From Candidatus Hydrogenedentota bacterium (GTDB lineage: Bacteria > Hydrogenedentota > Hydrogenedentia > Hydrogenedentales > SLHB01), in contig JAKPDK010000167.1 of assembly GCA_029552745.1 (NCBI GenBank), positions 137,973 through 201,972 of the forward strand: a stretch of 64,000 nt of DNA. The letters run 5' to 3'. How positions within the stretch are numbered: the first letter of the stretch is position 1; the number at the start of each line of letters is the position of its first letter. The position numbers and the translations under genes are program-made. Below are positions 1 to 64,000 of the stretch, piece by piece. The notes under the pieces are model-generated. The model worked only from the letters and a program-made list of their open reading frames with translations, searched no databases and had not been told where the DNA came from.

Positions 1-673
1 TGGGGTCAATATCCCGCCCTACCCACGCATTGCATTGAAAGACAACTCCTTCCGCTTCGAGTTGCTCAATGCGACGCTGCACAAGGTGTTTGTCAAGCTT
101 AAAATCGGGAATCCCATAGACCAGCAACCCTCCGGGCACGTCGCTACGTTCGTACACGGTCACTCGATGTCCCGCACGTCGTAGTTGTTGTGCCGCAGCG
201 AGTCCCGCAGGACCTGAGCCGACAATCGCCACGCATTTCCCTGTTTCGTGTTTTGGCGGGTTGGGGCGAATTCGCCCGTCGGCTATCGCGCGATCGGCGA
301 TGGCTCGCTCGTTGTTCTTGATTGTCACCGGCGGGTCGGTTACTCCCAGACAGCACGCCGGTTCACAGGGCGCCGGACAGACCCGACCGGTAAACTCCGG
401 GAAGTTGTTGGTGGAATGAAGGATTTGGATCGCCAATTCCCAATCGTCATCCTGCATGGCACGATTGAAATCGGGTATGAAATTGCCCAGGGGACAACCG
501 GAGTGGCAAAAAGGGACGCCGCAGTTCATACACCGACACGCCTGCTGTTGCAACTTGTCTGCAGGCAGCCGTAGCGTGAATTCGTGCCAATGTTTGATTC
601 GTTCCTCGACGGGCTGTTCCGGGGGGGTTTCCCGTTGATATATCATGAAACCGCGGTCTTTATTGACGGACAT
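1..673 (-). CDS. gltD: Glutamate synthase small subunit (3' end outside window)
   Basis: This is the first 224 codons of the NADPH-dependent small subunit of glutamate synthase, which passes electrons to GltB for making glutamate from glutamine and 2-oxoglutarate. The reading frame stays open to the window edge. The N-terminal part has the cysteine clusters expected for the two [4Fe-4S] centres ([16 protein letters not shown] near residue 45 and [10 protein letters not shown] near residue 97). They are followed by the FAD-binding motif [14 protein letters not shown] near residue 150. The ATG at 671-673 lies inside the end of gltB, so the two genes overlap by 14 bases and are probably translationally coupled. 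Identity is clear from these motifs and the neighbour; only the C-terminal half is missing. Confidence 0.96.
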
Positions 674-3600
674 GGGTGGTCTCCTCCACTTCGCGCAGTT
701 TGCGTTCCCGAAGGACTCGCGCGTAATCGCGCGGCATCACGCGAACGAAGCGGTCTTTTTCTCGATTCCAATTTTCCATGATACGCGCCGCAATCGGGCT
801 GCCGGTGTACCGATGATGACGCTCTAGCAGCCACAAGACTTCGGGCACACTGTCGGCATGAAGCGGTTTTAAATCGACGGACCCGGTATTGCACCGGCGT
901 GGGAATGTGCCGTCCGGGTCGTAGACAAAGGCGATGCCCCCGCTCATCCCCGCCGCGAAGTTTCTACCGGTCTTTCCCAGAATGAGGGCACGTCCCCCGG
1001 TCATATATTCGCATCCGTGGTCGCCCACACCTTCTACCACCGCCCAAGCGCCGCTGTTACGCACACAGAAGCGCTCTCCCGCGATGCCGCGGAAATAGGC
1101 TTCGCCACTCGTTGCCCCGTACAGCGCCACATTCCCGACGATGATGTTGTCTTCGGCGCGAATGTGACAGTCCTTTGGAGGAAACACAATCAGCTTACCA
1201 CCGGAAAGTCCTTTCCCGATGTAGTCGTTGGCTTCCCCCTCGACGGTTAACGTGACACCTTTGATGATGAAAGCCCCAAAACTCTGTCCTGCGGTGCCTT
1301 CGCAATCGATCCATACGGTATCTTCCGGCAACGACCCTGTGTACATGCCTAGCTTATGGCGCTTGGTTAGTTCGCTGGACAGTAAGGTGCCCACGGTCCG
1401 GTGGATGTTTCGAATAGTCTGACGGAACCGCACGGGCGCCTTGCTTTCGAGCGCCGGCTTCGCCTTTTCCATAAGCACCCAATCCAACGCCCGTTCCAGG
1501 CCGTGGTCCTGTTTCTTGCTGCAATAAAGGGTTTCTCCTTCCCACGGTACCGCCCGATGCAACACGCGAGACAGATCGAGTTTTTTCGCTTTCCAATGGT
1601 CGGGCAACGGATCATATTCCAGAAAATCCACTCGGCCGATCATTTCGTTTACAGTACGGAAACCGAGCTCCGCCATAATCTCGCGCACTTCTTCGGCAAC
1701 AAAGAAGAAGTAGTTGGTAACGTGTTCCGGTTTGCCCTTGAACTTTTTCCTCAGTTCGGGGTCCTGTGTCGCGATACCTACCGGACAGGTATTCAAATGA
1801 CACTTGCGCATCATGAGACAGCCGGACGCAATCAGCGGCATGGTGGCAAAACCCACTTCGTCCGCCCCCAAAAGAAACGCAATTGCGACATCGCGTCCGG
1901 TCTTGATTTGGCCATCCGTTTGTACGCGGATGCGACTCCGCAGGTTGTTGGCGACGAGCACCTGATGCGTTTCGGACAATCCCAGTTCCCAGGGAAGCCC
2001 TGCGTGTTTGATGCTACTTAGCGGTGAGGCGCCTGTACCACCGGTATCGCCGCTGATCAACACAAGGTCTGCCTTCCCCTTGGCGACACCTGCGGCAATC
2101 GTGCCCACACCTACCTCCGACACGAGTTTCACCGAGATTGCGGCATGTCGGTTCGCGTTTTTCAGGTCGTGAATCAACTGGGCAAGGTCTTCAATGGAAT
2201 AGATGTCGTGGTGCGGTGGCGGTGAAATTAGCTCCACCCCAGGCGTCGCATACCGAACCTTAGCTATTTCATCAAAGACTTTGTGACCGGGCAGCTGGCC
2301 TCCTTCGCCGGGTTTTGCGCCCTGCGCCATTTTGATCTGGAGTTCGTCGGCATTCACGAGGTACTCATTCGTCACCCCGAACCGGCCGGATGCCACCTGT
2401 TTGATGGCGCTACGGCGCAAATTGCCGTCCGGATCGGGTTCAAATCGTTTCGGGTCTTCCCCGCCTTCCCCCGTGTTGCTACGTCCACCGATGCGATTCA
2501 TGGCGATGGCTAAGTTCTCATGCGCCTCTTTACTAATAGAACCGAACGACATGGCACCCGTACAAAATCGCTTGACGATCTCCTTGGCGGGTTCGACTTC
2601 CTCGAGAGGTATCGGAGTACCCTTGCGAAAACGAAGCAAACCGCGCACGGCCGCCAAGTTCCGATTGCGATCGTTAATGTACGAGGCGAATTGACGGTAC
2701 TTCTCGCGGCTGTTTTGCCGCACCGCATGCTGCAAGGCGGCGATGGTGTCCGGATTGACCTGGTGATATTCCCCATTGCGCCGCCAGCGATAATTACCGC
2801 CCGGGTCGAGCCCACGAGACGGCACGACCGGCGTCTCGGGATAAGCCACCGCATGGCGCAACAGACTCTCCCGTGCCACGTCTTCTATATCGATCCCTTC
2901 AATTCGCGACGCCGTGCCGGTAAAACACCGATCCACTAACCGACTGCTCAACCCCACTGCCTCAAAGATTTGGGCGCCGCGATAACTCTGGAGCGTGGCG
3001 ATGCCTATCTTGGACATGGTTTTTAACAGCCCTTTTTCGATGGCTTTGATGAAATTCGCCTGGGCTTTGGCACGATCAACGGAAACGGTCTTCGGCACAA
3101 GGTCGCTTACCGTTTCCAATGCCAAATACGGGTTAATGGCGCCCGCGCCGTAGCCCGCCAGCAACGCAAAATGCATTACCTCGCGCGGTTCCCCACTTTC
3201 CACAACGATGCCGCATTGCGTCCGTTTCTGTTCCCGGACAAGATAATGGTGTACCGCGCCCACAGCCAAGAGCGACGGTATCGGGGCGTACGCGTTGTTG
3301 ACTCCACGGTCCGAAAGAATCAAAATCGTCGCCCCGCGATCAATCGCTTCTGCGGCTTCACGACACAGCCGATCTATCGCACGTTCCAAAGCGCCGGGAC
3401 CTTCTCTCGCCGGAAACAAACACGACAAGGTGACCGATTTCAGGTCCGGCTTGTCCAGTTGACGAATGTAATCCAATTGCTCGTCGGTCAAGATCGGCGA
3501 CGACAAGAAGAGTTGCCTACAGTGTTCGGGGGTCTCGTCCAAAAGATTCCGCTCGCGACCCAGCGTGGTCTCCAGCGACATGACCAGCTCTTCCCGAATG

Positions 3601-5192
3601 GGGTCTATCGGAGGGTTGGTCACTTGCGCAAACAGTTGTTTGAAATAGTTAAAGAGGAGCTGAGGACGCCGCGACAACACCGCCAACGGCACGTCGTTAC
3701 CCATGGAGCCCACCGGTTCCTGCCCGGTATCTGCCATCGGTGCAATGATGGTGTGAAGATCTTCTTGGGTGTATCCGAACGCCTGTTGCCGCGCCAGCAA
3801 AGGCTCTTCCCGAGCAGGCCAGGAAATGCGCGAACACTGTTTTGGCAAGACCACCCGGTTCATGTTCAACCACAACCGGTAAGGACGCATGATGCAAAGC
3901 CGATGTTTGATCTCTTCATCCTGAATGATTCGGCCTTCACGGGTGTCAATGAGGAACATCTTGCCTGGTTCCAGACGTCCCTTCTTTATAATGCGTTCTT
4001 GAGGTATGTCCAACACACCGGCTTCTGACGCCATGACTACGAACCCGTCGTCCGTGACCCAGTACCGCGAAGGACGCAACCCGTTACGATCCAGCACCGC
4101 CCCGATCTGAATACCATCCGTAAACGCCACTGCAGCAGGACCATCCCAAGGTTCCAACAGGCTCGCATGATACTCGTAATATGCCTTCCGTTCGTCCGGC
4201 ATACTATCATGACCGCTCCAGGGCTCCGGTATCATCATCGTAATCGCGTGACTTAATGTGCGACCGGCACGTACCAACAGCTCTAAACAGTTGTCCAACA
4301 TGGCGGAATCGCTCGCACCCGGAGTTAACACCGGCATGAGACGCTTTATGTTTTCTCCAAAAAGCGGACTTGCCATACTCCGCTCACGCGACGTCATCAT
4401 GTTGATGTTTCCACGAAGGGTATTGATTTCGCCGTTGTGTGCCAACATGCGGAACGGATGCGCCAACGGCCATGTCGGGAACGTGTTGGTGCTATAGCGT
4501 TGATGAATCAGTGCCAAACGACTCTCTAAAATAGGGCTAGAGAGGTCTTCGTAAAAACGGCTCATCTGATGAGCCAACATCAAGCCTTTGTATACAATCG
4601 TCCGGCACGACAAGCTCGCCACATAAAAACTATCCTTTTCCTTCAGAGGAGAACGCGCAACGTGACGCTCGGCGTCCTTGCGGATAACATACAAAACCCG
4701 CTCAAAACCCTCCTCATCGTGGATCCGATCGCGCCCCACAAACACCTGCTCGATTACAGGTTCGTTGGAACGGGCTAACGCACCGAGAGCAAGAGAATCA
4801 CGCGGAACCTCCCGCCAACCGAGCAAGGTTTGTCCTTGATCCTGAATACAAGCCGCGAGAATCTCTTTGCACGTCCGGCGCTCCTCCGCATCTCGGGGAA
4901 GAAACACCATACCAATGCCATATTTACCGGGTTCAGGCAAGGAAAAACCCAGCTTTTCCGCCTCTTCCGCAAAGAATCGGTGGGGAATTTGGATTAGCAG
5001 CCCGGCACCGTCGCCTGTCTCCGGGTCGCAGCCACATGCCCCACGGTGCTCCAAATTCTCCAGCACGTGAATCGCCTGCTCTATGATTTGATGCGTGGGT
5101 GGCCCCGAAAGATTGACCACAAAACCCACTCCACAAGCATCGTGTTCATAAAACGATTCATACATCCCGCCGATTCTTGAATTACGGTACAT
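660..5192 (-). CDS. gltB: Glutamate synthase large subunit
   Basis: Large (alpha) subunit of glutamate synthase, 1510 residues, a normal length. The N-terminal class II glutaminase domain begins with the catalytic cysteine in HDACGVGF (Cys20), after a short propeptide that would be removed. A central linker domain follows, then the FMN-binding synthase domain (about residues 790-1160) with the [3Fe-4S] cysteines in [15 protein letters not shown]. The C-terminal GxGxG beta-helix is seen as repeated glycines after residue 1240. An internal Met at residue 10 (position 5165) is a possible alternative start, since it has GGCGGG just upstream; the first ATG has AAGGTAAGAAG upstream. The gene is co-transcribed with gltD, which it overlaps by 14 bases. 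Confidence 0.97.
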
Positions 5193-5209
5193 ATCGCTTC
5201 TTACCTTTT

Positions 5210-5454
5210 CTAAACGTGTAGACCTACACCCCTGTATTTTTCCGGTACTGGCAGGTCACTACGGGGAAGTCTACCGTCGATAACCGAATAAGCCTTTAGA
5301 TTAACAAACATTGCTTGGAACGGCAAATAATCCACGAGCGGCAGTTGGAAAACTGCGCCGCGGAGACCTGTGCAGACACTTCCAGCTCCCAGAAAGAGCG
5401 CAACAAATATGCCTATAATCAAGAACGTTCCTGTCTTTTCGTTTTATGGAACAT
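5210..5454 (-). pseudogene. Possible small exported protein with a one-base frameshift
   Basis: This lies in the 427-base gap between gltB and lgt. An ATG at 5454, three bases after an AAGAGG motif, opens a short basic peptide (MFHKTKRQERS) that stops at once. The next frame continues with LIIGIFVALFLGAG, a hydrophobic stretch, and then about 55 residues ending at 5210. Joining the two by adding one base would give an 81-residue protein with a signal peptide or membrane anchor. No family is recognised, and it could be chance. The rest of the gap (5455-5619) shows no gene or clear terminator. Confidence 0.22.
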
Positions 5455-5619
5455 CAGCCTCTTTTTCAGCCAAAGAATAGACGTAACTATCGAAGATTTA
5501 GCATGTTAAGGCTTCATTTGCTTTAACGCCTCGATGGAATCCTTACTCGAAGGCTATGTCATTAAGATACAAGAATGTGATTTTCTTAGTTATTCGTCTA
5601 CAAAATCGTAGGAAAAATT

Positions 5620-6495
5620 CTAGTCTGAAGAGGGGGGGTTAGGCTCCACCTCGCTATTAGGTGGGAGCGGATCAGACGACCCTTCTTGTCGTGCGGCATC
5701 GCGGGGTTCCACGGTCGTCCATCGGTACAGAATAAGTATCAAAGCCCCTGAAAAAATCAGGAGAACCAGGCTTATTGTTTGGGAAACGGTCATACCGAAA
5801 ACGGACCTTGCGCTTTCGCCCCGAAAGATTTCAACGGTAAAACGAACAATACCATACAGGACTCCGTACAAGAGGGCGGTCTGACCGTCGAACACCGTTC
5901 GCTTAAGGGAGGCTTTCAGCAAGGGGAACGCAAACAACACGAGACCGAGGGTCATGTACAACTGAGTGGGGTGAACGGGGAGCGAACAAGGGGCATTTTC
6001 CGGGATCAATTTGTCAAGCACTTGTTTCCAAAAGGGATAACTCCCCGCAGGAAACCGTACCCCCCAGGGCATCTGCGTGGGCATACCAAAACAACAACCG
6101 TTGAGAAAACAGCCGATTCGCGTGATGGCTTCACCAAGCGCCAAATAGGGCACGACAATGTCTGCCGTACGGAGCGGCGGCAAACGGTAGAACCGGGCGC
6201 AGAGGTAGGCAGTAATCGTGCCGCCGATGAGACCTCCATAAAACACAAGTCCCGCTTGCCAAAAAAACAATGCCAGCCAAACGTCCCGAATTCGTTCGTA
6301 CTGAATAATGTAAAAGGCACGGGCGCCGATAAGCGCCCCAATGAATACGAACAGTCCTGCTTCGGGAGGCAAAAATAGGCGTCTTTTATCGGCTTCTCGC
6401 ACTGCCAGCAACGTACACGTCACAAAGGCGATGGATATCATGACTGGATACGCGTGGAATGCGTAGCCGAAAACGGTGAAAAGGGTTTGACGCAT
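5620..6495 (-). CDS. lgt: Prolipoprotein diacylglyceryl transferase
   Basis: Inner-membrane enzyme that moves diacylglycerol from phosphatidylglycerol to the lipobox cysteine of prolipoproteins, the first step of lipoprotein maturation. The 291-residue product has about seven hydrophobic segments. It carries the Lgt signature at residues 123-137 (EAITRIGCFLNGCCFG), in which the usual Asn after IG is Cys. HPTQLY follows near residue 175. The C-terminal 30 residues are polar, Pro- and Ser-rich and outside the usual fold. It lies 55 bases downstream of the penicillin-binding protein gene and is probably the last gene of that envelope operon. The window encodes several lipoproteins that would be its substrates. 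Confidence 0.95.
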   Translation of the reverse strand: MRQTLFTVFGYAFHAYPVMISIAFVTCTLLAVREADKRRLFLPPEAGLFVFIGALIGARAFYIIQYERIRDVWLALFFWQAGLVFYGGLIGGTITAYLCARFYRLPPLRTADIVVPYLALGEAITRIGCFLNGCCFGMPTQMPWGVRFPAGSYPFWKQVLDKLIPENAPCSLPVHPTQLYMTLGLVLFAFPLLKASLKRTVFDGQTALLYGVLYGIVRFTVEIFRGESARSVFGMTVSQTISLVLLIFSGALILILYRWTTVEPRDAARQEGSSDPLPPNSEVEPNPPSSD

Positions 6496-6550
6496 CGTCC
6501 TATATCCCCAGTAGTTTGCCGTGTTTTCTTTCTAAACTTTGGCGTTTGGG

Positions 6551-8812
6551 CTAGAATCCGGCGAGCGGATCAAAGGGCTCCAGAGAACCGGACGGTTTTG
6601 TTGGAGATTCTGTTTCCGCGGTACTGGATCCCGTGTCGGTCGCTAGACCACCCAAAAGGTTTTCCTCCAAAATCTGTTCCGCTTCCTCCGTTTCGGGGAA
6701 GATAGGACGCGAAGTCGGCGGTGCAGTTCCTTCTATGAAGGCTTCGCGAAACGATCCCCCCGCCAAACCGGTTTCTTTATCAATATTGTAGAACACAACC
6801 CCTTTGGGCACTGTAAAATCGCGCACCGGCAGATTTTCTTCCGCTTTGATCATGAAGTCTGTCCAGATTGGGCAGGCTAACCTACCACCGGTGTAGTTTA
6901 TCCCGCGTCCCAAGGGCCGATTGTCTCTGTAGCCAATCCAAACCACCGCGGTAAAATCCGGGGTATATCCACAAAACCAAGCGTCACGGCTCTCGTTCGT
7001 GGTACCGGTCTTTCCGGCGCGTGGCCTACCGAGTTTTGCGGAACGCGCGCCGGTCCCCCAGTCAGCCGCGCCTTGCAACATGTAGGTGACTACGTAAGCC
7101 ACATTCTCCGGGATGGCGCCAGGACTTAACTGAATTTCGCTCTTGTAACGCAAAGAACCGTCGGAATTCCGAATTTCCTTTACAAACGTCGGTTCACAAT
7201 AGGTTCCGTTCTTTGCCAAGGTTGCATACGCCGTACACTGTTCCAAAACGGTTATCTCCGGCGTTCCCAACGCAATGGTCAACCCCACCACATCCGGGAT
7301 TTCGGACTGCCGAATGCCCGCCCGTTGTAAATAGGAACGTACCAAAGGCACGCCCAACCTTTCTACGAGGCGCACGGAAACGACATTGCGAGAGAGTTCG
7401 ATGGCGCGCCTGAGGGTGATAGGTCCCATAAACTCCCCGTCGAAGTTCTTGGGCGCCCAAACTTTACCGCTGGGACTTATACGGACGAAGGGCTCGTCGC
7501 GCTCCACGTGGGCAGCGGTATAACCGTTATCGATAGCGGCAGCCCAGACAAACGGTTTCACACTGGAACCGGGTTGGCGGCGCGCTTGGGTGGCGGTGTT
7601 GAACTGGTTCTTAGCGTAGTCGCGGCCACCGACCAAGGCACGCACGTACCCCTCACAGCCGGGCCGGTTGTCAAGACACACCAACGCGCCTGAGACAGGT
7701 ACAAATTCATTTTCTTTGCCCTGTTTGCGTAGCGATTCCAACCTTGCCGCGTCGAACTCGTCCAATCCTTTAAGCAAGGCTTCTTCGGCAGCCCGTTGAA
7801 TCGAAAGGTCTAACGTGGTATAGACCTCCAACCCGCCTTCGAGAAGCTCCTGTTTGCTGACCTTCCCGGGAAATGACGGTGACATAATTTGGCGCCGCAC
7901 TTCTTCCACAAAATAAGGCGCCAAAAACTGATTGGGACCCAGAAAGGCTTTCCCTCTCGCCATCATCTCCAGTCGTTCTTCTGGAGAGATCACTTGTTCT
8001 TCCAAAGGTTCTGCAACAGCGGCTTCATATTGTTCTTGAGTAATAAATCCGTTCTCCAGCATCTGTCGCAGCACGACATCTCGGCGCGCCCGTGCGTTCT
8101 GCGGATACCGGTCGGGTCGGTTTGCGTTCGGGGCGCGGGTAAGCCCTGCCAGCACCGCACCTTCTCCCAAAGTCAGTTCGTCGCAGTGCTTGCCGAAATA
8201 TTGACGGGCAGCTGCCTCAATACCCCACGCGCTGCCGCCCAGATGGATTTGGTTCAGGTAGAGTTCGAGTATCTCATCTTTTGTATATTCGCGTTCGAGT
8301 TGCAAAGCGATGAGAATTTCTTCAAGCTTGCGGGCAATTGTCCGCTCTCTACCCACTTGGGTAGGTTCGAGATTTCGGACGATCTGTTGGGTGATGGTAC
8401 TCCCGCTTTGGACGCGTCCTGTGCGCAACATACGCAAGGCGGCTTTTATGATGGCATCGGGCCGCACACCGTGATGTTCGTAAAAAACATGATCTTCCGT
8501 AGCGAGAAATGCCTTTTGAACATGAAGAGGCACTTGATTGAGGCTCACCAACTGGCGGTAATTTGTAGTGTAACTGTATTCCCCGAGGAGTTCGCCGCCT
8601 GCCGTAGGGTCCGCGTAAAACTTGCTGCCCACTTTGGGTCGGAAATCTTCCAACGCTGCGATGCGGGTTTTGGCTTTCTCCAGTTCCCCGACAAAAAAGC
8701 CTAAGCATCCGCCCCACACCGACGAGACGACGAGGGCAAACACAAAAAAGATGCCACCGCAACTTCGAGGGGATCGTTTGTATAATGGGACACGCCCGGT
8801 TGAGTCAGTCAT
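6551..8812 (-). CDS. Bifunctional class A penicillin-binding protein (PBP1a family)
   Basis: Peptidoglycan synthase with a glycosyltransferase and a transpeptidase domain, 753 residues. It has a cytoplasmic N-terminus, one membrane span (about residues 19-42), then the GT51 domain with ATEDHVFYEHHG (catalytic Glu106) and GGSTITQQ-type sequence near 137-143. The transpeptidase domain shows all three penicillin-binding motifs: SSVK at 416-419 (nucleophile Ser416), SRN at 474-476 and KTGTT at 601-605. The C-terminal tail of about 90 residues is acidic and Pro/Ser/Thr-rich. No clear Shine-Dalgarno sequence precedes the ATG at 8812. It is followed by lgt and preceded by the VanZ-like gene on the same strand. 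Confidence 0.96.
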   Translation of the reverse strand: MTDSTGRVPLYKRSPRSCGGIFFVFALVVSSVWGGCLGFFVGELEKAKTRIAALEDFRPKVGSKFYADPTAGGELLGEYSYTTNYRQLVSLNQVPLHVQKAFLATEDHVFYEHHGVRPDAIIKAALRMLRTGRVQSGSTITQQIVRNLEPTQVGRERTIARKLEEILIALQLEREYTKDEILELYLNQIHLGGSAWGIEAAARQYFGKHCDELTLGEGAVLAGLTRAPNANRPDRYPQNARARRDVVLRQMLENGFITQEQYEAAVAEPLEEQVISPEERLEMMARGKAFLGPNQFLAPYFVEEVRRQIMSPSFPGKVSKQELLEGGLEVYTTLDLSIQRAAEEALLKGLDEFDAARLESLRKQGKENEFVPVSGALVCLDNRPGCEGYVRALVGGRDYAKNQFNTATQARRQPGSSVKPFVWAAAIDNGYTAAHVERDEPFVRISPSGKVWAPKNFDGEFMGPITLRRAIELSRNVVSVRLVERLGVPLVRSYLQRAGIRQSEIPDVVGLTIALGTPEITVLEQCTAYATLAKNGTYCEPTFVKEIRNSDGSLRYKSEIQLSPGAIPENVAYVVTYMLQGAADWGTGARSAKLGRPRAGKTGTTNESRDAWFCGYTPDFTAVVWIGYRDNRPLGRGINYTGGRLACPIWTDFMIKAEENLPVRDFTVPKGVVFYNIDKETGLAGGSFREAFIEGTAPPTSRPIFPETEEAEQILEENLLGGLATDTGSSTAETESPTKPSGSLEPFDPLAGF

Positions 8813-8872
8813 GATGCGATTCTATCACGGAAGAAACCTGTTACGTAAACACACGTCACCCTATTATCCCGA

Positions 8873-9262
8873 TTAGAAGTTCTTTGGTTCCGCATGGTGG
8901 CGGTTTTGCAACACATATCGTGTTGCGATATAAACTGCCGCCAGTGCGCCAACCCCGTCGGCGGCCACATCTCCCCACTCAAACGAACGCAGGGGTATGG
9001 AGATCTGTACAATCTCTAGAAAAGTCCCGTACAAAAAGGAGCCGAAAAAGGGCGCCGACATCAAGAGTAACTTGCTGCGAGTGGGATCGGAACGGTAAAT
9101 CCCATAAAAAATGACCGCTGCCATTCCCGCAAACAGCACCACATGTCCGACGGTGTCGGCGTACGGGATAGGCGGCGTTCCTTCAAAGATCTTGGGTTTC
9201 GTCAGTAGCCAAAAGACAAACGCTCCGTAGGCGAATATAAGAATCTGGTATTTGAATTTCAT
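8873..9262 (-). CDS. VanZ-like small membrane protein
   Basis: A 129-residue integral membrane protein with four predicted spans. The pattern fits the VanZ-like family: an early DTVGHVVLFAGMA segment, then FLYGTFLEIVQ with the conserved Glu and Gln, and EWGDVAADGVGALA with the Asp of the last helix pair. VanZ relatives confer low-level teicoplanin resistance in some Firmicutes, but most members have no known role. It starts 13 bases after the stop of the upstream exported-protein gene and ends 60 bases before the penicillin-binding protein gene, so a cell-envelope role is a reasonable inference. Confidence 0.85.
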   Translation of the reverse strand: MKFKYQILIFAYGAFVFWLLTKPKIFEGTPPIPYADTVGHVVLFAGMAAVIFYGIYRSDPTRSKLLLMSAPFFGSFLYGTFLEIVQISIPLRSFEWGDVAADGVGALAAVYIATRYVLQNRHHAEPKNF

Positions 9263-9275
9263 CTTGCTAAGTATG

Positions 9276-10730
9276 TTAGCGCAAACGAGTCCAGCCGACC
9301 ACAGCGCCTTGGTCGTTTAAGGAAAACCGATAGGTGGTGCCTTTTACGGTGATGGTATTGACGAAAGCCATTTGGGCAGGGAACCGGGATGTCCCCATTT
9401 GGTAGGTGTCTGCTCGCGGCGCCCGCATGGGACGTATCACGATGCGCCCAATGGGCACCGAGTTGCTCGAAATTTGCCCCTGTGGGGTCATGTGAAAGAA
9501 ATAGGTGTTCCCCTCGCCATTGGACAACACGTCCGCCATCAGTAATAAGCTATCCATCGGTTCGCCCACTTCCAGACGAAACACATCAAAAGCCATGCGG
9601 AACGCTTCCGGCGTATCAAGGAACCACAGATAAGCCACAGCAGGTAGCAATTCGTCCGGTTGTTCTTGGTAAAGTTTCGGGGGAATGGTACGGCGCAGAT
9701 ACCGAGCTCGCGCCTCGCGCGCATGCGCCAAGACAAGGTCTCGCTTGAACACGAGTTCGGGACGTCGCGCAAATTGTTCCGCTTGGATTGCCCGAAAAAT
9801 TTGCTGCGCGGCAACAACCGCGAACTCAGGCGCCACCGGCGCGCCACCTTCCGGGCGGCCGAACTCCCGCGGATGCGTCATTTGAGTCAAGGGTATCGCC
9901 GGCACAAATACCAACTGCCCCGCGGTATCCAACGCGGGTGCTCGGGGATCGATACCCGTCGAATCAGAACACACCACAGCAACGATCCGATGAAGTCGAC
10001 TAGGTATTGCCGTTAAAAGGCCGCTCAAAAGGTCTACATGAGCCGGACTCAAACCAAATGCGTCGAATAAGAAAATGCCATGTGTCTCCCAGAAACGCCG
10101 ATAGGGTTCTGGAACGCCCAAGACACGGCTTAAGGTTTGTCTGGAACCGGCAGAATCCGCCGCGTACCCTCCCAGCCACAAGTGCAGTTGAAATACGTTG
10201 CGAAGTGTCGATGGCGCCATGCCGGGACGAATCGCTGCCGCAGGCTGCGCGCCCGCTAAGGTGTTCTCCAGGGTCCGCAGCACCATCTCCCGTGCCTGTA
10301 CCCCCAAGCTTGGCCGCATCCTCTCCAACCAAAGCATCGCTGTCAAAACGACCCCAGCGGTATTGGCGCTGTTTGCCCGGAGTGCAAGCCCCGCTGCACT
10401 TGCCGCACAACATGCCGACAAAAAAGCCACCCGATCTTGGGCAAGGTTACCCTGCCCCAGAGCGACTTCCCAAAAGCGGGCTAAGGCGGGCGTAAACCAA
10501 GATGGCTGGAATCTTTTTTCAAAAAACTGCAGCCAATCGTTGTCCGATATGCCCGGATTAGCCAAATATCCCAAAACCACGGAGGCGGCCGCTGCGTCCT
10601 CCCCTGCCGACATCCGCTGAAACGCCTCTTTAAGCGCCGTCTCATCGTCTTTCGTTACTGCAGCAGCCGCTGAAAACGCAAAGGCGATTAACATTACCCC
10701 ACAGATTAGTCCAATTTTCCAACGGTACAT
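9276..10730 (-). CDS. Exported protein of unknown function
   Basis: Not recognised. The start at 10730 is chosen because GGAGGG sits eight bases upstream and because it gives a clean signal peptide (MYRWKIGLICGVMLIAFAFS, then AAAA); an upstream in-frame ATG at 10760 would bury that signal. The mature protein of about 460 residues is rich in Ala and Leu, with long amphipathic helices up to about residue 190. A more mixed region follows, and the C-terminus looks beta-rich (TVKGTTYRFSLNDQGAVVGW). No catalytic motif is evident. It is the first gene of the run leading to the VanZ-like protein, the penicillin-binding protein and lgt, so it may work in the envelope. Confidence 0.8.
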   Translation of the reverse strand: MYRWKIGLICGVMLIAFAFSAAAAVTKDDETALKEAFQRMSAGEDAAAASVVLGYLANPGISDNDWLQFFEKRFQPSWFTPALARFWEVALGQGNLAQDRVAFLSACCAASAAGLALRANSANTAGVVLTAMLWLERMRPSLGVQAREMVLRTLENTLAGAQPAAAIRPGMAPSTLRNVFQLHLWLGGYAADSAGSRQTLSRVLGVPEPYRRFWETHGIFLFDAFGLSPAHVDLLSGLLTAIPSRLHRIVAVVCSDSTGIDPRAPALDTAGQLVFVPAIPLTQMTHPREFGRPEGGAPVAPEFAVVAAQQIFRAIQAEQFARRPELVFKRDLVLAHAREARARYLRRTIPPKLYQEQPDELLPAVAYLWFLDTPEAFRMAFDVFRLEVGEPMDSLLLMADVLSNGEGNTYFFHMTPQGQISSNSVPIGRIVIRPMRAPRADTYQMGTSRFPAQMAFVNTITVKGTTYRFSLNDQGAVVGWTRLR

Positions 10731-11125
10731 TGGCGCGACCCTCCGATGACCGGACTCCATTATCCCTTACGCCCTCTCCCGCTTCAAACGCCTTAGCTTA
10801 TGTCACGCGTCGCGATACACCACAGGCAACCAATACGGTAGTCCCATTTGGGAATCGGAGAGGCTTTCGGCTTTTTGCTTGTACCCGCAGGGCCGCGTAC
10901 CTGCCCAAACACGTTTCTCAAGAAACGAACCACAACGCGGAATTTAAGATACAAAAAACCAGTGTTCCAGAAAGTCGAAAGGTCGGTTTGGAATGATAGT
11001 TCCTTACTAGCCCTTTACAAAGGGTTACACGAAGCCCTTGCCGTGTTTGTTTCGGAGTTCTGGCTCGACACAAAGGGCTTAAAAGATTTTTTACCTTGCC
11101 GTCTGTTCAAAACGTGACAAAAGAA
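10731..11125. other. Gap without a supported gene
   Basis: This gap should hold the minus-strand promoter for the envelope operon, but no clear -35/-10 pair was found. Two weak inverted repeats are visible: CCCTTT with AAAGGG near 11010-11024, and AAGCCCTT at 11032-11039 with AAGGGCTT at 11073-11080, the latter followed by an A/T-rich run. Short reading frames on the plus strand here lack ribosome binding sites and family resemblance. Confidence 0.4.
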
Positions 11126-11175
11126 AAAGGGACCCGTCGAATGTCGTCTCCTCTTTTTGTTTGACAGGTCCCTTT
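11126..11175 (-). terminator. Intrinsic terminator of the small lipoprotein gene
   Basis: Read on the minus strand, AAAGGGACCTGTC (11163-11175) pairs with GACGGGTCCCTTT (11126-11138). This is a 13-pair stem with one U-G pair and a 24-base loop, followed at once by a T-rich tail. It lies 13 bases past the stop codon of the lipoprotein gene. Confidence 0.8.
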
Positions 11176-11188
11176 AGATTGGAACGGA

Positions 11189-11434
11189 TTATTTATTTGT
11201 GGCTGCCGGCGGCTGTGTTGGAGGTCGGAGTGTTTTTAACCCTTGCTCGAGCAACTGCTTCTGCTCAGGGGTGAGCTGTTGCGTCGCTTGTTGTTGCTCA
11301 CTCACGGGCATATCGGGAATCTTGACGTCTTTGGAGCCGCTGCCGCATCCGGCTAAGACACCCAGACAAAACACTGCCTCCAACACGATAGCGTATGCTT
11401 TCTTGAGACGGAGCACCCAGATTCTTTTTTCCAT
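11189..11434 (-). CDS. Small lipoprotein of unknown function
   Basis: An 81-residue predicted lipoprotein: basic N-terminus, hydrophobic segment, then the lipobox LAGC with the cysteine at residue 30. The mature part is only about 50 residues, very rich in Gln, Pro and Thr, with one short helix (LTPEQKQLLEQGLKTL). No family is recognised. The weak ribosome binding site is AAGAG just before the ATG. A good terminator follows directly, so it is probably transcribed alone. The start lies next to the broken AraC-type gene on the other strand. Confidence 0.75.
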   Translation of the reverse strand: MEKRIWVLRLKKAYAIVLEAVFCLGVLAGCGSGSKDVKIPDMPVSEQQQATQQLTPEQKQLLEQGLKTLRPPTQPPAATNK

Positions 11435-11445
11435 TTTCTCTTTTT

Positions 11446-11678
11446 GCTACCTAACCACAAATGCCACCGTGATCGATATCGCCATGGAATCGGGCTTCAC
11501 TTCCGTCAGTAGTTTTTATGCCGCGTTTAAGCGGGTGACAGGAGTGTGCCCCAATCGGTATCGACGTGGATTGCGTGGGACTGCCTCGCCGGACACCTCG
11601 CCTGCGTTACGGAAAACTTCTTCCGACCCTACCCTAAAAAATAAGAGAAAAACCGCCCGAAAAAAGAAGACGCACTGA
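11446..11678 (+). pseudogene. Remnant of an AraC-family regulator (C-terminal helix-turn-helix)
   Basis: The plus-strand frame ending at 11678 encodes the second half of an AraC/XylS DNA-binding domain: ATVIDIAMESGFTSVSSFYA followed by AFKRVTGVCPNRYRRG. This matches the family pattern of IA-x-x-x-GF-x-S-x-S-x-F, then FK-x-x-x-G-x-x-P-x-x-YR. After that comes a basic Ser/Thr/Lys tail. The first helix-turn-helix and any sensor domain are missing, because upstream DNA is already the lipoprotein gene of the other strand. No start codon with a ribosome binding site is visible. It is most likely the stump of a regulator that once sat before the nitrilase-family gene 90 bases downstream. Confidence 0.75.
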
Positions 11679-11767
11679 ATAGATTTCTCTATGATGGCAT
11701 TTTGGCACAGTGCGCTCTTTGTTAAAACCTTTCGCGTCTCTTCAATTTTCTATTTGAGGGAAGAACT

Positions 11768-12667
11768 ATGAAAAAAACGCCCGATATTTTCCGTTTTCGT
11801 GATATGTCGCTAAAAGTGGGGCTTTGTCAAGTGTTGACACAAGAATGGGATGTTGCGGGGAATCTGGATCGGGTGCTGACAGCCATCGAAACGGCGGCCG
11901 AAAAAGGCGCCGAGGTTGCGGTCCTGCCGGAGTGTGTTTTTCACGGATATGGCTTTAGCGGACCCGAGGACTTTCGGAAACGTGTGACGGATTTGGCAGA
12001 AAGTGTTGAGGGTCCCTGTTTGTCGGCGGTACGTGACTACGCACGCAAGTACCATCTCTACGTCCTGGTAGGATTTGCCGAACGGGGTGAGCACGATGCT
12101 GTGCATAATTCGGCGGCGTTCATTTCACCACAGGGGCACGTCCTAGATGTCTATAGAAAGGTGCACTGTCGTGACTTTGAGAGTATCACCCATGATGGAA
12201 TATTTACCCCGGGCGACCAATTCAGCACGTACGCGATAGACGTACGCGACCAACGGTACATTGGCGGCAGCCTTATCTGTTTTGACCGGGAGATACCCGA
12301 ATCCGTGCGGTGTGTGCGTGCATTAGGCGCTGAGATCATCTTCTGCCCCCTGGCTTGTGACACAGAATCCTTCGAGCAAAATACCGACTACATACATAAC
12401 GAGTTAATCACGCGGTGCCGAGCAGCCGAGAACGAGGTTTTCATCGTCGTCGTCAATCACGCGGGAAGGTTTAATGGCGGTAGTTTCGTCGTGGGCCCCG
12501 GTGGCGAAGTCCTCTGTCAATTAGGGTCAGCCCCGGATGTGATGGTGGTTGAAGTCCCCGTTGGGTGTGTTTCGAAAGCTTTCCACTCTGTACCGTATGG
12601 ATGGATGGGTTGGGGTTTCCGGCGACCAGAAGTCTATGCTAACTACCTTCTAGGACCTCGGCACTAA
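11768..12667 (+). CDS. Carbon-nitrogen hydrolase (nitrilase superfamily)
   Basis: A 299-residue member of the nitrilase superfamily, which hydrolyses nitriles, amides or N-carbamoyl compounds through a Glu-Lys-Cys triad. The triad is visible: Glu in VLPECVFHGYGF (about residue 55), Lys in VYRKVHCRDFE (about 132) and Cys in GSLICFDREIPES (about 168). The sequence resembles the amidase/carbamoyl-hydrolase branch, but the substrate cannot be read from it. GAGGGAAG lies just upstream of the ATG at 11768. The first 14 residues precede the usual domain start, so the Met at residue 13 is a possible alternative. It follows the AraC remnant and is otherwise isolated. Confidence 0.9.
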   Translation: MKKTPDIFRFRDMSLKVGLCQVLTQEWDVAGNLDRVLTAIETAAEKGAEVAVLPECVFHGYGFSGPEDFRKRVTDLAESVEGPCLSAVRDYARKYHLYVLVGFAERGEHDAVHNSAAFISPQGHVLDVYRKVHCRDFESITHDGIFTPGDQFSTYAIDVRDQRYIGGSLICFDREIPESVRCVRALGAEIIFCPLACDTESFEQNTDYIHNELITRCRAAENEVFIVVVNHAGRFNGGSFVVGPGGEVLCQLGSAPDVMVVEVPVGCVSKAFHSVPYGWMGWGFRRPEVYANYLLGPRH

Positions 12668-12722
12668 GGAACTGTGGTGCAGAGACCAGGAACCCCCGAA
12701 ATTTAGGAGGGGATTACTGAAT

Positions 12723-12742
12723 CGCGGGCAGGAATACCCGCG
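12723..12742 (+). terminator. Possible weak terminator after the nitrilase gene
   Basis: CGCGGG and CCCGCG form a six-pair hairpin with an eight-base loop, followed by a moderately T-rich stretch (CCACTTTGTTTTG). It lies 56 bases past the stop codon. The stem is short, so this is tentative. Confidence 0.35.
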
Positions 12743-12772
12743 CCACTTTGTTTTGCCATCAACGGATTACCA

Positions 12773-12815
12773 GGAGATTGCCACGTCGTACCTTTCGACA
12801 CTCCTCGCAATGACA
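12773..12815 (+). repeat. Half copy of the dispersed hairpin repeat (copy A)
   Basis: Only the right arm is present: GGAGATTGCCACGTCGT, then CTCCTCGCAATGACA. The left arm and loop are absent. It belongs to the same family as the full copies at 18430, 26321, 44686, 46634, 55069 and 58904. Confidence 0.85.
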
Positions 12816-12910
12816 TTCAGAGGACACGTGCTGAGACACCGGGGAGCGCGTCCCTGGTTGTTTGGTTAGATAAATGTAAAAAATGCCGTTGAGGACACTT
12901 TTGCCTTGAA

Positions 12911-12940
12911 ATGACAATAAAAATTGTTCCAAAATACAAT
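12911..12940 (+). promoter_or_regulatory. Likely sigma-70 promoter for mgtE
   Basis: ATGACA (12911-12916) and TACAAT (12935-12940) are separated by 18 bases. Each matches five of six consensus positions. Transcription would start near 12947, about 200 bases before the mgtE start. Confidence 0.5.
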
Positions 12941-12946
12941 AGACGT

Positions 12947-13146
12947 GCCCTAGCGTGTCTCAGTGAATTTGGTTGGGTAGCAAAGCAATGAGTCTGACTA
13001 TGGAAGAACGTGAACTAGACGACCCTGGGCCGCGAAGTATGTGCCTGGCGACACGTGAAGGGCGCAAACGGGCGACTTCCCTAGAATAGCCCGTGGGCTT
13101 GCCTCCGGTCGCAGGCATGGGTTTCGCTGGCCTCCGGAGGTGGGCT
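12947..13146 (+). promoter_or_regulatory. Long structured leader of mgtE with possible SD sequestration
   Basis: The segment between the likely promoter and mgtE has no reading frame of note. Near its end CCTCCGG (13102-13108) can pair with CCGGAGG (13134-13140), which contains the Shine-Dalgarno sequence of mgtE. The same CCT is also part of an alternative hairpin TGCCT/AGGCA (13100-13116), so the two structures exclude each other, as in a riboswitch expression platform. The known M-box (ykoK) motifs were not found. The Mg2+-transporter gene downstream makes metal sensing a natural guess, but this is inference. Confidence 0.4.
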
Positions 13147-14532
13147 ATGAAAAACAAAAATCCGCTCCTAGTCCCGGAATTAAGGGAACTTCTTGCCCTG
13201 GGCGACGTGGAAACCTTGGAGGATTTCACCGCGTCGGGGCATCCGGAAGTTATTGCCGATTTTCTCTCCGCTCTTTCTCCCGACGAGGCGTGGAAGGTTT
13301 TGTCCTATGCGCAGCCCCACGTGCGCGGCGAAATCTTCAGCCGTATGGAGGAAGAAGACCAGGACGAGATCCTGGCACAACTCTCCATCGAGCAAATCGC
13401 GCGCCTTCTTACCGATATGCCCCCCGACGACCGCGCAGATATCTTCAAACGATTACCCGAAGAAAAAGGAGAATCTGTCTTAAGGGCGCTTGCCCGTGCC
13501 GAGCGGGAAGATATTCGGCGCCTTGCCGCTTACAAAGAAGGAACCGCGGGCGCCATCATGACGTCGGACTACGCTGCGCTGCCCCCCGATCTGACTGTCG
13601 CGGAAGCCCTCGAACGATTGAGACAAATCGCTCCCGACCGAGAAACCATTTATTATGCCTACATTATCGACCAAAATCGTAAGTTGCTCGGCTTTGTATC
13701 GTTAAAGGACTTGATTTTGGCGCGGCGTGATGCCCGAGTGGCGGACATTATGCATACGGACGTGATCACTGCCCGTGTGGACGAAGACCAAGAGGAAGCC
13801 GCTCGCAAAATTCAGAAATATGACTTGATCGCTTTGCCGGTGCTCAATGGCGGGGACGCCCTGGTCGGAATCATCACCCACGACGACGCCCTCGACATCA
13901 TTACCCAAGAGCACACCGAAGATATGGAAAAGTTGATGGCTATTGCGGGTAGTCACGAGGCGGGCGTCTACCTCCGGACACCCGCTTGGGTACATTTTAA
14001 AAATCGGGCTTACTGGATAGTCGGACTCGCTGCATTAGGATTGGTCTCAGGGATGATCATCCACAAGTTTGAGGATGTGCTCACCCAACTACTGATCCTC
14101 GCGTTATACATGCCCATGGTGGCGGATACCGGTGGCAACGTCGGCAGCCAATCGGCTACCGTGGTCGTCCGGGCGCTCGCCCTGCGTGAAATTACGCCGC
14201 GAGACGTGTGGCGGGTGCTTTTCAAAGAGTTCAGAATCGCCGTCCTTCTGGCGGCTGTCTTAGGTCTCCTTTCCTATGGGAAGGTGCTGTTCCTTTCCGC
14301 AAACACAGAAATCCCTCCCGGAAGGACTCTCGGCGTTATAGGCGGGGTCATTGCTCTGGCATTAAGCCTTCAAGTGATTACAGCCACACTTATCGGCGCT
14401 TTGCTACCACTTGGTGCAGCCAAGATGAAATGGGACCCAGCCGTTGTTGCGAGTCCCGCGCTCACCACTATCGTAGATATTACAGGCCTGATGCTCTACT
14501 TCGGGACAGCCAAAGTCCTCTTGGGTATTTAA
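13147..14532 (+). CDS. mgtE: Magnesium transporter MgtE
   Basis: Inner-membrane Mg2+ channel of the MgtE/SLC41 family, 461 residues. The start at 13147 is preferred over an upstream frame extension because GGAGGTGG lies directly before it. The protein has the N-terminal superhelical MgtE_N domain (about 10-130), two CBS domains (about 135-260; in the family they hold Mg2+ and gate the pore) and five membrane spans. The family hallmark is the pore motif VADTGGNVGSQSATVVVRAL. It has its own likely promoter and a long leader. The next gene, metF, begins 185 bases further on and is probably separate. Confidence 0.96.
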   Translation: MKNKNPLLVPELRELLALGDVETLEDFTASGHPEVIADFLSALSPDEAWKVLSYAQPHVRGEIFSRMEEEDQDEILAQLSIEQIARLLTDMPPDDRADIFKRLPEEKGESVLRALARAEREDIRRLAAYKEGTAGAIMTSDYAALPPDLTVAEALERLRQIAPDRETIYYAYIIDQNRKLLGFVSLKDLILARRDARVADIMHTDVITARVDEDQEEAARKIQKYDLIALPVLNGGDALVGIITHDDALDIITQEHTEDMEKLMAIAGSHEAGVYLRTPAWVHFKNRAYWIVGLAALGLVSGMIIHKFEDVLTQLLILALYMPMVADTGGNVGSQSATVVVRALALREITPRDVWRVLFKEFRIAVLLAAVLGLLSYGKVLFLSANTEIPPGRTLGVIGGVIALALSLQVITATLIGALLPLGAAKMKWDPAVVASPALTTIVDITGLMLYFGTAKVLLGI

Positions 14533-14717
14533 CTTCCGTGTCTTGCAACCTTTAGAGCGGAAACAGAACCCCATTGTCATTCGTGCTTTTTTACGTTCCA
14601 GGTAGCAGTGTGGTTCTACATGTTAACGTTCAGCAGAATACGCGGATCTTTTATTTGTACCGGGTTTCTTGGCATGATGATGTAAAATTTGTCGCTAGGG
14701 AATAGGAGATACACTCT

Positions 14718-15617
14718 GTGCGATTAGGAGACTTTTATAATTCGGATCGAGTGGCAGTTTCGTTGGAGTTGTTTCCTCCAAAAACGGCGGAGGGAATGGT
14801 AGACCTTTTCCAAAACGTTGCGGAGCTGATGTCGTTTGGTCCGTCTTTTTTTACGTGTACCTACGGCGCAGGCGGGTCGACACGCGACAAGACGTTAGAC
14901 ATCGTGGAACGAATCCATAATGAATTTTTTATTCACGTAGCGGCGCACCTGACGTGTGTCGGGGCTACCAAAGAGGAAATCCGCGCCTACCTGGAGGATG
15001 CGCGACGTCGGCACGTCGACTTTATCGTGGCGCTACGAGGGGATCCCCCCCAAGGTGAAAAACGGTTCGTTGCGGTTGAGGGAGGGTTCGCCCACGCCAA
15101 TGAACTGGTGGAATTCATTCGCCAGGAGTTTCCCGACGATTTTGGGATCGCTGTGGCAGGGTATCCGGAAACCCATCAAGAGGCGCCCAATCGGGCAAAA
15201 GACCTGGAATACTTGAAAATGAAAGTGGATGCCGGGGCGGACATTGTCATCACCCAGCTTTTTTATGATAATGACGATTTTTATCGGTTTAGGGACCGTT
15301 GCGAAGCGATCGGGATCAAGGTACCGATCATTCCGGGCATCTTGCCCGTGACCAACCTCAAGCAGATCCAGCGCATTTCGTCGTTGTGCGGGTGTACGCT
15401 CCCGCCGGAGTTGCTGAGCCGCCTTGAGGTACACGCGGAGAACGCTCAAGGCCAGTTTGATGTCGGGGTGTATCACGCGACGCGACAAGTGGAGGACTTG
15501 GTCAATCGCGGAGGGTGCCGCGGCATCCATTTTTACTGCTTGAATAAATCCCGCGCGGTGGCAACCATCTTGCGCGCGTTGACGTTACCTTGGAAAACCG
15601 TACCACACCGGGGATAA
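14718..15617 (+). CDS. metF: 5,10-methylenetetrahydrofolate reductase
   Basis: FAD enzyme that reduces methylene-THF to methyl-THF for methionine synthesis, 299 residues, a typical length. The family landmarks are present: SLELFPPKT with the catalytic Glu (about residue 18), FFTCTYGAGGS, HLTCVG, ALRGDPP (the flavin-binding DP), and ADIVITQLFYDND. The start is a GTG at 14718 with AGGAGAT upstream. No SAM riboswitch motif was seen in the 185 bases before it. The CDGSH gene follows after 36 bases and mutY after that, so the three may form an operon. Confidence 0.96.
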   Translation: MRLGDFYNSDRVAVSLELFPPKTAEGMVDLFQNVAELMSFGPSFFTCTYGAGGSTRDKTLDIVERIHNEFFIHVAAHLTCVGATKEEIRAYLEDARRRHVDFIVALRGDPPQGEKRFVAVEGGFAHANELVEFIRQEFPDDFGIAVAGYPETHQEAPNRAKDLEYLKMKVDAGADIVITQLFYDNDDFYRFRDRCEAIGIKVPIIPGILPVTNLKQIQRISSLCGCTLPPELLSRLEVHAENAQGQFDVGVYHATRQVEDLVNRGGCRGIHFYCLNKSRAVATILRALTLPWKTVPHRG

Positions 15618-15653
15618 CCCGAAAACGAGGAGCGAAAAGAAAGGGTACTACCA

Positions 15654-15890
15654 ATGGAAGAACCTGTTTGTGCTAATAAGAAACCGGCGGTGCTTGAACT
15701 GGAGCCGGGTACGTATTGGTGGTGTCAATGTGGCAAGAGCGCCAACCAACCTTGGTGCGACGGTTCCCACCGAGGGACTGGATTTGCCCCTGTGGAAGTG
15801 ACCATCACCGAGAAAAAGAAATACGCCATGTGCCTGTGCAAACGAACTGCAAACAGCCCGTATTGCGACGGAACACACAAAAAATTATAG
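15654..15890 (+). CDS. CDGSH iron-sulfur domain protein
   Basis: A 78-residue protein made of two CDGSH motifs: CQCGKSANQPWCDGSH (residues 24-39) and CLCKRTANSPYCDGTH (59-74). Each supplies three Cys and one His to a [2Fe-2S] cluster, as in mitoNEET-type and bacterial tandem CDGSH proteins. Such proteins are redox or cluster-transfer factors, but the partner is unknown. There is no membrane anchor, so it should be cytoplasmic. AAGGG lies about eight bases before the ATG. It sits between metF and mutY, whose product needs a [4Fe-4S] cluster; any functional link is speculative. Confidence 0.93.
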   Translation: MEEPVCANKKPAVLELEPGTYWWCQCGKSANQPWCDGSHRGTGFAPVEVTITEKKKYAMCLCKRTANSPYCDGTHKKL

Positions 15891-15919
15891 ACCGGCTGCC
15901 GGTCAAACATCGGACGGCA

Positions 15920-16963
15920 ATGCTGCGCGCCCTCCACGCCTGGTATGGGCGGGAGGCACGGGATCTGCCTTGGCGAAAAAGCACCGATGCGTATCGCGTC
16001 TGGTTGGCGGAAATCATTCTTCAACAGACACGCGTGATTCAGGGCACGCCGTATTATGAGCGGTTTCTGCGCGAGTTCCCGTCGGTAGAAGCCCTTGCAT
16101 CGGCTTCCGAAGAGACCGTGCTCAAATGCTGGGAAGGACTGGGCTATTACACGCGCGCACGAAATCTCTTGCGTTGTGCCCAAACGATTGTGGAAAAGTA
16201 TGCGGGACGTTTCCCTTCGACCGCTTCCGAACTGCAGAAGTTGCCGGGCATAGGTCCCTACACAGCGGCAGCGATCGCGAGCATCGCGTTTGGAGAACGC
16301 GTGGCGGTACTGGATGGAAATGTCATACGGGTGCTCACACGCTGGTTCAACATTGCGGAGTGTGTGGATACTGCCTCGACCCGACGGTTCTTGCAAGAGT
16401 TGGCGAATGACCTCATGCCCAGACACTGTAACCATGGACTGCACAACCAAGCGATGATGGAACTTGGCGCACGGGTTTGCACATTTCAACAGCCGCTATG
16501 CGGAAGCTGTCCGGTTCGGCGATACTGTGCGGCTCAGGCAGCCGGAACTGTGACGCAACGCCCTGTACGTGCGGTAAAACCCCAACCCCCTCACTACACC
16601 ATTGTTGTGGCGGCAATCAAACAACGAGGACGTTATCTTTTGGGTAAGCGCCCTTCGGAAGGACTTCTTGGAGGGTTATGGGAGTTCCCCGGAGGCAAAG
16701 TTCAAGAAGGCGAAGACCTCGTCAGGGCGCTGCGTCGCGAAATCAATGAAGAACTCGGCATTGAGATTATTCCAAAGAAACAGGTGGCTACGGTGCGACA
16801 TGCATACTCGCATTTTCGTGTCACGTTGCATGTATACCTTTGTGGCATCTCCTCAGGAAAGCCAAAAGCGCGGTGGCACACCGAGCTGGTCTGGGTAAAA
16901 CCCGCCGATTTTGATCAATTCGCCTTTCCGCAAGCGAACCGAAAGTTTCTCCCTTTGCTTTAA
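15920..16963 (+). CDS. mutY: A/G-specific adenine glycosylase with intact C-terminal Nudix domain
   Basis: Base-excision repair enzyme that removes adenine paired with 8-oxoguanine, 347 residues. The ATG at 15920 is chosen because it begins the conserved domain; the frame is open further upstream but would overlap the CDGSH gene. Visible features are catalytic Glu31 (EIILQQTRV), the helix-hairpin-helix LPGIGPYTAAAI (108-119), Asp132 in VLDGNV and the [4Fe-4S] cysteines 187, 194, 197 and 203. The C-terminal MutT-like domain keeps a complete Nudix box at 259-281 (GKVQEGE, then RREINEELGI), with every consensus position filled. In well-studied MutY proteins this domain recognises 8-oxoG and is degenerate. 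The gene is convergent with the amidohydrolase gene 10 bases away. Confidence 0.95.
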   Translation: MLRALHAWYGREARDLPWRKSTDAYRVWLAEIILQQTRVIQGTPYYERFLREFPSVEALASASEETVLKCWEGLGYYTRARNLLRCAQTIVEKYAGRFPSTASELQKLPGIGPYTAAAIASIAFGERVAVLDGNVIRVLTRWFNIAECVDTASTRRFLQELANDLMPRHCNHGLHNQAMMELGARVCTFQQPLCGSCPVRRYCAAQAAGTVTQRPVRAVKPQPPHYTIVVAAIKQRGRYLLGKRPSEGLLGGLWEFPGGKVQEGEDLVRALRREINEELGIEIIPKKQVATVRHAYSHFRVTLHVYLCGISSGKPKARWHTELVWVKPADFDQFAFPQANRKFLPLL

Positions 16964-16973
16964 ACCAATGGGT

Positions 16974-18248
16974 TCACACACGAAAGAGTTCCTTGGCGTT
17001 TTCCCGCAGTAATCTCTTGGCGAAGAAAACGGCTTCTTCTTCGGAAAAGTATCCCTCTTCGACCTTTCGAGCCAGCACGTCAGTAGTAACTCGCCGTGCA
17101 ACCTTGCAGTGACCGTAAGCGCCTTCCACGTAGTTCGAATCCCCGCCAAACCCGAGGATCTTGTTGCAAGGAATAGTTTCGAGCCACTCTTCCAAGGTGC
17201 GAGCAGCGACGAACGGCGAGACGGCATGCATCCAGCACAAATCTGCAAATACATTCGGAAATGTCTTGGCAAGCACGGCCGTTTCACTGACATACGGGTA
17301 GCCCGCATGAAACAAAACAAATCGTGCATCCTGAAACTCCATAAAAAGATTTGTGAGCAACGTCGGACGAGCGTATTCGATATAGTTCCCATTGCCCTCT
17401 TGTAGGCCGGTGTGAATCTGGATGGGTAATCCCCGCTCCGCAGCCAATCCCACGAGACGCCGCGTCATAAAATCCTGCAAGGGTTTCAGGTCGGCAAAGG
17501 TTAAGTCTTGAGTCTGTGACAACCAGATGCGGTCAAACACCCGCGCCGCCGTGCTTTTATCGACGCGTTCAAAATGCAGCGGCCGGCGATAAGCAAGGAA
17601 TATCTTGACGGCGACTATGCCTTGCTTGCAGAAATCGTCCAAACGCCCTTCTTGCGCCGCCAGAAGCTGGTCCAACGTTTGAATAGACCGGTTCGTCTCT
17701 TTTTCCAGAGCAGCCAATTCCGCACGCGTGCCCATAATGGCGAAATGGTCGAGAATAGGCACGGCGCGAAAGAGAGATCGATCCACCGTCACCGGTTGTC
17801 CGGGCCACGTGATGACCAGCGCCAGCTCGATGCGGGCAAATTCCCGCAAAACCTTCTGATACCATCCAGGCGTGTGTGCCGCTTGAATACGGCGTGACAA
17901 CTCCGCATACGTGTCGCCGCTTATGTCCTCCACGCCAAAAAGGTCGTGCATGTACTCGAGGATCGCCCTGCCATACCCCGTCGTACGGCAGTATTTCCAG
18001 AAAGGTTCCATCAACCGCCAGCGTTCTTCTAATGTCAGCGAACTTTGTGGGTTACGGATCGTCTCCAGGGTCTCTCGGGACATACCCGCCGACACAAGAT
18101 CGCTGGACACGTAATGCTCCAGAAAACGAAACAGATCGTACTTGCCATCACACACGGCGGATTCCGGCGGAATATGTTCGTGCGTATCAATTACGGCGAT
18201 GCTATCTACCGTTTGCTGAAGCCGTGCCCGCAATTCTTGAGAAACCAT
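16974..18248 (-). CDS. Metal-dependent amidohydrolase family protein
   Basis: A 424-residue protein of the amidohydrolase superfamily (TIM-barrel, Amidohydro_2-like). It has HxH in VIDTHEHIPPE (His23 and His25), a strand with a conserved Lys in VAVKIFLAY (about 215), a His in PIQIHTGLQ (about 287), a His in FVLFHAGYPY (about 322) and a late Asp in GFGGDSNYVEG (about 376). The arrangement resembles enzymes grouped with uronate isomerase-like or resorcylate/ACMS decarboxylase-like relatives, but the substrate is not evident. No signal peptide is present, so it should be cytoplasmic. It stands alone, convergent with mutY, with a repeat-containing gap upstream. Confidence 0.85.
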   Translation of the reverse strand: MVSQELRARLQQTVDSIAVIDTHEHIPPESAVCDGKYDLFRFLEHYVSSDLVSAGMSRETLETIRNPQSSLTLEERWRLMEPFWKYCRTTGYGRAILEYMHDLFGVEDISGDTYAELSRRIQAAHTPGWYQKVLREFARIELALVITWPGQPVTVDRSLFRAVPILDHFAIMGTRAELAALEKETNRSIQTLDQLLAAQEGRLDDFCKQGIVAVKIFLAYRRPLHFERVDKSTAARVFDRIWLSQTQDLTFADLKPLQDFMTRRLVGLAAERGLPIQIHTGLQEGNGNYIEYARPTLLTNLFMEFQDARFVLFHAGYPYVSETAVLAKTFPNVFADLCWMHAVSPFVAARTLEEWLETIPCNKILGFGGDSNYVEGAYGHCKVARRVTTDVLARKVEEGYFSEEEAVFFAKRLLRENAKELFRV

Positions 18249-18429
18249 TTCAGCGCCCTTTTTGATTGGTTAGAACTTGTGCTCTTAAACACTATATCAA
18301 TAATAAACTGAAGACGCAGAACGACACACCATCATCGGCGCGAATAGGTAGATAAGCCTCATCACTGAATAACCTGCCAAACCTTTCGCACTGCCTCGTG
18401 AAGGTAGACCAGGCGTCTACGTCCACCTT

Positions 18430-18574
18430 TGTCATTGCGAGGAGCGAGTCCCCGAAGCGACGAAGCAATCCCCTCAACCGCGCAGCGCATAACAACCCCG
18501 GGCGGAGATAGAGCTTCCTTCGAATCCTTAAGGGGATTGCCACGTCGTGCCTTCGGCACTCCTCGCAATGACAG
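18430..18574 (+). repeat. Dispersed hairpin repeat, full copy B
   Basis: About 145 bases that fold on themselves. The outer arms TGTCATTGCGAGGAG and CTCCTCGCAATGACA pair, followed by CCGAAG/CTTCGG, CGACG/CGTCG and GCAATCCCCT/AGGGGATTGC, around a loop of about 55 bases. It lies in the 506-base gap between the amidohydrolase and queA genes. No coding sequence is inside. Confidence 0.95.
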
Positions 18575-18609
18575 AAGGGATAACGGTCGCCGGAATCTTT
18601 CTTTTATCA

Positions 18610-18681
18610 ACCTTGCTGGAAAACCCCTATTTTCAATTCCTCATCTCAAAGGACAGAAAGTACAAAAACTACTGGGCGAGT
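18610..18681 (+). repeat. Second shared intergenic segment, copy 1
   Basis: About 72 bases resembling 26593-26663. Shared stretches include ACCTT-x-CTGGAAAA, CAATTCCT-x-ATC and CTACT-x-G-x-CGAGT. In both places it follows a full hairpin repeat and precedes a plus-strand gene. The resemblance was judged by eye. Confidence 0.55.
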
Positions 18682-18689
18682 GCGCGTAG

Positions 18690-18719
18690 GCGACATCTGG
18701 TTGCGAAAACGGCTATAAT
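18690..18719 (+). promoter_or_regulatory. Likely promoter for queA
   Basis: A perfect -10 box TATAAT (18714-18719) with a moderate -35 box GCGACA (18690-18695) and an 18-base spacer. Transcription would start about 30 bases before the queA ATG. Confidence 0.5.
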
Positions 18720-18754
18720 CCAGGTGTAAGCCGAAACGATCCTAGATCAACTCA

Positions 18755-19777
18755 ATGGACACCCGTTTACTCGATTATCATTTACCGGAGGAACTTATCG
18801 CGCAGCAGCCTGTCGAACCGCGTGACGCTGCGCGGATGTTGGTGTTGAATCGTGCCGATCATTCTATGACCGTAGACACGTTTCGTAACGTGGCGGCGTA
18901 TCTAAAACGAGGCGATTGTTTGGTCTTAAACGATACCAAAGTGATCTGTGCGCGTCTACGTGCCACGCGTCCGACGGGAGGGCGGGTGGAAATATTTCTC
19001 CTCAAGGAAATAGGTGAGGGCAGGTGGGAAGCCTTGGTGCGTCCTTCCAGCAGGCTCAAACCGGGTGTGGTGATGCAACTCGCTCAAGGTTACCAATGCC
19101 GGTTCGGTGAACGAATCGACCCAGACAGACGCATTGTAGCGTTTTCTCCCGCTGACGTCTTTCCTTTGCTACAAATCGCTGGAGAGACTCCCTTACCTCC
19201 CTATATCGCGCGGGTACACGCTGACCCGCGAGACCGAGAACGATATCAGACGATCTATGCGAGAGTCCCTGGGGCGGTTGCTGCACCGACGGCAGGGTTA
19301 CATTTTACGCCACGCGTGTTTGAATCACTTGACGCCATCGGGGTTAGACGAACCTTCGTCACCCTTCATGTCGGCTACGGTACTTTCCGTCCCGTCCGCA
19401 CAGACCGCCTAGAGAATCACGACATGGATGCGGAAGTCTTCGAATTACCTGTGGAAACGGCGGCAACGCTCAACGAGACACGTGCTCAAGGTGGACGTAT
19501 TATCGCAGTAGGCACGACAACTACCCGTGTCTTGGAGACACAACATCGCGAAGGTAGGTTTCAAGACGGCTCCGGCGAAACGAAACTTTTTATTTATCCG
19601 CCGTACACGTTTCAAGGGGTCGATGTGCTACAGACAAATTTTCATCTACCGCGCTCGACGCTGCTAGCGTTAGTGTGTGCTTTCGCAGGCACAGATTTTG
19701 TCCTTGAAGCCTATCGATTTGCCGTCAAGGAACGTTTTCGATTTTATTCCTACGGAGATGTGATGTTGATCCTGTAG
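18755..19777 (+). CDS. queA: S-adenosylmethionine:tRNA ribosyltransferase-isomerase
   Basis: Enzyme of queuosine synthesis that transfers the ribosyl part of SAM to preQ1 in tRNA, giving epoxyqueuosine. The 340-residue product matches QueA throughout: LLDYHLPEELIAQQP at the start, DYxLVLNDT-like CLVLNDTKVICARL, PPYI, then GAVAAPTAGLHFT and HVGYGTFRPV, and the C-terminal NFHLPRSTL. There is no Shine-Dalgarno sequence in the roughly 30-base leader, so initiation may be leader-poor. No other queuosine gene lies in the window. It is convergent with the ABC permease gene 17 bases downstream. Confidence 0.97.
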   Translation: MDTRLLDYHLPEELIAQQPVEPRDAARMLVLNRADHSMTVDTFRNVAAYLKRGDCLVLNDTKVICARLRATRPTGGRVEIFLLKEIGEGRWEALVRPSSRLKPGVVMQLAQGYQCRFGERIDPDRRIVAFSPADVFPLLQIAGETPLPPYIARVHADPRDRERYQTIYARVPGAVAAPTAGLHFTPRVFESLDAIGVRRTFVTLHVGYGTFRPVRTDRLENHDMDAEVFELPVETAATLNETRAQGGRIIAVGTTTTRVLETQHREGRFQDGSGETKLFIYPPYTFQGVDVLQTNFHLPRSTLLALVCAFAGTDFVLEAYRFAVKERFRFYSYGDVMLIL

Positions 19778-19794
19778 AGAAAAGCCGAGCAGCA

Positions 19795-20847
19795 TCACTC
19801 GCGCAAGCGCGGATCCATGGCGTCGCGCAAACCTTCCCCAACAAGGTTGAATGCGGTCACGGTGACAAAGATCGCGGCACCCGGAAAAACCACCAGCCAC
19901 CAGACACCGCTTCCCACCAAACGTTGGGACTGGTTCAACAATTCGCCCCAACTCGGCTCCGGCGGTTGAACGCCAAAGCCGAGAAAACTCAAAGACGACT
20001 CGGTGAGAATAGCGCCGGCGACGCCAAAGGCTGCCGTAACCAGCACGGGCGCAAGGGCGTTCGGTAACAAATGACGGAAGATGACCCATGTGTCGCGCAA
20101 GCCTGAGGCACGGGCAGCCAGGGCATATTCGGACGAACGTAGCCGAAGAAATTCGCCCCGTACCAGCCTCGCGACACCCATCCACCCGGTCAGTCCGATG
20201 ACGATCATGATGTTGTAAATACTGGGACGAAGAAAAGCAATTAAAGCTAAAATCAGGAAGAAAGTGGGAAAACACATCATAATTTCGATGACCCGCTGGA
20301 GAAGATTGTCCACCCAACGACCATAATAGCCGGCAAGCGCTCCCAGAATGACGCCGATTATCAATTCAATTCCCACGGAAACAAAACCAATGCTCATTGA
20401 AATGCGTGTCCCCCAAATCATCCGCGCCAACACGTCTCTGCCTCGGTCGTCCGTGCCCAGCCAGTGGTTCGCGCTCGGGGGTTGCGTGCGTTGGCGCAAG
20501 TCTTGACTCAAAGGAGAATGGGGAATAGGGGGAAGCAGAACACGTTCACCTTCCCGAGGGACCCATTGTCGGTAGTCCACGTTGACCAGTTCGGGGTAAC
20601 GAATGTAGTACGGAAACCAGTAGGTTTTACCGTCGCGTACCATGTACCAGGGAACGTCATTCGCCAGCAAAGGTGCCGTTGCCGCAAACACCAGCAGACT
20701 GACAAGGAGGATTAGCGCCGCCACTGCGGCTTTCCGTCGCCGAAATTGGCGCCACACGAGGCGCCAGTACCCTTGTTTGCTACGCTGGGGTTTCACCGGC
20801 GCATGGGACGATTTAATCGAACCGGATTCTGGGATCGGTGATGGCAT
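19795..20847 (-). CDS. Oligopeptide/dipeptide-type ABC transporter permease (OppC/DppC)
   Basis: Second inner-membrane subunit of a peptide-type importer, 350 residues. The N-terminal cytoplasmic stretch (SKQGYWRLVWRQFRRRKAAV) leads to the first span. A periplasmic loop with HWLGTDDRGRDVLARM-type sequence is typical of OppC. The ATPase-contacting EAA loop reads EYALAARASGLRDTWVIF. The loop between spans 1 and 2 is longer than usual, about 80 residues. The start overlaps the end of the upstream permease gene by 35 bases. The order is binding protein, OppB-like, OppC-like, with no ATP-binding genes after it. Confidence 0.92.
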   Translation of the reverse strand: MPSPIPESGSIKSSHAPVKPQRSKQGYWRLVWRQFRRRKAAVAALILLVSLLVFAATAPLLANDVPWYMVRDGKTYWFPYYIRYPELVNVDYRQWVPREGERVLLPPIPHSPLSQDLRQRTQPPSANHWLGTDDRGRDVLARMIWGTRISMSIGFVSVGIELIIGVILGALAGYYGRWVDNLLQRVIEIMMCFPTFFLILALIAFLRPSIYNIMIVIGLTGWMGVARLVRGEFLRLRSSEYALAARASGLRDTWVIFRHLLPNALAPVLVTAAFGVAGAILTESSLSFLGFGVQPPEPSWGELLNQSQRLVGSGVWWLVVFPGAAIFVTVTAFNLVGEGLRDAMDPRLRE

Positions 20848-21808
20848 AGAGAATATCCGAAATCAATAGACCCAGAAGCGTCAACAGTGCAGAAATGGAT
20901 AAGATGCCCATAATCAACGGATAGTCCCGAGAAAGGATCGCTTCAAAAGCGAGGCGTCCCATGCCGGGAATCGAAAAAATCTGTTCGATGATGACACTAC
21001 CGCCGATGAGTGCCGGCAGCAGCATGCCGAGCAAGGTCAAAATAGGAATGAGGGAATTGCGGAGGGCATATTTGAAAATCACGACACGTTCCGGAAATCC
21101 GTAGGCTCGCGCCGTACGAATGTAATCCTGACGGATGGTTTCAATCATTCCGGCGCGGGCGTATCGCGATAAGCCAGCGAGGCCCCCGTAGGTCAAACAG
21201 AAAACGGGTAAAACCAGATGCCAGATTCGGTCGAGCAGCCACTGGTGCCAAGGCCATGACGAAGCACCTAGCGAGCTGATCCCGTAGACAGGGAACCAAG
21301 CCAGGTAGTTCCCCCCACCTAAGAACAGGATCAACAACATACCCACCCAGAAACTGGGGAGACTGTACAACACAAACAGCACGAACGTGATGAAGGCGTC
21401 CAAACGGGAACGATGGTGCGTGGCGGAGAATACGCCTATCGGAACGGAAATGAGATAGATCAGCAAGATCGAAATGATGTTTAGTTGCAGCGTGACGGGT
21501 AGCGCTTCTAGAATCTTGTCCCGCACGGGACGAAAATCTTTGAACGAGTTGCCAAAATCCAGGCGGACCAGTCGTCCCAACCAATTTAGATACTGCGCCC
21601 AGAGGGGTTTGTCGAGCCCATACAGACGTTTGGTGTCTTCGATGATTTGCTGCGAGTCGCTAGATGCCAAGAGATTGCCTTGGTGCGCCATTAACTTGAA
21701 GTAGATGGGGCTGCCGGGCGCTAATTGAACGACCATAAACGAGATCAGGCTGATGCCCAAAAAGGTCGGTATAATGAGCAGCAAACGTCTGACGAGATAG
21801 GCACTCAT
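20813..21808 (-). CDS. Oligopeptide/dipeptide-type ABC transporter permease (OppB/DppB)
   Basis: First inner-membrane subunit, 331 residues, with the standard DppB/OppB start (AYLVRRLLLIIPTFLGISLI), then LYGLDKPLWAQYLNWL and LDFGNSF. The EAA loop RTARAYGFPERVVIFKYALR is near residue 240. Six membrane spans are visible. It starts 27 bases after the binding-protein gene and overlaps the OppC-like gene, so the three should be one transcript. Substrate (peptides, opines, nickel or sugars) cannot be decided from the permease alone. Confidence 0.93.
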   Translation of the reverse strand: MSAYLVRRLLLIIPTFLGISLISFMVVQLAPGSPIYFKLMAHQGNLLASSDSQQIIEDTKRLYGLDKPLWAQYLNWLGRLVRLDFGNSFKDFRPVRDKILEALPVTLQLNIISILLIYLISVPIGVFSATHHRSRLDAFITFVLFVLYSLPSFWVGMLLILFLGGGNYLAWFPVYGISSLGASSWPWHQWLLDRIWHLVLPVFCLTYGGLAGLSRYARAGMIETIRQDYIRTARAYGFPERVVIFKYALRNSLIPILTLLGMLLPALIGGSVIIEQIFSIPGMGRLAFEAILSRDYPLIMGILSISALLTLLGLLISDILYAITDPRIRFD

Positions 21809-21835
21809 ACCCTTGGCGTTCGTCGCAATCCTTTT

Positions 21836-23518
21836 CTAGTTATACCGCTGGAGGGACTTCGGAACCCACCACTCTTTGCTGTCCATTCCACGAGGATACA
21901 CGATTGTATTCCGAAAACGTTTGTCAACTGCCATGAGGCTCTTGCGGCAGAATAAGAACGTGTAGGGTTGTTCTTCGTGTAAAATGGCATGAAACCGGTG
22001 ATACAGCTCGATTCGCTTACTGCGGTCAAATTCCGTACGCGCTTCTTCCATCAGCCGGTCGGCTTCGGCATTGACAAACCCTACCGCGTTCGAGCCGCCA
22101 GGCACCGTTTGGGAAGAATGCCATAGTTGGTACGGGTCAAAATACGGCGGCGTGGTCCAGCCCAACACGCAGGCATCGAACTTTTGTTCGTTGATACTCT
22201 GGAGAAACGTCGCCCATTCCAATTGGCGAATACTCATGGAAATGCCCGCGCGCTTTAATTCTTCCTGATAAACGGTCGCCATAATCTCGTATTCCGGTCG
22301 GTCATTGGAAAGGAGCAACTCAAATTGGAAAGGCACGCCGTTTTTGTCTCGTATGCCGTCATTATTGGAGTCTTTCCACCCAGCTTCATCCAGCTGGCGT
22401 TTGGCAGTTTCCGGGTCAAACGGCCAAGGTTGAATCGATTTGTCATATTCCGGGTCGTCAATGAATGCCGTGCCGGAGACAATTTCCGCCAACCCATAGT
22501 AAACCGTGTCGCGAATGGTATAACGATCCAACAGCATGGTCAAAGCCTGTCTGACCTTCTTGTCTTGGAACATGGGCCGGCGCATATTCCAGCCGATGTA
22601 ACTAAATCCTCCGCTGAAATAATCAAATTTGTTGAATCGCGACGTAAAACTGGGCGAATCGGTACGTTTCACCCAAAGTTCAGGGCGAATATCCATCGAG
22701 TCCATCTCGCCGCGGGTCAACACCTGAAAGGCGGCTTCGTCGTTGGTAATGATTTTATAGATACGCTTGAGAATATGCGGTTTTTCGCCCCAATAGTTCT
22801 CGTTGCGTACCAGCGTAATCTGCTGTCCGGTCGTCCAAGACTCGATAATATAGGGACCGGAACCTATCGGATTCCGGTTGCGCGGGTGGTTATTGAAATC
22901 GCCTTCGCTGTAAATGTGCCGTGGGATAACCTCCAAACCGCCCAACATCAGCAAATGACGGAAATAGGGTTTGTTGCTGACAAACTTAACCGTGTAGTCG
23001 TCCACTGCTTCACACGAAACGATGTCTTGAAAGTAGTTCCGAAGGTGGGGCGCATTCACCTTCGGGTTCATCACCGTATCAAAACTGAACTTTACGTCGT
23101 GCGCGGTAACGGGTTGACCGTCCGTGAAACGCGCATCCTGACGCATATGAAAAGTATACGTCAGTTTGTCTTCGCTGATTTCCCAAGAGGTAGCCAGCTT
23201 TGGAATTAGTTCCAATGTTCGGTTGTCCATATCCAGCAAAGTGTCAAATATCAGACTGTTTATGCTCGAAGAGTAGGCATCTTGGGAGGTAAAAGGATTC
23301 AAGTGTTCCATTTCAGCCGGCAGACGCACGATCAACCAGTCGCCATCCGCCGGGGTTTCCGTTTCTGTCGAACTACTCACGGCAGGCGAGGACGGGTTGG
23401 TTTCAGCCGGGGATTGTGTGGGTGGATTGGAAGTGTCCGTCGGGGTCGTTTTCGGATTGCAAGCCTGACCCAGGGTGGCTAAGAACACGATAACAACCAC
23501 GTAAACTCCGAAACGCAT
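21836..23518 (-). CDS. Family 5 extracellular solute-binding protein (OppA-like)
   Basis: Periplasmic binding protein of a peptide-type ABC importer, 560 residues. It has a hydrophobic leader ending in LGQAC (Cys20), a non-standard but plausible lipobox, then a Thr/Pro/Ser-rich linker of about 45 residues. The SBP_bac_5 fold follows, with typical pieces such as DDYTVKFVSNKPYF, NPIGSGPYIIESWTTGQQI, KVRQALTMLLDR and TVYQEELKRAGI. A strong ribosome binding site (AAGGAGG, six bases away) precedes the ATG. It is first in the operon with the two permeases. No ATPase genes accompany it, so they must be encoded elsewhere or shared. Confidence 0.93.
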   Translation of the reverse strand: MRFGVYVVVIVFLATLGQACNPKTTPTDTSNPPTQSPAETNPSSPAVSSSTETETPADGDWLIVRLPAEMEHLNPFTSQDAYSSSINSLIFDTLLDMDNRTLELIPKLATSWEISEDKLTYTFHMRQDARFTDGQPVTAHDVKFSFDTVMNPKVNAPHLRNYFQDIVSCEAVDDYTVKFVSNKPYFRHLLMLGGLEVIPRHIYSEGDFNNHPRNRNPIGSGPYIIESWTTGQQITLVRNENYWGEKPHILKRIYKIITNDEAAFQVLTRGEMDSMDIRPELWVKRTDSPSFTSRFNKFDYFSGGFSYIGWNMRRPMFQDKKVRQALTMLLDRYTIRDTVYYGLAEIVSGTAFIDDPEYDKSIQPWPFDPETAKRQLDEAGWKDSNNDGIRDKNGVPFQFELLLSNDRPEYEIMATVYQEELKRAGISMSIRQLEWATFLQSINEQKFDACVLGWTTPPYFDPYQLWHSSQTVPGGSNAVGFVNAEADRLMEEARTEFDRSKRIELYHRFHAILHEEQPYTFLFCRKSLMAVDKRFRNTIVYPRGMDSKEWWVPKSLQRYN

Positions 23519-23584
23519 GATTACCTCCTTGACGTTATTGCGAGGCGAATTTTCGGGTGTAGTTTCCCCGCAGTTGGCAACGGA

Positions 23585-24904
23585 CTAAGGCTTCGCCGGA
23601 TTTCCTGTCATGTCTTGCGCGAAAACGGTGGCGAGGTCGAGCAGCAGGGGTCCCAGAGTCGGTCCATAAAAAGATGTCGTGGATTCGTAACCGCCTTCGT
23701 TGTATTCCTGTTCGCTTAAGATATAGCCGATATGGTCCCCGGCAAGACTCGCCACACAAGGAGTGGCTATGCCGGCCTGTTTCATCCGCTTTTTTAATTT
23801 TAGACCAATGGCGCTGATGGGCTCACCCGGGAAGGTGATCATCATGTAATCGTTGACCCGCAAGGCGTACAAAGGCGCCTTATCTGGAAACATTTGATCA
23901 AGCAGGGCTTGCAACTGGCCTTCTTCCACATGATATTCATCGCCGGTAATGGCGGCAAAGTTCGGAGGAACTTGACGTTTGGGGAGGTTGACGCGACGAC
24001 TTTGTAAATCAAAAACGAGCACCGGTTCTGGTTTCAGAATCGCCGCCAGGTTTGCTGCGGATACACCCACGCTTCTGCCGTAGCGTTCCGCTTTCTCCCA
24101 TTGGCTGCCGCCATCAGGTGGCACCGGGCTGACATCTCCTTCCGCACCATTGGTATACAAACAAACGGCACCATCCAGGAGCGTTTCCACCGTTCGTTGC
24201 ATGTTGCCCGCCCAACCGCCGGAAACCAACATTTCGTTCTCCGTCATGATCGTGCCGTGTGCTGTATAATTGACGACGACCGCGTACGGTTTTCCATGAG
24301 CATCATCAAATCGCAGCACGGTCAGGTCTTCGTCTACCAAAGCATCCTTGCGGCGATTACGGTTCATGCCGGGCAAGCGAATACTTGCGGACGCAGCCGT
24401 CACCGGTTGCAACGCCGCATCGGCTTGGCGTAACGCCGCGCCGATCCGATCGGCAACGAACGCAAGCACTTTCTCGTCAAAAATCCCGATATGAGGGTTT
24501 CCGGCGATATTGCGTCGATCCATCGAAAAGCCTTCGATCCCTGCGTGACTATGGCTTGCTGTCATGATGACCGTCTCGGGTGAGAGCCCCTCAATAGCTG
24601 CCTTCGCAACGGACTCTTCGAGGAGACACGCGGGCAAGCTACAAACATCGAGAGTCACCAAAGCCGATTTCTTGCCTTTCCACTCAAACACGAGGGCCTT
24701 TGCGTAGATGCGGTCGTGAACGCCTTCTGCAGGTTTACCAGCGCGTGCCCCGTACCCCCCCAGTTGTGTGGGGATTCCTTCTTCGGTGGGGGTGATGTTG
24801 GCTTGCGCTACTCCCGCTCGAAGCCCTGTCTCCTGAGCGTGGGCAACACCAAGCAAGATCGCCATAAGACCTACGCCCAACGCGATGGTATGGATTGGAT
24901 GCAT
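23585..24904 (-). CDS. Neutral/alkaline ceramidase-like secreted protein
   Basis: A 439-residue exported protein with a signal peptide (hydrophobic to AHAQ, about residue 24). It resembles the N-terminal domain of neutral/alkaline non-lysosomal ceramidases, zinc amidohydrolases. Typical pieces are RAGVAQANITP at the start of the domain, ASHSHAGIEGF with its His pair, VVNYTAHGTIM, LYTNGAEGDVSP and ITFPGEPISAIG. Many environmental bacteria carry single-domain relatives without known substrate, so ceramide hydrolysis is not established. AAGGAG lies close to the ATG. It lies between the transporter operon and a lipoprotein gene on the same strand. Confidence 0.86.
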   Translation of the reverse strand: MHPIHTIALGVGLMAILLGVAHAQETGLRAGVAQANITPTEEGIPTQLGGYGARAGKPAEGVHDRIYAKALVFEWKGKKSALVTLDVCSLPACLLEESVAKAAIEGLSPETVIMTASHSHAGIEGFSMDRRNIAGNPHIGIFDEKVLAFVADRIGAALRQADAALQPVTAASASIRLPGMNRNRRKDALVDEDLTVLRFDDAHGKPYAVVVNYTAHGTIMTENEMLVSGGWAGNMQRTVETLLDGAVCLYTNGAEGDVSPVPPDGGSQWEKAERYGRSVGVSAANLAAILKPEPVLVFDLQSRRVNLPKRQVPPNFAAITGDEYHVEEGQLQALLDQMFPDKAPLYALRVNDYMMITFPGEPISAIGLKLKKRMKQAGIATPCVASLAGDHIGYILSEQEYNEGGYESTTSFYGPTLGPLLLDLATVFAQDMTGNPAKP

Positions 24905-24923
24905 GGATTCTTCTCCTTCCGAA

Positions 24924-25553
24924 CTAACGCACCGTAGTACCTACCGTAAAAGCCGAACTGGCGGAAATGCGGGATTGTCTTGTTTGTACCACCTGCATGA
25001 TCACGTACTCACCCGGTTCTAAACTATCCGATATGCGGAAAGGCAACGTGCTGACCCACGTACCTGCCGTCCTGCGAAATGTCTTGGACGAAAGTTCTGC
25101 GATTACTTCGTTGTTACGTTTTAGAACCCGCGTCTCCACCACATCAACGCCCTTGGAAGGTACGCCCAAAAGGGCATACTGAATCGTGGCTTCCGCCATA
25201 TTGCCCGGTTTCACAAAATGGGGATAGACTTGGGCATCATCCAGTTCGAGCATCTCACCCTGTTGCGAGTCGTACTGATGGCGTTGCGCTGTGGTCTGCT
25301 CGTCCATGCTGCGTCGTGCCTTGACATCATGTGCCACAAGACCGGCGATGGTACCGAGCACGGCGCCAATTACGGCTCCTTCGCCGGCATGGCCCGACTG
25401 ATGGCCAATTACCGCACCGGCTCCTGCGCCCGTTGCCGCCCCCAATCCCGCCGCCTCCCCATAGGTCTGACAGCCGGAAACCACGAGCGCCATGGTTATC
25501 AATAGGCACGTCGCAAGCACACAAACTTTTTCACCGCTAGTTTTCGTCTTCAT
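24924..25553 (-). CDS. Glycine-zipper outer-membrane lipoprotein
   Basis: A 209-residue predicted lipoprotein with lipobox VSGC (Cys28). A glycine-zipper segment follows (about residues 36-70, with repeated GxxxG: GLGAATGAGAGAVIG, GAVIGAVLGTIAG). Such segments span or insert into the outer membrane in SlyB-like and 17-kDa-antigen-like proteins. The remaining 110 residues have a beta-sandwich look and end near an RISASSAFTVG motif, but no named domain is recognised. GGAG precedes the ATG by seven bases. The gene is separated from the next gene upstream by 1.2 kb of non-coding DNA. Confidence 0.82.
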   Translation of the reverse strand: MKTKTSGEKVCVLATCLLITMALVVSGCQTYGEAAGLGAATGAGAGAVIGHQSGHAGEGAVIGAVLGTIAGLVAHDVKARRSMDEQTTAQRHQYDSQQGEMLELDDAQVYPHFVKPGNMAEATIQYALLGVPSKGVDVVETRVLKRNNEVIAELSSKTFRRTAGTWVSTLPFRISDSLEPGEYVIMQVVQTRQSRISASSAFTVGTTVR

Positions 25554-25765
25554 TTTCTATCTCCGATAATATCGCCTACACAATAGTCGCCGCAGCTTGT
25601 GAGAAGACATTATACTATCTTTATGCTACGGATTGGGACATAAAAAGTCCACGCACACTTTTAATAGACGCCACTGTAATAAAAAACTTCACTTTTTTAG
25701 AGAACATTTCCAAGGAAAGGGCAATTCGGAAGAGAAAAGGTAGCGCGATTCCAGATAAGGGAGGA

Positions 25766-25905
25766 CGGGACAGGGGGCGCCGCAAAATTAGGAATCTATC
25801 CCGCACCGGCGAAAACGCCACCCTGTCCCGAAACTCTCCATGCGGCAGCCTTTTCGGTTGCCGGTGCTCGGGCGGAACATGGGGGCTAACCCGAGCACAG
25901 GAGAG
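25766..25905. ncRNA. Candidate structured RNA with a three-way junction
   Basis: In the 1195-base gap without protein genes, this segment folds strongly on either strand. CGGGACAGGG (25766-25775) pairs with CCCTGTCCCG (25821-25830), continued by GGCG/CGCC. Next, CTCTCC (25834-25839) pairs with GGAGAG (25900-25905) and encloses two hairpins set end to end: CGGCA-x-CC with GG-x-TGCCG (25843-25863), and GTGCTCGGG with CCCGAGCAC (25864-25898). That is a complete three-way junction. It does not match SRP, RNase P, 6S, tmRNA or riboswitch motifs that I know. The strand is undecided, and a DNA-level repeat is the main alternative. Confidence 0.4.
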
Positions 25906-26093
25906 GGAGGGGCGGAACCAAGACCCTCTTCTGCTATATTCTACCATGCAATTGACCAACTGTGCCGGAGGCAAAGGAGAAAAATAACTACACAAAAGCC
26001 TTCTTGTACTTTGGTAACCTCTTGCACGGGACGAACGACGTCGGAGAGGCATTTGCTTTTTGCATAAGCTCACAAACCTCTGGTACTACATCG

Positions 26094-26121
26094 CGGGGGT
26101 AGCCCCGGGCTTATACCCCGA
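26094..26121. repeat. Short GC-rich inverted repeat
   Basis: GGGGTA (26096-26101) and TACCCC (26114-26119) flank the self-complementary GCCCCGGGC. It lies between the candidate RNA and repeat copy C. No U-run follows on either strand, so it is not a clear terminator. Confidence 0.5.
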
Positions 26122-26283
26122 GTTGTAATTGCGAGAATCGCGTTTCCGATAGACGGGGCATTCTGCCTCCTTCTTTGTTAAGACGTAAGGACTTGCGCCC
26201 TCACCAAATCCATGGATAGGGTGCCCCTTTCTCCGAAGTGCCCCCTGCTGTCATCTCGAGGAAGCAGTCCACGCCGTTCTTTG

Positions 26284-26308
26284 TAGGGGCGAGCCCCCGT
26301 GTTCGCCC
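26284..26308. repeat. GGGCGAGC-type short palindrome
   Basis: GGGGCGA and TCGCCC flank a short loop. It belongs to the same short family as 44910-44931 and 46593-46620, and in each case sits within about 90 bases of a full hairpin repeat. Confidence 0.7.
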
Positions 26309-26320
26309 TCCCCTCGGGGT

Positions 26321-26466
26321 TGTCATTGCGAGGAGCGAGTCTTCGAAGCGACGAAGCAATCCCCTCAACCGCGTAGCGCAAAAGGGCGCTGAGCAGAGGT
26401 TGGGGCAATGTCCCAATCCCCAAGGGGATTGCCACGTCTTGCCTGATGGGACTCCACGCAATGACA
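26321..26466 (+). repeat. Dispersed hairpin repeat, full copy C
   Basis: It has the same arms and order as copy B, with small changes in the right arm (ACTCCACGCAATGACA). The loop contains CAACCGCGTAGCGCA, shared with several copies. It lies 283 bases before the O-antigen ligase gene. Confidence 0.94.
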
Positions 26467-26592
26467 GAGGTAGAGCAATACCGTAATAGTACGAGGAGGT
26501 ACGAAAAAGCAAGTGTTCCCAAATGCTGAAAGGGTTTGTAAGTGGCTGAAACGTACTTGTAGGCGCCACCTGTCGGCGACTTTCACTTAATG

Positions 26593-26663
26593 ACCTTCCT
26601 GGAAAATTCTCTCTACAATTCCTTATCGAACATGAGAAGGAGTGCCAAAGCTACTTGACGAGT
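26593..26663 (+). repeat. Second shared intergenic segment, copy 2
   Basis: This partner of 18610-18681 is aligned by eye over about 70 bases with several short gaps. Like that copy it follows a hairpin repeat and ends roughly 75-85 bases before a plus-strand gene. Confidence 0.55.
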
Positions 26664-26748
26664 ACAGGTTTTTGGAACACACCCCCTAATATAGTCATAA
26701 TAAACGCCGAGCGCGGCAAACGCCATTACAAGGAACCGAACAGAACTT

Positions 26749-29430
26749 ATGAATCACGACTTATCAAAACCCGAATCAAGAGCCTACGCTCCGGCGTTTT
26801 TGTACGCGGCGGTCGTGCTGTCCGTTCTGGCGATCTTTCCATTCACACCGAACGTGGCACAACCCATCAAACTTTTTCTCGCTACGTTGTGTGTGACGAT
26901 GGCGTTACTCGCGCTATTCTACAGGAGCCTGTTTTCCAACCGTCTTACCGCGGGGATAAAGGGGCCACTGGGGACCATTATCCTGTTATACGTCGTTTTA
27001 CACGTTCTTGCGGCGGCATTTTCGGAGTTCCCCGTTAATAGTCTGATGGAACTACAACTACTCGTCGTCTGCACTTTGGCATTCTTTGCCTCTAAATACG
27101 CCTTCCAAGACCTCAAACATTTCCAAAACTTCCTGGTAGCGGCGTGTCTGGCGATGGGGTTGTCTTCGCTTTATGCATTCGCACAGAAAGCGGGCATAGA
27201 CCCCTTCCCCTGGGCAGACCGATCGGCAGATGAGTATCGAGAACTGCCTGCCACGTTCGGAAACGGCAATCTGGCGGCGCACATGCTCGCGCTGTGTGTG
27301 GTGTTTGCAATCTTTTTGGGCAGCGAGCGGCGTTACCGTTGGGCATGGGTTCTTTTGCCCGTTTATTTCCTACACCTTTATTGGACGCGACAACGAGGTG
27401 CGTGGGTCGGGTTTAGTGGCACGCTAGCCTTGCTCGGTATTTTCTTGATGGTGGGCAAGAAGGTGGTTTCGCCGTATCGTCGTACCGCCGCCACGCTGCT
27501 TTTGTGGTCGGCGGTAGGTGTCGTCTCGCTTGTGATCGTTGGTATACTCTGTCGCTTGCTTACGAACATCCCATTTCCCCTCGACCATGCGCTGATGTTG
27601 CGTTACTCCGGGTTTGCCAGTGGAGCTGAAATGATTCGGCAAAAACCGATCTTGGGGTGGGGGGCTGGCAACTATCCCCTGTTCAATCCGCTTTATTGGA
27701 CCGAATACGAACAGGAATACTTCGCGGTCAAAAACAGCATGAATTATCATGTCCATAACGAATGGTTCCAATCTGCCATTGATGCGGGAGTTCCTGCGGC
27801 AGGTCTTTTTCTTCTCTTGTTTCTAGCAGGGATAACCTTAGGATTGTTAACCGCAAGCAAATCTGCCGAACCTCACCGTCGGAGAATTGCTCTTCTGATC
27901 GCGGCATCTCTCTGCACGGTGCTGTTGGATGGAATGGTAGGTTTTAATCTTCATGTTGTCCCCGTGGGGCTCACCGTATTCGTTTTATTGGGTGTGTTGG
28001 AGACGCTGCATGCTGAAGAACCGAAAGTCTGTTCAGCGACCCAGGTACGGTTCACTGTCGGGCTTCTTGCAGGTGTTGCCCTGTTGGTATTTGTTTTGGG
28101 TTTTCGTGTGTTTTACAGTCAGATTTTACTAAAAGATGGCGAAGTTGCCTTGCATCAGCACAATGCGTTTCAAGCGGAACGCGTGTTGGGACGTGGAGAG
28201 CGTTTGGCGCCCTGGAACTGGGAATTTCCTAATTTGCGAGGACACGTGGCGCTGTCCGTTGAAAACCCGGATGCGGCGATTTTCCATTTGGAGCGGGCAT
28301 TGGCGAACAATCCGAACTGCATTCCTGTATTGAGCACACTCGGCCACGCGCATCTCATGCGGGTGCAACAAACGGGAATCACCGAGGAGACCTCAAACTC
28401 TGTAAAGGAAGAGATCCATGCGATACGCACCTATGCCGACCGCATTTTGGAAATCTGCCCATTACACCATTCCGGAGCCGCTTTGCGGGCAACTGCGGCG
28501 CTATTCGAAATGAACGTTGCGGGGTCGGAAATAAACGCAATGCAACGGCAGAATCTGCTGCAACAAGCCTATAACGACATGATGACGGCACTGCACTTTG
28601 CACCGGGACGCACCGCGCCAAACTATGTGACCCTAGCACTGGTTCACCAAGCATTGGGACAAACGAATAAAGCGCAACACGCCTTGCGCATGGCTTGTCG
28701 CCTGGAACCGGATAACGCGGATGCGTGGAACGCCTTTGAAACGTTTGCTTACAAGGAAAACCGTCTGCGGGTGTTCGAAGCCACGTTGACGGATGCCATC
28801 AAGACCTTACAGGGAAGGGACGACACCGACAGTTCAGCGGCGCTGGCTCGACTTTTGGTGGCGCAGGCACGGTTGTACGAGCGTGCTACCAAGGACATCG
28901 GACGCGCCGAACAGTCATTCCAAGAAGCCGTCAAAGCCGATCCCACTTCGGCAACCGTGTGGGATTCCTACAGCCGATTTGCTCGGCAGAATCAACGAAT
29001 GGAGTCTTTTCAAAACACTCTTCGTGAAGCGTGCTCCAGCTTGCCACCTGAAAAGAGTGAGGAACAAAGCATTTTGCTCGCCGTAGATACAGTGATCTCA
29101 AAAGGTCCTGACGCGATCGCCACGGCAGCGGAGAAACTAGAGCAGAGCATGATCGAACATCAACGGCGCGCGGCATATCAAGGAACTCGGATGCCGTTGC
29201 TAGCCTGGGCGACCCAATTTGTGGTTGAGGAATACGAATTACAAAAAGCGAGTATTACCCCGTCTGGCGACACGCTCATGCGGCTTGCCGTGGTGTTGGG
29301 TGAAGCCGGCGACACTCGTAATGCACTTCGATTAGCCGATCGAGCCCTCCCGGTGCTGCCAGATGCCGACCGAGGACGCGCCTTCTATATCCGCCAAAAA
29401 TTCCTGGAACGTTTGAAGCCGCGATCGTAA
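26749..29430 (+). CDS. O-antigen ligase family protein with C-terminal TPR region
   Basis: An 893-residue membrane protein. The first 440 residues hold about 11 membrane spans and the Wzy/WaaL-type periplasmic loop. Landmarks are WTRQRGAWVGFSG (conserved Arg residues), LGWGAGNYPLFNP and VHNEWFQSAIDAGVPAAG. Enzymes of this family polymerise O-units or transfer glycans to lipid A core or to proteins. After the last span (about residue 455) come roughly 440 residues of helical repeats of TPR type (for example AQHALRMACRLEPDNADAWN). The same arrangement occurs in many O-antigen ligase-like proteins of environmental bacteria. AAGGA is about 14 bases upstream, a poor spacing. A lipoprotein gene follows after 60 bases. 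Confidence 0.88.
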   Translation: MNHDLSKPESRAYAPAFLYAAVVLSVLAIFPFTPNVAQPIKLFLATLCVTMALLALFYRSLFSNRLTAGIKGPLGTIILLYVVLHVLAAAFSEFPVNSLMELQLLVVCTLAFFASKYAFQDLKHFQNFLVAACLAMGLSSLYAFAQKAGIDPFPWADRSADEYRELPATFGNGNLAAHMLALCVVFAIFLGSERRYRWAWVLLPVYFLHLYWTRQRGAWVGFSGTLALLGIFLMVGKKVVSPYRRTAATLLLWSAVGVVSLVIVGILCRLLTNIPFPLDHALMLRYSGFASGAEMIRQKPILGWGAGNYPLFNPLYWTEYEQEYFAVKNSMNYHVHNEWFQSAIDAGVPAAGLFLLLFLAGITLGLLTASKSAEPHRRRIALLIAASLCTVLLDGMVGFNLHVVPVGLTVFVLLGVLETLHAEEPKVCSATQVRFTVGLLAGVALLVFVLGFRVFYSQILLKDGEVALHQHNAFQAERVLGRGERLAPWNWEFPNLRGHVALSVENPDAAIFHLERALANNPNCIPVLSTLGHAHLMRVQQTGITEETSNSVKEEIHAIRTYADRILEICPLHHSGAALRATAALFEMNVAGSEINAMQRQNLLQQAYNDMMTALHFAPGRTAPNYVTLALVHQALGQTNKAQHALRMACRLEPDNADAWNAFETFAYKENRLRVFEATLTDAIKTLQGRDDTDSSAALARLLVAQARLYERATKDIGRAEQSFQEAVKADPTSATVWDSYSRFARQNQRMESFQNTLREACSSLPPEKSEEQSILLAVDTVISKGPDAIATAAEKLEQSMIEHQRRAAYQGTRMPLLAWATQFVVEEYELQKASITPSGDTLMRLAVVLGEAGDTRNALRLADRALPVLPDADRGRAFYIRQKFLERLKPRS

Positions 29431-29490
29431 TCGAGGTGAGGGAACTCGTACAGGACAAAAAATAAAACGTACAGGAGTAGGAAGAATCAA

Positions 29491-30924
29491 ATGTTCAGAC
29501 GCTTTGTTATGCTTTCGATATGGCTCGGGGCGTTGGGATGCGTCCCGGGAAAACAACCCGAATTGATGGAAGCCGCTCCGCCGTCCTCATCGCCCTCTCC
29601 CGGGTCGCTTGTGTTGCGGTCTGCGGAACCCGTCTGGGAGACAATATGGGCCGAAGGCGCCGATAATGGGGGCCCCGGAGGCGTCTCTATCAACTACGAA
29701 GATATCCAGTACAAGACAGACGCACAAAGTCAAAGCGTGAAAGGTCCTGACCCCCATTGGACGCTTGTCTTTTCTGAAAAGGTCTTTGAAGCAACCCGTT
29801 TCCCTATATGGCGGATAACGTTGGAGGGTATCAACAAAATCGGCTTCTGGTGGGTACGGGAACGTGATTTGGACGGTTCACCCAACATGTTACTGAGTCC
29901 GAAGCGATACACCGAGACCACTTCGGAGTCTTCGGGCACATTTTCGATCGATCTTTCCCAGCACACGGAATGGTCGGGAAACATCGTCATGGTACGAATT
30001 GACCCCTACGCGGATCCGAGCCAATCGTTTGCTCTGCGCCGCGTAGAAGGTTGGCTATCTAACGGCAAATGGGTGGCGCCAGGCGCTCCCGTAACAGCAC
30101 GGGTCGCTATGACTCCTTTGGACAAAGCCTTCAGCGCTTTTCTCTCCGGGCTGCACGTGGGTGCTTTTACCTTTGGAACAGATGCCCTCATCCCAGCTGA
30201 AAAAACGCCTTTCTCGGACGACATGACTTCCTTTCTTAAAGAGAAAACACTCCCGGTCATAGAATCCAACGTTAAACAGGGGCATCCGGAGCAGGCGTTA
30301 CAGGTCGTGTCCATGCTAGCACGAACGAGCCCGAACCCGCTGGGATGTTTTGCGGATTTGGTGCAAACCCTCCCCGATGACATTCGCACAGCGCTGTGGA
30401 AGGGCGACCCTTATTTTGTCTTGAGAGATTTTGACCGAAAGGACTCGGGGATATCTGTTTGGAATAACGCGGGCAAACGTGTCGTACAGCCTCCTGAGAT
30501 TATCAAAGGGGAAGGACCCGACGGTAAGGCGTGTGTGCGTCTCATCTATGGGGGGGCAGCTGCACCAGGCGACACCATGGCGGCGATCCCGATCCGTGCA
30601 CCGGTTATTGACCGCCGCGTCGGGTTCCGAATCTTCATGAAAGCCCGTCAAGCCAACGAAGGATTAGGGTTTATTCTTGCTGCGAATTACGAAACGTTGA
30701 AAACCAGCGGATGGCTCGGACGATTTCGACCGCGAGAGACAAAGGATGGGTGGACAGAGTACTTTCGGGAGGAAAACTTCTTGACGTTCGGAGCCACTCT
30801 CAACAACAAAGACAAATCGTCCGTCGGTATCATAACCCTTAATAGTCTCTTGATACCCCTGGTTGGCGCGGAAAACGAACTTCGCGTTGGTCCTGTTGAG
30901 GTCTACCTGCCCAAAAATCCGTGA
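29491..30924 (+). CDS. Predicted lipoprotein of unknown function, next to O-antigen ligase
   Basis: A 477-residue protein with a short signal peptide and lipobox LGALGC (Cys17), then a Pro/Ser-rich linker to about residue 40. No domain is recognised with confidence. The middle has beta-rich stretches (NIVMVRIDPYADPSQSFALR), a helical part around 215-300 and a second beta-rich part that could be carbohydrate-binding-like. AGGAAG precedes the ATG by six bases. Sixty bases separate it from the O-antigen ligase gene upstream, so it may serve the same glycan pathway; that is inference only. Confidence 0.75.
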   Translation: MFRRFVMLSIWLGALGCVPGKQPELMEAAPPSSSPSPGSLVLRSAEPVWETIWAEGADNGGPGGVSINYEDIQYKTDAQSQSVKGPDPHWTLVFSEKVFEATRFPIWRITLEGINKIGFWWVRERDLDGSPNMLLSPKRYTETTSESSGTFSIDLSQHTEWSGNIVMVRIDPYADPSQSFALRRVEGWLSNGKWVAPGAPVTARVAMTPLDKAFSAFLSGLHVGAFTFGTDALIPAEKTPFSDDMTSFLKEKTLPVIESNVKQGHPEQALQVVSMLARTSPNPLGCFADLVQTLPDDIRTALWKGDPYFVLRDFDRKDSGISVWNNAGKRVVQPPEIIKGEGPDGKACVRLIYGGAAAPGDTMAAIPIRAPVIDRRVGFRIFMKARQANEGLGFILAANYETLKTSGWLGRFRPRETKDGWTEYFREENFLTFGATLNNKDKSSVGIITLNSLLIPLVGAENELRVGPVEVYLPKNP

Positions 30925-30969
30925 GCGCCTCGCCTGAAATAACGGTTCTTCCCTTCTGAGAAAGACAGG

Positions 30970-31007
30970 CAAAAAAAGTGCTGCCGACTACAACGTAGTC
31001 GGCAGCA
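30970..31007 (-). terminator. Strong intrinsic terminator after cpoB
   Basis: TGCTGCCGACTAC pairs perfectly with GTAGTCGGCAGCA around a three-base loop (30979-31007). On the minus strand the stem is followed by C and seven T. It ends the pal-cpoB transcript and may also stop plus-strand reading from 30924. Confidence 0.92.
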
Positions 31008-31037
31008 TCCTGCGTACGTTATGCTTTGGGCGCTTTT

Positions 31038-31958
31038 CTAATTGGCGCCTCTCTTTTGCAACTCAGACCGCGCGCGTTCGGCTGCGGGAGTCGCGGGGTA
31101 ATCTTGCACCAGCTTTTTCAGGATTTCAACGGCTTTCGTGGACTGACCGATACGGTCATAAGCCACCGCTTCATTGAACATCGCCACGGGCACCTTTGGA
31201 GATGAACGGAAACCCGACTGCATTTTTTCATATTCGCCTATCGCTTTTTCATACATGCTGGAATCGTTTTTACGCTCCGCCATACGGAACAATGCCTCTG
31301 CCTTCCAGAATTGTGCATTGGCGGTGTACTCCGTATTGGGGAAACGTTGCACGTATTCGTCAAACGCTTTATAGGCGCCTTCGTAATCGTCGCTCATCAA
31401 TTTTCGCTGCGCCTGCTGATACATCTCCACCGCATTACCAGTGTCTGTCGGAGGAGTAGCCGGCGCTGCCGCGGTCTGACTGCCCGTAGCCGGCGCCGAG
31501 GCAACCGTCGTGCCACTCGGTGGCGTCGCCGCACCGGGACTCGCTAACGTCGGCTGCTGTTCCACCACAGTTGTGCCCGGCTGGACACCCGCTGTACTTG
31601 GCGCTGCCGATGACGACGCGTCGGCGGCTCGCGACTGAGCGGATAGACCAAACTGGTTGTAAATCACCCGCTGCAACGAGTCGAGTTGCGATTTGATGCT
31701 GTCGAGACGCCGTTGGTTCTCTTCGGTCATCCCGCGCAATTCGCGGATCTGCTGATCGCTTTCCTCAACGCGTGAGTTCAGTGCCGCAGCGGTCTCATTT
31801 AGACGATTCACCGTACTTCCCAGGTCTTTGTCTAGTTTACGCGCGATCTGGTACGTCCCGGCAATCATTTGGCTGGTCTGGCTTCCGCCGGTAGCACATC
31901 CTACCAATAGCCCTGCCGCCAACACCGACACGATCAACCCAACGGCTTTCGTATTCAT
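31038..31958 (-). CDS. cpoB: Tol-Pal system TPR protein CpoB/YbgF, lipoprotein form
   Basis: A 306-residue periplasmic protein of the YbgF/CpoB family, which links the Tol-Pal system to peptidoglycan synthesis during division. It has a signal peptide with lipobox LVGC (Cys21), whereas the Escherichia coli protein is soluble. A coiled-coil region (about 40-105) corresponds to the trimerising N-terminus, followed by a low-complexity Ala/Thr/Pro/Ser linker (about 108-175). Three TPRs end the protein (MYQQAQRKLMSDDYEGAYKA, then AEALFRMAERKNDSSMYEKA, then FNEAVAYDRIGQSTKAVEIL). GAGGTAA lies before the ATG. It starts 29 bases after pal. Other tol genes are not in the window. Confidence 0.92.
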   Translation of the reverse strand: MNTKAVGLIVSVLAAGLLVGCATGGSQTSQMIAGTYQIARKLDKDLGSTVNRLNETAAALNSRVEESDQQIRELRGMTEENQRRLDSIKSQLDSLQRVIYNQFGLSAQSRAADASSSAAPSTAGVQPGTTVVEQQPTLASPGAATPPSGTTVASAPATGSQTAAAPATPPTDTGNAVEMYQQAQRKLMSDDYEGAYKAFDEYVQRFPNTEYTANAQFWKAEALFRMAERKNDSSMYEKAIGEYEKMQSGFRSSPKVPVAMFNEAVAYDRIGQSTKAVEILKKLVQDYPATPAAERARSELQKRGAN

Positions 31959-31987
31959 AAGTTACCTCGCGTTACGCAGAGCACGAA

Positions 31988-32536
31988 TTATTGAGCTCTG
32001 CCCTGACTGAATTCTGCACGGCGGTTCTTAGCCCATGCCGCTTCGTTGTGGCCCGGATCAACCGGCCGCTCTTCACCGTAGCTGATAGTCAACAGATTTT
32101 GACCCGGCACACCGAGATTAATGAGATAATCCCGGACGGCAAGCGCACGCCGCTCACCTAATGCCATATTATACTCTTGGGTACCCCGTTCGTCGCAATG
32201 TCCCTCGATGAGGATATACGTATTGGGGGCTTGCGCCAAGGCTTTCTTGATCTTATCCGCGTTCTGGTTTATGGTTGCCACTTGGTCCGGACGGATGTTG
32301 TACTTGTCATAATCGAAATAAATGGGTTGCAGTCCGGTCGCTTTGTCAAACAGGATGCGGCTCACATCGACATCGGGAAGTCCCGTGCCCGAACCTGTAC
32401 CCGTCTGTTGTCCCGTCTGACCCGTGTATTCGGGCTGAAGCGGGGGCTGCTTTCTTTTACAACCCGTGAAGGTTGCCATACTTAATGCCAAAACCACCAC
32501 CAACGCCAACTTGATCCAAACGACTTTCTTTTCCAT
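31988..32536 (-). CDS. pal: Peptidoglycan-associated lipoprotein Pal
   Basis: Outer-membrane lipoprotein that binds peptidoglycan through an OmpA-like domain. The start at 32536 is chosen because AGGAGG precedes it by ten bases and because the signal peptide follows directly; a longer in-frame extension would spoil it. The product has 182 residues, with lipobox TGC (Cys26) and a Gly/Gln/Thr-rich linker. The OmpA domain reads [13 protein letters not shown], then [20 protein letters not shown] and [10 protein letters not shown]; the Asp and Arg that hold diaminopimelate are present. It is transcribed with cpoB from a good promoter at 32614-32643. Confidence 0.95.
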
Positions 32537-32613
32537 GTGCGCATAACCTCCTGTTTGTTGGAAAAATGTTGTAACCCGCGGCTTTTGCCGCAATTCTTAA
32601 AGGGTAGTACCCA

Positions 32614-32643
32614 ATTTTACCAAATCTTGATACGTATACTCAA
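32614..32643 (-). promoter_or_regulatory. Likely sigma-70 promoter for pal-cpoB
   Basis: On the minus strand, TTGAGT (32638-32643) and TAAAAT (32614-32619) are 18 bases apart. It lies about 80 bases before the pal start, in an A/T-rich part of the 298-base gap between pal and hflX. Nothing else is seen in that gap. Confidence 0.6.
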
Positions 32644-32834
32644 ATACAGTTTTTGATTGAACCAGCAAGAGCCCCAACCGTACACAATTCTTGGTTGAAC
32701 CCTTACCATTTAATGCCAATTTAAACTCAAAAGTTTCAAAAACCTTTCCACATTTTCTATGAATGTAATATCGTCGATCCGCTGCCATGAAATACTGAAA
32801 TCCCGGCGTCGCCTGTGCGATAATAATAGTAAGT

Positions 32835-34154
32835 ATGAAAACCGCAACACGCTTGGTAGATATTCCGGTACCACCGGTGATCGAAACGGCTGTCATTGTT
32901 CGTCTCGTTTTGCCGACCGATTCATCGTGGGAAGTGGAAGAATCCATTGCCGAAATCAAACGTTTGGCATGGACAGCAGGGGCACGTGCAGCCTGTGAGG
33001 TGATTCAGCGGCGGGAAAAGCCATGCCCCGCAACCTTGATCGGCAAAGGAAAAGCCAGAGAGCTGGAGGCGATCTGCAACGAGGTCGATGCTGACCTGGT
33101 TATTGTGGATGGAGAATTGAGCCCTTCGCAAGGTTCGAATCTCGAGGAGATCGTGGGGCGAAAGGTTGTAGACCGCACCCAACTCATTCTGGACATTTTT
33201 GCCCAGCGTGCAAAAACTCTGGAAGCCAAACATCAGGTCGAGTTAGCCCAATTACAATACCTGCTCCCACGCCTTGCCGGTCGCGGGTCGCTGATGCGGC
33301 AACAAGGGGGTATCGGGGTTCGTGGTCCCGGTGAACAAAAATTGGAAGTAGACCGACGGGTTATCCGTAACCGCATTTCACGACTTCAAGCCGAACTCTC
33401 CGAGATTCGCAAACAGCGCTGGGTACAGCGTAAACAGCGCAGAGAATCCGGCACGGCGACAGTCGCCTTGGTAGGCTACACCAATGCGGGAAAATCGTCG
33501 TTGCTGAACGCCTTAACGGGAGCGGGGGTCTTTGTCGAGGACAAACTCTTCGCCACACTCAGTCCCACGAGCCGACGCTGCAAACTTCCGAGCGGCATGG
33601 ACGCGGTATTTACCGACACGGTAGGGTTTGTGCGTAAACTGCCTCACTCCTTGGTTGCGGCTTTTCGTGCTACCTTGGAAGAGGTAAACGAGGCACAGGT
33701 CTTGTTGGTGGTAGCAGATGCCTCTGACCCCGCCGTTGAAGAACATATGGAAACCGTACATCAGGTTTTGGAAGAGATTGGCGCCCATGAAGTCCCTTTC
33801 ATCCGCGTGATCAACAAAATAGACCTGGTTGCCCCGGAACACGTTCGGCGGTTGCTGGATGCCCCTTCGAGTCTACGGACTGCAGAAGCCCACGTCGCGG
33901 TCTCGGCTTTGCACGGCGATAATTTGCAGGATCTGTTGGTTGCCGTCGACCGCGTATTGAGTCGCGGTCGACGCCGCGTTTTACTGCGGGTTCCTCAACG
34001 TGACGCCGGTGTGGTAGCCCTGTTACGTCAAATGGGGCATATTTTCAGTCAAACGTATGAACACAACGAGATCGTCATCGATGCGGAAGTGGTGCCTGCC
34101 GTAGAAGGAAAAGTGCGCCGATACATTGTGGACGGAGCCAAACGAACACCGTGA
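32835..34154 (+). CDS. hflX: Ribosome-associated GTPase HflX
   Basis: A 439-residue GTPase of the Obg-HflX group, which splits or rescues stalled ribosomes. The N-terminal HflX domain (about 20-190) includes TLIGKGKARELEAI, DRTQLILDIFAQRAKTLEAK and the glycine-rich GRGSLMRQQGGIGVRGPGE. The G domain follows with G1 VALVGYTNAGKSSLLN (about 215), G3 FTDTVGFVRKLPH and G4 INKIDL. No Shine-Dalgarno motif is evident before the ATG. It overlaps the downstream Nudix gene by four bases (GTGA). Confidence 0.96.
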   Translation: MKTATRLVDIPVPPVIETAVIVRLVLPTDSSWEVEESIAEIKRLAWTAGARAACEVIQRREKPCPATLIGKGKARELEAICNEVDADLVIVDGELSPSQGSNLEEIVGRKVVDRTQLILDIFAQRAKTLEAKHQVELAQLQYLLPRLAGRGSLMRQQGGIGVRGPGEQKLEVDRRVIRNRISRLQAELSEIRKQRWVQRKQRRESGTATVALVGYTNAGKSSLLNALTGAGVFVEDKLFATLSPTSRRCKLPSGMDAVFTDTVGFVRKLPHSLVAAFRATLEEVNEAQVLLVVADASDPAVEEHMETVHQVLEEIGAHEVPFIRVINKIDLVAPEHVRRLLDAPSSLRTAEAHVAVSALHGDNLQDLLVAVDRVLSRGRRRVLLRVPQRDAGVVALLRQMGHIFSQTYEHNEIVIDAEVVPAVEGKVRRYIVDGAKRTP

Positions 34155-34630
34155 ACGAACCCGCTGAAGTGGATACCAAAAACGCTCATCTTCCCGTCAT
34201 TCGCATCCGTGTCGCACCTATTATCCTCCAAGACGACAACATCCTTCTGGTACGGCACGTAAAACAAGGTAAGACCTATTGGCTGTTGCCAGGCGGCGGC
34301 GTTGAATATGGCGAATCCGTCGCCGAGGCATTGGCTCGTGAGGTAAAAGAGGAGACCAATCTGGATATCCAAGTAGGCGATTTGGTGTTCGTCAATGACA
34401 GCATTCCTCCGGACAGGCATCGCCACGTTTTGAATCTATATTTCCTCGCGTTCGTCGTCGGAGGAACCCTACGTATCGGCGACGACTCCAATCTTGCGGA
34501 GTTGCGTTTTATGCCGCTCGCGGAGTTACCGCATCTCGAGTTTTATCCGGACATTCGGACGGAACTTTTGAAAGCAATTCAGATGGGATTTCCGAACCGC
34601 GCCTGTTATTTGGGTAACTTGTGGAAATAA
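34151..34630 (+). CDS. Nudix hydrolase
   Basis: A 159-residue Nudix protein, hydrolysing a nucleoside diphosphate linked to another group; the substrate is unknown. The Nudix box is at about residues 48-71 (GGVEYGES, then REVKEETNLD); the usual Gly near its end is Asn. The start is a GTG overlapping the hflX stop codon by four bases, which suggests translational coupling. ADP-ribose, NADH or oxidised nucleotides are possible substrates. It is followed after 30 bases by the radical SAM cluster. Confidence 0.9.
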   Translation: MNEPAEVDTKNAHLPVIRIRVAPIILQDDNILLVRHVKQGKTYWLLPGGGVEYGESVAEALAREVKEETNLDIQVGDLVFVNDSIPPDRHRHVLNLYFLAFVVGGTLRIGDDSNLAELRFMPLAELPHLEFYPDIRTELLKAIQMGFPNRACYLGNLWK

Positions 34631-34660
34631 AGCAAGACTAGGATTAACCGACCAGTCATC

Positions 34661-36091
34661 ATGCGAGTCGCCTTGCTCAATCCAATGTTCGGTCCCGGGT
34701 TCACAAAATCCGCCCGATGGTATGCACGCTCGCGCGGCAGAGTGCAGCGCCATCCGGACTATCTGTGCACCGCTGCCGCCGTGCTGGAAAAGGCAGGTCA
34801 CGATATTTTTCTGTTGGATGCGCAAGCTAAGGACATCCCCATCGAACATGTCCTTCCCCGCCTGCAAGCGTTTCACCCTGATATGGTGGTCTACCAGACG
34901 TCTACCCCTTCGATTGATTCCGATATACGCGCGGCAAGGCTTTGCAAAGAAACGACCGACGCGTTGAATGTTTTCGTGGGCTCTCACGTCACCGCGGAGC
35001 CGGAAGACACGTTGAACCGTGCCGACGGAGCAGTCGATGTGATCGCACTAGGAGAGTACGATTACACCTTGCGTGATCTTGCCAATGGCACTCCCCGAGA
35101 ACAATGCCCAGGAATAGCTTGGCGAGAGGGTGCCACAATCAAAAAAACGGAACGCCGCCCCCTAATCGAGGACCTTGACGCGTTGCCTTTTCCCGCATGG
35201 CGCCACATTGACCTTGAAGACTACCGAGACGCGGGCAAGCTCTTTCCGTTTCTCACTTTGATCAGCGGACGAGGTTGTTGGGGGCGTTGCACGTTTTGCC
35301 AACTACCTCAGGTGATGAATGGCAGGCGGTACCGGCCGCGCAGCGTAGAGCATATCTTGGAAGAAATCGACTATGACTTGCACTTGTTCCCCCAACTACG
35401 GGAAATCATGTTCGAGGATGATACCCTGGTGGCGCCGGCGAATCGAGACCGACTCGCCCAGTTATGCGAATCCTTGATTCGGAGGCGTTTCCGTATTGCG
35501 TGGAGCGCCAATGCCCGCGTGGATGGGGCTGATCTCGATCTCTTGCGACTGATGAAACGAGCCGGTTGCCGCATGCTATGTGTCGGATTTGAATTTGGGG
35601 ACCAAAACGTCTTGGACTGCGTGAAGAAAGGCACAACGGTCGAGGAAATGAGACAGTTTGCAGAAAACGCGCGGCGAGCCGGCGTGCGCGTGCACGGCTG
35701 TTTCATGATCGGTGGCCCCGGGGAAACCCGCGAAACCGCCCAAAAGACCATCGAATTGGCTTGTTCGTTGCCCATCGATACGGCACAGTTTAGCGGAGTA
35801 GTGGCTTACCCCGGCACGGAGTATTATCAATGGGCAAAACAAAACGGCTATCTTGTGCCCACCCAGTGGCGGGACTGGGTGGATGAAAACTACGAACAAG
35901 TGACGACTCAAAGTCTTCCGGGCTTGGACGCTGCTTCCATTAACGAATTTGTCGATCGAGGTTTGCGCTCGTTCTATTTGCGCCCGAGTCAAATGTTTCG
36001 TATGCTGTGGGGCATTCGCTCCTGGGCGGACGTGCGTGCCAAATGGCATGGGTTGTGCAGTTTTGTAGGTTATTTCTCAGGCAAATCCTGA
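34661..36091 (+). CDS. B12-binding-type radical SAM protein (1 of 3)
   Basis: A 476-residue protein of the cobalamin-dependent radical SAM group. The N-terminal Rossmann-like part (MRVALLNPMFGPGF, about 1-160) resembles the B12-binding domain of this family. The radical SAM barrel begins with the cluster motif GRGCWGRCTFC (three Cys, CxxxCxxC, about residue 208), then MFEDDTL, CVGFEFGDQNVLD and GCFMIGGPGETRE. The tail of about 60 residues is rich in Trp and Arg. Such enzymes perform methylations and other difficult reactions on lipids, sugars, cofactors or natural products; here the substrate is unknown. It is the first of four clustered radical SAM genes on one strand. Confidence 0.9.
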   Translation: MRVALLNPMFGPGFTKSARWYARSRGRVQRHPDYLCTAAAVLEKAGHDIFLLDAQAKDIPIEHVLPRLQAFHPDMVVYQTSTPSIDSDIRAARLCKETTDALNVFVGSHVTAEPEDTLNRADGAVDVIALGEYDYTLRDLANGTPREQCPGIAWREGATIKKTERRPLIEDLDALPFPAWRHIDLEDYRDAGKLFPFLTLISGRGCWGRCTFCQLPQVMNGRRYRPRSVEHILEEIDYDLHLFPQLREIMFEDDTLVAPANRDRLAQLCESLIRRRFRIAWSANARVDGADLDLLRLMKRAGCRMLCVGFEFGDQNVLDCVKKGTTVEEMRQFAENARRAGVRVHGCFMIGGPGETRETAQKTIELACSLPIDTAQFSGVVAYPGTEYYQWAKQNGYLVPTQWRDWVDENYEQVTTQSLPGLDAASINEFVDRGLRSFYLRPSQMFRMLWGIRSWADVRAKWHGLCSFVGYFSGKS

Positions 36092-36111
36092 TATACATGA
36101 CGAGGTGCTGA

Positions 36112-37170
36112 ATGAATGCTGCCGAAAGCCATGACAATGTATTTAGCTACCTACAGCACCGTATTCTGACTCATTATAACGAGGCGCGCATGATTCTCGA
36201 CGGCAAGATGCCGCCGCCCCGCACGGCAATCGTGTATCCCACCTACGTGTGTAATCAAAACTGTACTTATTGCGAATACCATTGTGAAAATGAGGATGTC
36301 CGCGCTGTCATGCCCAACGATCAGTTCAGAAAACTGATGAAGGACTTGCGGGAATTGGGTGTATGCGGCACGGAATTCTGTGGTGGCGGAGAACCCGCCC
36401 TCCATCCCTTACTCGCCCAAGTCATACGTGAATCCCATGCGGACGGCATGCGTATCGGTTTGTTAACGAACGGCACAAAGTGCTACGGAGAACTCGCAGA
36501 AGCCTTGGTCGACTGTGCCAGTTATGTGCGGATTGGATTCGATGGGGCGACGGCAGAAACCCATGAGCGCATCAAACGCCCCAAACATCCAGACGCCACC
36601 TTTGCAAAGGTGTGTGAAAACGTCAAGAATTTGGTGGCGCTGCGCAATCGAAAAAACTCCAGACTTCGGGTCAGCATGAAGGTGTTGTTGGATGCCACCA
36701 ATTACCATGAGATTGAAGCCTGTGTGCGCTTGGCGCTTTCGCTCGGGGTCGACTCTATCCAATTCAAGGCGGCGCGCTTGTGCGACACAGAACTGAATGC
36801 GAAACAGACTCGAGAAGCAAAAGAACGGATTGCAAAAGCACGGGATCAGTTTCCCACGTTGCCGGTGGTTGGCAGTGTTGACAAGCTCAACATGAGATCT
36901 CGGTGTTGGTTGACACCGCTGCAGATCATGATCGATCCGCTGGGCGATGTCTACCTCTGTTGCTATTATGTGCACCGGAAGCCGTCCCACACGATTGGGA
37001 ATGCCTTCGAGCAGCCTTTGAAGGATATCTGGTATAGCGAAAGACACTGGGAAGCCATACGAAACATCAAGCCAGCGGAATGTAATAACTTGGACTGCCG
37101 TTTCGTCCACTATAATGAAATTATGACTCGGCTTCTTGTGGGTGACGAAGGGCAACTCGAGTTCATTTGA
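36112..37170 (+). CDS. Radical SAM protein with SPASM-type C-terminus
   Basis: A 352-residue radical SAM protein without a B12 domain. The cluster motif is CNQNCTYC (residues 47-54), followed by EFCGGGEPALHP, the SAM-binding GGGEP motif, and LLTNGT. The C-terminal third has a set of cysteines in the order expected for a SPASM or twitch domain: MRSRCWLTPLQIMIDPLGD, VYLCCYY, then AECNNLDCRF. It would hold extra iron-sulfur clusters. Relatives mature peptides, modify sugars or act on aminoglycosides. GAGG precedes the ATG by six bases. It sits 20 bases after the first B12-type gene and 65 bases before the next. Confidence 0.9.
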   Translation: MNAAESHDNVFSYLQHRILTHYNEARMILDGKMPPPRTAIVYPTYVCNQNCTYCEYHCENEDVRAVMPNDQFRKLMKDLRELGVCGTEFCGGGEPALHPLLAQVIRESHADGMRIGLLTNGTKCYGELAEALVDCASYVRIGFDGATAETHERIKRPKHPDATFAKVCENVKNLVALRNRKNSRLRVSMKVLLDATNYHEIEACVRLALSLGVDSIQFKAARLCDTELNAKQTREAKERIAKARDQFPTLPVVGSVDKLNMRSRCWLTPLQIMIDPLGDVYLCCYYVHRKPSHTIGNAFEQPLKDIWYSERHWEAIRNIKPAECNNLDCRFVHYNEIMTRLLVGDEGQLEFI

Positions 37171-37235
37171 GCCGAGTCGGGCTACAGGTAGCATCCCGGC
37201 ATGTCCACACAAAACAGGAGAACGCATAAGACGCC

Positions 37236-38645
37236 ATGAAGGTGTTGTTGCTGAATCCTCCGGGACCGTTTTGTCGCGCCGGTTCGCGCTGGCCTCATCG
37301 CCGCAAAACACATCGCGTCGGAATCGATTATCACCCCTTTCCGTTTGCATTGGCATACGCCACATCGCGACTTCTCGCGGATGGATACGACGCCCGTGTG
37401 TTGGATTGCATTGCTTCGGACATTTCGACCGAAGAGCTTGAAAAAGAGGTCGAACAGTTCCGTCCTGACATTGTCGTCCTGGAAACCAGCGCGCCGAGTT
37501 TTCATGCGGATGCCGCCCTCGTCAAAAACCTACCGTGTCCGGCGTTGGCAGTTGGCGCCCATGCCACAGCAACGGTTCGGGAACACTTGGACGCGGGGTT
37601 TGCTGGAGTCATCCGCGGCGAATACGATCAGGTGATTTCCCAGGCGGTACATCTTGGACAAGAACCCTATCTCGCGACACCAAACCACCCGGAAGCCACC
37701 CACGCCCCGCTCGTTCAAGACCTGGATTCCCTCCCATATCCCGCATGGGATCAATTGCCTATGGAAAAATATAACGACCCCTTTTGTCGGGGACGTTCCA
37801 TCACGGTGCTGTCTTCTCGCGGCTGTCCTTTCGAGTGTTGCTTCTGCAACATAGCCCCGTATGCCGGCAAACGCGCCTATCGGAGAAGAAGCCCTGCCGC
37901 CGTTTGCGATGAAATCGAGCTCCTGATCCAACGATATCATCCGGACGAAGTCTATTTTGATGATGACACCATCACCGTAAATCGCCATCACATTTTGGCG
38001 CTCTGTGAGGAAATTCGGCGTAGAAACTGGGGAATCCCGTTCAGTTGTATGGGCAATGCCACGGTGGATACGGATATCTTGGAAGCCATGGCGGCTGCAG
38101 GGTGCCGGGCGTTCAAGTTTGGCGTCGAAACAGGCGACCCGGAGGTGATGAGGAAGATTCCCAAGAGCTGCAATCTGGACGATGTTGTGAGAACAGTCAA
38201 CGACTGCCGCCGTCTGGGCATTCAAACGCACGCCACGTTCTTGTTCGGTTTGCCAGGGGAAACCCGTGAGGCGGCGTTGCGTACCATCGAGTTTGCGTTG
38301 CAACTCCATACCCACACACTGCAGTTTGCCATTGCGACGCCCTATCCCGGTACGGTGTTCTACGAAGAGGCAGTCGCTAAGGGTTGGTTGACGAAGTCCA
38401 GCTGGATGGAGTTCGACCCCGCTGGCGGGGCTGTGGTCTCGTACCCGGGTTATACAGCGGACGATATCGCCGCTATGCACGAACTCGCTTGGCGAAGATG
38501 GCAGCGGCACATGTTGCTGCACCGTCCCAAAACCTTGTGGCATCACTTTTCCAACGCGTGGCGTCGCGAAGGTGTGGGAGGGCTTTGGCGCCTCTGTCGC
38601 TACGGCGTATCTCGGTTGGTAAAGATTTTGGACACCTCGTTATGA
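37236..38645 (+). CDS. B12-binding-type radical SAM protein (2 of 3)
   Basis: A 469-residue protein built like the first cluster member. The N-terminal cobalamin-binding-type domain (MKVLLLNPPGPF, then ALAYATSRLLADGYDARVLD) ends about residue 150. The radical SAM motif SSRGCPFECCFC follows near residue 200, then VYFDDDTITVN, KFGVETGDPEVM and FLFGLPGETREA. The C-terminal 60 residues are rich in Trp, Arg and His. The ATG of the next gene overlaps its stop codon in ATGA. The nearest ribosome-binding-like motif (AGGAG) is about 15 bases upstream, longer than usual. Confidence 0.9.
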   Translation: MKVLLLNPPGPFCRAGSRWPHRRKTHRVGIDYHPFPFALAYATSRLLADGYDARVLDCIASDISTEELEKEVEQFRPDIVVLETSAPSFHADAALVKNLPCPALAVGAHATATVREHLDAGFAGVIRGEYDQVISQAVHLGQEPYLATPNHPEATHAPLVQDLDSLPYPAWDQLPMEKYNDPFCRGRSITVLSSRGCPFECCFCNIAPYAGKRAYRRRSPAAVCDEIELLIQRYHPDEVYFDDDTITVNRHHILALCEEIRRRNWGIPFSCMGNATVDTDILEAMAAAGCRAFKFGVETGDPEVMRKIPKSCNLDDVVRTVNDCRRLGIQTHATFLFGLPGETREAALRTIEFALQLHTHTLQFAIATPYPGTVFYEEAVAKGWLTKSSWMEFDPAGGAVVSYPGYTADDIAAMHELAWRRWQRHMLLHRPKTLWHHFSNAWRREGVGGLWRLCRYGVSRLVKILDTSL

Positions 38646-39952
38646 GAGTTCTACTTATCAACCCCGGTAGCCCCCGTGCACTCAAGAAAGAGAATCTTGG
38701 GCTGGCGTTTTTAGCCGCGGCATTAAGCGCCGATAACCACGATGTACGGATCGCAGATGAAAACGCAGGGCATTGTGTAGAAAAAGTTGTGGATGGGTTT
38801 CAGCCCGACGTTATCGGCATCTCTTTCATGACGATGTTCGCCCCACGCGCCTACGCACTCGCTGAAGTTCTAAGGCATCGGCGACCGGTACCTCTCGTTG
38901 CGGGCGGGGCTCATCCAACCGCACTCCCCGAGGAAGCGCTACAACATTTCGACTGTGTCATCCGAGGCGAAGGGGAGTTGTCGCTGCCACGCGTTCTGCG
39001 CAACGGCACATTATCCGGAATCGTCGAGCCGCATCCACCGGAGGATTTGGATGCACTACCGATGCCAAGAAGAGATTTACTGGAAATGGAGTTTTACGCC
39101 AATCAAAAAGAACAGCTTGCGGGGTTGTCATATCGAACACTTGGCATTATCACCAGTCGGGGATGTCCGCATCGGTGCGTCTTTTGTGCCAATTCCACGC
39201 GTACCATGGCCGTGCGCTACCACAGTCCGGAGCGCGTTTTAACCGAGATGGCCGAGCTCGTGAAAAGGTACCACATCGAGAGCATTGCCTTTTATGACGA
39301 GCAAATTGCCGCCGATCCCTTCCGTTTTCGACAGATCTGCGAAGGGATGGTCGAACGAAAATTGAACTATCTAAAATGGGAGTGTCAGATTCACCCGCGA
39401 TCGGCTCAACCCGAATTGTTGAAGATCATGAAACGTGCTGGGTGTGTTCAAGTGGCGATTGGGTTTGAGAGCGGCAGCCAGAAGATCTTAGACGCCATCA
39501 ACAAAAACATGCTTGTCGAAGAAAACCTTCAAGCGGCACGACAGGTCCACGAAGCTGGGCTTCGTCTCCGAGGTTGTTTCATCATCGGGACACCCGGCGA
39601 AACCCGCGAGGATATCGCCGCCACACAACGCTTCATGGAAACGGCCGCAGTAGACTTCGCCTCATTACATTTTCTTACGCCCTTGCCCGGAAGCCTGCTT
39701 TACGAGAAGTATTCGGAGCGGATCAACCAAGCCGCAATTCCATGGGATAGGTTCACCGCCGGCGACCCCGATACATTTATTTGTAATGAGGCGATGTCGC
39801 CGGAAGAACAAAAAGAGACGTTTCGCTCGCTCAGTGCCCAATTGGCATTCCGAAATTACACTTGGAAAGAAAAACTGCGGCGCGCCTATCGGAATCCGCG
39901 CCACGCCCTGCGGATCCTTTATGACCGATGGGTTCACACGAAAACAAAGTAA
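38642..39952 (+). CDS. B12-binding-type radical SAM protein (3 of 3)
   Basis: A 436-residue protein. The start at 38642 is chosen because it begins the conserved MRVLLINPGSP and overlaps the previous stop codon in ATGA; an upstream extension in this frame only runs through the preceding gene. It carries the B12-type N-terminal domain (GISFMTMFAPRAYALAEVL, AGGAHPTALPEEAL), the motif TSRGCPHRCVFC (about residue 174), FYDEQIAADP, AIGFESGSQKILDAI and CFIIGTPGETRED. The tail holds conserved-looking Trp, Arg and Tyr residues. It is last in the cluster and is followed by a hairpin terminator. Confidence 0.92.
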   Translation: MRVLLINPGSPRALKKENLGLAFLAAALSADNHDVRIADENAGHCVEKVVDGFQPDVIGISFMTMFAPRAYALAEVLRHRRPVPLVAGGAHPTALPEEALQHFDCVIRGEGELSLPRVLRNGTLSGIVEPHPPEDLDALPMPRRDLLEMEFYANQKEQLAGLSYRTLGIITSRGCPHRCVFCANSTRTMAVRYHSPERVLTEMAELVKRYHIESIAFYDEQIAADPFRFRQICEGMVERKLNYLKWECQIHPRSAQPELLKIMKRAGCVQVAIGFESGSQKILDAINKNMLVEENLQAARQVHEAGLRLRGCFIIGTPGETREDIAATQRFMETAAVDFASLHFLTPLPGSLLYEKYSERINQAAIPWDRFTAGDPDTFICNEAMSPEEQKETFRSLSAQLAFRNYTWKEKLRRAYRNPRHALRILYDRWVHTKTK

Positions 39953-39968
39953 ACCCCTGTAAAAATAA

Positions 39969-40002
39969 AAACCGCGTAAGGCGGTCATGCCTTACGCGGT
40001 TT
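39969..40002 (-). terminator. Intrinsic terminator, mainly for the minus-strand gene
   Basis: AAACCGCGTAAGGC pairs perfectly with GCCTTACGCGGTTT around a six-base loop. On the minus strand the stem runs into TTTTTATTTTT. On the plus strand it follows the radical SAM cluster and ends with a short T-run, so it may work both ways. Confidence 0.9.
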
Positions 40003-40020
40003 GTGTCATTCTTGTCCGAC

Positions 40021-41793
40021 TCACATAGAATCGTAGACTTTCTGAAGCGGGGTTTTCCGTTCAAGGATGTTTTGCTTTTCTGCCAACACTTGAATCCGCT
40101 CCAGATAATCCGGCGTACGGCTGCTGGCTATCGTCGACTCGACGGTACGAATTACCTCCGGCGGCAAATTCTGAACGAAGTCATAACGCGGCGCCCCAGA
40201 ATCCGCCACATTCTGGAAGATACCGATGTTCTTCCCGTCTATCGTGCGGTAATACACGCTCCAATTGCCATTCATCACGCATTCCGCCCAAACATCGCGG
40301 TCGGTTCCAAAACGGTCACGCGTCGGAATCTTCGCAAAGAAATACTCTCGGGCACGCGCGATCTCGAGTTCTTTGCGATACAGCGCGGTGTATTCGCGCA
40401 GCAATTCGGGATCAACCCAATTGGCAGCGGATGCCTTCGCTTTCAGTTGCTCCACCGCGGCAACACGAGCAGCATGAGAATACTTCTCTGGTGTGAGCGG
40501 TATGTTCTCCCGTATGGTCACGGCAAGCAAGTCTATCGCATGCTCCAACGCCTCTTTGGTCATCATGCGGCGCTGGTCGGCTTCCTCCAGAAGCCCTACC
40601 TGGCTCTGAAGGCGATCTACCTCCGCCAACAAGCCATCCCGCCGTGCGGCTGTAATGGCGGTTTGATTTGCCAGGTCTTCGTATTCGCGTTCCGCTTTTA
40701 GATATTCTTCGTTTTTCAGCTCGATATCGCGTTCCAACTCGGCGAGCTCATTCCGACGGGCTTGGAGTTCGTCCGTCGCAGCCGCCACTTGTGCTGTAAG
40801 CTCCACTTTCTGCTGCCGAAGCGCCTCAATTTCCTCGACGCTCAATGTCTGTTGTTCTGGCGGCAGCTGGGCTGTCTCGGCGATTTGGCGTTTCAACGAT
40901 TCATTTTCACTTTTGAGCGAAGTCATCTGCGTTTGGGCTCTGTCCAGCTCCGCTTTCCAGGGATTCATGGGAAGCGTTTTCAAATAGTTATAACTTACCA
41001 TCGGCCCAAGGACGACACCCACAGCAAGACCCACAATAAGCAGCAAGATACTCACCACAACCCCGACGACACCGCCTTTTTTCTTAGGGGCAGGCCGCGC
41101 AGGCGGCTTCATTTCAACAGGTGGGGGCGTGGGCGGAACCTGGGGACCACCCGTATCCATTCTGAAGTCCGGCGGTGGTGTCGTCGGCGCAACGCCGCCA
41201 CCAAAACCACCCCCAAAATCCCCACCGAACCCGAAATCTTTATCTTCCCCTGCGCTGGATGCGCCTCCGAAAATCGGCGTTTCCATGGTACGCGTCGGCG
41301 TGGAAGACGCATCCTCCACTCTCCCAAACGAATCGCCATACGACGGCGTATCCAAATCAGTACCGGAGGTTAACCCTACTGCGGGTGTCTCCGGATTGAA
41401 ATCGCTATCGCGAACGAGATCTTCAAACCCCGTGCCCGGCTTGGCTTCCCCTCTTGCCGGAGTCAACGTCGGCGTATCGAACGCACTATCACTTATCGGT
41501 GTCTCGAACCCACCCGAAGACACGGGCGTCTGAGGCTCTGCACCCCCCAATTCGATGGAAGAAGGCGGTGGTTTGATGGCGCCACCCGTGGGTTCCGGCG
41601 TCTCCACCGGAATATCGCTAATGGGCGGTAAACCGCTGAATGGCTCTTCCGAAGAACTGCCAAGGGGCGGTAGACCGCTGTCCGAACTCAAGCCTTCCGA
41701 CGATTCAAACTCGCTAAGCGGCGGAAGACTGTCCAAATCGTCCTTCTCGGGTTTCTTCTCCGGCTGTTGATCGTTCATGTTTTTCTCAGCCAT
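40021..41793 (-). CDS. Single-span protein with low-complexity N-terminus and long coiled coil
   Basis: Not recognised as a family. The start at 41793 has AGGAGG nine bases upstream. The product is 590 residues. Residues 1-235 are acidic and Pro/Ser/Gly-rich with short recurring units (GLPPLG, GLPPIS, ETPISD, DTPTLT) and a Gly/Phe-rich stretch. Basic KKK leads into one membrane span at about 241-263. A coiled coil follows (about 280-410), then a folded-looking C-terminal region (about 410-590) with DRDVWAECVMNGNWSVYYR. The likely topology is disordered N-terminus inside, coiled coil outside. It has its own promoter and terminator, so it is a single-gene unit. A scaffold role in the envelope is only a guess. 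Confidence 0.85.
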   Translation of the reverse strand: MAEKNMNDQQPEKKPEKDDLDSLPPLSEFESSEGLSSDSGLPPLGSSSEEPFSGLPPISDIPVETPEPTGGAIKPPPSSIELGGAEPQTPVSSGGFETPISDSAFDTPTLTPARGEAKPGTGFEDLVRDSDFNPETPAVGLTSGTDLDTPSYGDSFGRVEDASSTPTRTMETPIFGGASSAGEDKDFGFGGDFGGGFGGGVAPTTPPPDFRMDTGGPQVPPTPPPVEMKPPARPAPKKKGGVVGVVVSILLLIVGLAVGVVLGPMVSYNYLKTLPMNPWKAELDRAQTQMTSLKSENESLKRQIAETAQLPPEQQTLSVEEIEALRQQKVELTAQVAAATDELQARRNELAELERDIELKNEEYLKAEREYEDLANQTAITAARRDGLLAEVDRLQSQVGLLEEADQRRMMTKEALEHAIDLLAVTIRENIPLTPEKYSHAARVAAVEQLKAKASAANWVDPELLREYTALYRKELEIARAREYFFAKIPTRDRFGTDRDVWAECVMNGNWSVYYRTIDGKNIGIFQNVADSGAPRYDFVQNLPPEVIRTVESTIASSRTPDYLERIQVLAEKQNILERKTPLQKVYDSM

Positions 41794-41855
41794 TGGGCAA
41801 AACCTCCTTATTTGGCGAAGGGCAGCAGACGCCACCTCCCCATCTTAACTTTTGA

Positions 41856-41884
41856 ATGATAACACGGTTCTTATTTTCTGTCAA
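41856..41884 (-). promoter_or_regulatory. Strong sigma-70 promoter for the coiled-coil protein gene
   Basis: On the minus strand, TTGACA (41879-41884, perfect) and TATCAT (41856-41861) are separated by exactly 17 bases. It lies about 65 bases before the chosen start. Confidence 0.8.
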
Positions 41885-41972
41885 GAAAATTCCCCTAGTC
41901 ATCTCCAGGCTCAAAAACCTCCAAAATGAAGACCTGGGTACTACATTATTGCCTATGCCAGACTCGTCAATT

Positions 41973-42001
41973 TGACTTGCGTGAGCCAGAAACGTACACT
42001 T
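41973..42001 (+). promoter_or_regulatory. Sigma-70 promoter for aspS
   Basis: TTGACT (41973-41978) and TACACT (41996-42001) are separated by 17 bases. The leader would be about 80 bases long and carries no T-box motif. Confidence 0.7.
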
Positions 42002-42086
42002 GCATTTTCCTTGTATCTCTCTGGCGGAAATCCATAGCTAGAGTGTCCTTTTTTCACATAGGAGTCATTACGGAGATACGACGACA

Positions 42087-43862
42087 ATGCATCCCTATCG
42101 AACTCATACTTGTGGCGCGCTCCGTTCTTCGGATGTGGGCAAAGAAGTCCGTTTGTCCGGCTGGGTACACCGAAAACGTGACCACGGCGGCTTGATTTTT
42201 ATCGATTTACGGGATCACTACGGCATTACCCAAGTGGTGGTCAATCCAGGCGTGCCATTCTTTGGCGAGGCGGAACGGGTACGTCTGGAGAGTGTAATTA
42301 CCATCACGGGCGAGGTGGTATCGCGAACTCCGGATACGGTAAACCCTAATCTGGCAACGGGCGAAATCGAAGTCGTCGTGGAAGACTTTCAATTGGAATC
42401 GCCCTGCGACCCCTTGCCGTTTCCTGTAAATCAGGAAGCAGAGTACCCTGAGGAAATGCGGTTAAAATACCGTTTTCTCGACCTGCGTCGAGAACGCATG
42501 CACAAGAACATCCTCCTGCGTTCCAAAGTTGCCCAGCTAGTTCGCTCTCACCTTCTCGAACGCGGCTTTATGGAATTTCAAACGCCGATACTTACCAGTT
42601 CCTCTCCTGAAGGCGCAAGGGATTATCTAGTGCCCAGCCGGTTATATCCGGGGCATTTCTATGCGTTACCCCAAGCCCCTCAACAGTTCAAACAACTTCT
42701 CATGGTATCGGGATTCGACAAGTATTTCCAGATTGCCCCGTGCTTCCGTGATGAAGACTCCCGCTCAGACCGGAGCCCGGGCGAGTTCTATCAAATTGAT
42801 ATCGAGATGTCGTACATTACCCAAGACGACCTGTTTGGGGAACTGGAACTACTGATGTGCCGAATTTTCAAAGAACTGTCTACCAAAAAAATCTTGGCGG
42901 AGAAATTCCCGAGAATCCCCTATCGGGAAGCTATGGAAACCTACGGCACCGATAAACCTGACATCCGGTTTGGCTTACCCATGCTTGACGTGTCTGCCAT
43001 CTTTAAGGAAAGCGACTTGAAAGTGTTTCGCGCCCAAGTCGAGACGGGTGGGGTGGTCAAAGTGATCTGTGTTGAGGGATGCGCCGCACAGCCCCGCAAG
43101 TTTTTTGATGACGCCGAAGCCTATGCAAAATCCGAGGGAGCAAAAGGCCTGGCATGGCTTCAATACCGCGAAGGGGAACTCCGAGGCCCCATCGCCAAGT
43201 TCTTGAAAGAAGGGGAAAAACAGGCGCTTCTGGCGGCTACCGGTGCACAGGAGGGCGCTGCGCTCTTTTTCGGTGCAGGCGCGCGTAAAGACACCAACGC
43301 GTTGCTCGGCAAAGTACGGTTATATTTGGGAAACGCCTTACAGATGATCGACAAGAATCTCGCAGCGTTTTGTTGGATCGTGGATTTCCCAATGTATGAG
43401 TGGAACGAGGAAGAGAAAAAGATTGACTTCTCGCACAATCCATTTTCGATGCCCCAAGGCGGGCTGGAGGCCTTGGAAACGAGAGATCCTCTGGAAATTC
43501 TGGCATATCAATATGACATTGTTTGCAACGGTGTCGAACTATCTTCCGGTGCCATCCGAAATCACCGTCCCGACATCATGCTGAAAGCCTTCGCGATCGC
43601 GGGATATGACGAGAACACCGTGAAGACAAAGTTCCCGGCGTTGTGGAACGCATTTCATTACGGAGCGCCACCCCACGGTGGCATCGCCCCAGGATTTGAC
43701 CGCATCGTCATGCTTCTCGCGGACGAGCCCAACATTCGCGAAGTCATTGCCTTCCCGCTGAATCAGAAAGCGCAAGACCTCATGATGGGAGCCCCCAGCG
43801 AGGTGACAAAGAAACAGTTGGACGAACTACACCTCGCCATAAAATATCCCCCGGCGCCGTGA
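42087..43862 (+). CDS. aspS: Aspartyl-tRNA synthetase
   Basis: Class II synthetase of bacterial type, 591 residues. The N-terminal OB fold binds the anticodon ([23 protein letters not shown] in part). Motif 1 follows near residue 140, then the flipping loop [16 protein letters not shown], motif 2 ([21 protein letters not shown] in part) and the bacterial GAD insertion (about 290-420). Motif 3 is [14 protein letters not shown] near the end. Whether it charges only tRNA-Asp or also tRNA-Asn cannot be read here. It is followed, convergently, by the DUF3592 gene three bases away. Confidence 0.97.
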
Positions 43863-43864
43863 AC

Positions 43865-44365
43865 CTAGAGTGCCCTCGATAGCCGCCACATCGGATATAT
43901 TTTGAGGAGATATATAAGAAACACAGCGAGAATGCCAACAAAAAGGGCAGAAAAAAAGAGTACATCATCACGGCTACCATCTTCTAACTCGCTTCGTGAG
44001 GGATTCTGGGGATCATAGTACACCCGAAGCCGGTATCCGGGACTTTCCAACTCATGCAACCGGTCTGGGGGCAACGCATTCGGACTTCCCGCTGCAGGCC
44101 ACAACCCTTCCCACTGAGCCGCGTACGTTTGACCCCCCACGACATATTGATATGTAAGACTTACCTTCGTGTCGTTCGGCTCCGCATTGTAATGTACCGA
44201 GCGTATGTTACAAGAAAGAACCGCGCCCGTCGTGTGGGGCCAAGGCGGCGCCGTCGCTGCCCTCCACGCCAACAGCGCCGCTCCCAAAAGCACTACAAGC
44301 AAAAAAACGGCGATGTATTCCGGCCCGGCAGGCCGCCATCGTCCTGTTCTCCGTCGCCATGTCAT
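43865..44365 (-). CDS. DUF3592 membrane protein
   Basis: A 166-residue protein with two membrane spans (about 16-36 and 135-155) around an extracytoplasmic domain. The domain fits DUF3592: LTYQYVVGGQTYAAQWEG, then a spacer and LRVYYDPQNPSRSELE. The function of this family is unknown. It stands alone, convergent with aspS, with a 700-base repeat-rich gap upstream. Confidence 0.85.
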   Translation of the reverse strand: MTWRRRTGRWRPAGPEYIAVFLLVVLLGAALLAWRAATAPPWPHTTGAVLSCNIRSVHYNAEPNDTKVSLTYQYVVGGQTYAAQWEGLWPAAGSPNALPPDRLHELESPGYRLRVYYDPQNPSRSELEDGSRDDVLFFSALFVGILAVFLIYLLKIYPMWRLSRAL

Positions 44366-44632
44366 TGTCGTTAAATCCGCATGCGGGTATCAATCCCCGT
44401 CTTTATTCTGTGCCGCTTTTATCCCGTTGTCAAGTAGTTGTATTCGTCCAGTACCTTAGGCACTGTCAAGTCGAGAAGGGCCGCTCAGCACGTCGCGGCA
44501 GTCCCCGCGGGAATCAGAGGGACAACCCAGTGACCACTAGCAAGTCTGAAAATGATGCAATCCTGGAGAATCAGGGGACAACCCGGGGGTCGGGATAGGG
44601 CGCACCGCCTTGCGCCTCTACTCCTTCTCCGT

Positions 44633-44656
44633 AAGGGCGAGGCACGCCTCGCCCTT
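44633..44656. repeat. Perfect short palindrome, GGGCGAGGC type
   Basis: AAGGGCGAGGC and GCCTCGCCCTT are separated by two bases. It lies 30 bases before repeat copy D. Part of the gap 44366-45060, which has no gene. Confidence 0.9.
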
Positions 44657-44685
44657 TCTTATCCTCTTTGCCCCGTGTTCCCGAT

Positions 44686-44824
44686 TGTCATTGCGAGGAG
44701 CAAGTCTTCGAAGCGACGAAGCAATCCCCTCAACCGCGTAGCGCAAGAGAACCCAGGGCATGGTCATCCCCGAAATCCTAAGGGGGTTGCCACGTCGTGC
44801 CTAACGGCACTCCTCGCAATGACA
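44686..44824 (+). repeat. Dispersed hairpin repeat, full copy D
   Basis: It has the same outer arms (TGTCATTGCGAGGAG, CTCCTCGCAATGACA) and inner arms as copies B and C, 139 bases. A fragment of a further right end (TCTCGCAATGAC, near 44974-44989) lies downstream. Confidence 0.95.
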
Positions 44825-44847
44825 GCAGGGGAGACGACGGCGCGGTG

Positions 44848-44869
44848 GGGGCGAGGCATGCCTCGCCCC
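44848..44869. repeat. Perfect 22-base palindrome
   Basis: GGGGCGAGGCA is followed directly by its reverse complement TGCCTCGCCCC. It begins 23 bases after repeat copy D. Confidence 0.92.
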
Positions 44870-44909
44870 TACGGGGGAGACCAGGGGTGTGCGCACAAGA
44901 GACGGGGGA

Positions 44910-44931
44910 GGGCGAGCACGGGGGCTCGCCC
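44910..44931. repeat. GGGCGAGC-type short palindrome
   Basis: GGGCGAGC and GCTCGCCC flank a six-base loop (ACGGGG). The rest of the gap to 45060 shows no gene or promoter that can be supported. Confidence 0.85.
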
Positions 44932-45060
44932 CTACAAGAAGACAGGGAAAATGGCTTCCTCGCCCCGAAGACACCGCTTCTCGCAATGACGACCAGGGAC
45001 GGCGCGAAAAGAGGTTCTGGGGCGGTGTGTGCGGGCAAAAATCGTAAATCCCGCTAAAAA

Positions 45061-45789
45061 CTAATGATTACAGTTCTGCTGGAAAATCTCCTGAAAGATA
45101 CGGGGAAATTCGTGCCAATTTGTTATCACGTAGTCGGCGGTCGTTTTTGTTGCGTCCGCGTCGACGACGCCGATAAAGAGCGCTGATTTTGCACCTACCG
45201 AGCGCGCCCCGAAGATATCGGTCTGTTCTGTGTCTCCGATGTGAAAAAGTTCGTTGGGTGCTACCCCCAACTTGCCGGCGCAAACCTCAAACATTTGCCG
45301 TTGCGGTTTAGCCACGCCCACTTCGTCTGAGAAGACACTGCACGCGATGTACGGTGAGAAACCAAAGCGGTCAAGAAGCTGTCGGAGATATCTTCCTGGA
45401 CTCATCCCCGTATCCGAAATGATCCCAACAGGTACGTACTGAGCCGCCAGACGAACGGCTTCCAGTGCACCCTCGATGGGCTCCGGTGGATAAGGCAGCA
45501 CAGCCTCCGCAAAGGCCGTCGCTAGCGTGCGAGCCGTGGGTTCGTCCAGATTCAAACCGAAATGGGCAGCGACCATTTGTACCGCGTCACGCGGCCCGAG
45601 CGTTCTCTGGTTTTCCAAATGATACCTTCGGAACCGAGCGGCAACGTCGTTGAGAACCGCTTCGGCTTCGTCTATGCCCACGCGGGTGATGCGAGCAAGC
45701 GCCTCGGCACGCGTGCGCTGTCGCGGCTGCCCATTCGCCTCGCGGAACAGCGTAAACCAAAAGTCAAACGTGACGGCGCGGACGGACAT
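45061..45789 (-). CDS. HAD-superfamily hydrolase lacking the second motif-I Asp
   Basis: A 242-residue HAD protein with a helical cap (about 17-95). Motif I reads TFDFWFTLF: the nucleophile is Asp9, but the usual second Asp is Trp11, as in some dehalogenase-like and uncharacterised HAD proteins. Motif II is GIISDTG, motif III has the Lys in GVAKPQRQMFE, and motif IV is HIGDTEQTDIFGA. Loss of the second Asp argues against ordinary phosphomonoester hydrolysis. It overlaps the upstream acyltransferase gene by one base (TAATG), so the two are translationally coupled and may share a pathway. Confidence 0.9.
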   Translation of the reverse strand: MSVRAVTFDFWFTLFREANGQPRQRTRAEALARITRVGIDEAEAVLNDVAARFRRYHLENQRTLGPRDAVQMVAAHFGLNLDEPTARTLATAFAEAVLPYPPEPIEGALEAVRLAAQYVPVGIISDTGMSPGRYLRQLLDRFGFSPYIACSVFSDEVGVAKPQRQMFEVCAGKLGVAPNELFHIGDTEQTDIFGARSVGAKSALFIGVVDADATKTTADYVITNWHEFPRIFQEIFQQNCNH

Positions 45790-46505
45790 TACTCATCCGC
45801 CTCGATGTTGAGTTCCCCCTCAAAGAGTTTTCGCAGACGATCCCGCTCTTCGGCGGCGCGGTTCACCCCCGATGCATAAACCTCTCGTATACGCGCCTCG
45901 TCTTCTTCGTAACCTCGTCGATCCTGGTCTTTCAAGCCATACTTGGCGAGAAGTTCCAAGTAGCGCTCTTGTACCTTTGCAGGTACCCCTTGGGTACGGT
46001 GCGCAATCTTCCGTGCCGGGTTTCCGGCCCAGACTTCCAGCGGTCCCACATCCTTGGTAACAACGCTACCGGGGGCGATCACGGCGCCATCACCAATCGC
46101 CACCCCGGGATTGATATAACACCGGCTGCCAATAAGCACACAATCACCAATTACAATCGGCTCCGCAATGTAGGGTGTAATCCGCCAGTGCTCGTCGGTG
46201 CCTATAACAAAGTGGTTTGTGTCTCGAATAACCGTGAACTCTGCAATGCCGGTAAAGTTGCCGATCTTGATCATCTTTGTTGCCTCGAGAATGCAAAAAT
46301 AGCTGCAGCCGGACCGATTGCCGAAGATGATCTTCCCCTGCCCATGCGTTCGGAGGATGACATTGTTCCGAAACCGACACTCATCGCCCAACTCGACGTG
46401 CCCATCCACCTCGAGATACTTGTGCGGAAACCGACACCGCCGGCCGACCTTCACAAACTTCCGCGAATGTTTCCATGTTCGCCACACGCGTACGATGTTC
46501 TTCAT
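45789..46505 (-). CDS. Left-handed beta-helix (hexapeptide) acyltransferase
   Basis: A 238-residue transferase of the hexapeptide-repeat family, probably a sugar or polyketide O-acetyltransferase. The start at 46505 is preferred because GAGG lies about eight bases upstream. Repeats of the [LIV]-G-x4 type run from about residue 35 to 170: VELGDECRFRNNVIL, IVIGDCVLIGSRCYINP, VAIGDGAVIAPGSVVTKDV. They end with the typical WAGNPARKI. The C-terminal 60 residues are helical and charged. It is coupled to the HAD gene. A role in decorating surface glycans is plausible but not shown. Confidence 0.9.
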   Translation of the reverse strand: MKNIVRVWRTWKHSRKFVKVGRRCRFPHKYLEVDGHVELGDECRFRNNVILRTHGQGKIIFGNRSGCSYFCILEATKMIKIGNFTGIAEFTVIRDTNHFVIGTDEHWRITPYIAEPIVIGDCVLIGSRCYINPGVAIGDGAVIAPGSVVTKDVGPLEVWAGNPARKIAHRTQGVPAKVQERYLELLAKYGLKDQDRRGYEEDEARIREVYASGVNRAAEERDRLRKLFEGELNIEADE

Positions 46506-46592
46506 GAGAATTCCTCTGTTCCCCACTACAGGCAACGGATCTTACCCCATTCCAAACTGTCGAGGCAATTGTCCTAGCGGAAGATGACGACG

Positions 46593-46620
46593 TACGGGCG
46601 AGCCCCCGTGCTCGCCCGTA
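46593..46620. repeat. GGGCGAGC-type short palindrome
   Basis: TACGGGCGAGC and GCTCGCCCGTA flank the loop CCCCGT. It lies 13 bases before repeat copy E. Confidence 0.88.
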
Positions 46621-46633
46621 CCGTCCCCCAGTT

Positions 46634-46771
46634 GTCATTGCGAGGAGTGCCGGTAGGCACGACGTGGCAATCCCCTGAGGATTTCGGGGATCACCACGCC
46701 TTGGGTTTTCTTGCGCTACGCGGTTGAGGGGATTGCTTCGTCGCGTCGAAGACTCGCTCCTCGCAATGACA
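46634..46771 (-). repeat. Dispersed hairpin repeat, full copy E (inverted)
   Basis: A full copy in the opposite orientation to copies B, C, D and G: GGCAATCCCCT comes first and GGGGATTGCTTCGTCG second. The loop contains TGCGCTACGCGGTTG, the reverse complement of the loop motif in the other copies. Confidence 0.95.
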
Positions 46772-46953
46772 ACTGGGGAAGAGCAAGGGGATACGGGGGA
46801 GACTTCCTCTATATGCCGGCGGGCGGAACGGTTACTGTTATGTTCCGTGTTGTCTCAACAGAATCATAATTGGAAGGGTCTTAACCTCTGTCCCCTTGTG
46901 ATACTCCCGGAAACTGCCTGTCTTAAAATCCCAAACTTTTCTCTGCCTTTGCG

Positions 46954-47045
46954 TTGGCACAAGGGAACTTTTATAGAAAGTCGGGGTTAAACGAGGTGAC
47001 AGCCGGTTAAAGCCCACCCACCGGCCGCTGCTGATAAGCGGCGGC
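46954..47045 (+). promoter_or_regulatory. Structured leader of the sulfatase-fold gene
   Basis: Upstream of the gene at 47109, GCCGGT (47002-47007) pairs with ACCGGC (47020-47025). CACC in that loop (47015-47018) can pair with GGTG upstream (46995-46998), which would make an H-type pseudoknot. A second hairpin GCCGCT/AGCGGC (47024-47042) partly competes with the first. GGTTAAA occurs twice, at 46985 and 47005. No known riboswitch class is recognised. A TTGGCA at 46954 has no well-placed -10 partner. Confidence 0.3.
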
Positions 47046-47108
47046 TACGTGCCCTGTGTGATCAAGAGTTCACGCGAAAAGGTAGTTTGCGCACGAAAGG
47101 GATATGCC

Positions 47109-49199
47109 ATGTCTCGCTTGGCCATGATGCTCGTACTGGTGGGTTTGGCTACGGTTTTTGTTATTTCCTTTGTTTCTTTCGCTGCTCGGGAACAGCCGGC
47201 ACCCTTCGGTGAGCGGGAGGTCTTAAAAGACGGGCTATGCAAACAAGTCAAGCAAAACAACGAATGGCGTATGGCGCAAATAATACCCCCGGGCGCTTGG
47301 GAAAAGGTGTTGGGCTGGGTAGCGCCGGGCGATGTCATTCGCTTTGCGGCAGGACCCCGGGAATTAGCAGAGAAAGCCATTACCAGTCGGATATGCGTTG
47401 ATGGTGAAAAGGTGGACGAGTTTGCGCTGGGCGGTAAAATCGGCTGGGTCGACTACGAGACCGTTATTCCCCAAAACATATCCGGGGAAGCAACCATCGA
47501 ATTTGAGAGTGGTCTCGGCTTTCAACTCGCATGGTGTGAGATCGCCCGGCGGGAGCCACAAAAACCCAATATCCTTGTGATACTTGTTGACACGTTGCGT
47601 CAGGATCACTTGGGGTGCTACGGTTATACACGCCCCACGTCGCCCACCCTGGATATTCTGGCTCAGGACGCCATCCGTTTCACCCAATTGGTGCCTCAAT
47701 CTTCCTGGACACGTCCGTCGGTGGCATCCTTGCTCACGTCATCCTATCCCAGTATTCACGGGGCGATCGATCGAAACACTCCAATGCGACCAGGGATGCC
47801 CTCGCTGGCGTCCGCGTTGCATCATGCCGGTTATGAGACTCACATGTTTATGGGAAATCCTTCATGTCTGCCGTGCTGGGAAATCGGGACAGATTTTGAC
47901 CGAGTTCTGGACTTGGTGGAGCAAAATGCGGAACAGCAGGATGACGCCACGATCATAGATGCCGCGCTTCAAACGCTGCCATCGTTTCACGGACGCCCCT
48001 GGTTCTTCTATGTGCATCTCATGGGACCACATAGCCCGTATATTGCCCGCGAACCTTACAAGTCCACCTTTACGTCTCGAGCGGACGGCAATGACTCCGC
48101 GGTTCAGCGTTTGATAGACGCGTATGACGCTGAAATTGCTTATACCGATGCTCAGATCGCCCGACTTTTGTCGGCGCTGCGGGACCAGGGAATGTATGAG
48201 AATACCTGTATTGTCTTGCTAGCCGACCATGGAGAACAGTTCTATGAGCATGGGGAGTGGGGACATGGTTTATCTCTGTATGAAGAAGAACTACGTGTGC
48301 CGCTGCTGGTAAAACTTCCGGGGAATGCCCACGCCGGCAAGACGTTTGATAACCTATTGCAAACCATCGATATTGCACCGACGCTGTGCGAAATAGCCGG
48401 TGCCCAACCGGATGCGCGTTTCCAAGGTAGATCGTTTTTCGGTCTGATAACGGGAGACGTTCCATGGCAAGACCGATATGCCTATGCCTCGCTTGCATTG
48501 GAAAACCGCAGCGCCCACATGTCGCGAACGACTACGGTGAAGTTCCTGGATGACCGCGCTGCCAAGAGCGAACAATGGTTTGATTTACAAAATGACCCGC
48601 GGGAACAAAACCCCGTTGCGACGCCGGATTCGTTAATGCAAGACCTGCGCCGATTTGCCTTCCAGACCGCTAGCCTCAACACAGAAGGACTGAACATCCT
48701 GATCACCGGGGGAGAAAACCGCCTAGGGGCTATAAAAGGAATTATTTCCGGAACCCAGATTGATATCGAAGCCGCAAAAGCAAGTAATCCCGGATTCAAG
48801 ATAGAAAAGGCCGGAGATTCTTACGTTTTTTACTTTGATCCTTCCTTGAGCTCACCTAGTCTTTATGGAATGGAAGAATGGTATGCACGGGGGGAACAGT
48901 CGAGCACCCATATTCGTCTGCCTATTCAGTCAGCCACGCCCTTATCTCTTCAGCTCTATGTTGACGGGGTGCGTGTTCCTGAAGTGACAGTGGCGGATAA
49001 AAGCCACACAACGAAGGACGCGAGCGCAGCCGTTTTACCCGGGGAAATAACTGCCGATCCCCTTCAATTTGATCCGGCGGTGTTGCCTCGCAAGCAGGCG
49101 GCCTATGTATGGTATGTCCCTGCCTCTCAAGAAATTCCCGATGAGAAAATGGACGAACGGATCAAAGAGGCCTTGACCAGTTTGGGATACCTCAACTGA
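47109..49199 (+). CDS. Sulfatase-fold (alkaline phosphatase superfamily) enzyme, membrane-anchored
   Basis: A 696-residue protein. The start at 47109 is chosen because AGGG is upstream and a signal anchor follows (hydrophobic residues 5-25). The N-terminal part to about residue 145 is a separate beta-rich domain. The catalytic domain (about 152-480) starts with NILVILVDTLRQDHLGCYGY (metal ligand Asp161) and ends near LADHGEQFYEHGEWGHG. The usual sulfatase CxPxR or SxPxR motif is replaced by SSWTRPSVASLL, with Thr201 in the nucleophile position, so a phospho- or phosphonate-transfer reaction is as likely as sulfate release. The last 200 residues are a further domain without a name. It follows a structured leader. 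Confidence 0.87.
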   Translation: MSRLAMMLVLVGLATVFVISFVSFAAREQPAPFGEREVLKDGLCKQVKQNNEWRMAQIIPPGAWEKVLGWVAPGDVIRFAAGPRELAEKAITSRICVDGEKVDEFALGGKIGWVDYETVIPQNISGEATIEFESGLGFQLAWCEIARREPQKPNILVILVDTLRQDHLGCYGYTRPTSPTLDILAQDAIRFTQLVPQSSWTRPSVASLLTSSYPSIHGAIDRNTPMRPGMPSLASALHHAGYETHMFMGNPSCLPCWEIGTDFDRVLDLVEQNAEQQDDATIIDAALQTLPSFHGRPWFFYVHLMGPHSPYIAREPYKSTFTSRADGNDSAVQRLIDAYDAEIAYTDAQIARLLSALRDQGMYENTCIVLLADHGEQFYEHGEWGHGLSLYEEELRVPLLVKLPGNAHAGKTFDNLLQTIDIAPTLCEIAGAQPDARFQGRSFFGLITGDVPWQDRYAYASLALENRSAHMSRTTTVKFLDDRAAKSEQWFDLQNDPREQNPVATPDSLMQDLRRFAFQTASLNTEGLNILITGGENRLGAIKGIISGTQIDIEAAKASNPGFKIEKAGDSYVFYFDPSLSSPSLYGMEEWYARGEQSSTHIRLPIQSATPLSLQLYVDGVRVPEVTVADKSHTTKDASAAVLPGEITADPLQFDPAVLPRKQAAYVWYVPASQEIPDEKMDERIKEALTSLGYLN

Positions 49200-49252
49200 A
49201 CCACCGAGGGTGATTGCTCCACGCGGTGTTGGTTACGAGCGTTTAAGCGAGG

Positions 49253-52162
49253 CTATTTCTGTACAGGGATGATGATGCCTCGCATGATAACACGTTGGGT
49301 GAGTATAAATACGAGCAACGTCGGGATGGCAGCCACCACGAGACCCGCGAAAATCACATATTGCGGCGAGTCGAATTGCATATCATATAACCAGACCATC
49401 AGGGTCCACATCTTCGGGTCTTGACAAACGATAAAGGCATACATGAACGTGGTGTACGCAATGTTAAATGTTTGCAGCGCAATCACAGCGAGGATAGGTT
49501 TGCTAAGGGGCAGGGTGACATTGCGAAACATCCAGAGTTCTTTCGCGCCTTCGATCTCCGCCGACTCATACAGATTTTGTGGAAGGCTGTCGAAAAATCC
49601 TTTTAGGAGAAAAATGGCGTAGCCGTTGGCGATACTAGGCAGAATAAGCGCCCAAAATGTATTAAGCAAACTAACCTTCGGGGACGAAAAACCGATCATT
49701 CTCACCAGGGCAGGCGTGACCAAAATCCCGAGAAGCGCCGCACCTGTCGCCGCTACCCCCACCGGAGATATCCGAAGGCGTGTATTCTTCGCGCCGAGAC
49801 GCGCTATACCCCAAAGCACAAAGATACCCAGAGCAAGAACAGTAAGTAGGAGGGCGCGAAGCGTTTCCGGCTTAACCGAAACCTCCAGAGAAAACGCGCC
49901 GAATTGCGTCGCCGCATGACGCAGTGCCCCAAGGGCTGCTCCTGCCACGATGCAACCTTCCACTAGGTTCCAAAGGCGTGGGGCAAGTGGCATTACTTTA
50001 TAGCTGGCAAAGAGTAGGATGGAAGCAAAGACAGCGCCAACGAGAAGATAGCCCAGGGGAAAATTCTTCAACAGAAGAAACCCGGGGATCATGGTCACTT
50101 CGGGGGGAAACGCCATCGTCGCCATGAAGAACAAAAGGACCTTGTAGGTGCTGGGCAATTGAAAACGGGAGAGGGCGTAAGCCGCTAATGGATTGACCAC
50201 GAGGGTGCACACGATCATGGCAACGACAAAAAACACGGTGTTATACAAGGCACGGCCGTGGAACAGAATGAAGTTCAACACGACGCGATAGTTGGACACA
50301 AGGAACTCCCACCGAATAGCAGACTTGTTTTGCTGCAGGTCCAACCAGTCCCGCGCATACTCTTGGTTTGGGTAGTCACGAAACGTCTGGTTTTTTCTTT
50401 CAGAAAAGGCATCGATTTGACGGATCCAAGAAATTAGCATCCGATCGTTTTTCAGAAATGCCTCGCGGATGTGTTCCAAGGAATCCAAGCCCAGGCGATC
50501 TAGCAACGTCGGATGGGGTACTTCCGCGTCACGTTTCTTGAGATCGTTTTCCACTATTTGAAACAGTTCGGTTGGCTCACTCCGTCCATATTCTTCCAAA
50601 ATAGCAAGTGCAGTTTTGCCAAACGGCGTGAGTTGTGCGACTAATTCTTCTCTCGTCCCCATAGGGTACGTCACGGACGCACACACGGCACGTTCCAACT
50701 CCTCAACCGTCTGGTATTTCTTTTCCAAGTAACGTGCAAACAGGGTATCGGGCGTGACCAAGCGTATCTCGCTCAACGGACAGACCTCCATGATGAAACT
50801 ATTGAAATCTCGAGCGAGAGGTGTTTTTAGCGGCACAGGTTGAGGAATAGACAGCGACGTGACAGCGGCGCGAAGTGATGAAACAGGGGGCGTCACCGTT
50901 ATCCCATATTTTTGACGGAACAGATCCAGGGCTTTTGCTTCATCACCGTCCGCCGTAGAGAGATAGGTAGAGACCAGATAATCGCGAAATGCCCCGATGC
51001 CGTTTTCGGTGATCCGAATGAACTGGAGATGGATCTCGTTTCGGACGTATTCGCTCCAATCTTCCACTGTCTGTAATGTCAACCCCCCGTCAAAATCTTC
51101 TGAAAACAAAAACTCGCGGAAATCGGATAACACGGGAGTCTGCGTATCCGAGGTAATCGGTTCGCTGGGACGAAACCGAGCAAACGCGTCCGGCTCCACA
51201 CGATAGACGTTTGCGGCATTTTCTGCCGAGCCGTATTTTTTCATCAAGAAGTTCCGAAAGGCGTCTTGCGCGCTCGGCTGAAACCGTATATTTCGCACCC
51301 GCCAGTCATCCGCGGCATAGGCAATCCACTCGCGGCGGTCCAGCGGCAGGCTGGGCGCGCGTTCGTCCAATATCACTTCTGCGTAAGAACGGTACGTGGT
51401 GCCGTGTGTCGCGTTATACTGTTCGATGTCGCGGGAATATTTAGGCCAAATATAGGTGGAAAGAAATTGGGCGTCCGCGGACAGAGGCAACAAGAAATGC
51501 GGCTCGTTACGACGGAGCTCTTGCTTCGTTTGAACCATGTGGTTGCAGATGGGGTTTTCTTCTGGCACGTAACGGCGGTTTGTCCAGATCTCAGCGGGCG
51601 GCAATATCATGTAGAAATGCCCGAAATTGAGCCCCCATTCGCCGTTGAGCGCCTCGATATCTCCATGAAATTGGGCGGACAGCATGCCTAACCAACGTTG
51701 ATAGAGCCAGGGTTTACGGAAAGAAGGCGAATAAAAAGCCGCTAACTGGAACCATGACAGCGGAAGACGACCATCAGTACCCGGAAACACATCATGCCAG
51801 TCATCGCTTTCCAGAAAAGCCAGCCAATCCTTGAGCAACGCTTCAGAATAGACCGCCGGCGGCAACACGTCCTCAAATCGATTGAACTGTGTTTTCCAAG
51901 TACTGTTCATCCATGATTCCGACTGGTTGTACCGTTCCTCGACGTATTTTTGAAAAAGAACCGCGTCGTCATACCAATAGCGGGGGATGACGTCGTACTC
52001 ATGCATATCGACAGGGCTCTTGAACGAGCCGGACAGCATGACGCCGAAGGGATAGATCATCGCGAAACTACCAGCGATCAGCGTCAGATAGATCAGCCCG
52101 ATCAAGACCCGTGTCTTAGGATATTTCCTTCCTATTTTTGAAATAATCGGCAAAGAGGTCAC
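49253..52162 (-). CDS. Giant carbohydrate ABC permease (MalG-like) with periplasmic and membrane insertions
   Basis: A 969-residue permease subunit; ordinary MalG-type proteins have about 280-300 residues. After the first span (about 20-45) there is an insertion of about 590 residues (about 48-637) that must lie in the periplasm. It contains repeated Trp/Tyr/Phe-rich helical pieces but no domain I recognise. The permease core resumes with ALYNTVFFVVAMIVC at 638. Between LLLKNFPL (about 705) and LLNTFWALILP (about 832) there is a second insertion of about 125 residues with roughly four more hydrophobic segments. The EAA loop is ESAEIEGAKELWMFRNV (about 866). The start is a GTG at 52162 with a weak ribosome binding site. 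It follows the fused binding protein-permease gene by 29 bases. Confidence 0.9.
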   Translation of the reverse strand: MTSLPIISKIGRKYPKTRVLIGLIYLTLIAGSFAMIYPFGVMLSGSFKSPVDMHEYDVIPRYWYDDAVLFQKYVEERYNQSESWMNSTWKTQFNRFEDVLPPAVYSEALLKDWLAFLESDDWHDVFPGTDGRLPLSWFQLAAFYSPSFRKPWLYQRWLGMLSAQFHGDIEALNGEWGLNFGHFYMILPPAEIWTNRRYVPEENPICNHMVQTKQELRRNEPHFLLPLSADAQFLSTYIWPKYSRDIEQYNATHGTTYRSYAEVILDERAPSLPLDRREWIAYAADDWRVRNIRFQPSAQDAFRNFLMKKYGSAENAANVYRVEPDAFARFRPSEPITSDTQTPVLSDFREFLFSEDFDGGLTLQTVEDWSEYVRNEIHLQFIRITENGIGAFRDYLVSTYLSTADGDEAKALDLFRQKYGITVTPPVSSLRAAVTSLSIPQPVPLKTPLARDFNSFIMEVCPLSEIRLVTPDTLFARYLEKKYQTVEELERAVCASVTYPMGTREELVAQLTPFGKTALAILEEYGRSEPTELFQIVENDLKKRDAEVPHPTLLDRLGLDSLEHIREAFLKNDRMLISWIRQIDAFSERKNQTFRDYPNQEYARDWLDLQQNKSAIRWEFLVSNYRVVLNFILFHGRALYNTVFFVVAMIVCTLVVNPLAAYALSRFQLPSTYKVLLFFMATMAFPPEVTMIPGFLLLKNFPLGYLLVGAVFASILLFASYKVMPLAPRLWNLVEGCIVAGAALGALRHAATQFGAFSLEVSVKPETLRALLLTVLALGIFVLWGIARLGAKNTRLRISPVGVAATGAALLGILVTPALVRMIGFSSPKVSLLNTFWALILPSIANGYAIFLLKGFFDSLPQNLYESAEIEGAKELWMFRNVTLPLSKPILAVIALQTFNIAYTTFMYAFIVCQDPKMWTLMVWLYDMQFDSPQYVIFAGLVVAAIPTLLVFILTQRVIMRGIIIPVQK

Positions 52163-52191
52163 TCCGTTCTCGTATCACAATCCAGCGATTC

Positions 52192-54735
52192 TCATTTCGG
52201 ATTTTCCGCGGCGCTGACGGCTTTGAATTGCAGCCGCGACATGATGCGTAGTTGATAACTGGTGAAACCGATCAACAGACTACCCAAAATCCATGCCATC
52301 GCCGCGCCGATGCCAAACTTCAGGTACAAAAACGATCGAATCCAGATCTCATAGCCCAATACATGCGTCGCGTCCCCAGGACCGCCCGCCGTCATGATGA
52401 ATATGAAGTTCGCCGACCGAAACGCCGCAATGAAAGCGCCTATGAAGTTAATAATCACCAACGGTTTCAGATAAGGGATGACGATGTGCCGAATTTTCGC
52501 CCGGAAGCCCGCCCCGTCGATTTCCGCCGCTTCATAAAAATCATCCGGTATGGACTTGAGGGCGGCAAGATACACGATACACCCGGGACCTATCCCCGCC
52601 CACAACTGAGGCAACATAACACAGATCATCGCCAATTTTGGGTCTTGCAACCACCGCTGCGGTCCCAAAGCCAGTTTGGCAAACCAGCCCATCAGGGGCA
52701 CGTGCGTGGCTGTCCCTTTCACGAAAGAATCCCAAAGATCGATCACCTGGTTCATAAATCCCGCGTCCGAAGGATCAAAAAAGTTCTTCCACAAGAACGC
52801 AATAACAAGACCTGTTGTCACCGCGGGGAGATAAAACAGGACGCGGAAAAGTATTTTGCCGCGGGGCACCTCTTGCAACAGGATGGCGAGAAAAATGGGA
52901 GGCCAGAAACAGAGCCCAATGGACAACAACATGTAGTACGTACTGTTCCACAGGTATTTCCAGAAAAGGGGATCGAAAAGTACTTGGGCGAAATTGCCAA
53001 GTCCCACAAAGCGAGTCTCGCGCACGATTTTATAATCTTGAAACGCAATTACCGACCCCTGAGCAAGAGGCACATATTGCCACAAAAAGACCAGCGCTGC
53101 CGCCGGTAAAATTAAAAGGTACGCCTTGCGGTACTTAAAAAAGCTCCAACCAGCACTCCGCGCCCATTCCGGCGTGAAATCCTGATAAACCCTGTAAAAG
53201 ACAAAGAAAAACACAGCACATATGATTACCGCCACGCCGAGAGCCACGCGTTTCCGAAATCGTTCCACTTCAGGAGGTAATATGCCAAGCATTTTCTCGT
53301 TCGTACTCTTGGCGGCGGCTTGAAGAATGCCTTTGATATGGGTGCGGCGCTGTTCGTCTGTCAGTCCGGAAAAATCACCCTCGGCGATCTGATTGAGCGG
53401 ACGACTCATCTCAATGTACACGAGGTCACAATTCTTCCCATACGGTTCCGGCTTGCCGTGTTCCATCGCCGTCTGATACGCCTTCCGCCAGGATTCGGGG
53501 ATTTGGCGCAGATAGTCCGTGTAGCCAAACTCTTCTAGCCACACCGGATTGGCAAACCGACCATATCCCATATCGATGAACACGCGGAGCATGATCTCAT
53601 GGGCTTCCTTGCTGTCGAAAAACCAGAGAAACTCCCACGCTTTCTGCAACACGTCCGGATCGGTCGTAGTCGCTGCGATTCCCATCATAGGGCAGTTCAA
53701 CTCACTGCCCAAGGCGCCAGCAGGACCCTTAGGCACCGGGGCGATCCCGGTATCTTCCGGATTGATCTGCGCCAGAATACGCCCCTCGAGGTAATTGAAC
53801 ATCATACCGATGCGGCCCGTAGACCATTTGAAGTACAGATCGGCGTCTCGATAAGCGACGCCTCGGTAGGTCTTTCCGTATTTTTGGACGGGGTCCGCGA
53901 TGAGTTTTCGGTAAAAATCAAAGGCTAAAACCGCCGCATCCGAATCATACACGGCACGCCACTCGCCATGTTCATCTTGCGTAATAGCTTCCGCGCCTGC
54001 CGACCACAAGAACGACATGAAGTTCCATGCCGATGTAGGCCCCCCGATTAACCCAATGCCGTAGATGCCTCGCTGGGGATCATGAATCCTTCTCGCCGCT
54101 TCATAAAGTTCCTCCCAGGTCTGCGGAGGCTTTTCAGGATCAAGCCCCGCTTCCAGAAACAAATCTTTTCGATAGACAAGGGCAACTACCAGCACGTTGT
54201 GTGGCAACGCCCAGACGTGTTTTTTCCCATCGGGTCCCGCACGATAAATGACGGGCCAGACGGCTTTCGGCACACGATGACGAAGGATTTCGGGCACTTC
54301 ATCATCGCGAAACGGCTGGGTTTCGTCAATGGGCAGCCCCTGACGCTTCGTCTCCGCAATGAGGAAATCATCCAAAGGCCGCAGAAAACCCTCTTGAATA
54401 TAACTGTCGGATTTCCGGAAATTGACGTAAAGCAGGTCCGGCGCTATCCCCCCTGCCAGCGCCATCAGCGGCCCCACTTCCAACATCAACGTCTCGGCGC
54501 GAAGTCCCATAAAAGGGACAAGCTCCACGTTTTCATTGCCTGGACGCTGAAGAAAGGCATCGACTACGGCTCGCTGCGCACGGAACATCACTCCCCCTTC
54601 CCCCGGGCGAGGCAAATTGTAGACGGTGACGCGGACTTTTTTTGCACCCTCTTCCGCGCGGACGCCCCGATACGCCGGCAACAAAACGCACAGCAACCAG
54701 AGCCCACCCGTTATTGCGAGCCGCGTTCTACGCAC
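52192..54735 (-). CDS. Solute-binding protein fused to a MalF-like sugar ABC permease
   Basis: An 847-residue fusion. A signal peptide or anchor (about 5-25) is followed by a family 1 solute-binding domain (about 33-470) with typical pieces such as PDLLYVNF, WALPHNVLVVALVYRKDLF, PPQTWEELYEAARRI and FKWSTGRIGMMFNYLE. A membrane span at about 498-515 leads to a MalF-type permease (about 538-835). Its EAA loop is DDFYEAAEIDGAGFRAKIRH (731-750), ending with spans around 770-825. The binding protein would thus be tethered to the transporter. AGGAG precedes the GTG start by seven bases. The partner permease gene follows after 29 bases. No ATPase gene is in the window, so the ATPase is probably shared. 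Confidence 0.92.
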   Translation of the reverse strand: MRRTRLAITGGLWLLCVLLPAYRGVRAEEGAKKVRVTVYNLPRPGEGGVMFRAQRAVVDAFLQRPGNENVELVPFMGLRAETLMLEVGPLMALAGGIAPDLLYVNFRKSDSYIQEGFLRPLDDFLIAETKRQGLPIDETQPFRDDEVPEILRHRVPKAVWPVIYRAGPDGKKHVWALPHNVLVVALVYRKDLFLEAGLDPEKPPQTWEELYEAARRIHDPQRGIYGIGLIGGPTSAWNFMSFLWSAGAEAITQDEHGEWRAVYDSDAAVLAFDFYRKLIADPVQKYGKTYRGVAYRDADLYFKWSTGRIGMMFNYLEGRILAQINPEDTGIAPVPKGPAGALGSELNCPMMGIAATTTDPDVLQKAWEFLWFFDSKEAHEIMLRVFIDMGYGRFANPVWLEEFGYTDYLRQIPESWRKAYQTAMEHGKPEPYGKNCDLVYIEMSRPLNQIAEGDFSGLTDEQRRTHIKGILQAAAKSTNEKMLGILPPEVERFRKRVALGVAVIICAVFFFVFYRVYQDFTPEWARSAGWSFFKYRKAYLLILPAAALVFLWQYVPLAQGSVIAFQDYKIVRETRFVGLGNFAQVLFDPLFWKYLWNSTYYMLLSIGLCFWPPIFLAILLQEVPRGKILFRVLFYLPAVTTGLVIAFLWKNFFDPSDAGFMNQVIDLWDSFVKGTATHVPLMGWFAKLALGPQRWLQDPKLAMICVMLPQLWAGIGPGCIVYLAALKSIPDDFYEAAEIDGAGFRAKIRHIVIPYLKPLVIINFIGAFIAAFRSANFIFIMTAGGPGDATHVLGYEIWIRSFLYLKFGIGAAMAWILGSLLIGFTSYQLRIMSRLQFKAVSAAENPK

Positions 54736-54837
54736 TGCGCCACTCCTATCTCAAGACCCGCGCTTTTTCTCGGCTTCCTGTACTGTCCAATCTGCCGAGA
54801 CTACCCTGAACTACAACGCCCCCTTTCCCATAAGTTT

Positions 54838-54907
54838 ATAACATAACAAAGAAACCGAGCGCCAATGAGTATAAGTCCACTACCATTGGGACGTTTTCTT
54901 ATGTTAT
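54838..54907. promoter_or_regulatory. Inverted repeat upstream of the sugar transporter operon
   Basis: ATAACATAA (54838-54846) and TTATGTTAT (54899-54907) are perfect inverted repeats. They enclose CCAATG and CATTGG, another inverted pair. It lies about 100 bases upstream of the fused binding protein-permease gene. It could be an operator or part of the promoter region, or just an A/T-rich hairpin. Confidence 0.3.
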
Positions 54908-55068
54908 ATGAGGAATCAAAAAGAGGGGATTGTCCCGAAGACTCCTTGAGGGAATGACAACGACGCTTGGCGCCCGCGAAGCACGTTGGAGCCATTTACG
55001 AACCCCTTTGACCACTCGGCCTTACTCCATTTTCCGTACTACGTCTTATTACGCTAGGACCCGCCGGC

Positions 55069-55211
55069 TGTCATTGCGCGGAGTGCCGTAGGCACGACGT
55101 GGCAATCCCCTCAGGTATCCGGAGATTAGCACCGACCCCTGCCCCACGTCCCATGCGTTGCCCGGTTAAGGGGATTGCTTCGTCACTCGGGGACTCGTTG
55201 CTCACAATGAC
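55069..55211 (-). repeat. Dispersed hairpin repeat, full copy F (inverted, more diverged)
   Basis: It has the same orientation as copy E, with changes in both outer arms (TGTCATTGCGCGGAG; TTGCTCACAATGAC). The inner arms GGCAATCCCCT and GGGGATTGCTTCGTC are intact. A still more degraded right end may lie at 54925-54960. Confidence 0.9.
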
Positions 55212-55544
55212 GACCGGGCGTATAAGCCCAGTCTATCTCCTCGATGCAGTACCAATCGTTTGTGAACTTATGCGCCCCAAATTTGTGCTATCAAAACCAG
55301 GACGGCATAACCGAGTGAGCTTGTTGAGTATCTCTGCTGCTATCGCGAAAGCCTTTTTGGGTGAACACCTTTTTTTATGTGGAGCTGGAAAAAAGGAGGG
55401 TATCTACGTGGAACAAACTTAACATGCAACTGCACCACTCAAGTCAACGTTCCAAATCGAGGAAACCGACGAAAAGCCTAGACCTGCTGTTTGCGCGAAG
55501 AACACGGCACGATGCAATTGGGCAAATCACCAACTATCAGCGGT
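55212..55544. other. Gap without a supported gene
   Basis: Between repeat F and the end of carB no gene or strong terminator was found. AAAAAAGGAGG near 55390 looks like a ribosome binding site but opens only onto very short frames. Confidence 0.4.
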
Positions 55545-58500
55545 TTACCCGATTCCCTTGTGGTATTCCTGCAAGGACTGGACGGTTTCCTGCCCTTCGC
55601 GAAAAGCAGCAATGCCCTTGGCTGCCGCGAGGGCTGCCGCGGTCGTTGTAATGTAGGGCAACTTGTATTTGATCGCTGCTTTGCGGATGTAGGAGTCATC
55701 GTGCTCGCTGAATTTGCCGGCAGGCGTATTGATAACGAGGTGGATTTCGCCGTTCTTAATGGCATCCACAATGTTAGGACGACCTTCGCTGACTTTACGA
55801 ATCCATTCGCTCGGAATATCGTGACGCTTCAGGAATTCGTGCGTGCCGCCTGTAGCAAGAATCTTGAAACCAAGTGTATGAAATTGGCGCGCGGATTCCA
55901 ATATGCCGGCTTTGTCCGCATCGGACACCGTAATAAGCACGGTTCCCTCCGTCGGGAGTTTTTGCCCTGCGGCGAGTTCTGCTTTGTAAAACGCCAACCC
56001 AAAGGAATGTGCCAAACCCAGCACTTCGCCAGTGGAGCGCATTTCCGGTCCCAAAACCGGATCGACTTCCGGGAACATGTTAAACGGAAACACCGCTTCC
56101 TTGACCCCGAAATGGGGAATAGATTTGTTTTTGAGCCCCAGGTCTTTCAGTTTTTTGCCGAGTATTAGCTGCGTCGCGATACGCGCCATGGGAATGTTAC
56201 ATATTTTGGACACAAGCGGCACCGTGCGTGAGGCACGCGGGTTGGCTTCCAGAATATAGACGCAGTCGTTGGCAATAGCATACTGAATGTTCATCAGACC
56301 CACTACGTTCAGCTCGATAGCGATACGTTTCGTGTACTCCGTAATCGTTTCTAAGTGCTTTTGGGGAATACTCACCGGCGGTATCACGCACGCGGAATCG
56401 CCGGAATGAACGCCGGCATATTCAATATGTTCCATAATCGCCGGTACAAAAACGTCTGTCCCATCGGAGATCGCGTCGGTTTCCACCTCAATAGCATCTT
56501 CCAAAAATTTATCTATCAATAACGGCCGAGCGGGAGTCACGCCCACCGCTGCCGCCACATAATCCCGAAGCATTTCTTCATCATGGATGATTTCCATTCC
56601 GCGCCCACCCAACACATACGAGGGGCGAATCATCAGCGGATAGCCAATGCGACCGGCTACCTCTCGTGCTTCTTCAAAGGATGCCGCCATGCCCGATTCC
56701 GGCTGCGGGATGCCCAGGCGACGTACTACCTGACGGAAGCGGTCGCGATCCTCTGCGAGGTCGATCGTTTCGGGCGTCGTACCGAGAATTCGAACGCCTG
56801 CCGCGGCTAGTTCGCTTGCTATATTGAGCGGGGTTTGGCCCCCAAATTGACAAATCACCCCAAGGGGTTTCTCTTTTTCGTAAATGCTCAACACGTCTTC
56901 CACGGTGAGCGGATCAAAATAGAGACGATTTGATGTGTCATAGTCGGTTGACACCGTCTCGGGATTACAGTTAATCATGATCGAATCAATGCCTTCGTCG
57001 CGCAAGGCAAACGCGGCATGGACACAGCAATAATCGAACTCGATGCCTTGCCCGATACGATTCGGACCACCCCCCAAAACAATCACTTTGCGATTCGAAC
57101 TGCTAGTGACCCGGTCGGGGGCGTTATACGTAGAGTAATAGTAAGCCGCATTTTCAACGCCGCTGACCGGAACCGCATCCCACGCCTCGCGGATTCCCAG
57201 GGAGAGACGATGGGACCGAATGGAGTCCTCGGGCAGATCAAGAAGCTTGGCAAGGTACTTGTCCGCAAACCCGTCTTTTTTGGCACGTTCCAACAATTCG
57301 GAAGGCAACTCTTTCCCTCGGAACCTAAGAATTTCTTCTTCGAGTTCGACGAGCTCTTTCATCTGCTGGATGAACCACGGTTTTATATAGGTTTTGCGGT
57401 ACAAATCGGTGACATCGGCGCCTTTGCGCAAAGCCTCGTACATTACAAACTGCCGCTCACTGGTGGGATACGCCAATAGCTTGAGAAGTTCGTCGAGCGA
57501 TTTTTCATGGAAGTTCTTGGCAAACCCCAGTCCATAGCGCCCGATTTCGAGGGAACGAATCGCCTTCTGCAGCGCTTCTTTGTACGTCTTGCCGATACTC
57601 ATGACTTCACCGACCGCGCGCATTTGTGTCCCCAACTTATCTTCGATGCCACGGAATTTTTCAAACGCCCACCGAGCAAACTTCACCACAACGTAATCAC
57701 CACTGGGTGTGTATTTGTCGAGGGTGCCGTCGCGCCAGTAAGGTATCTCGTCTAGAGTGAGTCCCCCCGCCAACAACGAAGACACAAACGCGATGGGGAA
57801 GCCGGTCGCTTTAGATGCCAGAGCCGAAGACCTCGAGGTGCGTGGATTAATTTCAATAACGACTACCCGCCCGGTCTGGGGATCATGAGCAAACTGGATA
57901 TTCGTACCTCCAATAACCCCAATAGCTTCTACGATATCGTACGAGTATTTTTGAAGACGTTTTTGGAGTTGCTCCTCAATGGTCAGCATAGGAGCCGTAC
58001 AGAACGAGTCGCCCGTGTGAACACCCATGGCATCGACATTTTCAATGAAACATACCGTAATTCGTTGATTCTTGGCGTCACGAACGACTTCCAGCTCCAA
58101 CTCTTCCCAACCTAATACAGATTCTTCAATCAAGACCTGCCCGACAAGACTCGCCGAAAGGCCGCGGGCTGCCACCGTGCGCAATTCGTCAACGTTATAG
58201 ACCAAACCGCCCCCTGTACCGCCCAGGGTGTAAGCGGGACGTACCACCACGGGATAACCGAGTTTGTCGGCGATGCGTTCCGCCTCTTCGAGATTGTATG
58301 CCAAGTCGCTACGCGGCATTTCAATGTTCAATTGACGCATGGTCTCTTTGAAGGCGCTGCGGTCTTCCCCACGCTCTATCGCATCCACCTGGACGCCGAT
58401 CACCTCGACCCCGTATTTGTCCAACACGCCGCTACGGTATAACGAAGAAGTAAGATTTAACCCGGATTGACCTCCGAGGTTAGGCAAAATGGCGTCGGGG

Positions 58501-58745
58501 CGTTCTTTGGCTATGATTTCCGAAAGTGACTCCACCGTCAACGGTTCAATATACGTGATGTCCGCCATGTTGGGATCTGTCATAATCGTAGCGGGATTGG
58601 AATTGACGAGCAGAATCTCATACCCCAGTTTTCTGAGCGCTTTGCACGCTTGGGTTCCGGAATAGTCAAACTCACAGGCTTGCCCGATTACAATCGGACC
58701 AGAGCCAATTATCATCACCTTCTTGATATCGTTCCGTTTCGGCAT
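55545..58745 (-). CDS. carB: Carbamoyl-phosphate synthase large subunit
   Basis: Makes carbamoyl phosphate for pyrimidines and arginine from bicarbonate, ATP and ammonia delivered by CarA. The 1066-residue product is full length. It has two homologous ATP-grasp halves: MIIGSGPIVIGQACEFDYSG opens the first, and VIVLGGGPNRIGQGIEFDYC opens the second at about residue 555. The C-terminal MGS-like allosteric domain starts near 935 (GTVLITVSDADKAGILESA), with LVINTPAG near the end. carA is not in the window. The terminator is not obvious, and the 5' flank holds repeat copy G in the 342-base gap after 58745. Confidence 0.98.
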   Translation of the reverse strand: MPKRNDIKKVMIIGSGPIVIGQACEFDYSGTQACKALRKLGYEILLVNSNPATIMTDPNMADITYIEPLTVESLSEIIAKERPDAILPNLGGQSGLNLTSSLYRSGVLDKYGVEVIGVQVDAIERGEDRSAFKETMRQLNIEMPRSDLAYNLEEAERIADKLGYPVVVRPAYTLGGTGGGLVYNVDELRTVAARGLSASLVGQVLIEESVLGWEELELEVVRDAKNQRITVCFIENVDAMGVHTGDSFCTAPMLTIEEQLQKRLQKYSYDIVEAIGVIGGTNIQFAHDPQTGRVVVIEINPRTSRSSALASKATGFPIAFVSSLLAGGLTLDEIPYWRDGTLDKYTPSGDYVVVKFARWAFEKFRGIEDKLGTQMRAVGEVMSIGKTYKEALQKAIRSLEIGRYGLGFAKNFHEKSLDELLKLLAYPTSERQFVMYEALRKGADVTDLYRKTYIKPWFIQQMKELVELEEEILRFRGKELPSELLERAKKDGFADKYLAKLLDLPEDSIRSHRLSLGIREAWDAVPVSGVENAAYYYSTYNAPDRVTSSSNRKVIVLGGGPNRIGQGIEFDYCCVHAAFALRDEGIDSIMINCNPETVSTDYDTSNRLYFDPLTVEDVLSIYEKEKPLGVICQFGGQTPLNIASELAAAGVRILGTTPETIDLAEDRDRFRQVVRRLGIPQPESGMAASFEEAREVAGRIGYPLMIRPSYVLGGRGMEIIHDEEMLRDYVAAAVGVTPARPLLIDKFLEDAIEVETDAISDGTDVFVPAIMEHIEYAGVHSGDSACVIPPVSIPQKHLETITEYTKRIAIELNVVGLMNIQYAIANDCVYILEANPRASRTVPLVSKICNIPMARIATQLILGKKLKDLGLKNKSIPHFGVKEAVFPFNMFPEVDPVLGPEMRSTGEVLGLAHSFGLAFYKAELAAGQKLPTEGTVLITVSDADKAGILESARQFHTLGFKILATGGTHEFLKRHDIPSEWIRKVSEGRPNIVDAIKNGEIHLVINTPAGKFSEHDDSYIRKAAIKYKLPYITTTAAALAAAKGIAAFREGQETVQSLQEYHKGIG

Positions 58746-58903
58746 AGTAACCCCTTTTCCTCGATCGAATAACCAGCATGCAGTACCCAGAAGTGTTTAG
58801 GCGAGCGCACCAGCCGCTTGCGGCGCTTACGCAGGCATATAGTAGTGGATATCGGAGACCCGTATCAACCCCCTGGTAGTTCAGTCCGCTCGATGCTTCC
58901 CAC

Positions 58904-59046
58904 CGTCATTGCGAGGAGCGAGTCTTCGACGCGACGAAGCAATCCCCTCAACCGCGTAGTGTAAAAGGGCGTCGTGCACAGATAGGGCTATTCCGAATTC
59001 CCAAGGGGATTGCCACGTCGCCCCTTCGGCGCTCCTCGCAATGACA
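58904..59046 (+). repeat. Dispersed hairpin repeat, full copy G
   Basis: It has the same orientation as copies B, C and D. The outer arms are GTCATTGCGAGGAGC and GCTCCTCGCAATGAC, the inner arms GCAATCCCCT and AGGGGATTGC. It lies between carB and the calcium-binding-type protein gene; nothing else is seen in that gap. Confidence 0.95.
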
Positions 59047-59087
59047 GCAAGGAACGTGGCGGAAAGGTGGTGTCATACAGAAAGTAG

Positions 59088-60467
59088 TTAGACGAGATAA
59101 TTCAAGATGGCATCGGCTACTTTGCCGCGTGTGCCGTCGTTTCGCACAAATGAGGAAACCTGCGCAACCCGGTTGCCGCCAGCCACGACCTCATTGACAT
59201 TACGATAACCCAGGTCTATTTCCTTTACACCCGCCTCTTTCAGGGTGATGAGTTCGCCTGGCTCCGTTACACCGTTGCCGTTGTCTTTCCACAGAAGGAG
59301 ACGGTCAAACTCGCGGTCAGCGGCATTGATTCTGCCATCGCCATTTGTATCTAGTTTGCGCAGTTCTTCGAATCCGTTCTTGGCGCCGTTCTGGTCGCCA
59401 AACAACTCCTTGCCACTGTCTATCTTGCCATTGCCGTTACGGTCAATGGCCAAAAAAGCATCGCCCCCAGTCACAAAAGCCGTTGTAACGGGTGTGCCGG
59501 TGCCCGTGATGTCAAAACGGGCGCCTTCTTTGTAACTGGTCAGTTGGATACCATTTCCGTTCAAATCGAGCGTGATAGGATCAGACTGTTTGATTTGTTC
59601 TTGAGTCGCAGCAACTGCCACTTCCTCATAGGTGAACTCAAACTCCAGTTGAAAACGAAAACTTTGGGCTTCGGCTTGTGCACCCAAAATTCGAGGAAAT
59701 GCAGGAGTGCCGGGTTGTGCCCCGTTGTCACCACCTTGAAGCTGGTTCAAGAACGAGTTGAAAAGCTCTTCTGCGTTACCCGCTTTTGTAAAGAATCCGT
59801 CCAAAAGCTCGAATAACATATTGAAGAGCTCGTCATCTTTCCCGAGAGCATCTTTGGCAAAACTCAGGAACTTCTTAAATACGTCTTCCGCGCTGGTTGC
59901 CAGAGCATCCGACGTTTTGGCGAAGCCATTTAAGGCAGCGCCGCTGATTTCGACGGAAAGGCTAAAACGGATCCCGACACGGCGGCTCATCTCAAGATAC
60001 GACTCGCGAGTGGCACCGGAGAGTTTATCCGCAGTACCAGACGTTCGAGATTGAAATAGGGCGAGTTGTTCGCTTCGGGCTTCCCCGTAAAATTGGAATA
60101 GGATCTGTGCAGGATCAACGCTCACATCGCCGGCATTAGCTGTTTGCCCCGAAGCGGATTGTCCCGCAGCACTTAAAGACAACGAAACCTGCTGAAACTT
60201 GGAAGTGTAGAAAAGGGCATCATAGGAGGCTGTAACATCTTCGCCTCTACCAAAAGTATCCTGTAATCCTGTCAGCGTAGGGACCGGGGGATTGGCGTCG
60301 GGTTCTTGGGGAATTGCGGGAGCTTCTCCGGAAGGTGCCTTGGTGCGGTTAAAAAGCGGGAAAAGGGCATTCCATGACAACGGGACCGCCCCGCTGCCGC
60401 CTCCTGTAAATAATGAGCTTCCCATGGCATTCGCTCCCATCATCCATAGGTTAAGACCGTTGTCCAC
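59088..60467 (-). CDS. Protein with C-terminal calcium-binding-type domain (RTX-associated)
   Basis: A 459-residue protein. The C-terminal 165 residues match a domain often found at the end of large secreted RTX-type proteins: PITLDLNGNGIQLTS, FLAIDRNGNGKIDSGKELFG, LDTNGDGRINAADREFDRLL and WKDNGNGVTEPGEL. It has several DxNGxGxI calcium-loop patterns like dockerin or EF-hand loops. Residues 1-290 have no named domain; they include a Pro-rich stretch (about 40-65) and Phe- and Ala-rich helical regions. There is no signal peptide, so export, if any, would need type I secretion; no such exporter is nearby. The start is a GTG with no good ribosome binding site, and Met9 or Met15 could be the true start. 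Confidence 0.82.
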   Translation of the reverse strand: MDNGLNLWMMGANAMGSSLFTGGGSGAVPLSWNALFPLFNRTKAPSGEAPAIPQEPDANPPVPTLTGLQDTFGRGEDVTASYDALFYTSKFQQVSLSLSAAGQSASGQTANAGDVSVDPAQILFQFYGEARSEQLALFQSRTSGTADKLSGATRESYLEMSRRVGIRFSLSVEISGAALNGFAKTSDALATSAEDVFKKFLSFAKDALGKDDELFNMLFELLDGFFTKAGNAEELFNSFLNQLQGGDNGAQPGTPAFPRILGAQAEAQSFRFQLEFEFTYEEVAVAATQEQIKQSDPITLDLNGNGIQLTSYKEGARFDITGTGTPVTTAFVTGGDAFLAIDRNGNGKIDSGKELFGDQNGAKNGFEELRKLDTNGDGRINAADREFDRLLLWKDNGNGVTEPGELITLKEAGVKEIDLGYRNVNEVVAGGNRVAQVSSFVRNDGTRGKVADAILNYLV

Positions 60468-60530
60468 TAATGTTTATCGGCAAAACCGAAAAATCCTTTA
60501 GGAGAAGTTCCCAAGTGCCTATCAGACAAC

Positions 60531-60568
60531 TGAAAATAAAAACTCCGCCGACCAAAAAGGTCGGCGGA
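60531..60568 (-). terminator. Intrinsic terminator of the thioredoxin-like gene
   Basis: TCCGCCGACC and GGTCGGCGGA form a ten-pair stem with a five-base loop (60544-60568). On the minus strand it is followed by GTTTTTATTTT. It lies 28 bases past the stop codon. Confidence 0.92.
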
Positions 60569-60596
60569 CCCCGGGGAGGGAAGTAGCGAATCCCCC

Positions 60597-61205
60597 CTAG
60601 AGATCTAAAAATCTCTTCAACAAACTTTTGGCAGGATCTGGACTCTGGCTTGCGGCAATGTCAACGAGACGCAGTAACTCGTCAAAGACTATCTTTCTGT
60701 CCGAATCAGCGTCGTACGCCTTTGCAACAAGTTGACGGGCAAGGGCGACATTGTTGCACGCCTTGCCACGAGCAATTAACTCTCGACAAGCATCCGGCAT
60801 GGGACCCCAGTTCCCGCACTCCACGAAACTCTCATTCAGAAAAATGAATTTGGGTATAGCCTCGCCGCCATTCGTCAAATACCTAATAAACACATCCGGA
60901 TGGTCGGCTCGGTGAATAAATCGGACCCTTACCTGCGAACAGACATCCGCTATTTTCATAAGACAGGGCACATGGCGCACCACGTCGCCACACCAGTCTT
61001 CCGCAATAGCAACCACGTGCACCGGACGAGACAACTGCGCTAGGTATAACTCCGCGTAGGATGGAAGGACAAGCTTTTTTCGCCATGCTTCCATTTTATC
61101 TCGGTTTTCCGGATTCTCGGTTGATTGGAGCCACTTTTCATAGGACTTGGCAGACTGGAATATTTTTTCCCATGGAATTGTGGGCAGAATAGGAGGCCTT
61201 GGCAT
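60597..61205 (-). CDS. Thioredoxin-like family protein with WCGD active site
   Basis: A 202-residue protein with a thioredoxin fold in the middle (about 60-150). The active-site region is AEDWCGDVVRHVPCLM: only the first Cys of the usual CxxC is present and the fourth position is further along, so it belongs to the bacterial Thioredoxin_9-like group rather than classical thioredoxins. The cis-proline region is probably GEAIPKFIFL. There is no signal peptide, so it should be cytoplasmic. It could act as a bacillithiol- or monothiol-type redox protein, but this is unproven. A strong terminator follows, so it is a single-gene unit or the last in one. Confidence 0.87.
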   Translation of the reverse strand: MPRPPILPTIPWEKIFQSAKSYEKWLQSTENPENRDKMEAWRKKLVLPSYAELYLAQLSRPVHVVAIAEDWCGDVVRHVPCLMKIADVCSQVRVRFIHRADHPDVFIRYLTNGGEAIPKFIFLNESFVECGNWGPMPDACRELIARGKACNNVALARQLVAKAYDADSDRKIVFDELLRLVDIAASQSPDPAKSLLKRFLDL

Positions 61206-61319
61206 AACGTACTACTCCACGTTACTAACATAGTTTGGTTACTAAAACCATTGGAAATAACCCACACGTGCGTAAGTTTTATTCCACAAGGCAAAGAAAA
61301 AAGGCTGTAACCGGCGGGA

Positions 61320-63305
61320 TTATGGTGAACCGGTTTTGCCGGTCGCGAGGACTTTTTCCAAGCCTTCCCACAGTCGCAACACCGTATCAACATAGCTTTG
61401 GTCTGCGGCTTCCTGAGACCGTGCAGGAAGGAGCGCCAATGTCCCCTCCTTTTTCAGACGTTCCCGTTCAAATGTCGCAGCGATGGATTCCAAGGTGAGT
61501 CGCGCATGCGCCGATAAGTACGTCTCTTCGCTCGTGTTGGAAGAATAGCGATCATAGAGTTCCGCCACCCGTTGCGCCAGCGATACCAGGTGTGCCAAAT
61601 GGGGATACGACCCTGCATAATCTTGCGGATGAGCCGCAATCTTGCGCGCCTCATTTAACCTCTCGTTAGTGTTTGTTCTTGTCGATAACTCGACGGCACC
61701 CGCTTCGCCTCGCAGGACCGTCAGGTGGACAGTTTTGGGTAGTTTCGCATAAGACAAGCGCACGGAAGTCGCATCGAAATCCGCCCATTCTTCTCCGTTA
61801 AGACGAACGTGGTTTATAGGTCCAGTACCTTGCACGGCGAGGTAAATCCTTTTTTCACCCAACCGAACAGGATCGTGTTGCTCCAACGTGGTGATGCCAT
61901 CGGGAATGTGAGGGACGATGGTTACGCCGTCAGCGGTATAGAGGTATTCAAAGAGTCCCCGCAACAGGGCTGCCGCCGGTCCAAACGTGTCATAGCACAA
62001 GTTGATCGGCTCGCGAGATTGATACACATTATTGCCAAAGTCGGTGAGCGGATTGTCCATGCGAAACTTGCGAGCAAACGTCAGAATATGTTCGAAAGAA
62101 CGGCGTGCATCCTCATAGGCGCCGAGGCGGAAATATCCCAAAATCATGCGCGCCTCACAAGTCGACCAATGGCCACCGTTCACCCAATGACCATGCACCC
62201 AGATGCTCTTGTCGGGGGTCTCGTACATATCATCGAGCGACGGTTCGTTTGCAATGATAACCGCATGCCGCCGCAGCCCGGGAATGGAAGCAATTTTGTT
62301 GTAGATTTTCCGGGCTTGCTCGTCGTCCACGACGCGAAACGCGATAGCGTCGTGGTTCGGAGACGATTCAAAATAACCGTGTTTTTCTGCGCCATATACC
62401 CCATGGCGGGTACCGTCGGGATCAAGCGATTTGATAAAGTAACCCTCGTCGGTCTGAAGTTGTGGCAATCCGCTTCTGACGGCATCCCGTATTTCTTGAT
62501 ACGTTGCGGCTTGTTTGTCCTTGCCGGCAAGTTTCTCCAGTTCTATCAATCGATCAAGAGCGGCAATAAAGGTGACGGACAACCCTGTAAGATAAGCCTT
62601 CTCGAAGGTACCGTCAGGTTGTCGCCAGCCCGCGTAGCTGGGAGCCAATAGATTGGCCGCTGGTCCAACAAGAAAGAGGTTGGTTTTAGGATCTCGGCGA
62701 GAATCAATAAAAGCGGCACAGCGTTCCAACTTCGGCAGGTATTTTTCGATTGCCTCTTTGTCTCTACTGATGAGCAGCAGTTCGGCTTGCATTAGAAGCC
62801 CTGCCGCTGTGAACTCGAATGCCCAGTCATGAATATCCACCCGACCATCCCCTTGTTTATAGTAGATAACTCCGGGTGCGGCTGCGTCGCAAAGACTGCC
62901 ATTGGGCGCCACAATCCCGCGGTCACCAGCGCGCTGGCCGTCTCCCATCTGATCAAACCAAAGGTCATGGGAATTCTGCAGAAAAGTCAGGTAGGGCTCT
63001 CTTAGAAAAGGCAGAATACAGTAGGTCGTTCCATAAGAATTCTGGATCCACCAGGCATTCCAAGTAGGTCCCTCAACAAAACCGTTCCATTTCGGTGTGT
63101 ATAGCATCGGCAGATTTTGAAACTCCGGGTCCGGCTCAAACATTCGACGTGCGATGTCAAACAACTGCAAATAGGCGATATCCCCCGTTCCGCTGAAATG
63201 TCTACCCTGAAAACGTTCGCCCGCTTGGCTATCACCGATGCGTTCCAAAGGTTGCGGACCCTCGGCACATAAGTTTGTCAGGAGAAATAGAGTGCACACG
63301 AACAT
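61320..63305 (-). CDS. Secreted (alpha/alpha)6-barrel glycosidase-like protein
   Basis: A 661-residue protein with a short signal peptide (MFVCTLFLLTNLCAEG). AGGAG lies eight bases before the ATG. The core (about 60-475) resembles glycoside hydrolases of the GH63/GH37-like barrel group (YgjK, trehalase, MGH1-like). Supporting pieces are WNAWWIQNSYGTTYCILPFL, DIHDWAFEFTAAGLLMQAEL, VHGHWVNGGHWSTCEARMIL and INLCYDTFGPAAALLRGLFEY. A beta-rich piece (480-560) and a C-terminal helical bundle end the protein. The substrate is not evident, and catalytic acids were not identified with confidence. It could feed the sugar transporter encoded 7 kb away, but they are not in one operon. It is 52 bases downstream of the SLC12-like gene. 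Confidence 0.75.
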   Translation of the reverse strand: MFVCTLFLLTNLCAEGPQPLERIGDSQAGERFQGRHFSGTGDIAYLQLFDIARRMFEPDPEFQNLPMLYTPKWNGFVEGPTWNAWWIQNSYGTTYCILPFLREPYLTFLQNSHDLWFDQMGDGQRAGDRGIVAPNGSLCDAAAPGVIYYKQGDGRVDIHDWAFEFTAAGLLMQAELLLISRDKEAIEKYLPKLERCAAFIDSRRDPKTNLFLVGPAANLLAPSYAGWRQPDGTFEKAYLTGLSVTFIAALDRLIELEKLAGKDKQAATYQEIRDAVRSGLPQLQTDEGYFIKSLDPDGTRHGVYGAEKHGYFESSPNHDAIAFRVVDDEQARKIYNKIASIPGLRRHAVIIANEPSLDDMYETPDKSIWVHGHWVNGGHWSTCEARMILGYFRLGAYEDARRSFEHILTFARKFRMDNPLTDFGNNVYQSREPINLCYDTFGPAAALLRGLFEYLYTADGVTIVPHIPDGITTLEQHDPVRLGEKRIYLAVQGTGPINHVRLNGEEWADFDATSVRLSYAKLPKTVHLTVLRGEAGAVELSTRTNTNERLNEARKIAAHPQDYAGSYPHLAHLVSLAQRVAELYDRYSSNTSEETYLSAHARLTLESIAATFERERLKKEGTLALLPARSQEAADQSYVDTVLRLWEGLEKVLATGKTGSP

Positions 63306-63357
63306 GACGGACTCCTATGCTTTTCAAAGTTAATTTTAGTACTCAAGACCGACGGAA

Positions 63358-64000
63358 CTATTCCAAAACATTGTCCGGCGCTTCGGAATTGACGAGCACA
63401 GTAGGGGGCATCTCCCGCAGAAGGCGTTCGTGCGTCTCATACCAAGAAGCTTCTTCTTCCGGAGAAGGCACCTCAAAATCTAAGAAAATACAGTCGGCGT
63501 CCGCGGAGTACTTGTGAAATACGGTTGCAAAAGGTTCGTTAGGTGCCACAAGTACCTCGATTTCCGCAGGAATGCCGGCGTCCGCAATCGTTTTTTCCAA
63601 GTTCACGCGAGCGCTCTGTACGGCGCCGGGATTATCCACAGGCCGCAGAATACGAAGATTCATATGTGCCCATTCCCAGTTCTGTCGAAGTAAGTGGGCT
63701 AGGAGAAACATCAGCCGACCGTGCCGATCGTTGCGCCACCAGATATCAATTCGTTTACGATCATAGAAAAACGGGCGCTCATCGCCGTGCACCACAACCA
63801 CGCTCATGTCCATGGCTTTTGCAAGTCGATACTGTTCTGCAGCGACATGGATACGCCCGGAGTCCCCCGTCCAGCCGAAAACGGCCACATTGGGACGTAT
63901 CGGCCCTAGAGAGACGGTCTGAAGAATGCTGGAAACGCCCTGTAACAAGTCCTGCGCCACGACAACGATGGGAAATGCTTGGATGCGTTTCCATGCGCAG
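63358..64000 (-). CDS. SLC12-like amino acid/cation permease, C-terminal domain (5' end outside window)
   Basis: The last 213 codons of a protein whose start is beyond position 64000; the frame is open to the edge. The sequence matches the cytoplasmic C-terminal domain of bacterial SLC12-type transporters (amino acid permease / cation-chloride cotransporter family). Matching pieces are AWKRIQAFPIVVVAQDLLQG, LGPIRPNVAVFGW, IDIWWRNDRHGRLMFLLAHL and WEWAHMNLRILRPVDN. The domain is related to universal-stress-like folds. The membrane part cannot be seen. It is followed by the glycosidase-like gene after 52 bases. Confidence 0.82.
   Translation of the reverse strand, partial: CAWKRIQAFPIVVVAQDLLQGVSSILQTVSLGPIRPNVAVFGWTGDSGRIHVAAEQYRLAKAMDMSVVVVHGDERPFFYDRKRIDIWWRNDRHGRLMFLLAHLLRQNWEWAHMNLRILRPVDNPGAVQSARVNLEKTIADAGIPAEIEVLVAPNEPFATVFHKYSADADCIFLDFEVPSPEEEASWYETHERLLREMPPTVLVNSEAPDNVLE

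Follow-up and report, generated by a model that had tools for sequence, protein, structure and literature searches.

REP elements are described as palindromes of 20-40 bp that occur in high copy number, most of them carrying GTAG or CGTC tags (PMC3733652), and REPINs are described as REP doublets in inverted order (PMC3116915). Both are presented in these reports as short intergenic palindromes, often paired and able to fold in RNA or in single-stranded DNA (PMC3733652, PMC3116915). Structured GC-rich spacers have also been met in RNA discovery: according to the account given in PMC6429828, 31 such regions without homologue were confined to T. lienii and were left unnamed, and most of the other motifs delivered by that pipeline were classed as mobile or repeat candidates.

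Here, we analyzed an element at positions 25766-25905 of the window, i.e., the whole 64,000-nucleotide stretch of DNA under study, which lies in an assembly of 4.36 Mb in 188 contigs. A first-pass annotation of the letters had proposed this element as a strong candidate for a structured RNA. The structure is real and unusually strong, yet the evidence at hand does not justify calling the element a new RNA, since its genome has a single copy, the searches gave no relative and repeated palindromes adjoin it. Its likeliest reading, to which we would give about an even chance of being right, is a cluster of inverted repeats at the level of the DNA, set in the gene-free spacer that separates two divergent genes.

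The spacer (25554-26748, 1,195 bp) separates a gene for a glycine-zipper protein on the - strand from a gene on the + strand whose product has an O-antigen-ligase-like domain fused to a long TPR region. That about 1.2 kb here is devoid of protein genes, as first annotated, was confirmed: Pfam searches at E up to 1 gave no match for any of the four open frames in the spacer, and protein coding in them was rejected. Of 60 genomes, 57 (the element's own among them) had a match to the glycine-zipper protein at E 0.001, and the nearest relatives of this protein among the named genomes belong to Candidatus Hydrogenedentota. A search of genome contigs with this protein gave nine loci, each with at most 59% identity. 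The length of the spacer in relatives was too noisy to compare, spurious open frames yielding 2 bp even at the element's own locus.

Table 1. Features of the spacer and its flanks (positions in the window).
Feature	Position	Strand	Evidence
Glycine-zipper protein gene, 209 aa	24924..25553	-	Gly-zipper_YMGG, E 6e-7
Likely -10 box TATAAT of the glycine-zipper gene	25609..25614	-	61 nt before ATG, between gene and element
Hairpin 1: 10 + 4 pairs, one-base bulge, irregular inner part	25766..25830	+ or -	folding
Closing stem, 5' side, CTCTCC	25834..25839		pair probability
Hairpin 2: 8 pairs, loop of 5	25843..25863		probability 0.95-1.00 (+), 0.82-0.86 (-)
Hairpin 3: 9 pairs GTGCTCGGG/CCCGAGCAC around 17 bases	25864..25898		folding, stem-pattern search
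Closing stem, 3' side, GGAGAG	25900..25905		pair probability
Dispersed repeat, left module with decayed start of palindromic core (TGTAATTGCGAG at 26124)	26060..26163	+	sequence matches
Dispersed repeat, palindromic core and right arm	26318..26677	+	sequence matches; inverted repeats I1, I2
O-antigen-ligase domain and TPR protein gene, 893 aa	26749..29430	+	Wzy_C, E 4e-13, and TPR families

Three hairpins of 65, 21 and 35 bases make up most of the element. The 14-pair stem read in the first pass is present, as 10 pairs (25766-75/25821-30) followed, past a one-base bulge, by 4 more (25776-79/25816-19), and hairpins 2 and 3 do abut without an intervening base. The mean pair probability of hairpin 1 was at least 0.96 on both strands in all six sequence contexts, and all three hairpins kept a probability of at least 0.82 in six of six frames. 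Being near-perfect inverted repeats, they fold with about the same strength on both strands; G-U pairs are few in the fold (2 of 46 pairs on the + strand, 4 of 48 on the - strand). Taken singly, stems like those of hairpins 1 and 3 are not rare, occurring about once per 20-26 kb: with the target included, 464 kb contained 18 places with a perfect, GC-rich stem of 10 bp and a loop of 20-60, eight of which are arms of the dispersed repeat, and 23 places with a 9-bp stem and a loop of 8-30.

The complete three-way junction that had also been proposed stood in part. Its closing complementarity and the adjoining hairpins exist, but a stable junction was not confirmed, and the closing stem depends on the ends chosen. 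Its probability (+/- strand) was 0.99/0.99 for the 140-mer as cut; with added flanks it became 0.76/0.96 (160 nt), 0.88/0.39 (191 nt), 0.22/0.30 (271 nt), 0.14/0.55 (401 nt) and, for the 496 nt of 25554-26049, 0.03/0.09. Since the closing stem weakens in longer transcripts, the complete junction is a matter of where the fragment was cut, and more generally, a junction read from a cut fragment can disappear once its flanks are included. "Three neighboring hairpins" would be a safer name for the predicted fold.

Folding statistics on both strands, the check suggested with the first-pass annotation, supported the structure. When cut at 25766-25905, the element folds with -76.1 kcal/mol (z -6.68) on the + strand and -75.0 kcal/mol (z -5.75) on the - strand, and none of 200 dinucleotide shuffles folded as well on either. 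A background of 11,360 windows on a 35-base grid was drawn from 400 kb of this genome, and against it the GC-corrected z of the element was -4.41 (+) and -4.23 (-); z < -4 was reached by 3 of the 11,360 on either strand and by none on both. No window in the 400-kb sample equaled the element on both strands, a comparison which flatters the target in that its exact frame is set against a gridded background. The structure exceeds what sequence composition gives, by shuffles and by genome background, and does so more weakly on a common grid. On a 20-base grid applied throughout the window, the element was first of 3,193 on the + strand (z -3.81) and sixteenth on the - strand (z -3.20), and a palindromic-repeat copy at 46581 (-3.30, -3.54) slightly beat it on the weaker strand. 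The best repeat copy sampled in the 400-kb background had z -3.86 and -4.26; its weaker strand thus folds less strongly than that of the element (-3.86 vs -4.23), and its other strand is equally strong, so that the two folds are of about the same strength. Sixteen clusters in this background had z < -2 on both strands. Four of them have at least six other copies in 464 kb, ten adjoin five or more consecutive T or A and may be terminators (two of the ten have one other copy), and two are neither multi-copy nor next to such runs. What the element mainly illustrates is that a very low folding energy argues only weakly for an RNA gene when the spacer is rich in repeats.

The second-ranked reading, which we consider possible and clearly less probable than the first, is a lineage-specific structured RNA, i.e., a small RNA made from its own promoter. 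It draws on the fold statistics, as the element, judged by its weaker strand and in its exact frame, is more structured than any other place in the 400-kb sample and ranks first in the window on the + strand, as well as on the gene-free spacer and on two stems that adjoin directly, like those of coaxial stacks. In addition, hairpin 2 contains one G-U pair on the + strand where the - strand has a mismatch, which slightly favors the + strand. An RNA of the + strand would begin with hairpin 1; on the - strand, a weak TAGAAT box with a preceding TG, read by eye at 25943-25938, could start an RNA near 25931. A more specific form, somewhat more tentative still, is a lineage-restricted small RNA of about 140-170 nt with one long and two coaxially stacked short hairpins, which would be made from this spacer between the gene of an envelope protein and that of an O-antigen ligase and is perhaps a domesticated palindromic repeat. 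A narrow literature search combining Hydrogenedentota with palindromic or small RNA returned nothing on such an element, and an RNA at this place would add one to a phylum for which that search showed none.

The searches for relatives weigh against an RNA. No known RNA family had been recognized in the first pass, and this was upheld, with no Rfam match in the window at the gathering score; at E up to 5 over the spacer, Rfam gave two weak matches alone, both inside the dispersed repeat, and no tRNA or tmRNA was found. The element is single-copy in its genome, a point that counts instead against the palindrome-cluster reading: the stem of hairpin 1 (GGGACAGG..CCTGTCCC, gap 20-50) occurs at this sole place and the stem pattern of hairpin 3 is likewise unique, so that the many genomic copies which would mark it as only a repeat are not there. 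BLAST at E 0.001 gave no match in 99 genomes besides its own. Among the 68 genomes of Candidatus Hydrogenedentota (67 besides its own, all of other genera), BLAST matches at E up to 0.1 in 21 of the 67 were put down to chance, being 19-35 nt long with a best E of 7e-4. A covariance model built from the single sequence of the element (R1), run with strict filters that lose weak matches, gave five weak matches besides its own in 100 genomes, with E of 0.0115-0.55 per genome and many pairs broken, which we also attribute to chance. Over 30 loci of the element's own genome that contain the dispersed repeat (98 kb), R1 matched the target alone. Plasmids gave no match to the element, phages gave one 21-nt match ascribed to chance, and the stretches of viral contigs that carry one or the other stem pattern (37 and 16, respectively) reached at best 19.6 bits with R1, compared with 179 for the target, and were rejected. 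There thus appears to be no convincing homologue in the 67 other genomes of the phylum, in plasmids or in phages.

Expression signals point the same way, as does the instability of the closing stem in context. In a consensus scan, neither promoter-like nor terminator-like sites (a GC-rich hairpin, then a U run) were found beside or at the element on either strand. However, the scan does not list the TATAAT at 25614, which is the likely promoter of the glycine-zipper gene, and is therefore insensitive, and its silence at the element is weak evidence. In view of the near-equal strands, the context-dependent closing stem, the lack of scan signals and the repeat-rich spacer, "strong candidate" for a structured RNA is too strong a wording.

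A third possibility is a transcription roadblock or insulator between divergent promoters, which would place strong hairpins, without a U-tract, in any read-through transcript. The position fits, as the element lies between two divergent genes that each have a promoter-like site near their own start (for the O-antigen-ligase/TPR gene, the scan placed such sites at 26590-26619 and 26672-26701), and its hairpins are symmetric. The missing U-tract argues against it, and the terminator-like sites in 25400-26900, two compared with 1.9 in shuffles, are no more than expected and both lie away from the element. Strong single hairpins followed by T runs were seen elsewhere in the window, near 30961/30979, 39941/39972 and 60481/60543 (approximate positions); by their look these are ordinary intrinsic terminators, which suggests that the genome uses such terminators. 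We consider a roadblock doubtful.

Less probable still is a riboswitch-like 5' leader of the glycine-zipper gene. The element does lie 212 bp upstream of the start codon, on the promoter side, and in the upstream regions (60-720 nt) of 28 orthologues some window folded with z < -4 in six, by a noisy scan (20 shuffles, 40-base steps) that gave the target only -3.85. Against this, the structured windows of the six orthologues differ in distance (60-460 nt) and in strand, and the folds of the two that were compared show no likeness. Moreover, an exact TATAAT occurs within 90 nt upstream in 8 of 29 glycine-zipper orthologues, compared with a mean of 1.1% in farther windows, although the eight include two nearly identical sequences and one orthologue, L007, in which AT-rich DNA holds three such boxes. 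Judging from its TATAAT box, the gene is probably served by a separate promoter that lies on the near side of the element, and the element would then probably fall outside the leader. That ordinary inverted repeats of a GC-rich spacer came together by chance is just as improbable, for although about 0.25 such pairs of stems, each within 140 bases, are expected in 464 kb, a third adjoining hairpin is also needed and the fold energy lies beyond all 200 shuffles on each strand.

The reading as a cluster of inverted repeats in the DNA draws on the surroundings of the element. Dispersed palindromic repeats cover nearly half of the spacer. The main one is several hundred bases long as a whole, with a left module resembling CATAAGTTCACAAACCTTTGGCACTGCATCGAGG, a palindromic core that starts TGTCATTGCGAGGAG and a conserved right arm; matches to some of its copies start at 26239. 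A search of the spacer against its own genome, which scored 40 of 252 candidate regions, gave at least 43 other places with an E of 1.2e-28 or lower and at least 90 matches at E up to 10. Elsewhere in the phylum only a short segment of the core was matched, at E 1e-6 and in at least 4 of 67 genomes (up to 12 candidates were scored in each), and a text search of the literature returned no paper mentioning the core string. Further core copies are present in the window at 44686-44991, 46592-46771, 18430-18573 and 58904-59046, the first two in arrays with other GC-rich hairpins (GGGCGAGCCCCCGTGCTCGCCC, GGGGCGAGGCATGCCTCGCCCC). A second palindromic family has a compound unit like CCCCCGCATGCGGGGGACACAGGGGGCTGAACCCTGCGCAGGGGATAGAAAGCC, found, when up to 2 mismatches are allowed, at 22 genomic places (e.g., loci L109, L116 and L129), and in the 21 copies listed the TGTCATTGCGAGGAG core or a variant starts within about 20 bases after the unit. 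Other palindromic families also adjoin core copies. REPs and REPINs go with a dedicated RAYT transposase that the repeat flanks. The genome has two matches to the Y1 transposase family (PF01797, Y1_Tnp), at loci L130 and L131 with 153.6 and 23.6 bits; these loci (3,354 and 2,641 bases) contain none of the four palindromic repeat motifs scanned.

Whether the element itself belongs to one of these families was examined by sequence comparison, and no part of it appears to be a clear repeat copy. Hairpin 3 with its flank (25869-25904) weakly resembles the second family: the family profile gave 10.3 bits on the target, a score reached by none of 1,000 shuffles, and over 464 kb the target place had 10.0 bits (E 0.3), under 20 stronger matches, the 16 strongest of which are palindromic repeat units. 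Strand and order relative to the TGTCATTGCGAGGAG core are as in the 21 listed copies, but the target sits 416 bp from the core and the family copies about 20 bp. Because the family was picked by its comparison with the target and the shuffles destroy palindromy, the p-values are too small and the likeness of hairpin 3 is suggestive only. BLAST against 558 kb of the genome gave a best E of 0.062, with a local score reached by 10% of 200 shuffles, and the sum of the ten best local scores was reached by 1.5% of 200 shuffles. Six family consensus sequences compared with the target gave one p of 0.004 and one of 0.042, and five single repeat pieces from the window gave one of 0.008 and one of 0.072 (all uncorrected). 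The core and arms of the TGTCATTGCGAGGAG element were no more similar to the target than to shuffles (p at least 0.979), hairpins 1 and 2 showed no likeness to any repeat tested, and no flanking direct repeats of 12 or more were found at the element.

Near-equal strands, few G-U pairs, the repeat-rich spacer and the absence of visible expression signals together argue for palindromic DNA over an evolved RNA. Within the population of palindromic repeats that this genome carries, the element may be a member that has decayed or a one-off. Replication and transposition pass through single-stranded intermediates, which might favor the insertion of palindromes and their local copying in such spacers, and the element would then be transcribed at most in passing, with no dedicated RNA gene. 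We infer both this palindromic origin and the absence of an RNA function.

The element resembles the regions of PMC6429828, as they are described there, in being a structured GC-rich spacer sequence without homologue, and differs from them in that its fold statistics were compared with its own genome. With the TGTCATTGCGAGGAG dispersed element it shares the spacer and a strong structure on both strands (near 26321 and 46581), whereas that element has many copies and a different sequence. The setting is like that of REPs and REPINs, as palindromic repeats abound in its spacer and genome, and hairpins 2 and 3 fit the REP size; hairpin 1 is longer. Unlike REPs, the element is single-copy and contains neither GTAG, CGTC nor their complements in 25766-25905, and unlike the REPIN doublets its hairpins differ in sequence. 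As it fails in copy number and tag, we do not file it as a REP, although it may have an origin in common with REPs.

Follow-up and report, generated by a model that had tools for sequence, protein, structure and literature searches.

HpnJ (family TIGR03471) forms bacteriohopanetetrol cyclitol ether from its glucosamine form, AprD4 is a radical SAM 1,2-diol dehydratase acting on aminoglycoside sugars, and DesII and BlsE are radical SAM enzymes acting on sugars. We compared these systems with four adjacent genes, R1 to R4, lying within a stretch of 64,000 nucleotides (the window) from a Candidatus Hydrogenedentota bacterium. R1 and R3 have the same two-domain architecture as HpnJ, although they share only about 35% (R1) and about 30% (R3) identity with it, the genome has no full squalene-hopene cyclase, and hpnI and hpnK are not adjacent. 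On annotated records, the closest relatives of R1 and R3 that we found outside hopanoid synthesis were HpnJ-like genes belonging to glycan clusters (on Lawsonia pLaw1, in Eleftheria, and on Solidesulfovibrio and Azospirillum plasmids); these are 26-36% identical and, unlike the Hydrogenedentota cassette, lie among glycosyltransferases.

The predicted structure of R3 (mean pLDDT 80) was closest to AprD4 (Z 35.4, rmsd 2.8, 408 residues aligned; next entry, Z 28.6), a match that indicates a fold class and does not imply function, and R3 differs from AprD4 in its NCBIfam score (114 against a cut-off of 500) and in the lack of aminoglycoside genes here. For the predicted structure of R2 (mean pLDDT 77), DesII, BlsE and SkfB tied at Z about 25, again suggesting fold class rather than function, and R2 tied equally with RiPP maturases, including SkfB and SuiB. 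Identity of R2 with DesII and BlsE was 17-19%, and the BlsE NCBIfam score was 52 against a cut-off of 400.

Layout of the gene run

All four open reading frames are intact on the plus strand at 34661-39952, and each carries a Pfam Radical_SAM domain (64-85 bits), confirming the original prediction of four adjacent same-strand radical SAM genes. The features of the locus are:

32835 to 34154, plus strand: hflX GTPase gene, opening the gene run (TIGR03156, 449 bits, over the cut-off)
34151 to 34630, plus strand: NUDIX hydrolase gene, directly 5' of R1 (Pfam NUDIX, 77.7 bits; canonical Nudix box)
34661 to 36091, plus strand: R1, HpnJ-like radical SAM protein of predicted B12 type (476 aa; motif C206-x3-C210-x2-C213)
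36112 to 37170, plus strand: R2, radical SAM protein with a SPASM/twitch C-terminus (352 aa; motif CNQNCTYC)
37236 to 38645, plus strand: R3, radical SAM protein of predicted B12 type, distantly HpnJ-like (469 aa)
38642 to 39952, plus strand: R4, radical SAM protein of predicted B12 type with no close named family (436 aa)
39969 to 40002, no strand: 14-pair stem in the interval between R4 and the convergent gene (pattern scan)
40021 to 41835, minus strand: convergent gene for a coiled-coil membrane protein (604 aa), not a cassette member

We placed the start of R4 at the ATG at 38642, rather than at the TTG open reading frame start upstream at 38384. This ATG overlaps the stop codon of R3 as ATGA (a 4-nt overlap), and the coupling of two of the genes through ATGA that had been predicted was borne out for this pair. 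The GTG start of the NUDIX gene overlaps the hflX stop codon in the same manner (GTGA), and the remaining spacings are 30 nt (NUDIX-R1), 20 nt (R1-R2) and 65 nt (R2-R3). We infer that hflX-NUDIX-R1-R2-R3-R4 may be co-transcribed as one run, although hflX is a conserved neighbor that is not thought to have a role in the cassette chemistry. The NUDIX gene, which the original prediction did not mention, is kept upstream of R1 in relatives.

The 14-pair stem, which begins 16 nt 3' of R4 and was the longest in a pattern scan whose total matches were near chance, is likely to be a terminator shared by R4 and the convergent gene. The protein encoded by the latter has a low-complexity N-terminus and matched no Pfam family convincingly.

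Elsewhere in the window, an 847-aa frame at 52192-54735 matches an ABC permease domain as well as a solute-binding protein of the sugar type, and the next gene (49253-52162; 969 aa) also has a permease domain. A gene at 26749-29430, 5 kb upstream of the NUDIX gene, encodes an O-antigen ligase-like domain followed by TPR repeats; it was not seen nearby in any cassette relative.

Domains, families and ancestry of the enzymes

R1 and R4 contain both a Radical_SAM domain (81.4 and 84.9 bits, respectively) and a B12-binding domain (50.5 and 69.9 bits). In R3 the Radical_SAM domain scored 76.2 bits, with a B12-binding match of 29.5 bits, under the curated cut-off of 32.1, and the R3 model aligns from residue 1 with the B12-type enzymes TsrM, OxsB and MgmA, both domains being covered. 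By domain content, R1, R3 and R4 are thus of the cobalamin-dependent radical SAM type and are predicted to bind B12; three N-terminal domains of this kind had been expected, and they were recovered in R1 and R4 by Pfam cut-off and in R3 by predicted fold. The single SPASM-type C-terminus that had been proposed is that of R2 (Pfam SPASM, 42.1 bits, over the cut-off). The cysteines of the CxxxCxxC motif are invariant among orthologues of R1, R2 and R3, and C265, C283, C284, C324 and C329 of R2 are invariant in 12 orthologues; a SPASM pattern with two clusters would need more auxiliary cysteines than these, which makes one cluster more likely.

None of the four proteins reached the cut-off of any named NCBIfam family. 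The best named family for both R1 and R3 was HpnJ, on whose profile R1 scored 353.8, R3 231.1 and R4 114.4 bits against a cut-off of 577.6, whereas true HpnJ scores 843.9. Proteins of the R1 type across the order scored about 300-372 bits on this profile, and they therefore appear to be a distinct subfamily. The best NCBIfam score of R4 was 121.9 bits against a cut-off of 251, and that of R2 was with a tungsten-cofactor maturase (86 bits against 380). The highest scores of R1-R4 against other families were likewise below their cut-offs, i.e., BchE (142/481), HpnR (85/650), the ladderane B12 radical SAM family (114/360) and BzaD (93/450). As judged by these profiles, none of R1-R4 belongs to a named enzyme family. 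The original prediction held that a single pathway would be contradicted if each enzyme fell in a different well-known family; with no family cut-off passed, that was not what we found.

In a tree of 70 proteins, the 25 Hydrogenedentota R1 proteins formed one clade, whose sister was the Lawsonia glycan-cluster enzyme, followed by HpnJ; R1 and HpnJ share a well-supported clade. R3 grouped with the Eleftheria enzyme and with a paralogue from its own genome on contig C23, and R4 did not group with any named lineage. Because several other branches were long, we relied only on the R1-Lawsonia-HpnJ grouping and on each R group holding together. R1, R3 and R4 represent long-separated lineages and did not arise as recent copies of one another.

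Distribution and co-inheritance of the cassette

R2, R3 and R4 occur together in 12 of the 68 Hydrogenedentota genomes searched, with order and orientation unchanged; the comparison of neighborhoods suggested with the original prediction recovered a recurrent gene order. R3 was present in 13 of the 68, and an R2 orthologue was found in 12 genomes, in all of which R2-R3-R4 were together. Ten of the 12 also have R1 upstream of R2 (in one genome, G014, R1 is split over two contigs), while G010 and G012 keep R2-R4 with no adjacent R1 and no R1-type HpnJ match. In six relatives one or two small lipoprotein genes lie between R1 and R2. These lipoproteins (L035 and five relatives) belong to one family, to which no Pfam entry matched, and are almost confined to the cassette interior in one subgroup.

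R1, usually accompanied by NUDIX, is present without R3 in about 15 genomes. Because R1 occurs there without R2-R4, the cassette consists of two separable modules, i.e., R1 (with NUDIX) and R2-R3-R4. Most cassettes and many R1-only genomes have NUDIX upstream of R1, in several relatives hflX precedes NUDIX or R1, and no recurrent conserved genes were found downstream of R1 in the R1-only genomes. In G015, R1 lies directly opposite the convergent gene that closes the cassette in this window, an arrangement suggesting that R2-R4 was gained or lost as a block between two long-standing neighbors; G010 and G012, with R2-R4 and no R1 seen adjacent, indicate that this block is independent of that neighborhood. 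Regardless of the cassette, 53 of 60 relatives each have a single copy of the convergent gene, so we regard it as an order-wide single-copy landmark and rejected it as a cassette partner.

A scan of the genome collection for R3 found Hydrogenedentota-type cassettes only, although it relied on two peptide patterns, so that absence elsewhere is not proven. Two contigs labeled Nitrospinia (L055) and Nitrospiraceae (L048) carry cassette genes resembling those of Hydrogenedentota and are probably mis-binned or mislabeled assemblies. Our literature search found no paper on the R1-R4 cassette.

Estimates of dN/dS from two close genome pairs were 0.029 and 0.035 for R1, 0.037 and 0.024 for R2, 0.048 and 0.029 for R3, and 0.036 and 0.019 for R4. 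An overlap of R3 and R4 by 1-4 nt is found in 11 of the 12 cassettes. The R1, R3 and R4 parts of the tree share the subgroups G009+G021 and G027+G052, and R3 and R4 also share G003+G020 and G010+G012; such largely matching subgroups are as expected if the genes travel together. Support for one functional cassette comes from gene order and overlap, both of them conserved, from gene trees that largely match and from purifying selection, and R1-R4 is a real unit in a subset of Hydrogenedentota. The original prediction of one unit stands insofar as the cassette is conserved, but needs amending in that R1 (with NUDIX) and R2-R3-R4 are separable. Joint action of the four enzymes is more secure than the identity of their product.

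What the enzymes may act on

The reading that we tentatively prefer, as a real possibility that falls somewhat short of probable, is that R1-R4 modify, by radical steps in series, a sugar belonging to a surface glycan or glycolipid. The unit on which they would act in succession would be a precursor sugar or one already linked to lipid, and would end up in the surface glycan or glycolipid. By analogy with HpnJ, R1 might catalyze a sugar ring rearrangement or methylation; R2, given its DesII/BlsE-like predicted fold, might remove, invert or eliminate a substituent; and R3, with its AprD4-like predicted fold, might together with R4 carry out dehydration or methylation at further positions. The NUDIX enzyme may clear a nucleotide-linked precursor.

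This proposal draws on the neighborhoods of relatives, which were picked from search hits and not at random. The Lawsonia plasmid cluster containing the sister protein of R1 encodes glycosyltransferases, GalE, a SIS isomerase, a HAD hydrolase and a GHMP kinase, and the Eleftheria cluster with the R3 relative encodes glycosyltransferases, an epimerase and a PIG-L deacetylase. More distant HpnJ-like enzymes in Solidesulfovibrio and Azospirillum adjoin glycosyltransferase or GDP-fucose synthase genes; those of S. carbinolicus, S. magneticus and Azospirillum lipoferum are among glycosyltransferase/sugar-nucleotide genes, and that of A. argentinense adjoins kinase, transketolase and oxidoreductase genes, with no glycosyltransferase listed. 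A NUDIX gene adjoins an HpnJ-like enzyme in Solidesulfovibrio, and another lies near such an enzyme in Azospirillum; the support from these is weak, since they are not close homologues of the cassette NUDIX (identity of 36% across 120 aa and 34% across 61 aa, respectively).

Within the genome itself, paralogues on contig C106 lie among glycosyltransferases, and there a single frame (L080:9497-11413) encodes both a PssD/Cps14F-like glycosyltransferase (128 bits; cut-off 110) and a B12-type radical SAM enzyme, the surrounding cluster also holding glycosyltransferase and alpha-mannosidase genes. The C18 paralogue adjoins two glycosyltransferases, and the C23 paralogue has no obvious glycosyltransferase context. 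In G007, an LPG_synthase_TM gene and a methyltransferase gene precede R3, with a glycosyltransferase nearby, and a gene of the LPG_synthase_TM family also lies two genes downstream of true HpnJ in Mycetohabitans.

Several observations weigh against a sugar substrate. The cassette in the window adjoins no glycosyltransferase gene, as the original prediction had stated, and no sugar gene, and the same holds for most of the cassettes in relatives. Substrates of radical SAM enzymes change quickly, so the neighbors of relatives that are 26-36% identical are weak evidence. One relative, in Azoarcus, adjoins fatty-acid genes, another, in Burkholderia stagnalis, is in a peptide-like cluster with three radical SAM enzymes, R2 ties equally with RiPP maturases in fold, and R4 is unplaced. 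The three kinds of product originally suggested were a modified membrane lipid, a surface sugar and a cofactor; the neighborhoods of relatives favor the surface sugar, while hopanoids and the lipid and cofactor families tested are disfavored. Readings in which the substrate is a lipid, a peptide or a cofactor are less supported than the sugar reading.

Modification of the hydrocarbon part of a membrane lipid (a hopanoid, a ladderane-like lipid or another isoprenoid or fatty chain) seems unlikely. HpnJ, HpnR and the ladderane family are in the same superfamily as R1, R3 and R4, whose C-terminal helices are basic, and the Azoarcus neighborhood fits such a role, but R1, R3 and R4 score far under the HpnR, ladderane and BchE cut-offs, and no gene in the 60 relatives exceeds that of HpnJ. 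The genome, which is 99.7% complete, has only a 30-bit partial match to squalene-hopene cyclase, against about 475 bits for the full enzyme in G003, G006, G020 and G024, and among cassette genomes a strong match was found only in G003, G006 and G020. A hopanoid role is therefore unlikely, and we rejected a hopanoid pathway. The part of the HpnJ substrate concerned is the sugar of a glycosylated hopanoid lipid (PMC12583986); with no full squalene-hopene cyclase here, HpnJ-like chemistry would need another sugar carrier.

We also consider it doubtful that the cassette matures a ribosomal peptide or protein. RiPP clusters often encode SPASM domains and B12 radical SAM enzymes, R2 resembles SkfB and SuiB in predicted fold, and small lipoproteins are encoded between R1 and R2 in the six relatives. 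However, no RiPP family cut-off was reached, and no adjacent precursor peptide gene was found inside the run, whose gaps (at most 65 nt) leave no room for one. Neither this genome nor six other R3-bearing genomes have the lipoprotein family, which we rejected as an obligate substrate.

Synthesis or alteration of a small cofactor (e.g., a corrinoid lower ligand or metal cofactor) is very unlikely. BzaD-type enzymes are B12 radical SAM proteins and the top match of R2 is the tungsten-cofactor maturase, but these scores are far under their cut-offs, no cofactor genes are near the cassette, and an Rfam scan of the window gave no match, e.g., to a cobalamin riboswitch. That the four are unrelated enzymes, chance neighbors kept by slow gene shuffling, is highly improbable: R1, usually with NUDIX, does occur without R2-R4, and the flanking hflX and convergent genes are also old neighbors, but R2-R3-R4 is gained or lost as a block, is complete in every genome with an R2 orthologue, conserves the R3-R4 overlap and persists in G010 and G012 with no R1 seen adjacent.

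Returning to the sugar reading, a more specific version of it is a new Hydrogenedentota pathway in which four serial radical SAM enzymes build a carbocyclic, branched or deoxygenated glycolipid sugar, as a non-hopanoid counterpart of HpnJ; this is a long shot that we raise with considerable reserve. Four consecutive radical SAM steps, three of them of the B12 type, in one compact cassette would make an unusually radical-rich pathway in Hydrogenedentota, an uncultured phylum represented here by metagenome assemblies, and through the cassette HpnJ-type chemistry may reach beyond hopanoids to surface sugars in general.

Follow-up and report, generated by a model that had tools for sequence, protein, structure and literature searches.

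A predicted maltose-type ABC sugar importer of Hydrogenedentota with a binding protein tethered to MalF and an array of GH42-like helical modules in MalG

The window (the whole stretch of DNA analysed here, 64,000 nucleotides from a Candidatus Hydrogenedentota genome) contains two genes for what is, judged by domain content, a maltose-type (CUT1-like, type I) ABC sugar importer. With importers of this type it shares a family 1 solute-binding protein (SBP) and a MalF/MalG pair with the BPD_transp_1 core and the EAA loop. New here is the nature of the insert in the first periplasmic loop (P1) of MalG, which is a tandem array of GH42-like helical modules. The architecture is a real variant of this importer type and is widespread; it is apparently undescribed, and no account of it was found in the open-access literature. 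We suggest, with belief and doubt about evenly balanced, that the helical MalG-P1 array is a docking platform or cage for an SBP tethered to MalF.

Table 1. Features of the two importer genes in the window
Feature	Residues	Position	Strand	Remarks
SBP-MalF fusion gene		52192..54735	-	847 aa; GTG start, AGGAG upstream; intact ORF
Signal peptide (...YRGVRA/EE)	1-28	54652..54735	-	read from the sequence by eye
Family 1 solute-binding domain	about 29-492	53260..54651	-	SBP_bac_1, SBP_bac_8 matches
Extra anchor span linking SBP to MalF	493-521	53173..53259	-	hydropathy 2.46
MalF core, six spans	537-847	52195..53127	-	BPD_transp_1 at 622-821, E 3e-9
MalG with two insertions		49253..52162	-	969 aa as listed; 966 aa from TTG at 52153; intact ORF
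Insert 1, P1-loop tandem-module domain	about 48-630	50273..52021	-	conserved in 79 loci; AlphaFold2; GH42 kinship
Module 1	70-113	51824..51955	-	module HMM 35.6 bits, i-E 9.5e-13
Module 2	161-196	51575..51682	-	module HMM 23.9 bits, i-E 4e-9
Module 3	237-279	51326..51454	-	module HMM 42.1 bits, i-E 9e-15
Module 4	302-335	51158..51259	-	module HMM 11.2 bits, i-E 4e-5
Degenerate module	475-492	50687..50740	-	module HMM 7.2 bits, i-E 7e-4
Insert 2, about 129 extra residues, four hydrophobic segments, periplasmic loop TM3-TM4		49676..50062	-	alignment, hydropathy
EAA coupling loop of MalG (DSLPQNLYESAEIEGAKELWMF...)		49496..49591	-	kept in all relatives

The product of the first gene is composed of a signal peptide, the SBP, one extra span and the MalF core (Table 1), and the predicted signal peptide places the SBP in the periplasm. 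The SBP domain was matched by the Pfam-type profiles SBP_bac_1 (E 8.2e-24) and SBP_bac_8 (E 2.5e-11). Its PDB relatives are general sugar-binding proteins only, which indicate no specific substrate, and a substrate assignment from the SBP was rejected on that ground. A preliminary description of this DNA had the SBP fused directly to MalF; the fusion is borne out by the single ORF, but "directly" needs qualifying because an additional membrane span lies between the two and forms the tether. The TM1-TM2 loop of the fused MalF is only about 40 aa, which means that the MalF-P2 domain (about 180 aa in E. coli) is missing, and the MalF model aligned only from model position 265 onward. Elsewhere in the family, one SBP-MalF frame (L048:2299-6960) has 1554 codons with about 700 residues ahead of the SBP that may form another fused domain, and the SBP part of another (L032:4372-6500) contains several Cys-x2-Cys pairs resembling zinc ribbons, which is unusual for a periplasmic binding protein.

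The MalG gene follows after 29 bases on the same minus strand. Translation of MalG probably begins with the TTG at 52153, as relatives start with MPIIS and GGAG lies upstream. MalG is composed of a positively charged N-terminus, span 1, the P1 insert and then a conserved remainder including the EAA loop; its core was matched by BPD_transp_1 (E 7e-9) and the UgpE/MalG models (E about 1e-15). The second insertion described earlier, with about four extra hydrophobic segments, was also found: 138 residues stand between alignment columns that otherwise hold 9, and AlphaFold2 confidence is low there. The four-span form occurred only in the window MalG and L042, while a two-span form occurred in ten loci of one clade (SH-aLRT 96 in the MalG core tree), namely L043, L051, L063, L064, L068, L069, L086, L088, L100 and L102, with flanks similar to those of the four-span insertion in the window MalG.

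Insert 1 (about 590 residues), periplasmic by topology, was confirmed between spans 1 and 2, as the preliminary description had it, and was aligned over its full length with relatives. It is built of helical modules of about 70 residues each, with the consensus FRKYLEAKYGGDIEALNRAYGTDYASFEEIPLPARLPENGLERRDW followed by a helix. Through the module HMM we found four clear modules and a degenerate one in the window MalG, and another remnant near residues 392-401 whose score was not significant. Among the inserted MalGs, five modules were detectable in 56 proteins, four in 15, seven in five, three in four and two in one. AlphaFold2 predicted the P1 insert alone as almost all-helical (mean pLDDT 86.7, pTM 0.82). 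With this model, Foldseek against the PDB found no fold match of the whole insert below E 1 (best E 1.2), and only weak local structural matches to GH42. The insert was earlier called rich in Trp, Tyr and Phe; a slight excess exists (13.9% vs 12.7% in the remainder of MalG), but the content is ordinary and not markedly rich. Within one related insert (L043:7145-8692), a stretch of the form CQRHGLL...PGxAEAAGASGVAETS occurs twice in frame and nearly unchanged, and has the look of a mobile or repeat element that entered without breaking the reading frame.

Among about 85,000 species genomes scanned, 494 relatives were confirmed; the best 79 of the 494 loci, which were read, come from at least eleven phyla by the names in the MAG record titles: Hydrogenedentota, Lentisphaerota, Kiritimatiellota, Verrucomicrobiota, Planctomycetota, Armatimonadota, Delongbacteria, Coatesbacteria, Firestonebacteria, Cloacimonadota and Sumerlaeota. 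Two "Actinomycetota" MAGs, maybe misbinned, are additional carriers. In a set of 100 genomes, related ones or samples, the closest full-length relative showed 52% identity over the whole protein. In full-length alignment the window P1 insert showed 44% identity to the other Hydrogenedentota copy and 20-29% to the remaining relatives. Between the same alignment columns the insert measured 264-598 aa among the loci, vs 43 in an ordinary MalG of the window's genome. In a tree of the MalG core with inserts removed, 77 insert-bearing MalGs were split from all 27 standard MalGs by a branch with SH-aLRT 100. An artefact of assembly, frameshift or chance reading frame has next to no probability as the source of the fusion and the insert, since frame and sequence are kept in independent MAGs of at least eleven phyla. 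The two doubts raised in the preliminary description, an unconserved chance extension and a sequencing join, are excluded because the insert is conserved over its full length in relatives and its fold is predicted with high confidence. One Hydrogenedentota genome has SBP, MalF and module-insert MalG as a single ORF of 1522 aa (L032:4372-8937), in which the usual MalG N-terminus is absent at the junction.

The kinship of the modules lies with glycoside hydrolases. When each insert-bearing protein was scanned singly with Pfam, GH42 was found in 71/79 and GH14 in 25/79, and any other family in at most one member; the GH42 match spans only positions 137-196 of the 376 in the model. Both in a PDB search with the insert profile and in one with the module profile, the matches were glycoside hydrolases, GH42 beta-galactosidases among them (best E 8.6e-8); the module profile matched 9ta3 (E 8.6e-8) and 1kwg (E 5.4e-6). 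The matched part is one non-catalytic GH42 segment, the helical subdomain that follows strand 4 of the barrel, downstream of the acid/base strand. The insert was considered as an enzyme and this was ruled out, for it has neither the catalytic TIM barrel nor its two Glu. Throughout the window's own genome, the module was confined to the two MalG inserts and GH42-type proteins. A GH42-type enzyme is its inferred source, with the transfer in that direction.

In GH42-type enzymes a subdomain with helices, lying between strand 4 and the helix after it, touches the neighbouring chain (PMC7105311); in BiBga42A, Trp-200 and Phe-221 of this subdomain extend into the neighbour's sugar site, and Trp-200 is among the residues conserved in structurally known GH42 enzymes. 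It is conceivable, but improbable, that the array binds glycan directly through several weak sites and passes long oligosaccharides to the SBP, along the lines of the preliminary description. Kinship with a subdomain of carbohydrate enzymes, the avidity possible from repeats and the two aromatic residues given to the neighbour's sugar site are consistent with such binding. Yet the 1kwg stretch GTAFWSQRY, the expected site of the sugar-contacting Trp, is a gap in the module alignment; by its spacing to the acid/base residue, WSQRY would be the equivalent of Trp-200. The positions conserved among the modules (L, Y, N, GT, P, W) seem to have structural roles, and the aromatic content is, as said, ordinary. 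The earlier suggestion of a second substrate-binding or docking module for polymeric substrates is thus divided: binding of polymeric substrates finds no support, given the absent Trp, the ordinary aromatic content and the lack of a link between the loci and one polymer, while docking fits the position in a loop reported to contact the SBP, the occurrence with tethered SBPs only and modules whose GH42 counterparts make contacts between proteins.

We examined the pairing of the two traits in both directions. Among 81 inserted MalGs, an SBP-MalF fusion lies beside the module-MalG in 67/67 loci with a complete neighbouring MalF, as judged by HMMs for MalF, MalG and SBP that were trained on these very loci. 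For the remaining 14, seven MalFs are cut by contig ends, six loci have no MalF in the stretch of DNA read around them, and the MalF of L067, which starts 26 bases away from the end of its contig, is probably truncated too. The survey of co-occurrence called for earlier therefore holds from module-MalG to SBP-MalF but fails in reverse. That both traits always go together was rejected, as the fusion occurs without the insert in L038, L039 and others; because ten of the 34 fused pairs have no P1 insert, tethering does not require one.

We also contrasted 66 MalF/MalG pairs of the window's class, hand-picked from the list of matches and not random, with P1 loop lengths set by a hydropathy rule. 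A P1 loop of more than 200 aa was found in 24/34 fused vs 0/32 unfused pairs (Fisher p 2e-10, ignoring relatedness), a value not to be taken as proof because the tree shows only two gains of the large loop among the 66 pairs. Once relatedness is allowed for, the contrast is not significant, and with two gains a test on independent pairs is without power. The 24 large loops comprise three module inserts and 21 "type B" inserts, which are about 312 aa long, unrelated to the modules in sequence and without Pfam match. Type B inserts share conserved W/D/R motifs, among them HxDRSWH and DRWQDxTWQ. One example is from the window's own genome (L037:3537-5204 on G000:C106); further type B loci are L184-L191, L193, L199, L200, L203, L206, L207, L209-L211, L214, L215, L218 and L221. 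Type B MalGs adjoin an SBP-MalF fusion in every pair read.

MalF-P2 and MalG-P1 occupy pseudo-symmetric core TM1-TM2 loops, as in the 2R6G structure. MalE contacts both of them according to Daus et al. 2007, as cited in PMC3150292. Because the insert replaces exactly the MalG loop that is reported to touch MalE, and the window MalF has no P2, a docking platform would be the simplest reading. It fits the evidence of the 67/67 pairing across at least eleven phyla, of the 24/34 vs 0/32 contrast, of two unrelated insert families in the same loop and of the confidently predicted, almost all-helical fold, and, by analogy, of a GH42 subdomain that makes subunit contacts. Several points count against it: the fused/unfused contrast loses its significance once relatedness is allowed for, ten fusions have no P1 insert, MalF-P2 is missing from many ordinary transporters too, e.g. 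UgpA and SugA, and a module number of 2-7 would equally suit a spacer, a multivalent binder or a precise dock. A role mainly as spacer or envelope anchor, for instance reaching peptidoglycan or fixing the height of the SBP, would agree with this copy number varying while the module structure stays conserved, and with the absence of a PDB fold match for the whole insert; we consider it distinctly improbable, since it leaves both the pairing with tethered SBPs and the position in the loop reported to contact the SBP unexplained.

In the docking proposal, the SBP would be permanently anchored to MalF through its own membrane span, and MalG-P1 would have been enlarged by a rigid array of helical GH42-like modules standing in the periplasm. 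This array may contact the SBP directly as platform or cage and so, on the MalG side, take the role of the E. coli MalF-P2 cap, keeping the SBP poised above the pore and raising the local concentration of loaded SBP. The cargo would be an oligosaccharide of unspecified kind. Energy may be supplied by a shared, unlinked MalK-type ATPase: none is encoded in the operon, and the genome contains exactly one TOBE_2 (MalK-like) ATPase (L151:4369-5481), which is unlinked. One ATPase serving several importers is known for MsmX (PMC5730181). The gene at L151:4369-5481 adjoins galactose genes (UDP-glucose epimerase and galactokinase by sequence) and is unlinked to the many MalF/MalG pairs of the genome. 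A bolder version, which we think rather unlikely, is that a captured glycoside-hydrolase piece, multiplied into a helical solenoid in the docking loop of MalG, evolved jointly with the tethered SBP to give a distinct importer class for long or branched glycans; SBP and platform would then form a closed chamber over the pore, so that substrate would pass without free diffusion of the SBP.

No fixed partner gene or enzyme was found beside the loci read, where neighbours are diverse; alpha-mannosidase, alpha-L-rhamnosidase and GH2 genes are included but none is recurrent. This bears on the idea that the insert recruits periplasmic glycoside hydrolases, its modules binding GH42-like enzymes or each other so that products are freed beside the transporter. 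Packing of the same subdomain against a neighbouring enzyme chain, the confinement of the module within the genome to two MalG inserts and GH42-type proteins, and the GH38, GH106 or GH2 genes adjoining some loci would all suit it; but a GH42 gene is not a steady neighbour, and the strict pairing with tethered SBPs and the second unrelated insert family stay unexplained, which makes recruitment quite unlikely. In the window itself, a convergent gene reading as sulfatase (47049-49199) lies 53 bases from the MalG gene.

Compared with E. coli MalEFGK2 (PDB 2R6G), the window system likewise has MalF/MalG-type permeases with EAA loops and a family 1 SBP, and in the PDB fold search the window MalG core had MalG structures among its top matches. 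However, MalE of E. coli is free and its MalF carries the P2 cap, whereas the window system joins its SBP to a MalF without P2 and has a MalG-P1 of about 590 aa. The mycobacterial trehalose importer LpqY-SugABC provided the best sequence match of the window MalF part (8ja7_A, E 5.5e-17) and, with 8hps_B, the best match to the fold of the MalG core, and P2 is absent in both systems; LpqY, however, is a polypeptide of its own, and SugB lacks a large P1 insert. OpuA and GlnPQ (type I) also carry a substrate-binding domain covalently in the permease chain (PMC8025302, PMC11065425), but belong to compatible-solute or amino-acid families and have no helical array on the partner permease. The domains of the window system, SBP_bac_1 with UgpA/UgpE-like permeases, place it outside the betaine/amino-acid importer families. 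With the GH42 beta-galactosidases (1kwg, 9ta3, BiBga42A) the insert shares the helical subdomain that lies after strand 4 and before the next helix; it repeats that segment alone in tandem and lacks the TIM barrel, the catalytic Glu and a counterpart of Trp-200. Three other loci of the window's genome, L037, L038 and L039, have the SBP-MalF layout of the window fusion, but MalG-P1 is 26-42 aa in L038 and L039 and the unrelated 312-aa insert in L037.

Type I importers are textbook machines in which the binding protein usually associates and leaves. Here, in a family spread over many uncultured lineages (PVC group, Hydrogenedentota, Armatimonadota, Delongbacteria), the SBP is locked to one subunit and a probable docking loop is rebuilt from enzyme-subdomain repeats, a case of a glycoside-hydrolase-like piece reused in a transporter. 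For annotation, such MalGs are likely named plain permeases, or miscalled beta-galactosidases because of their GH42-like modules. The family would offer a natural system for studying the role of docking loops.
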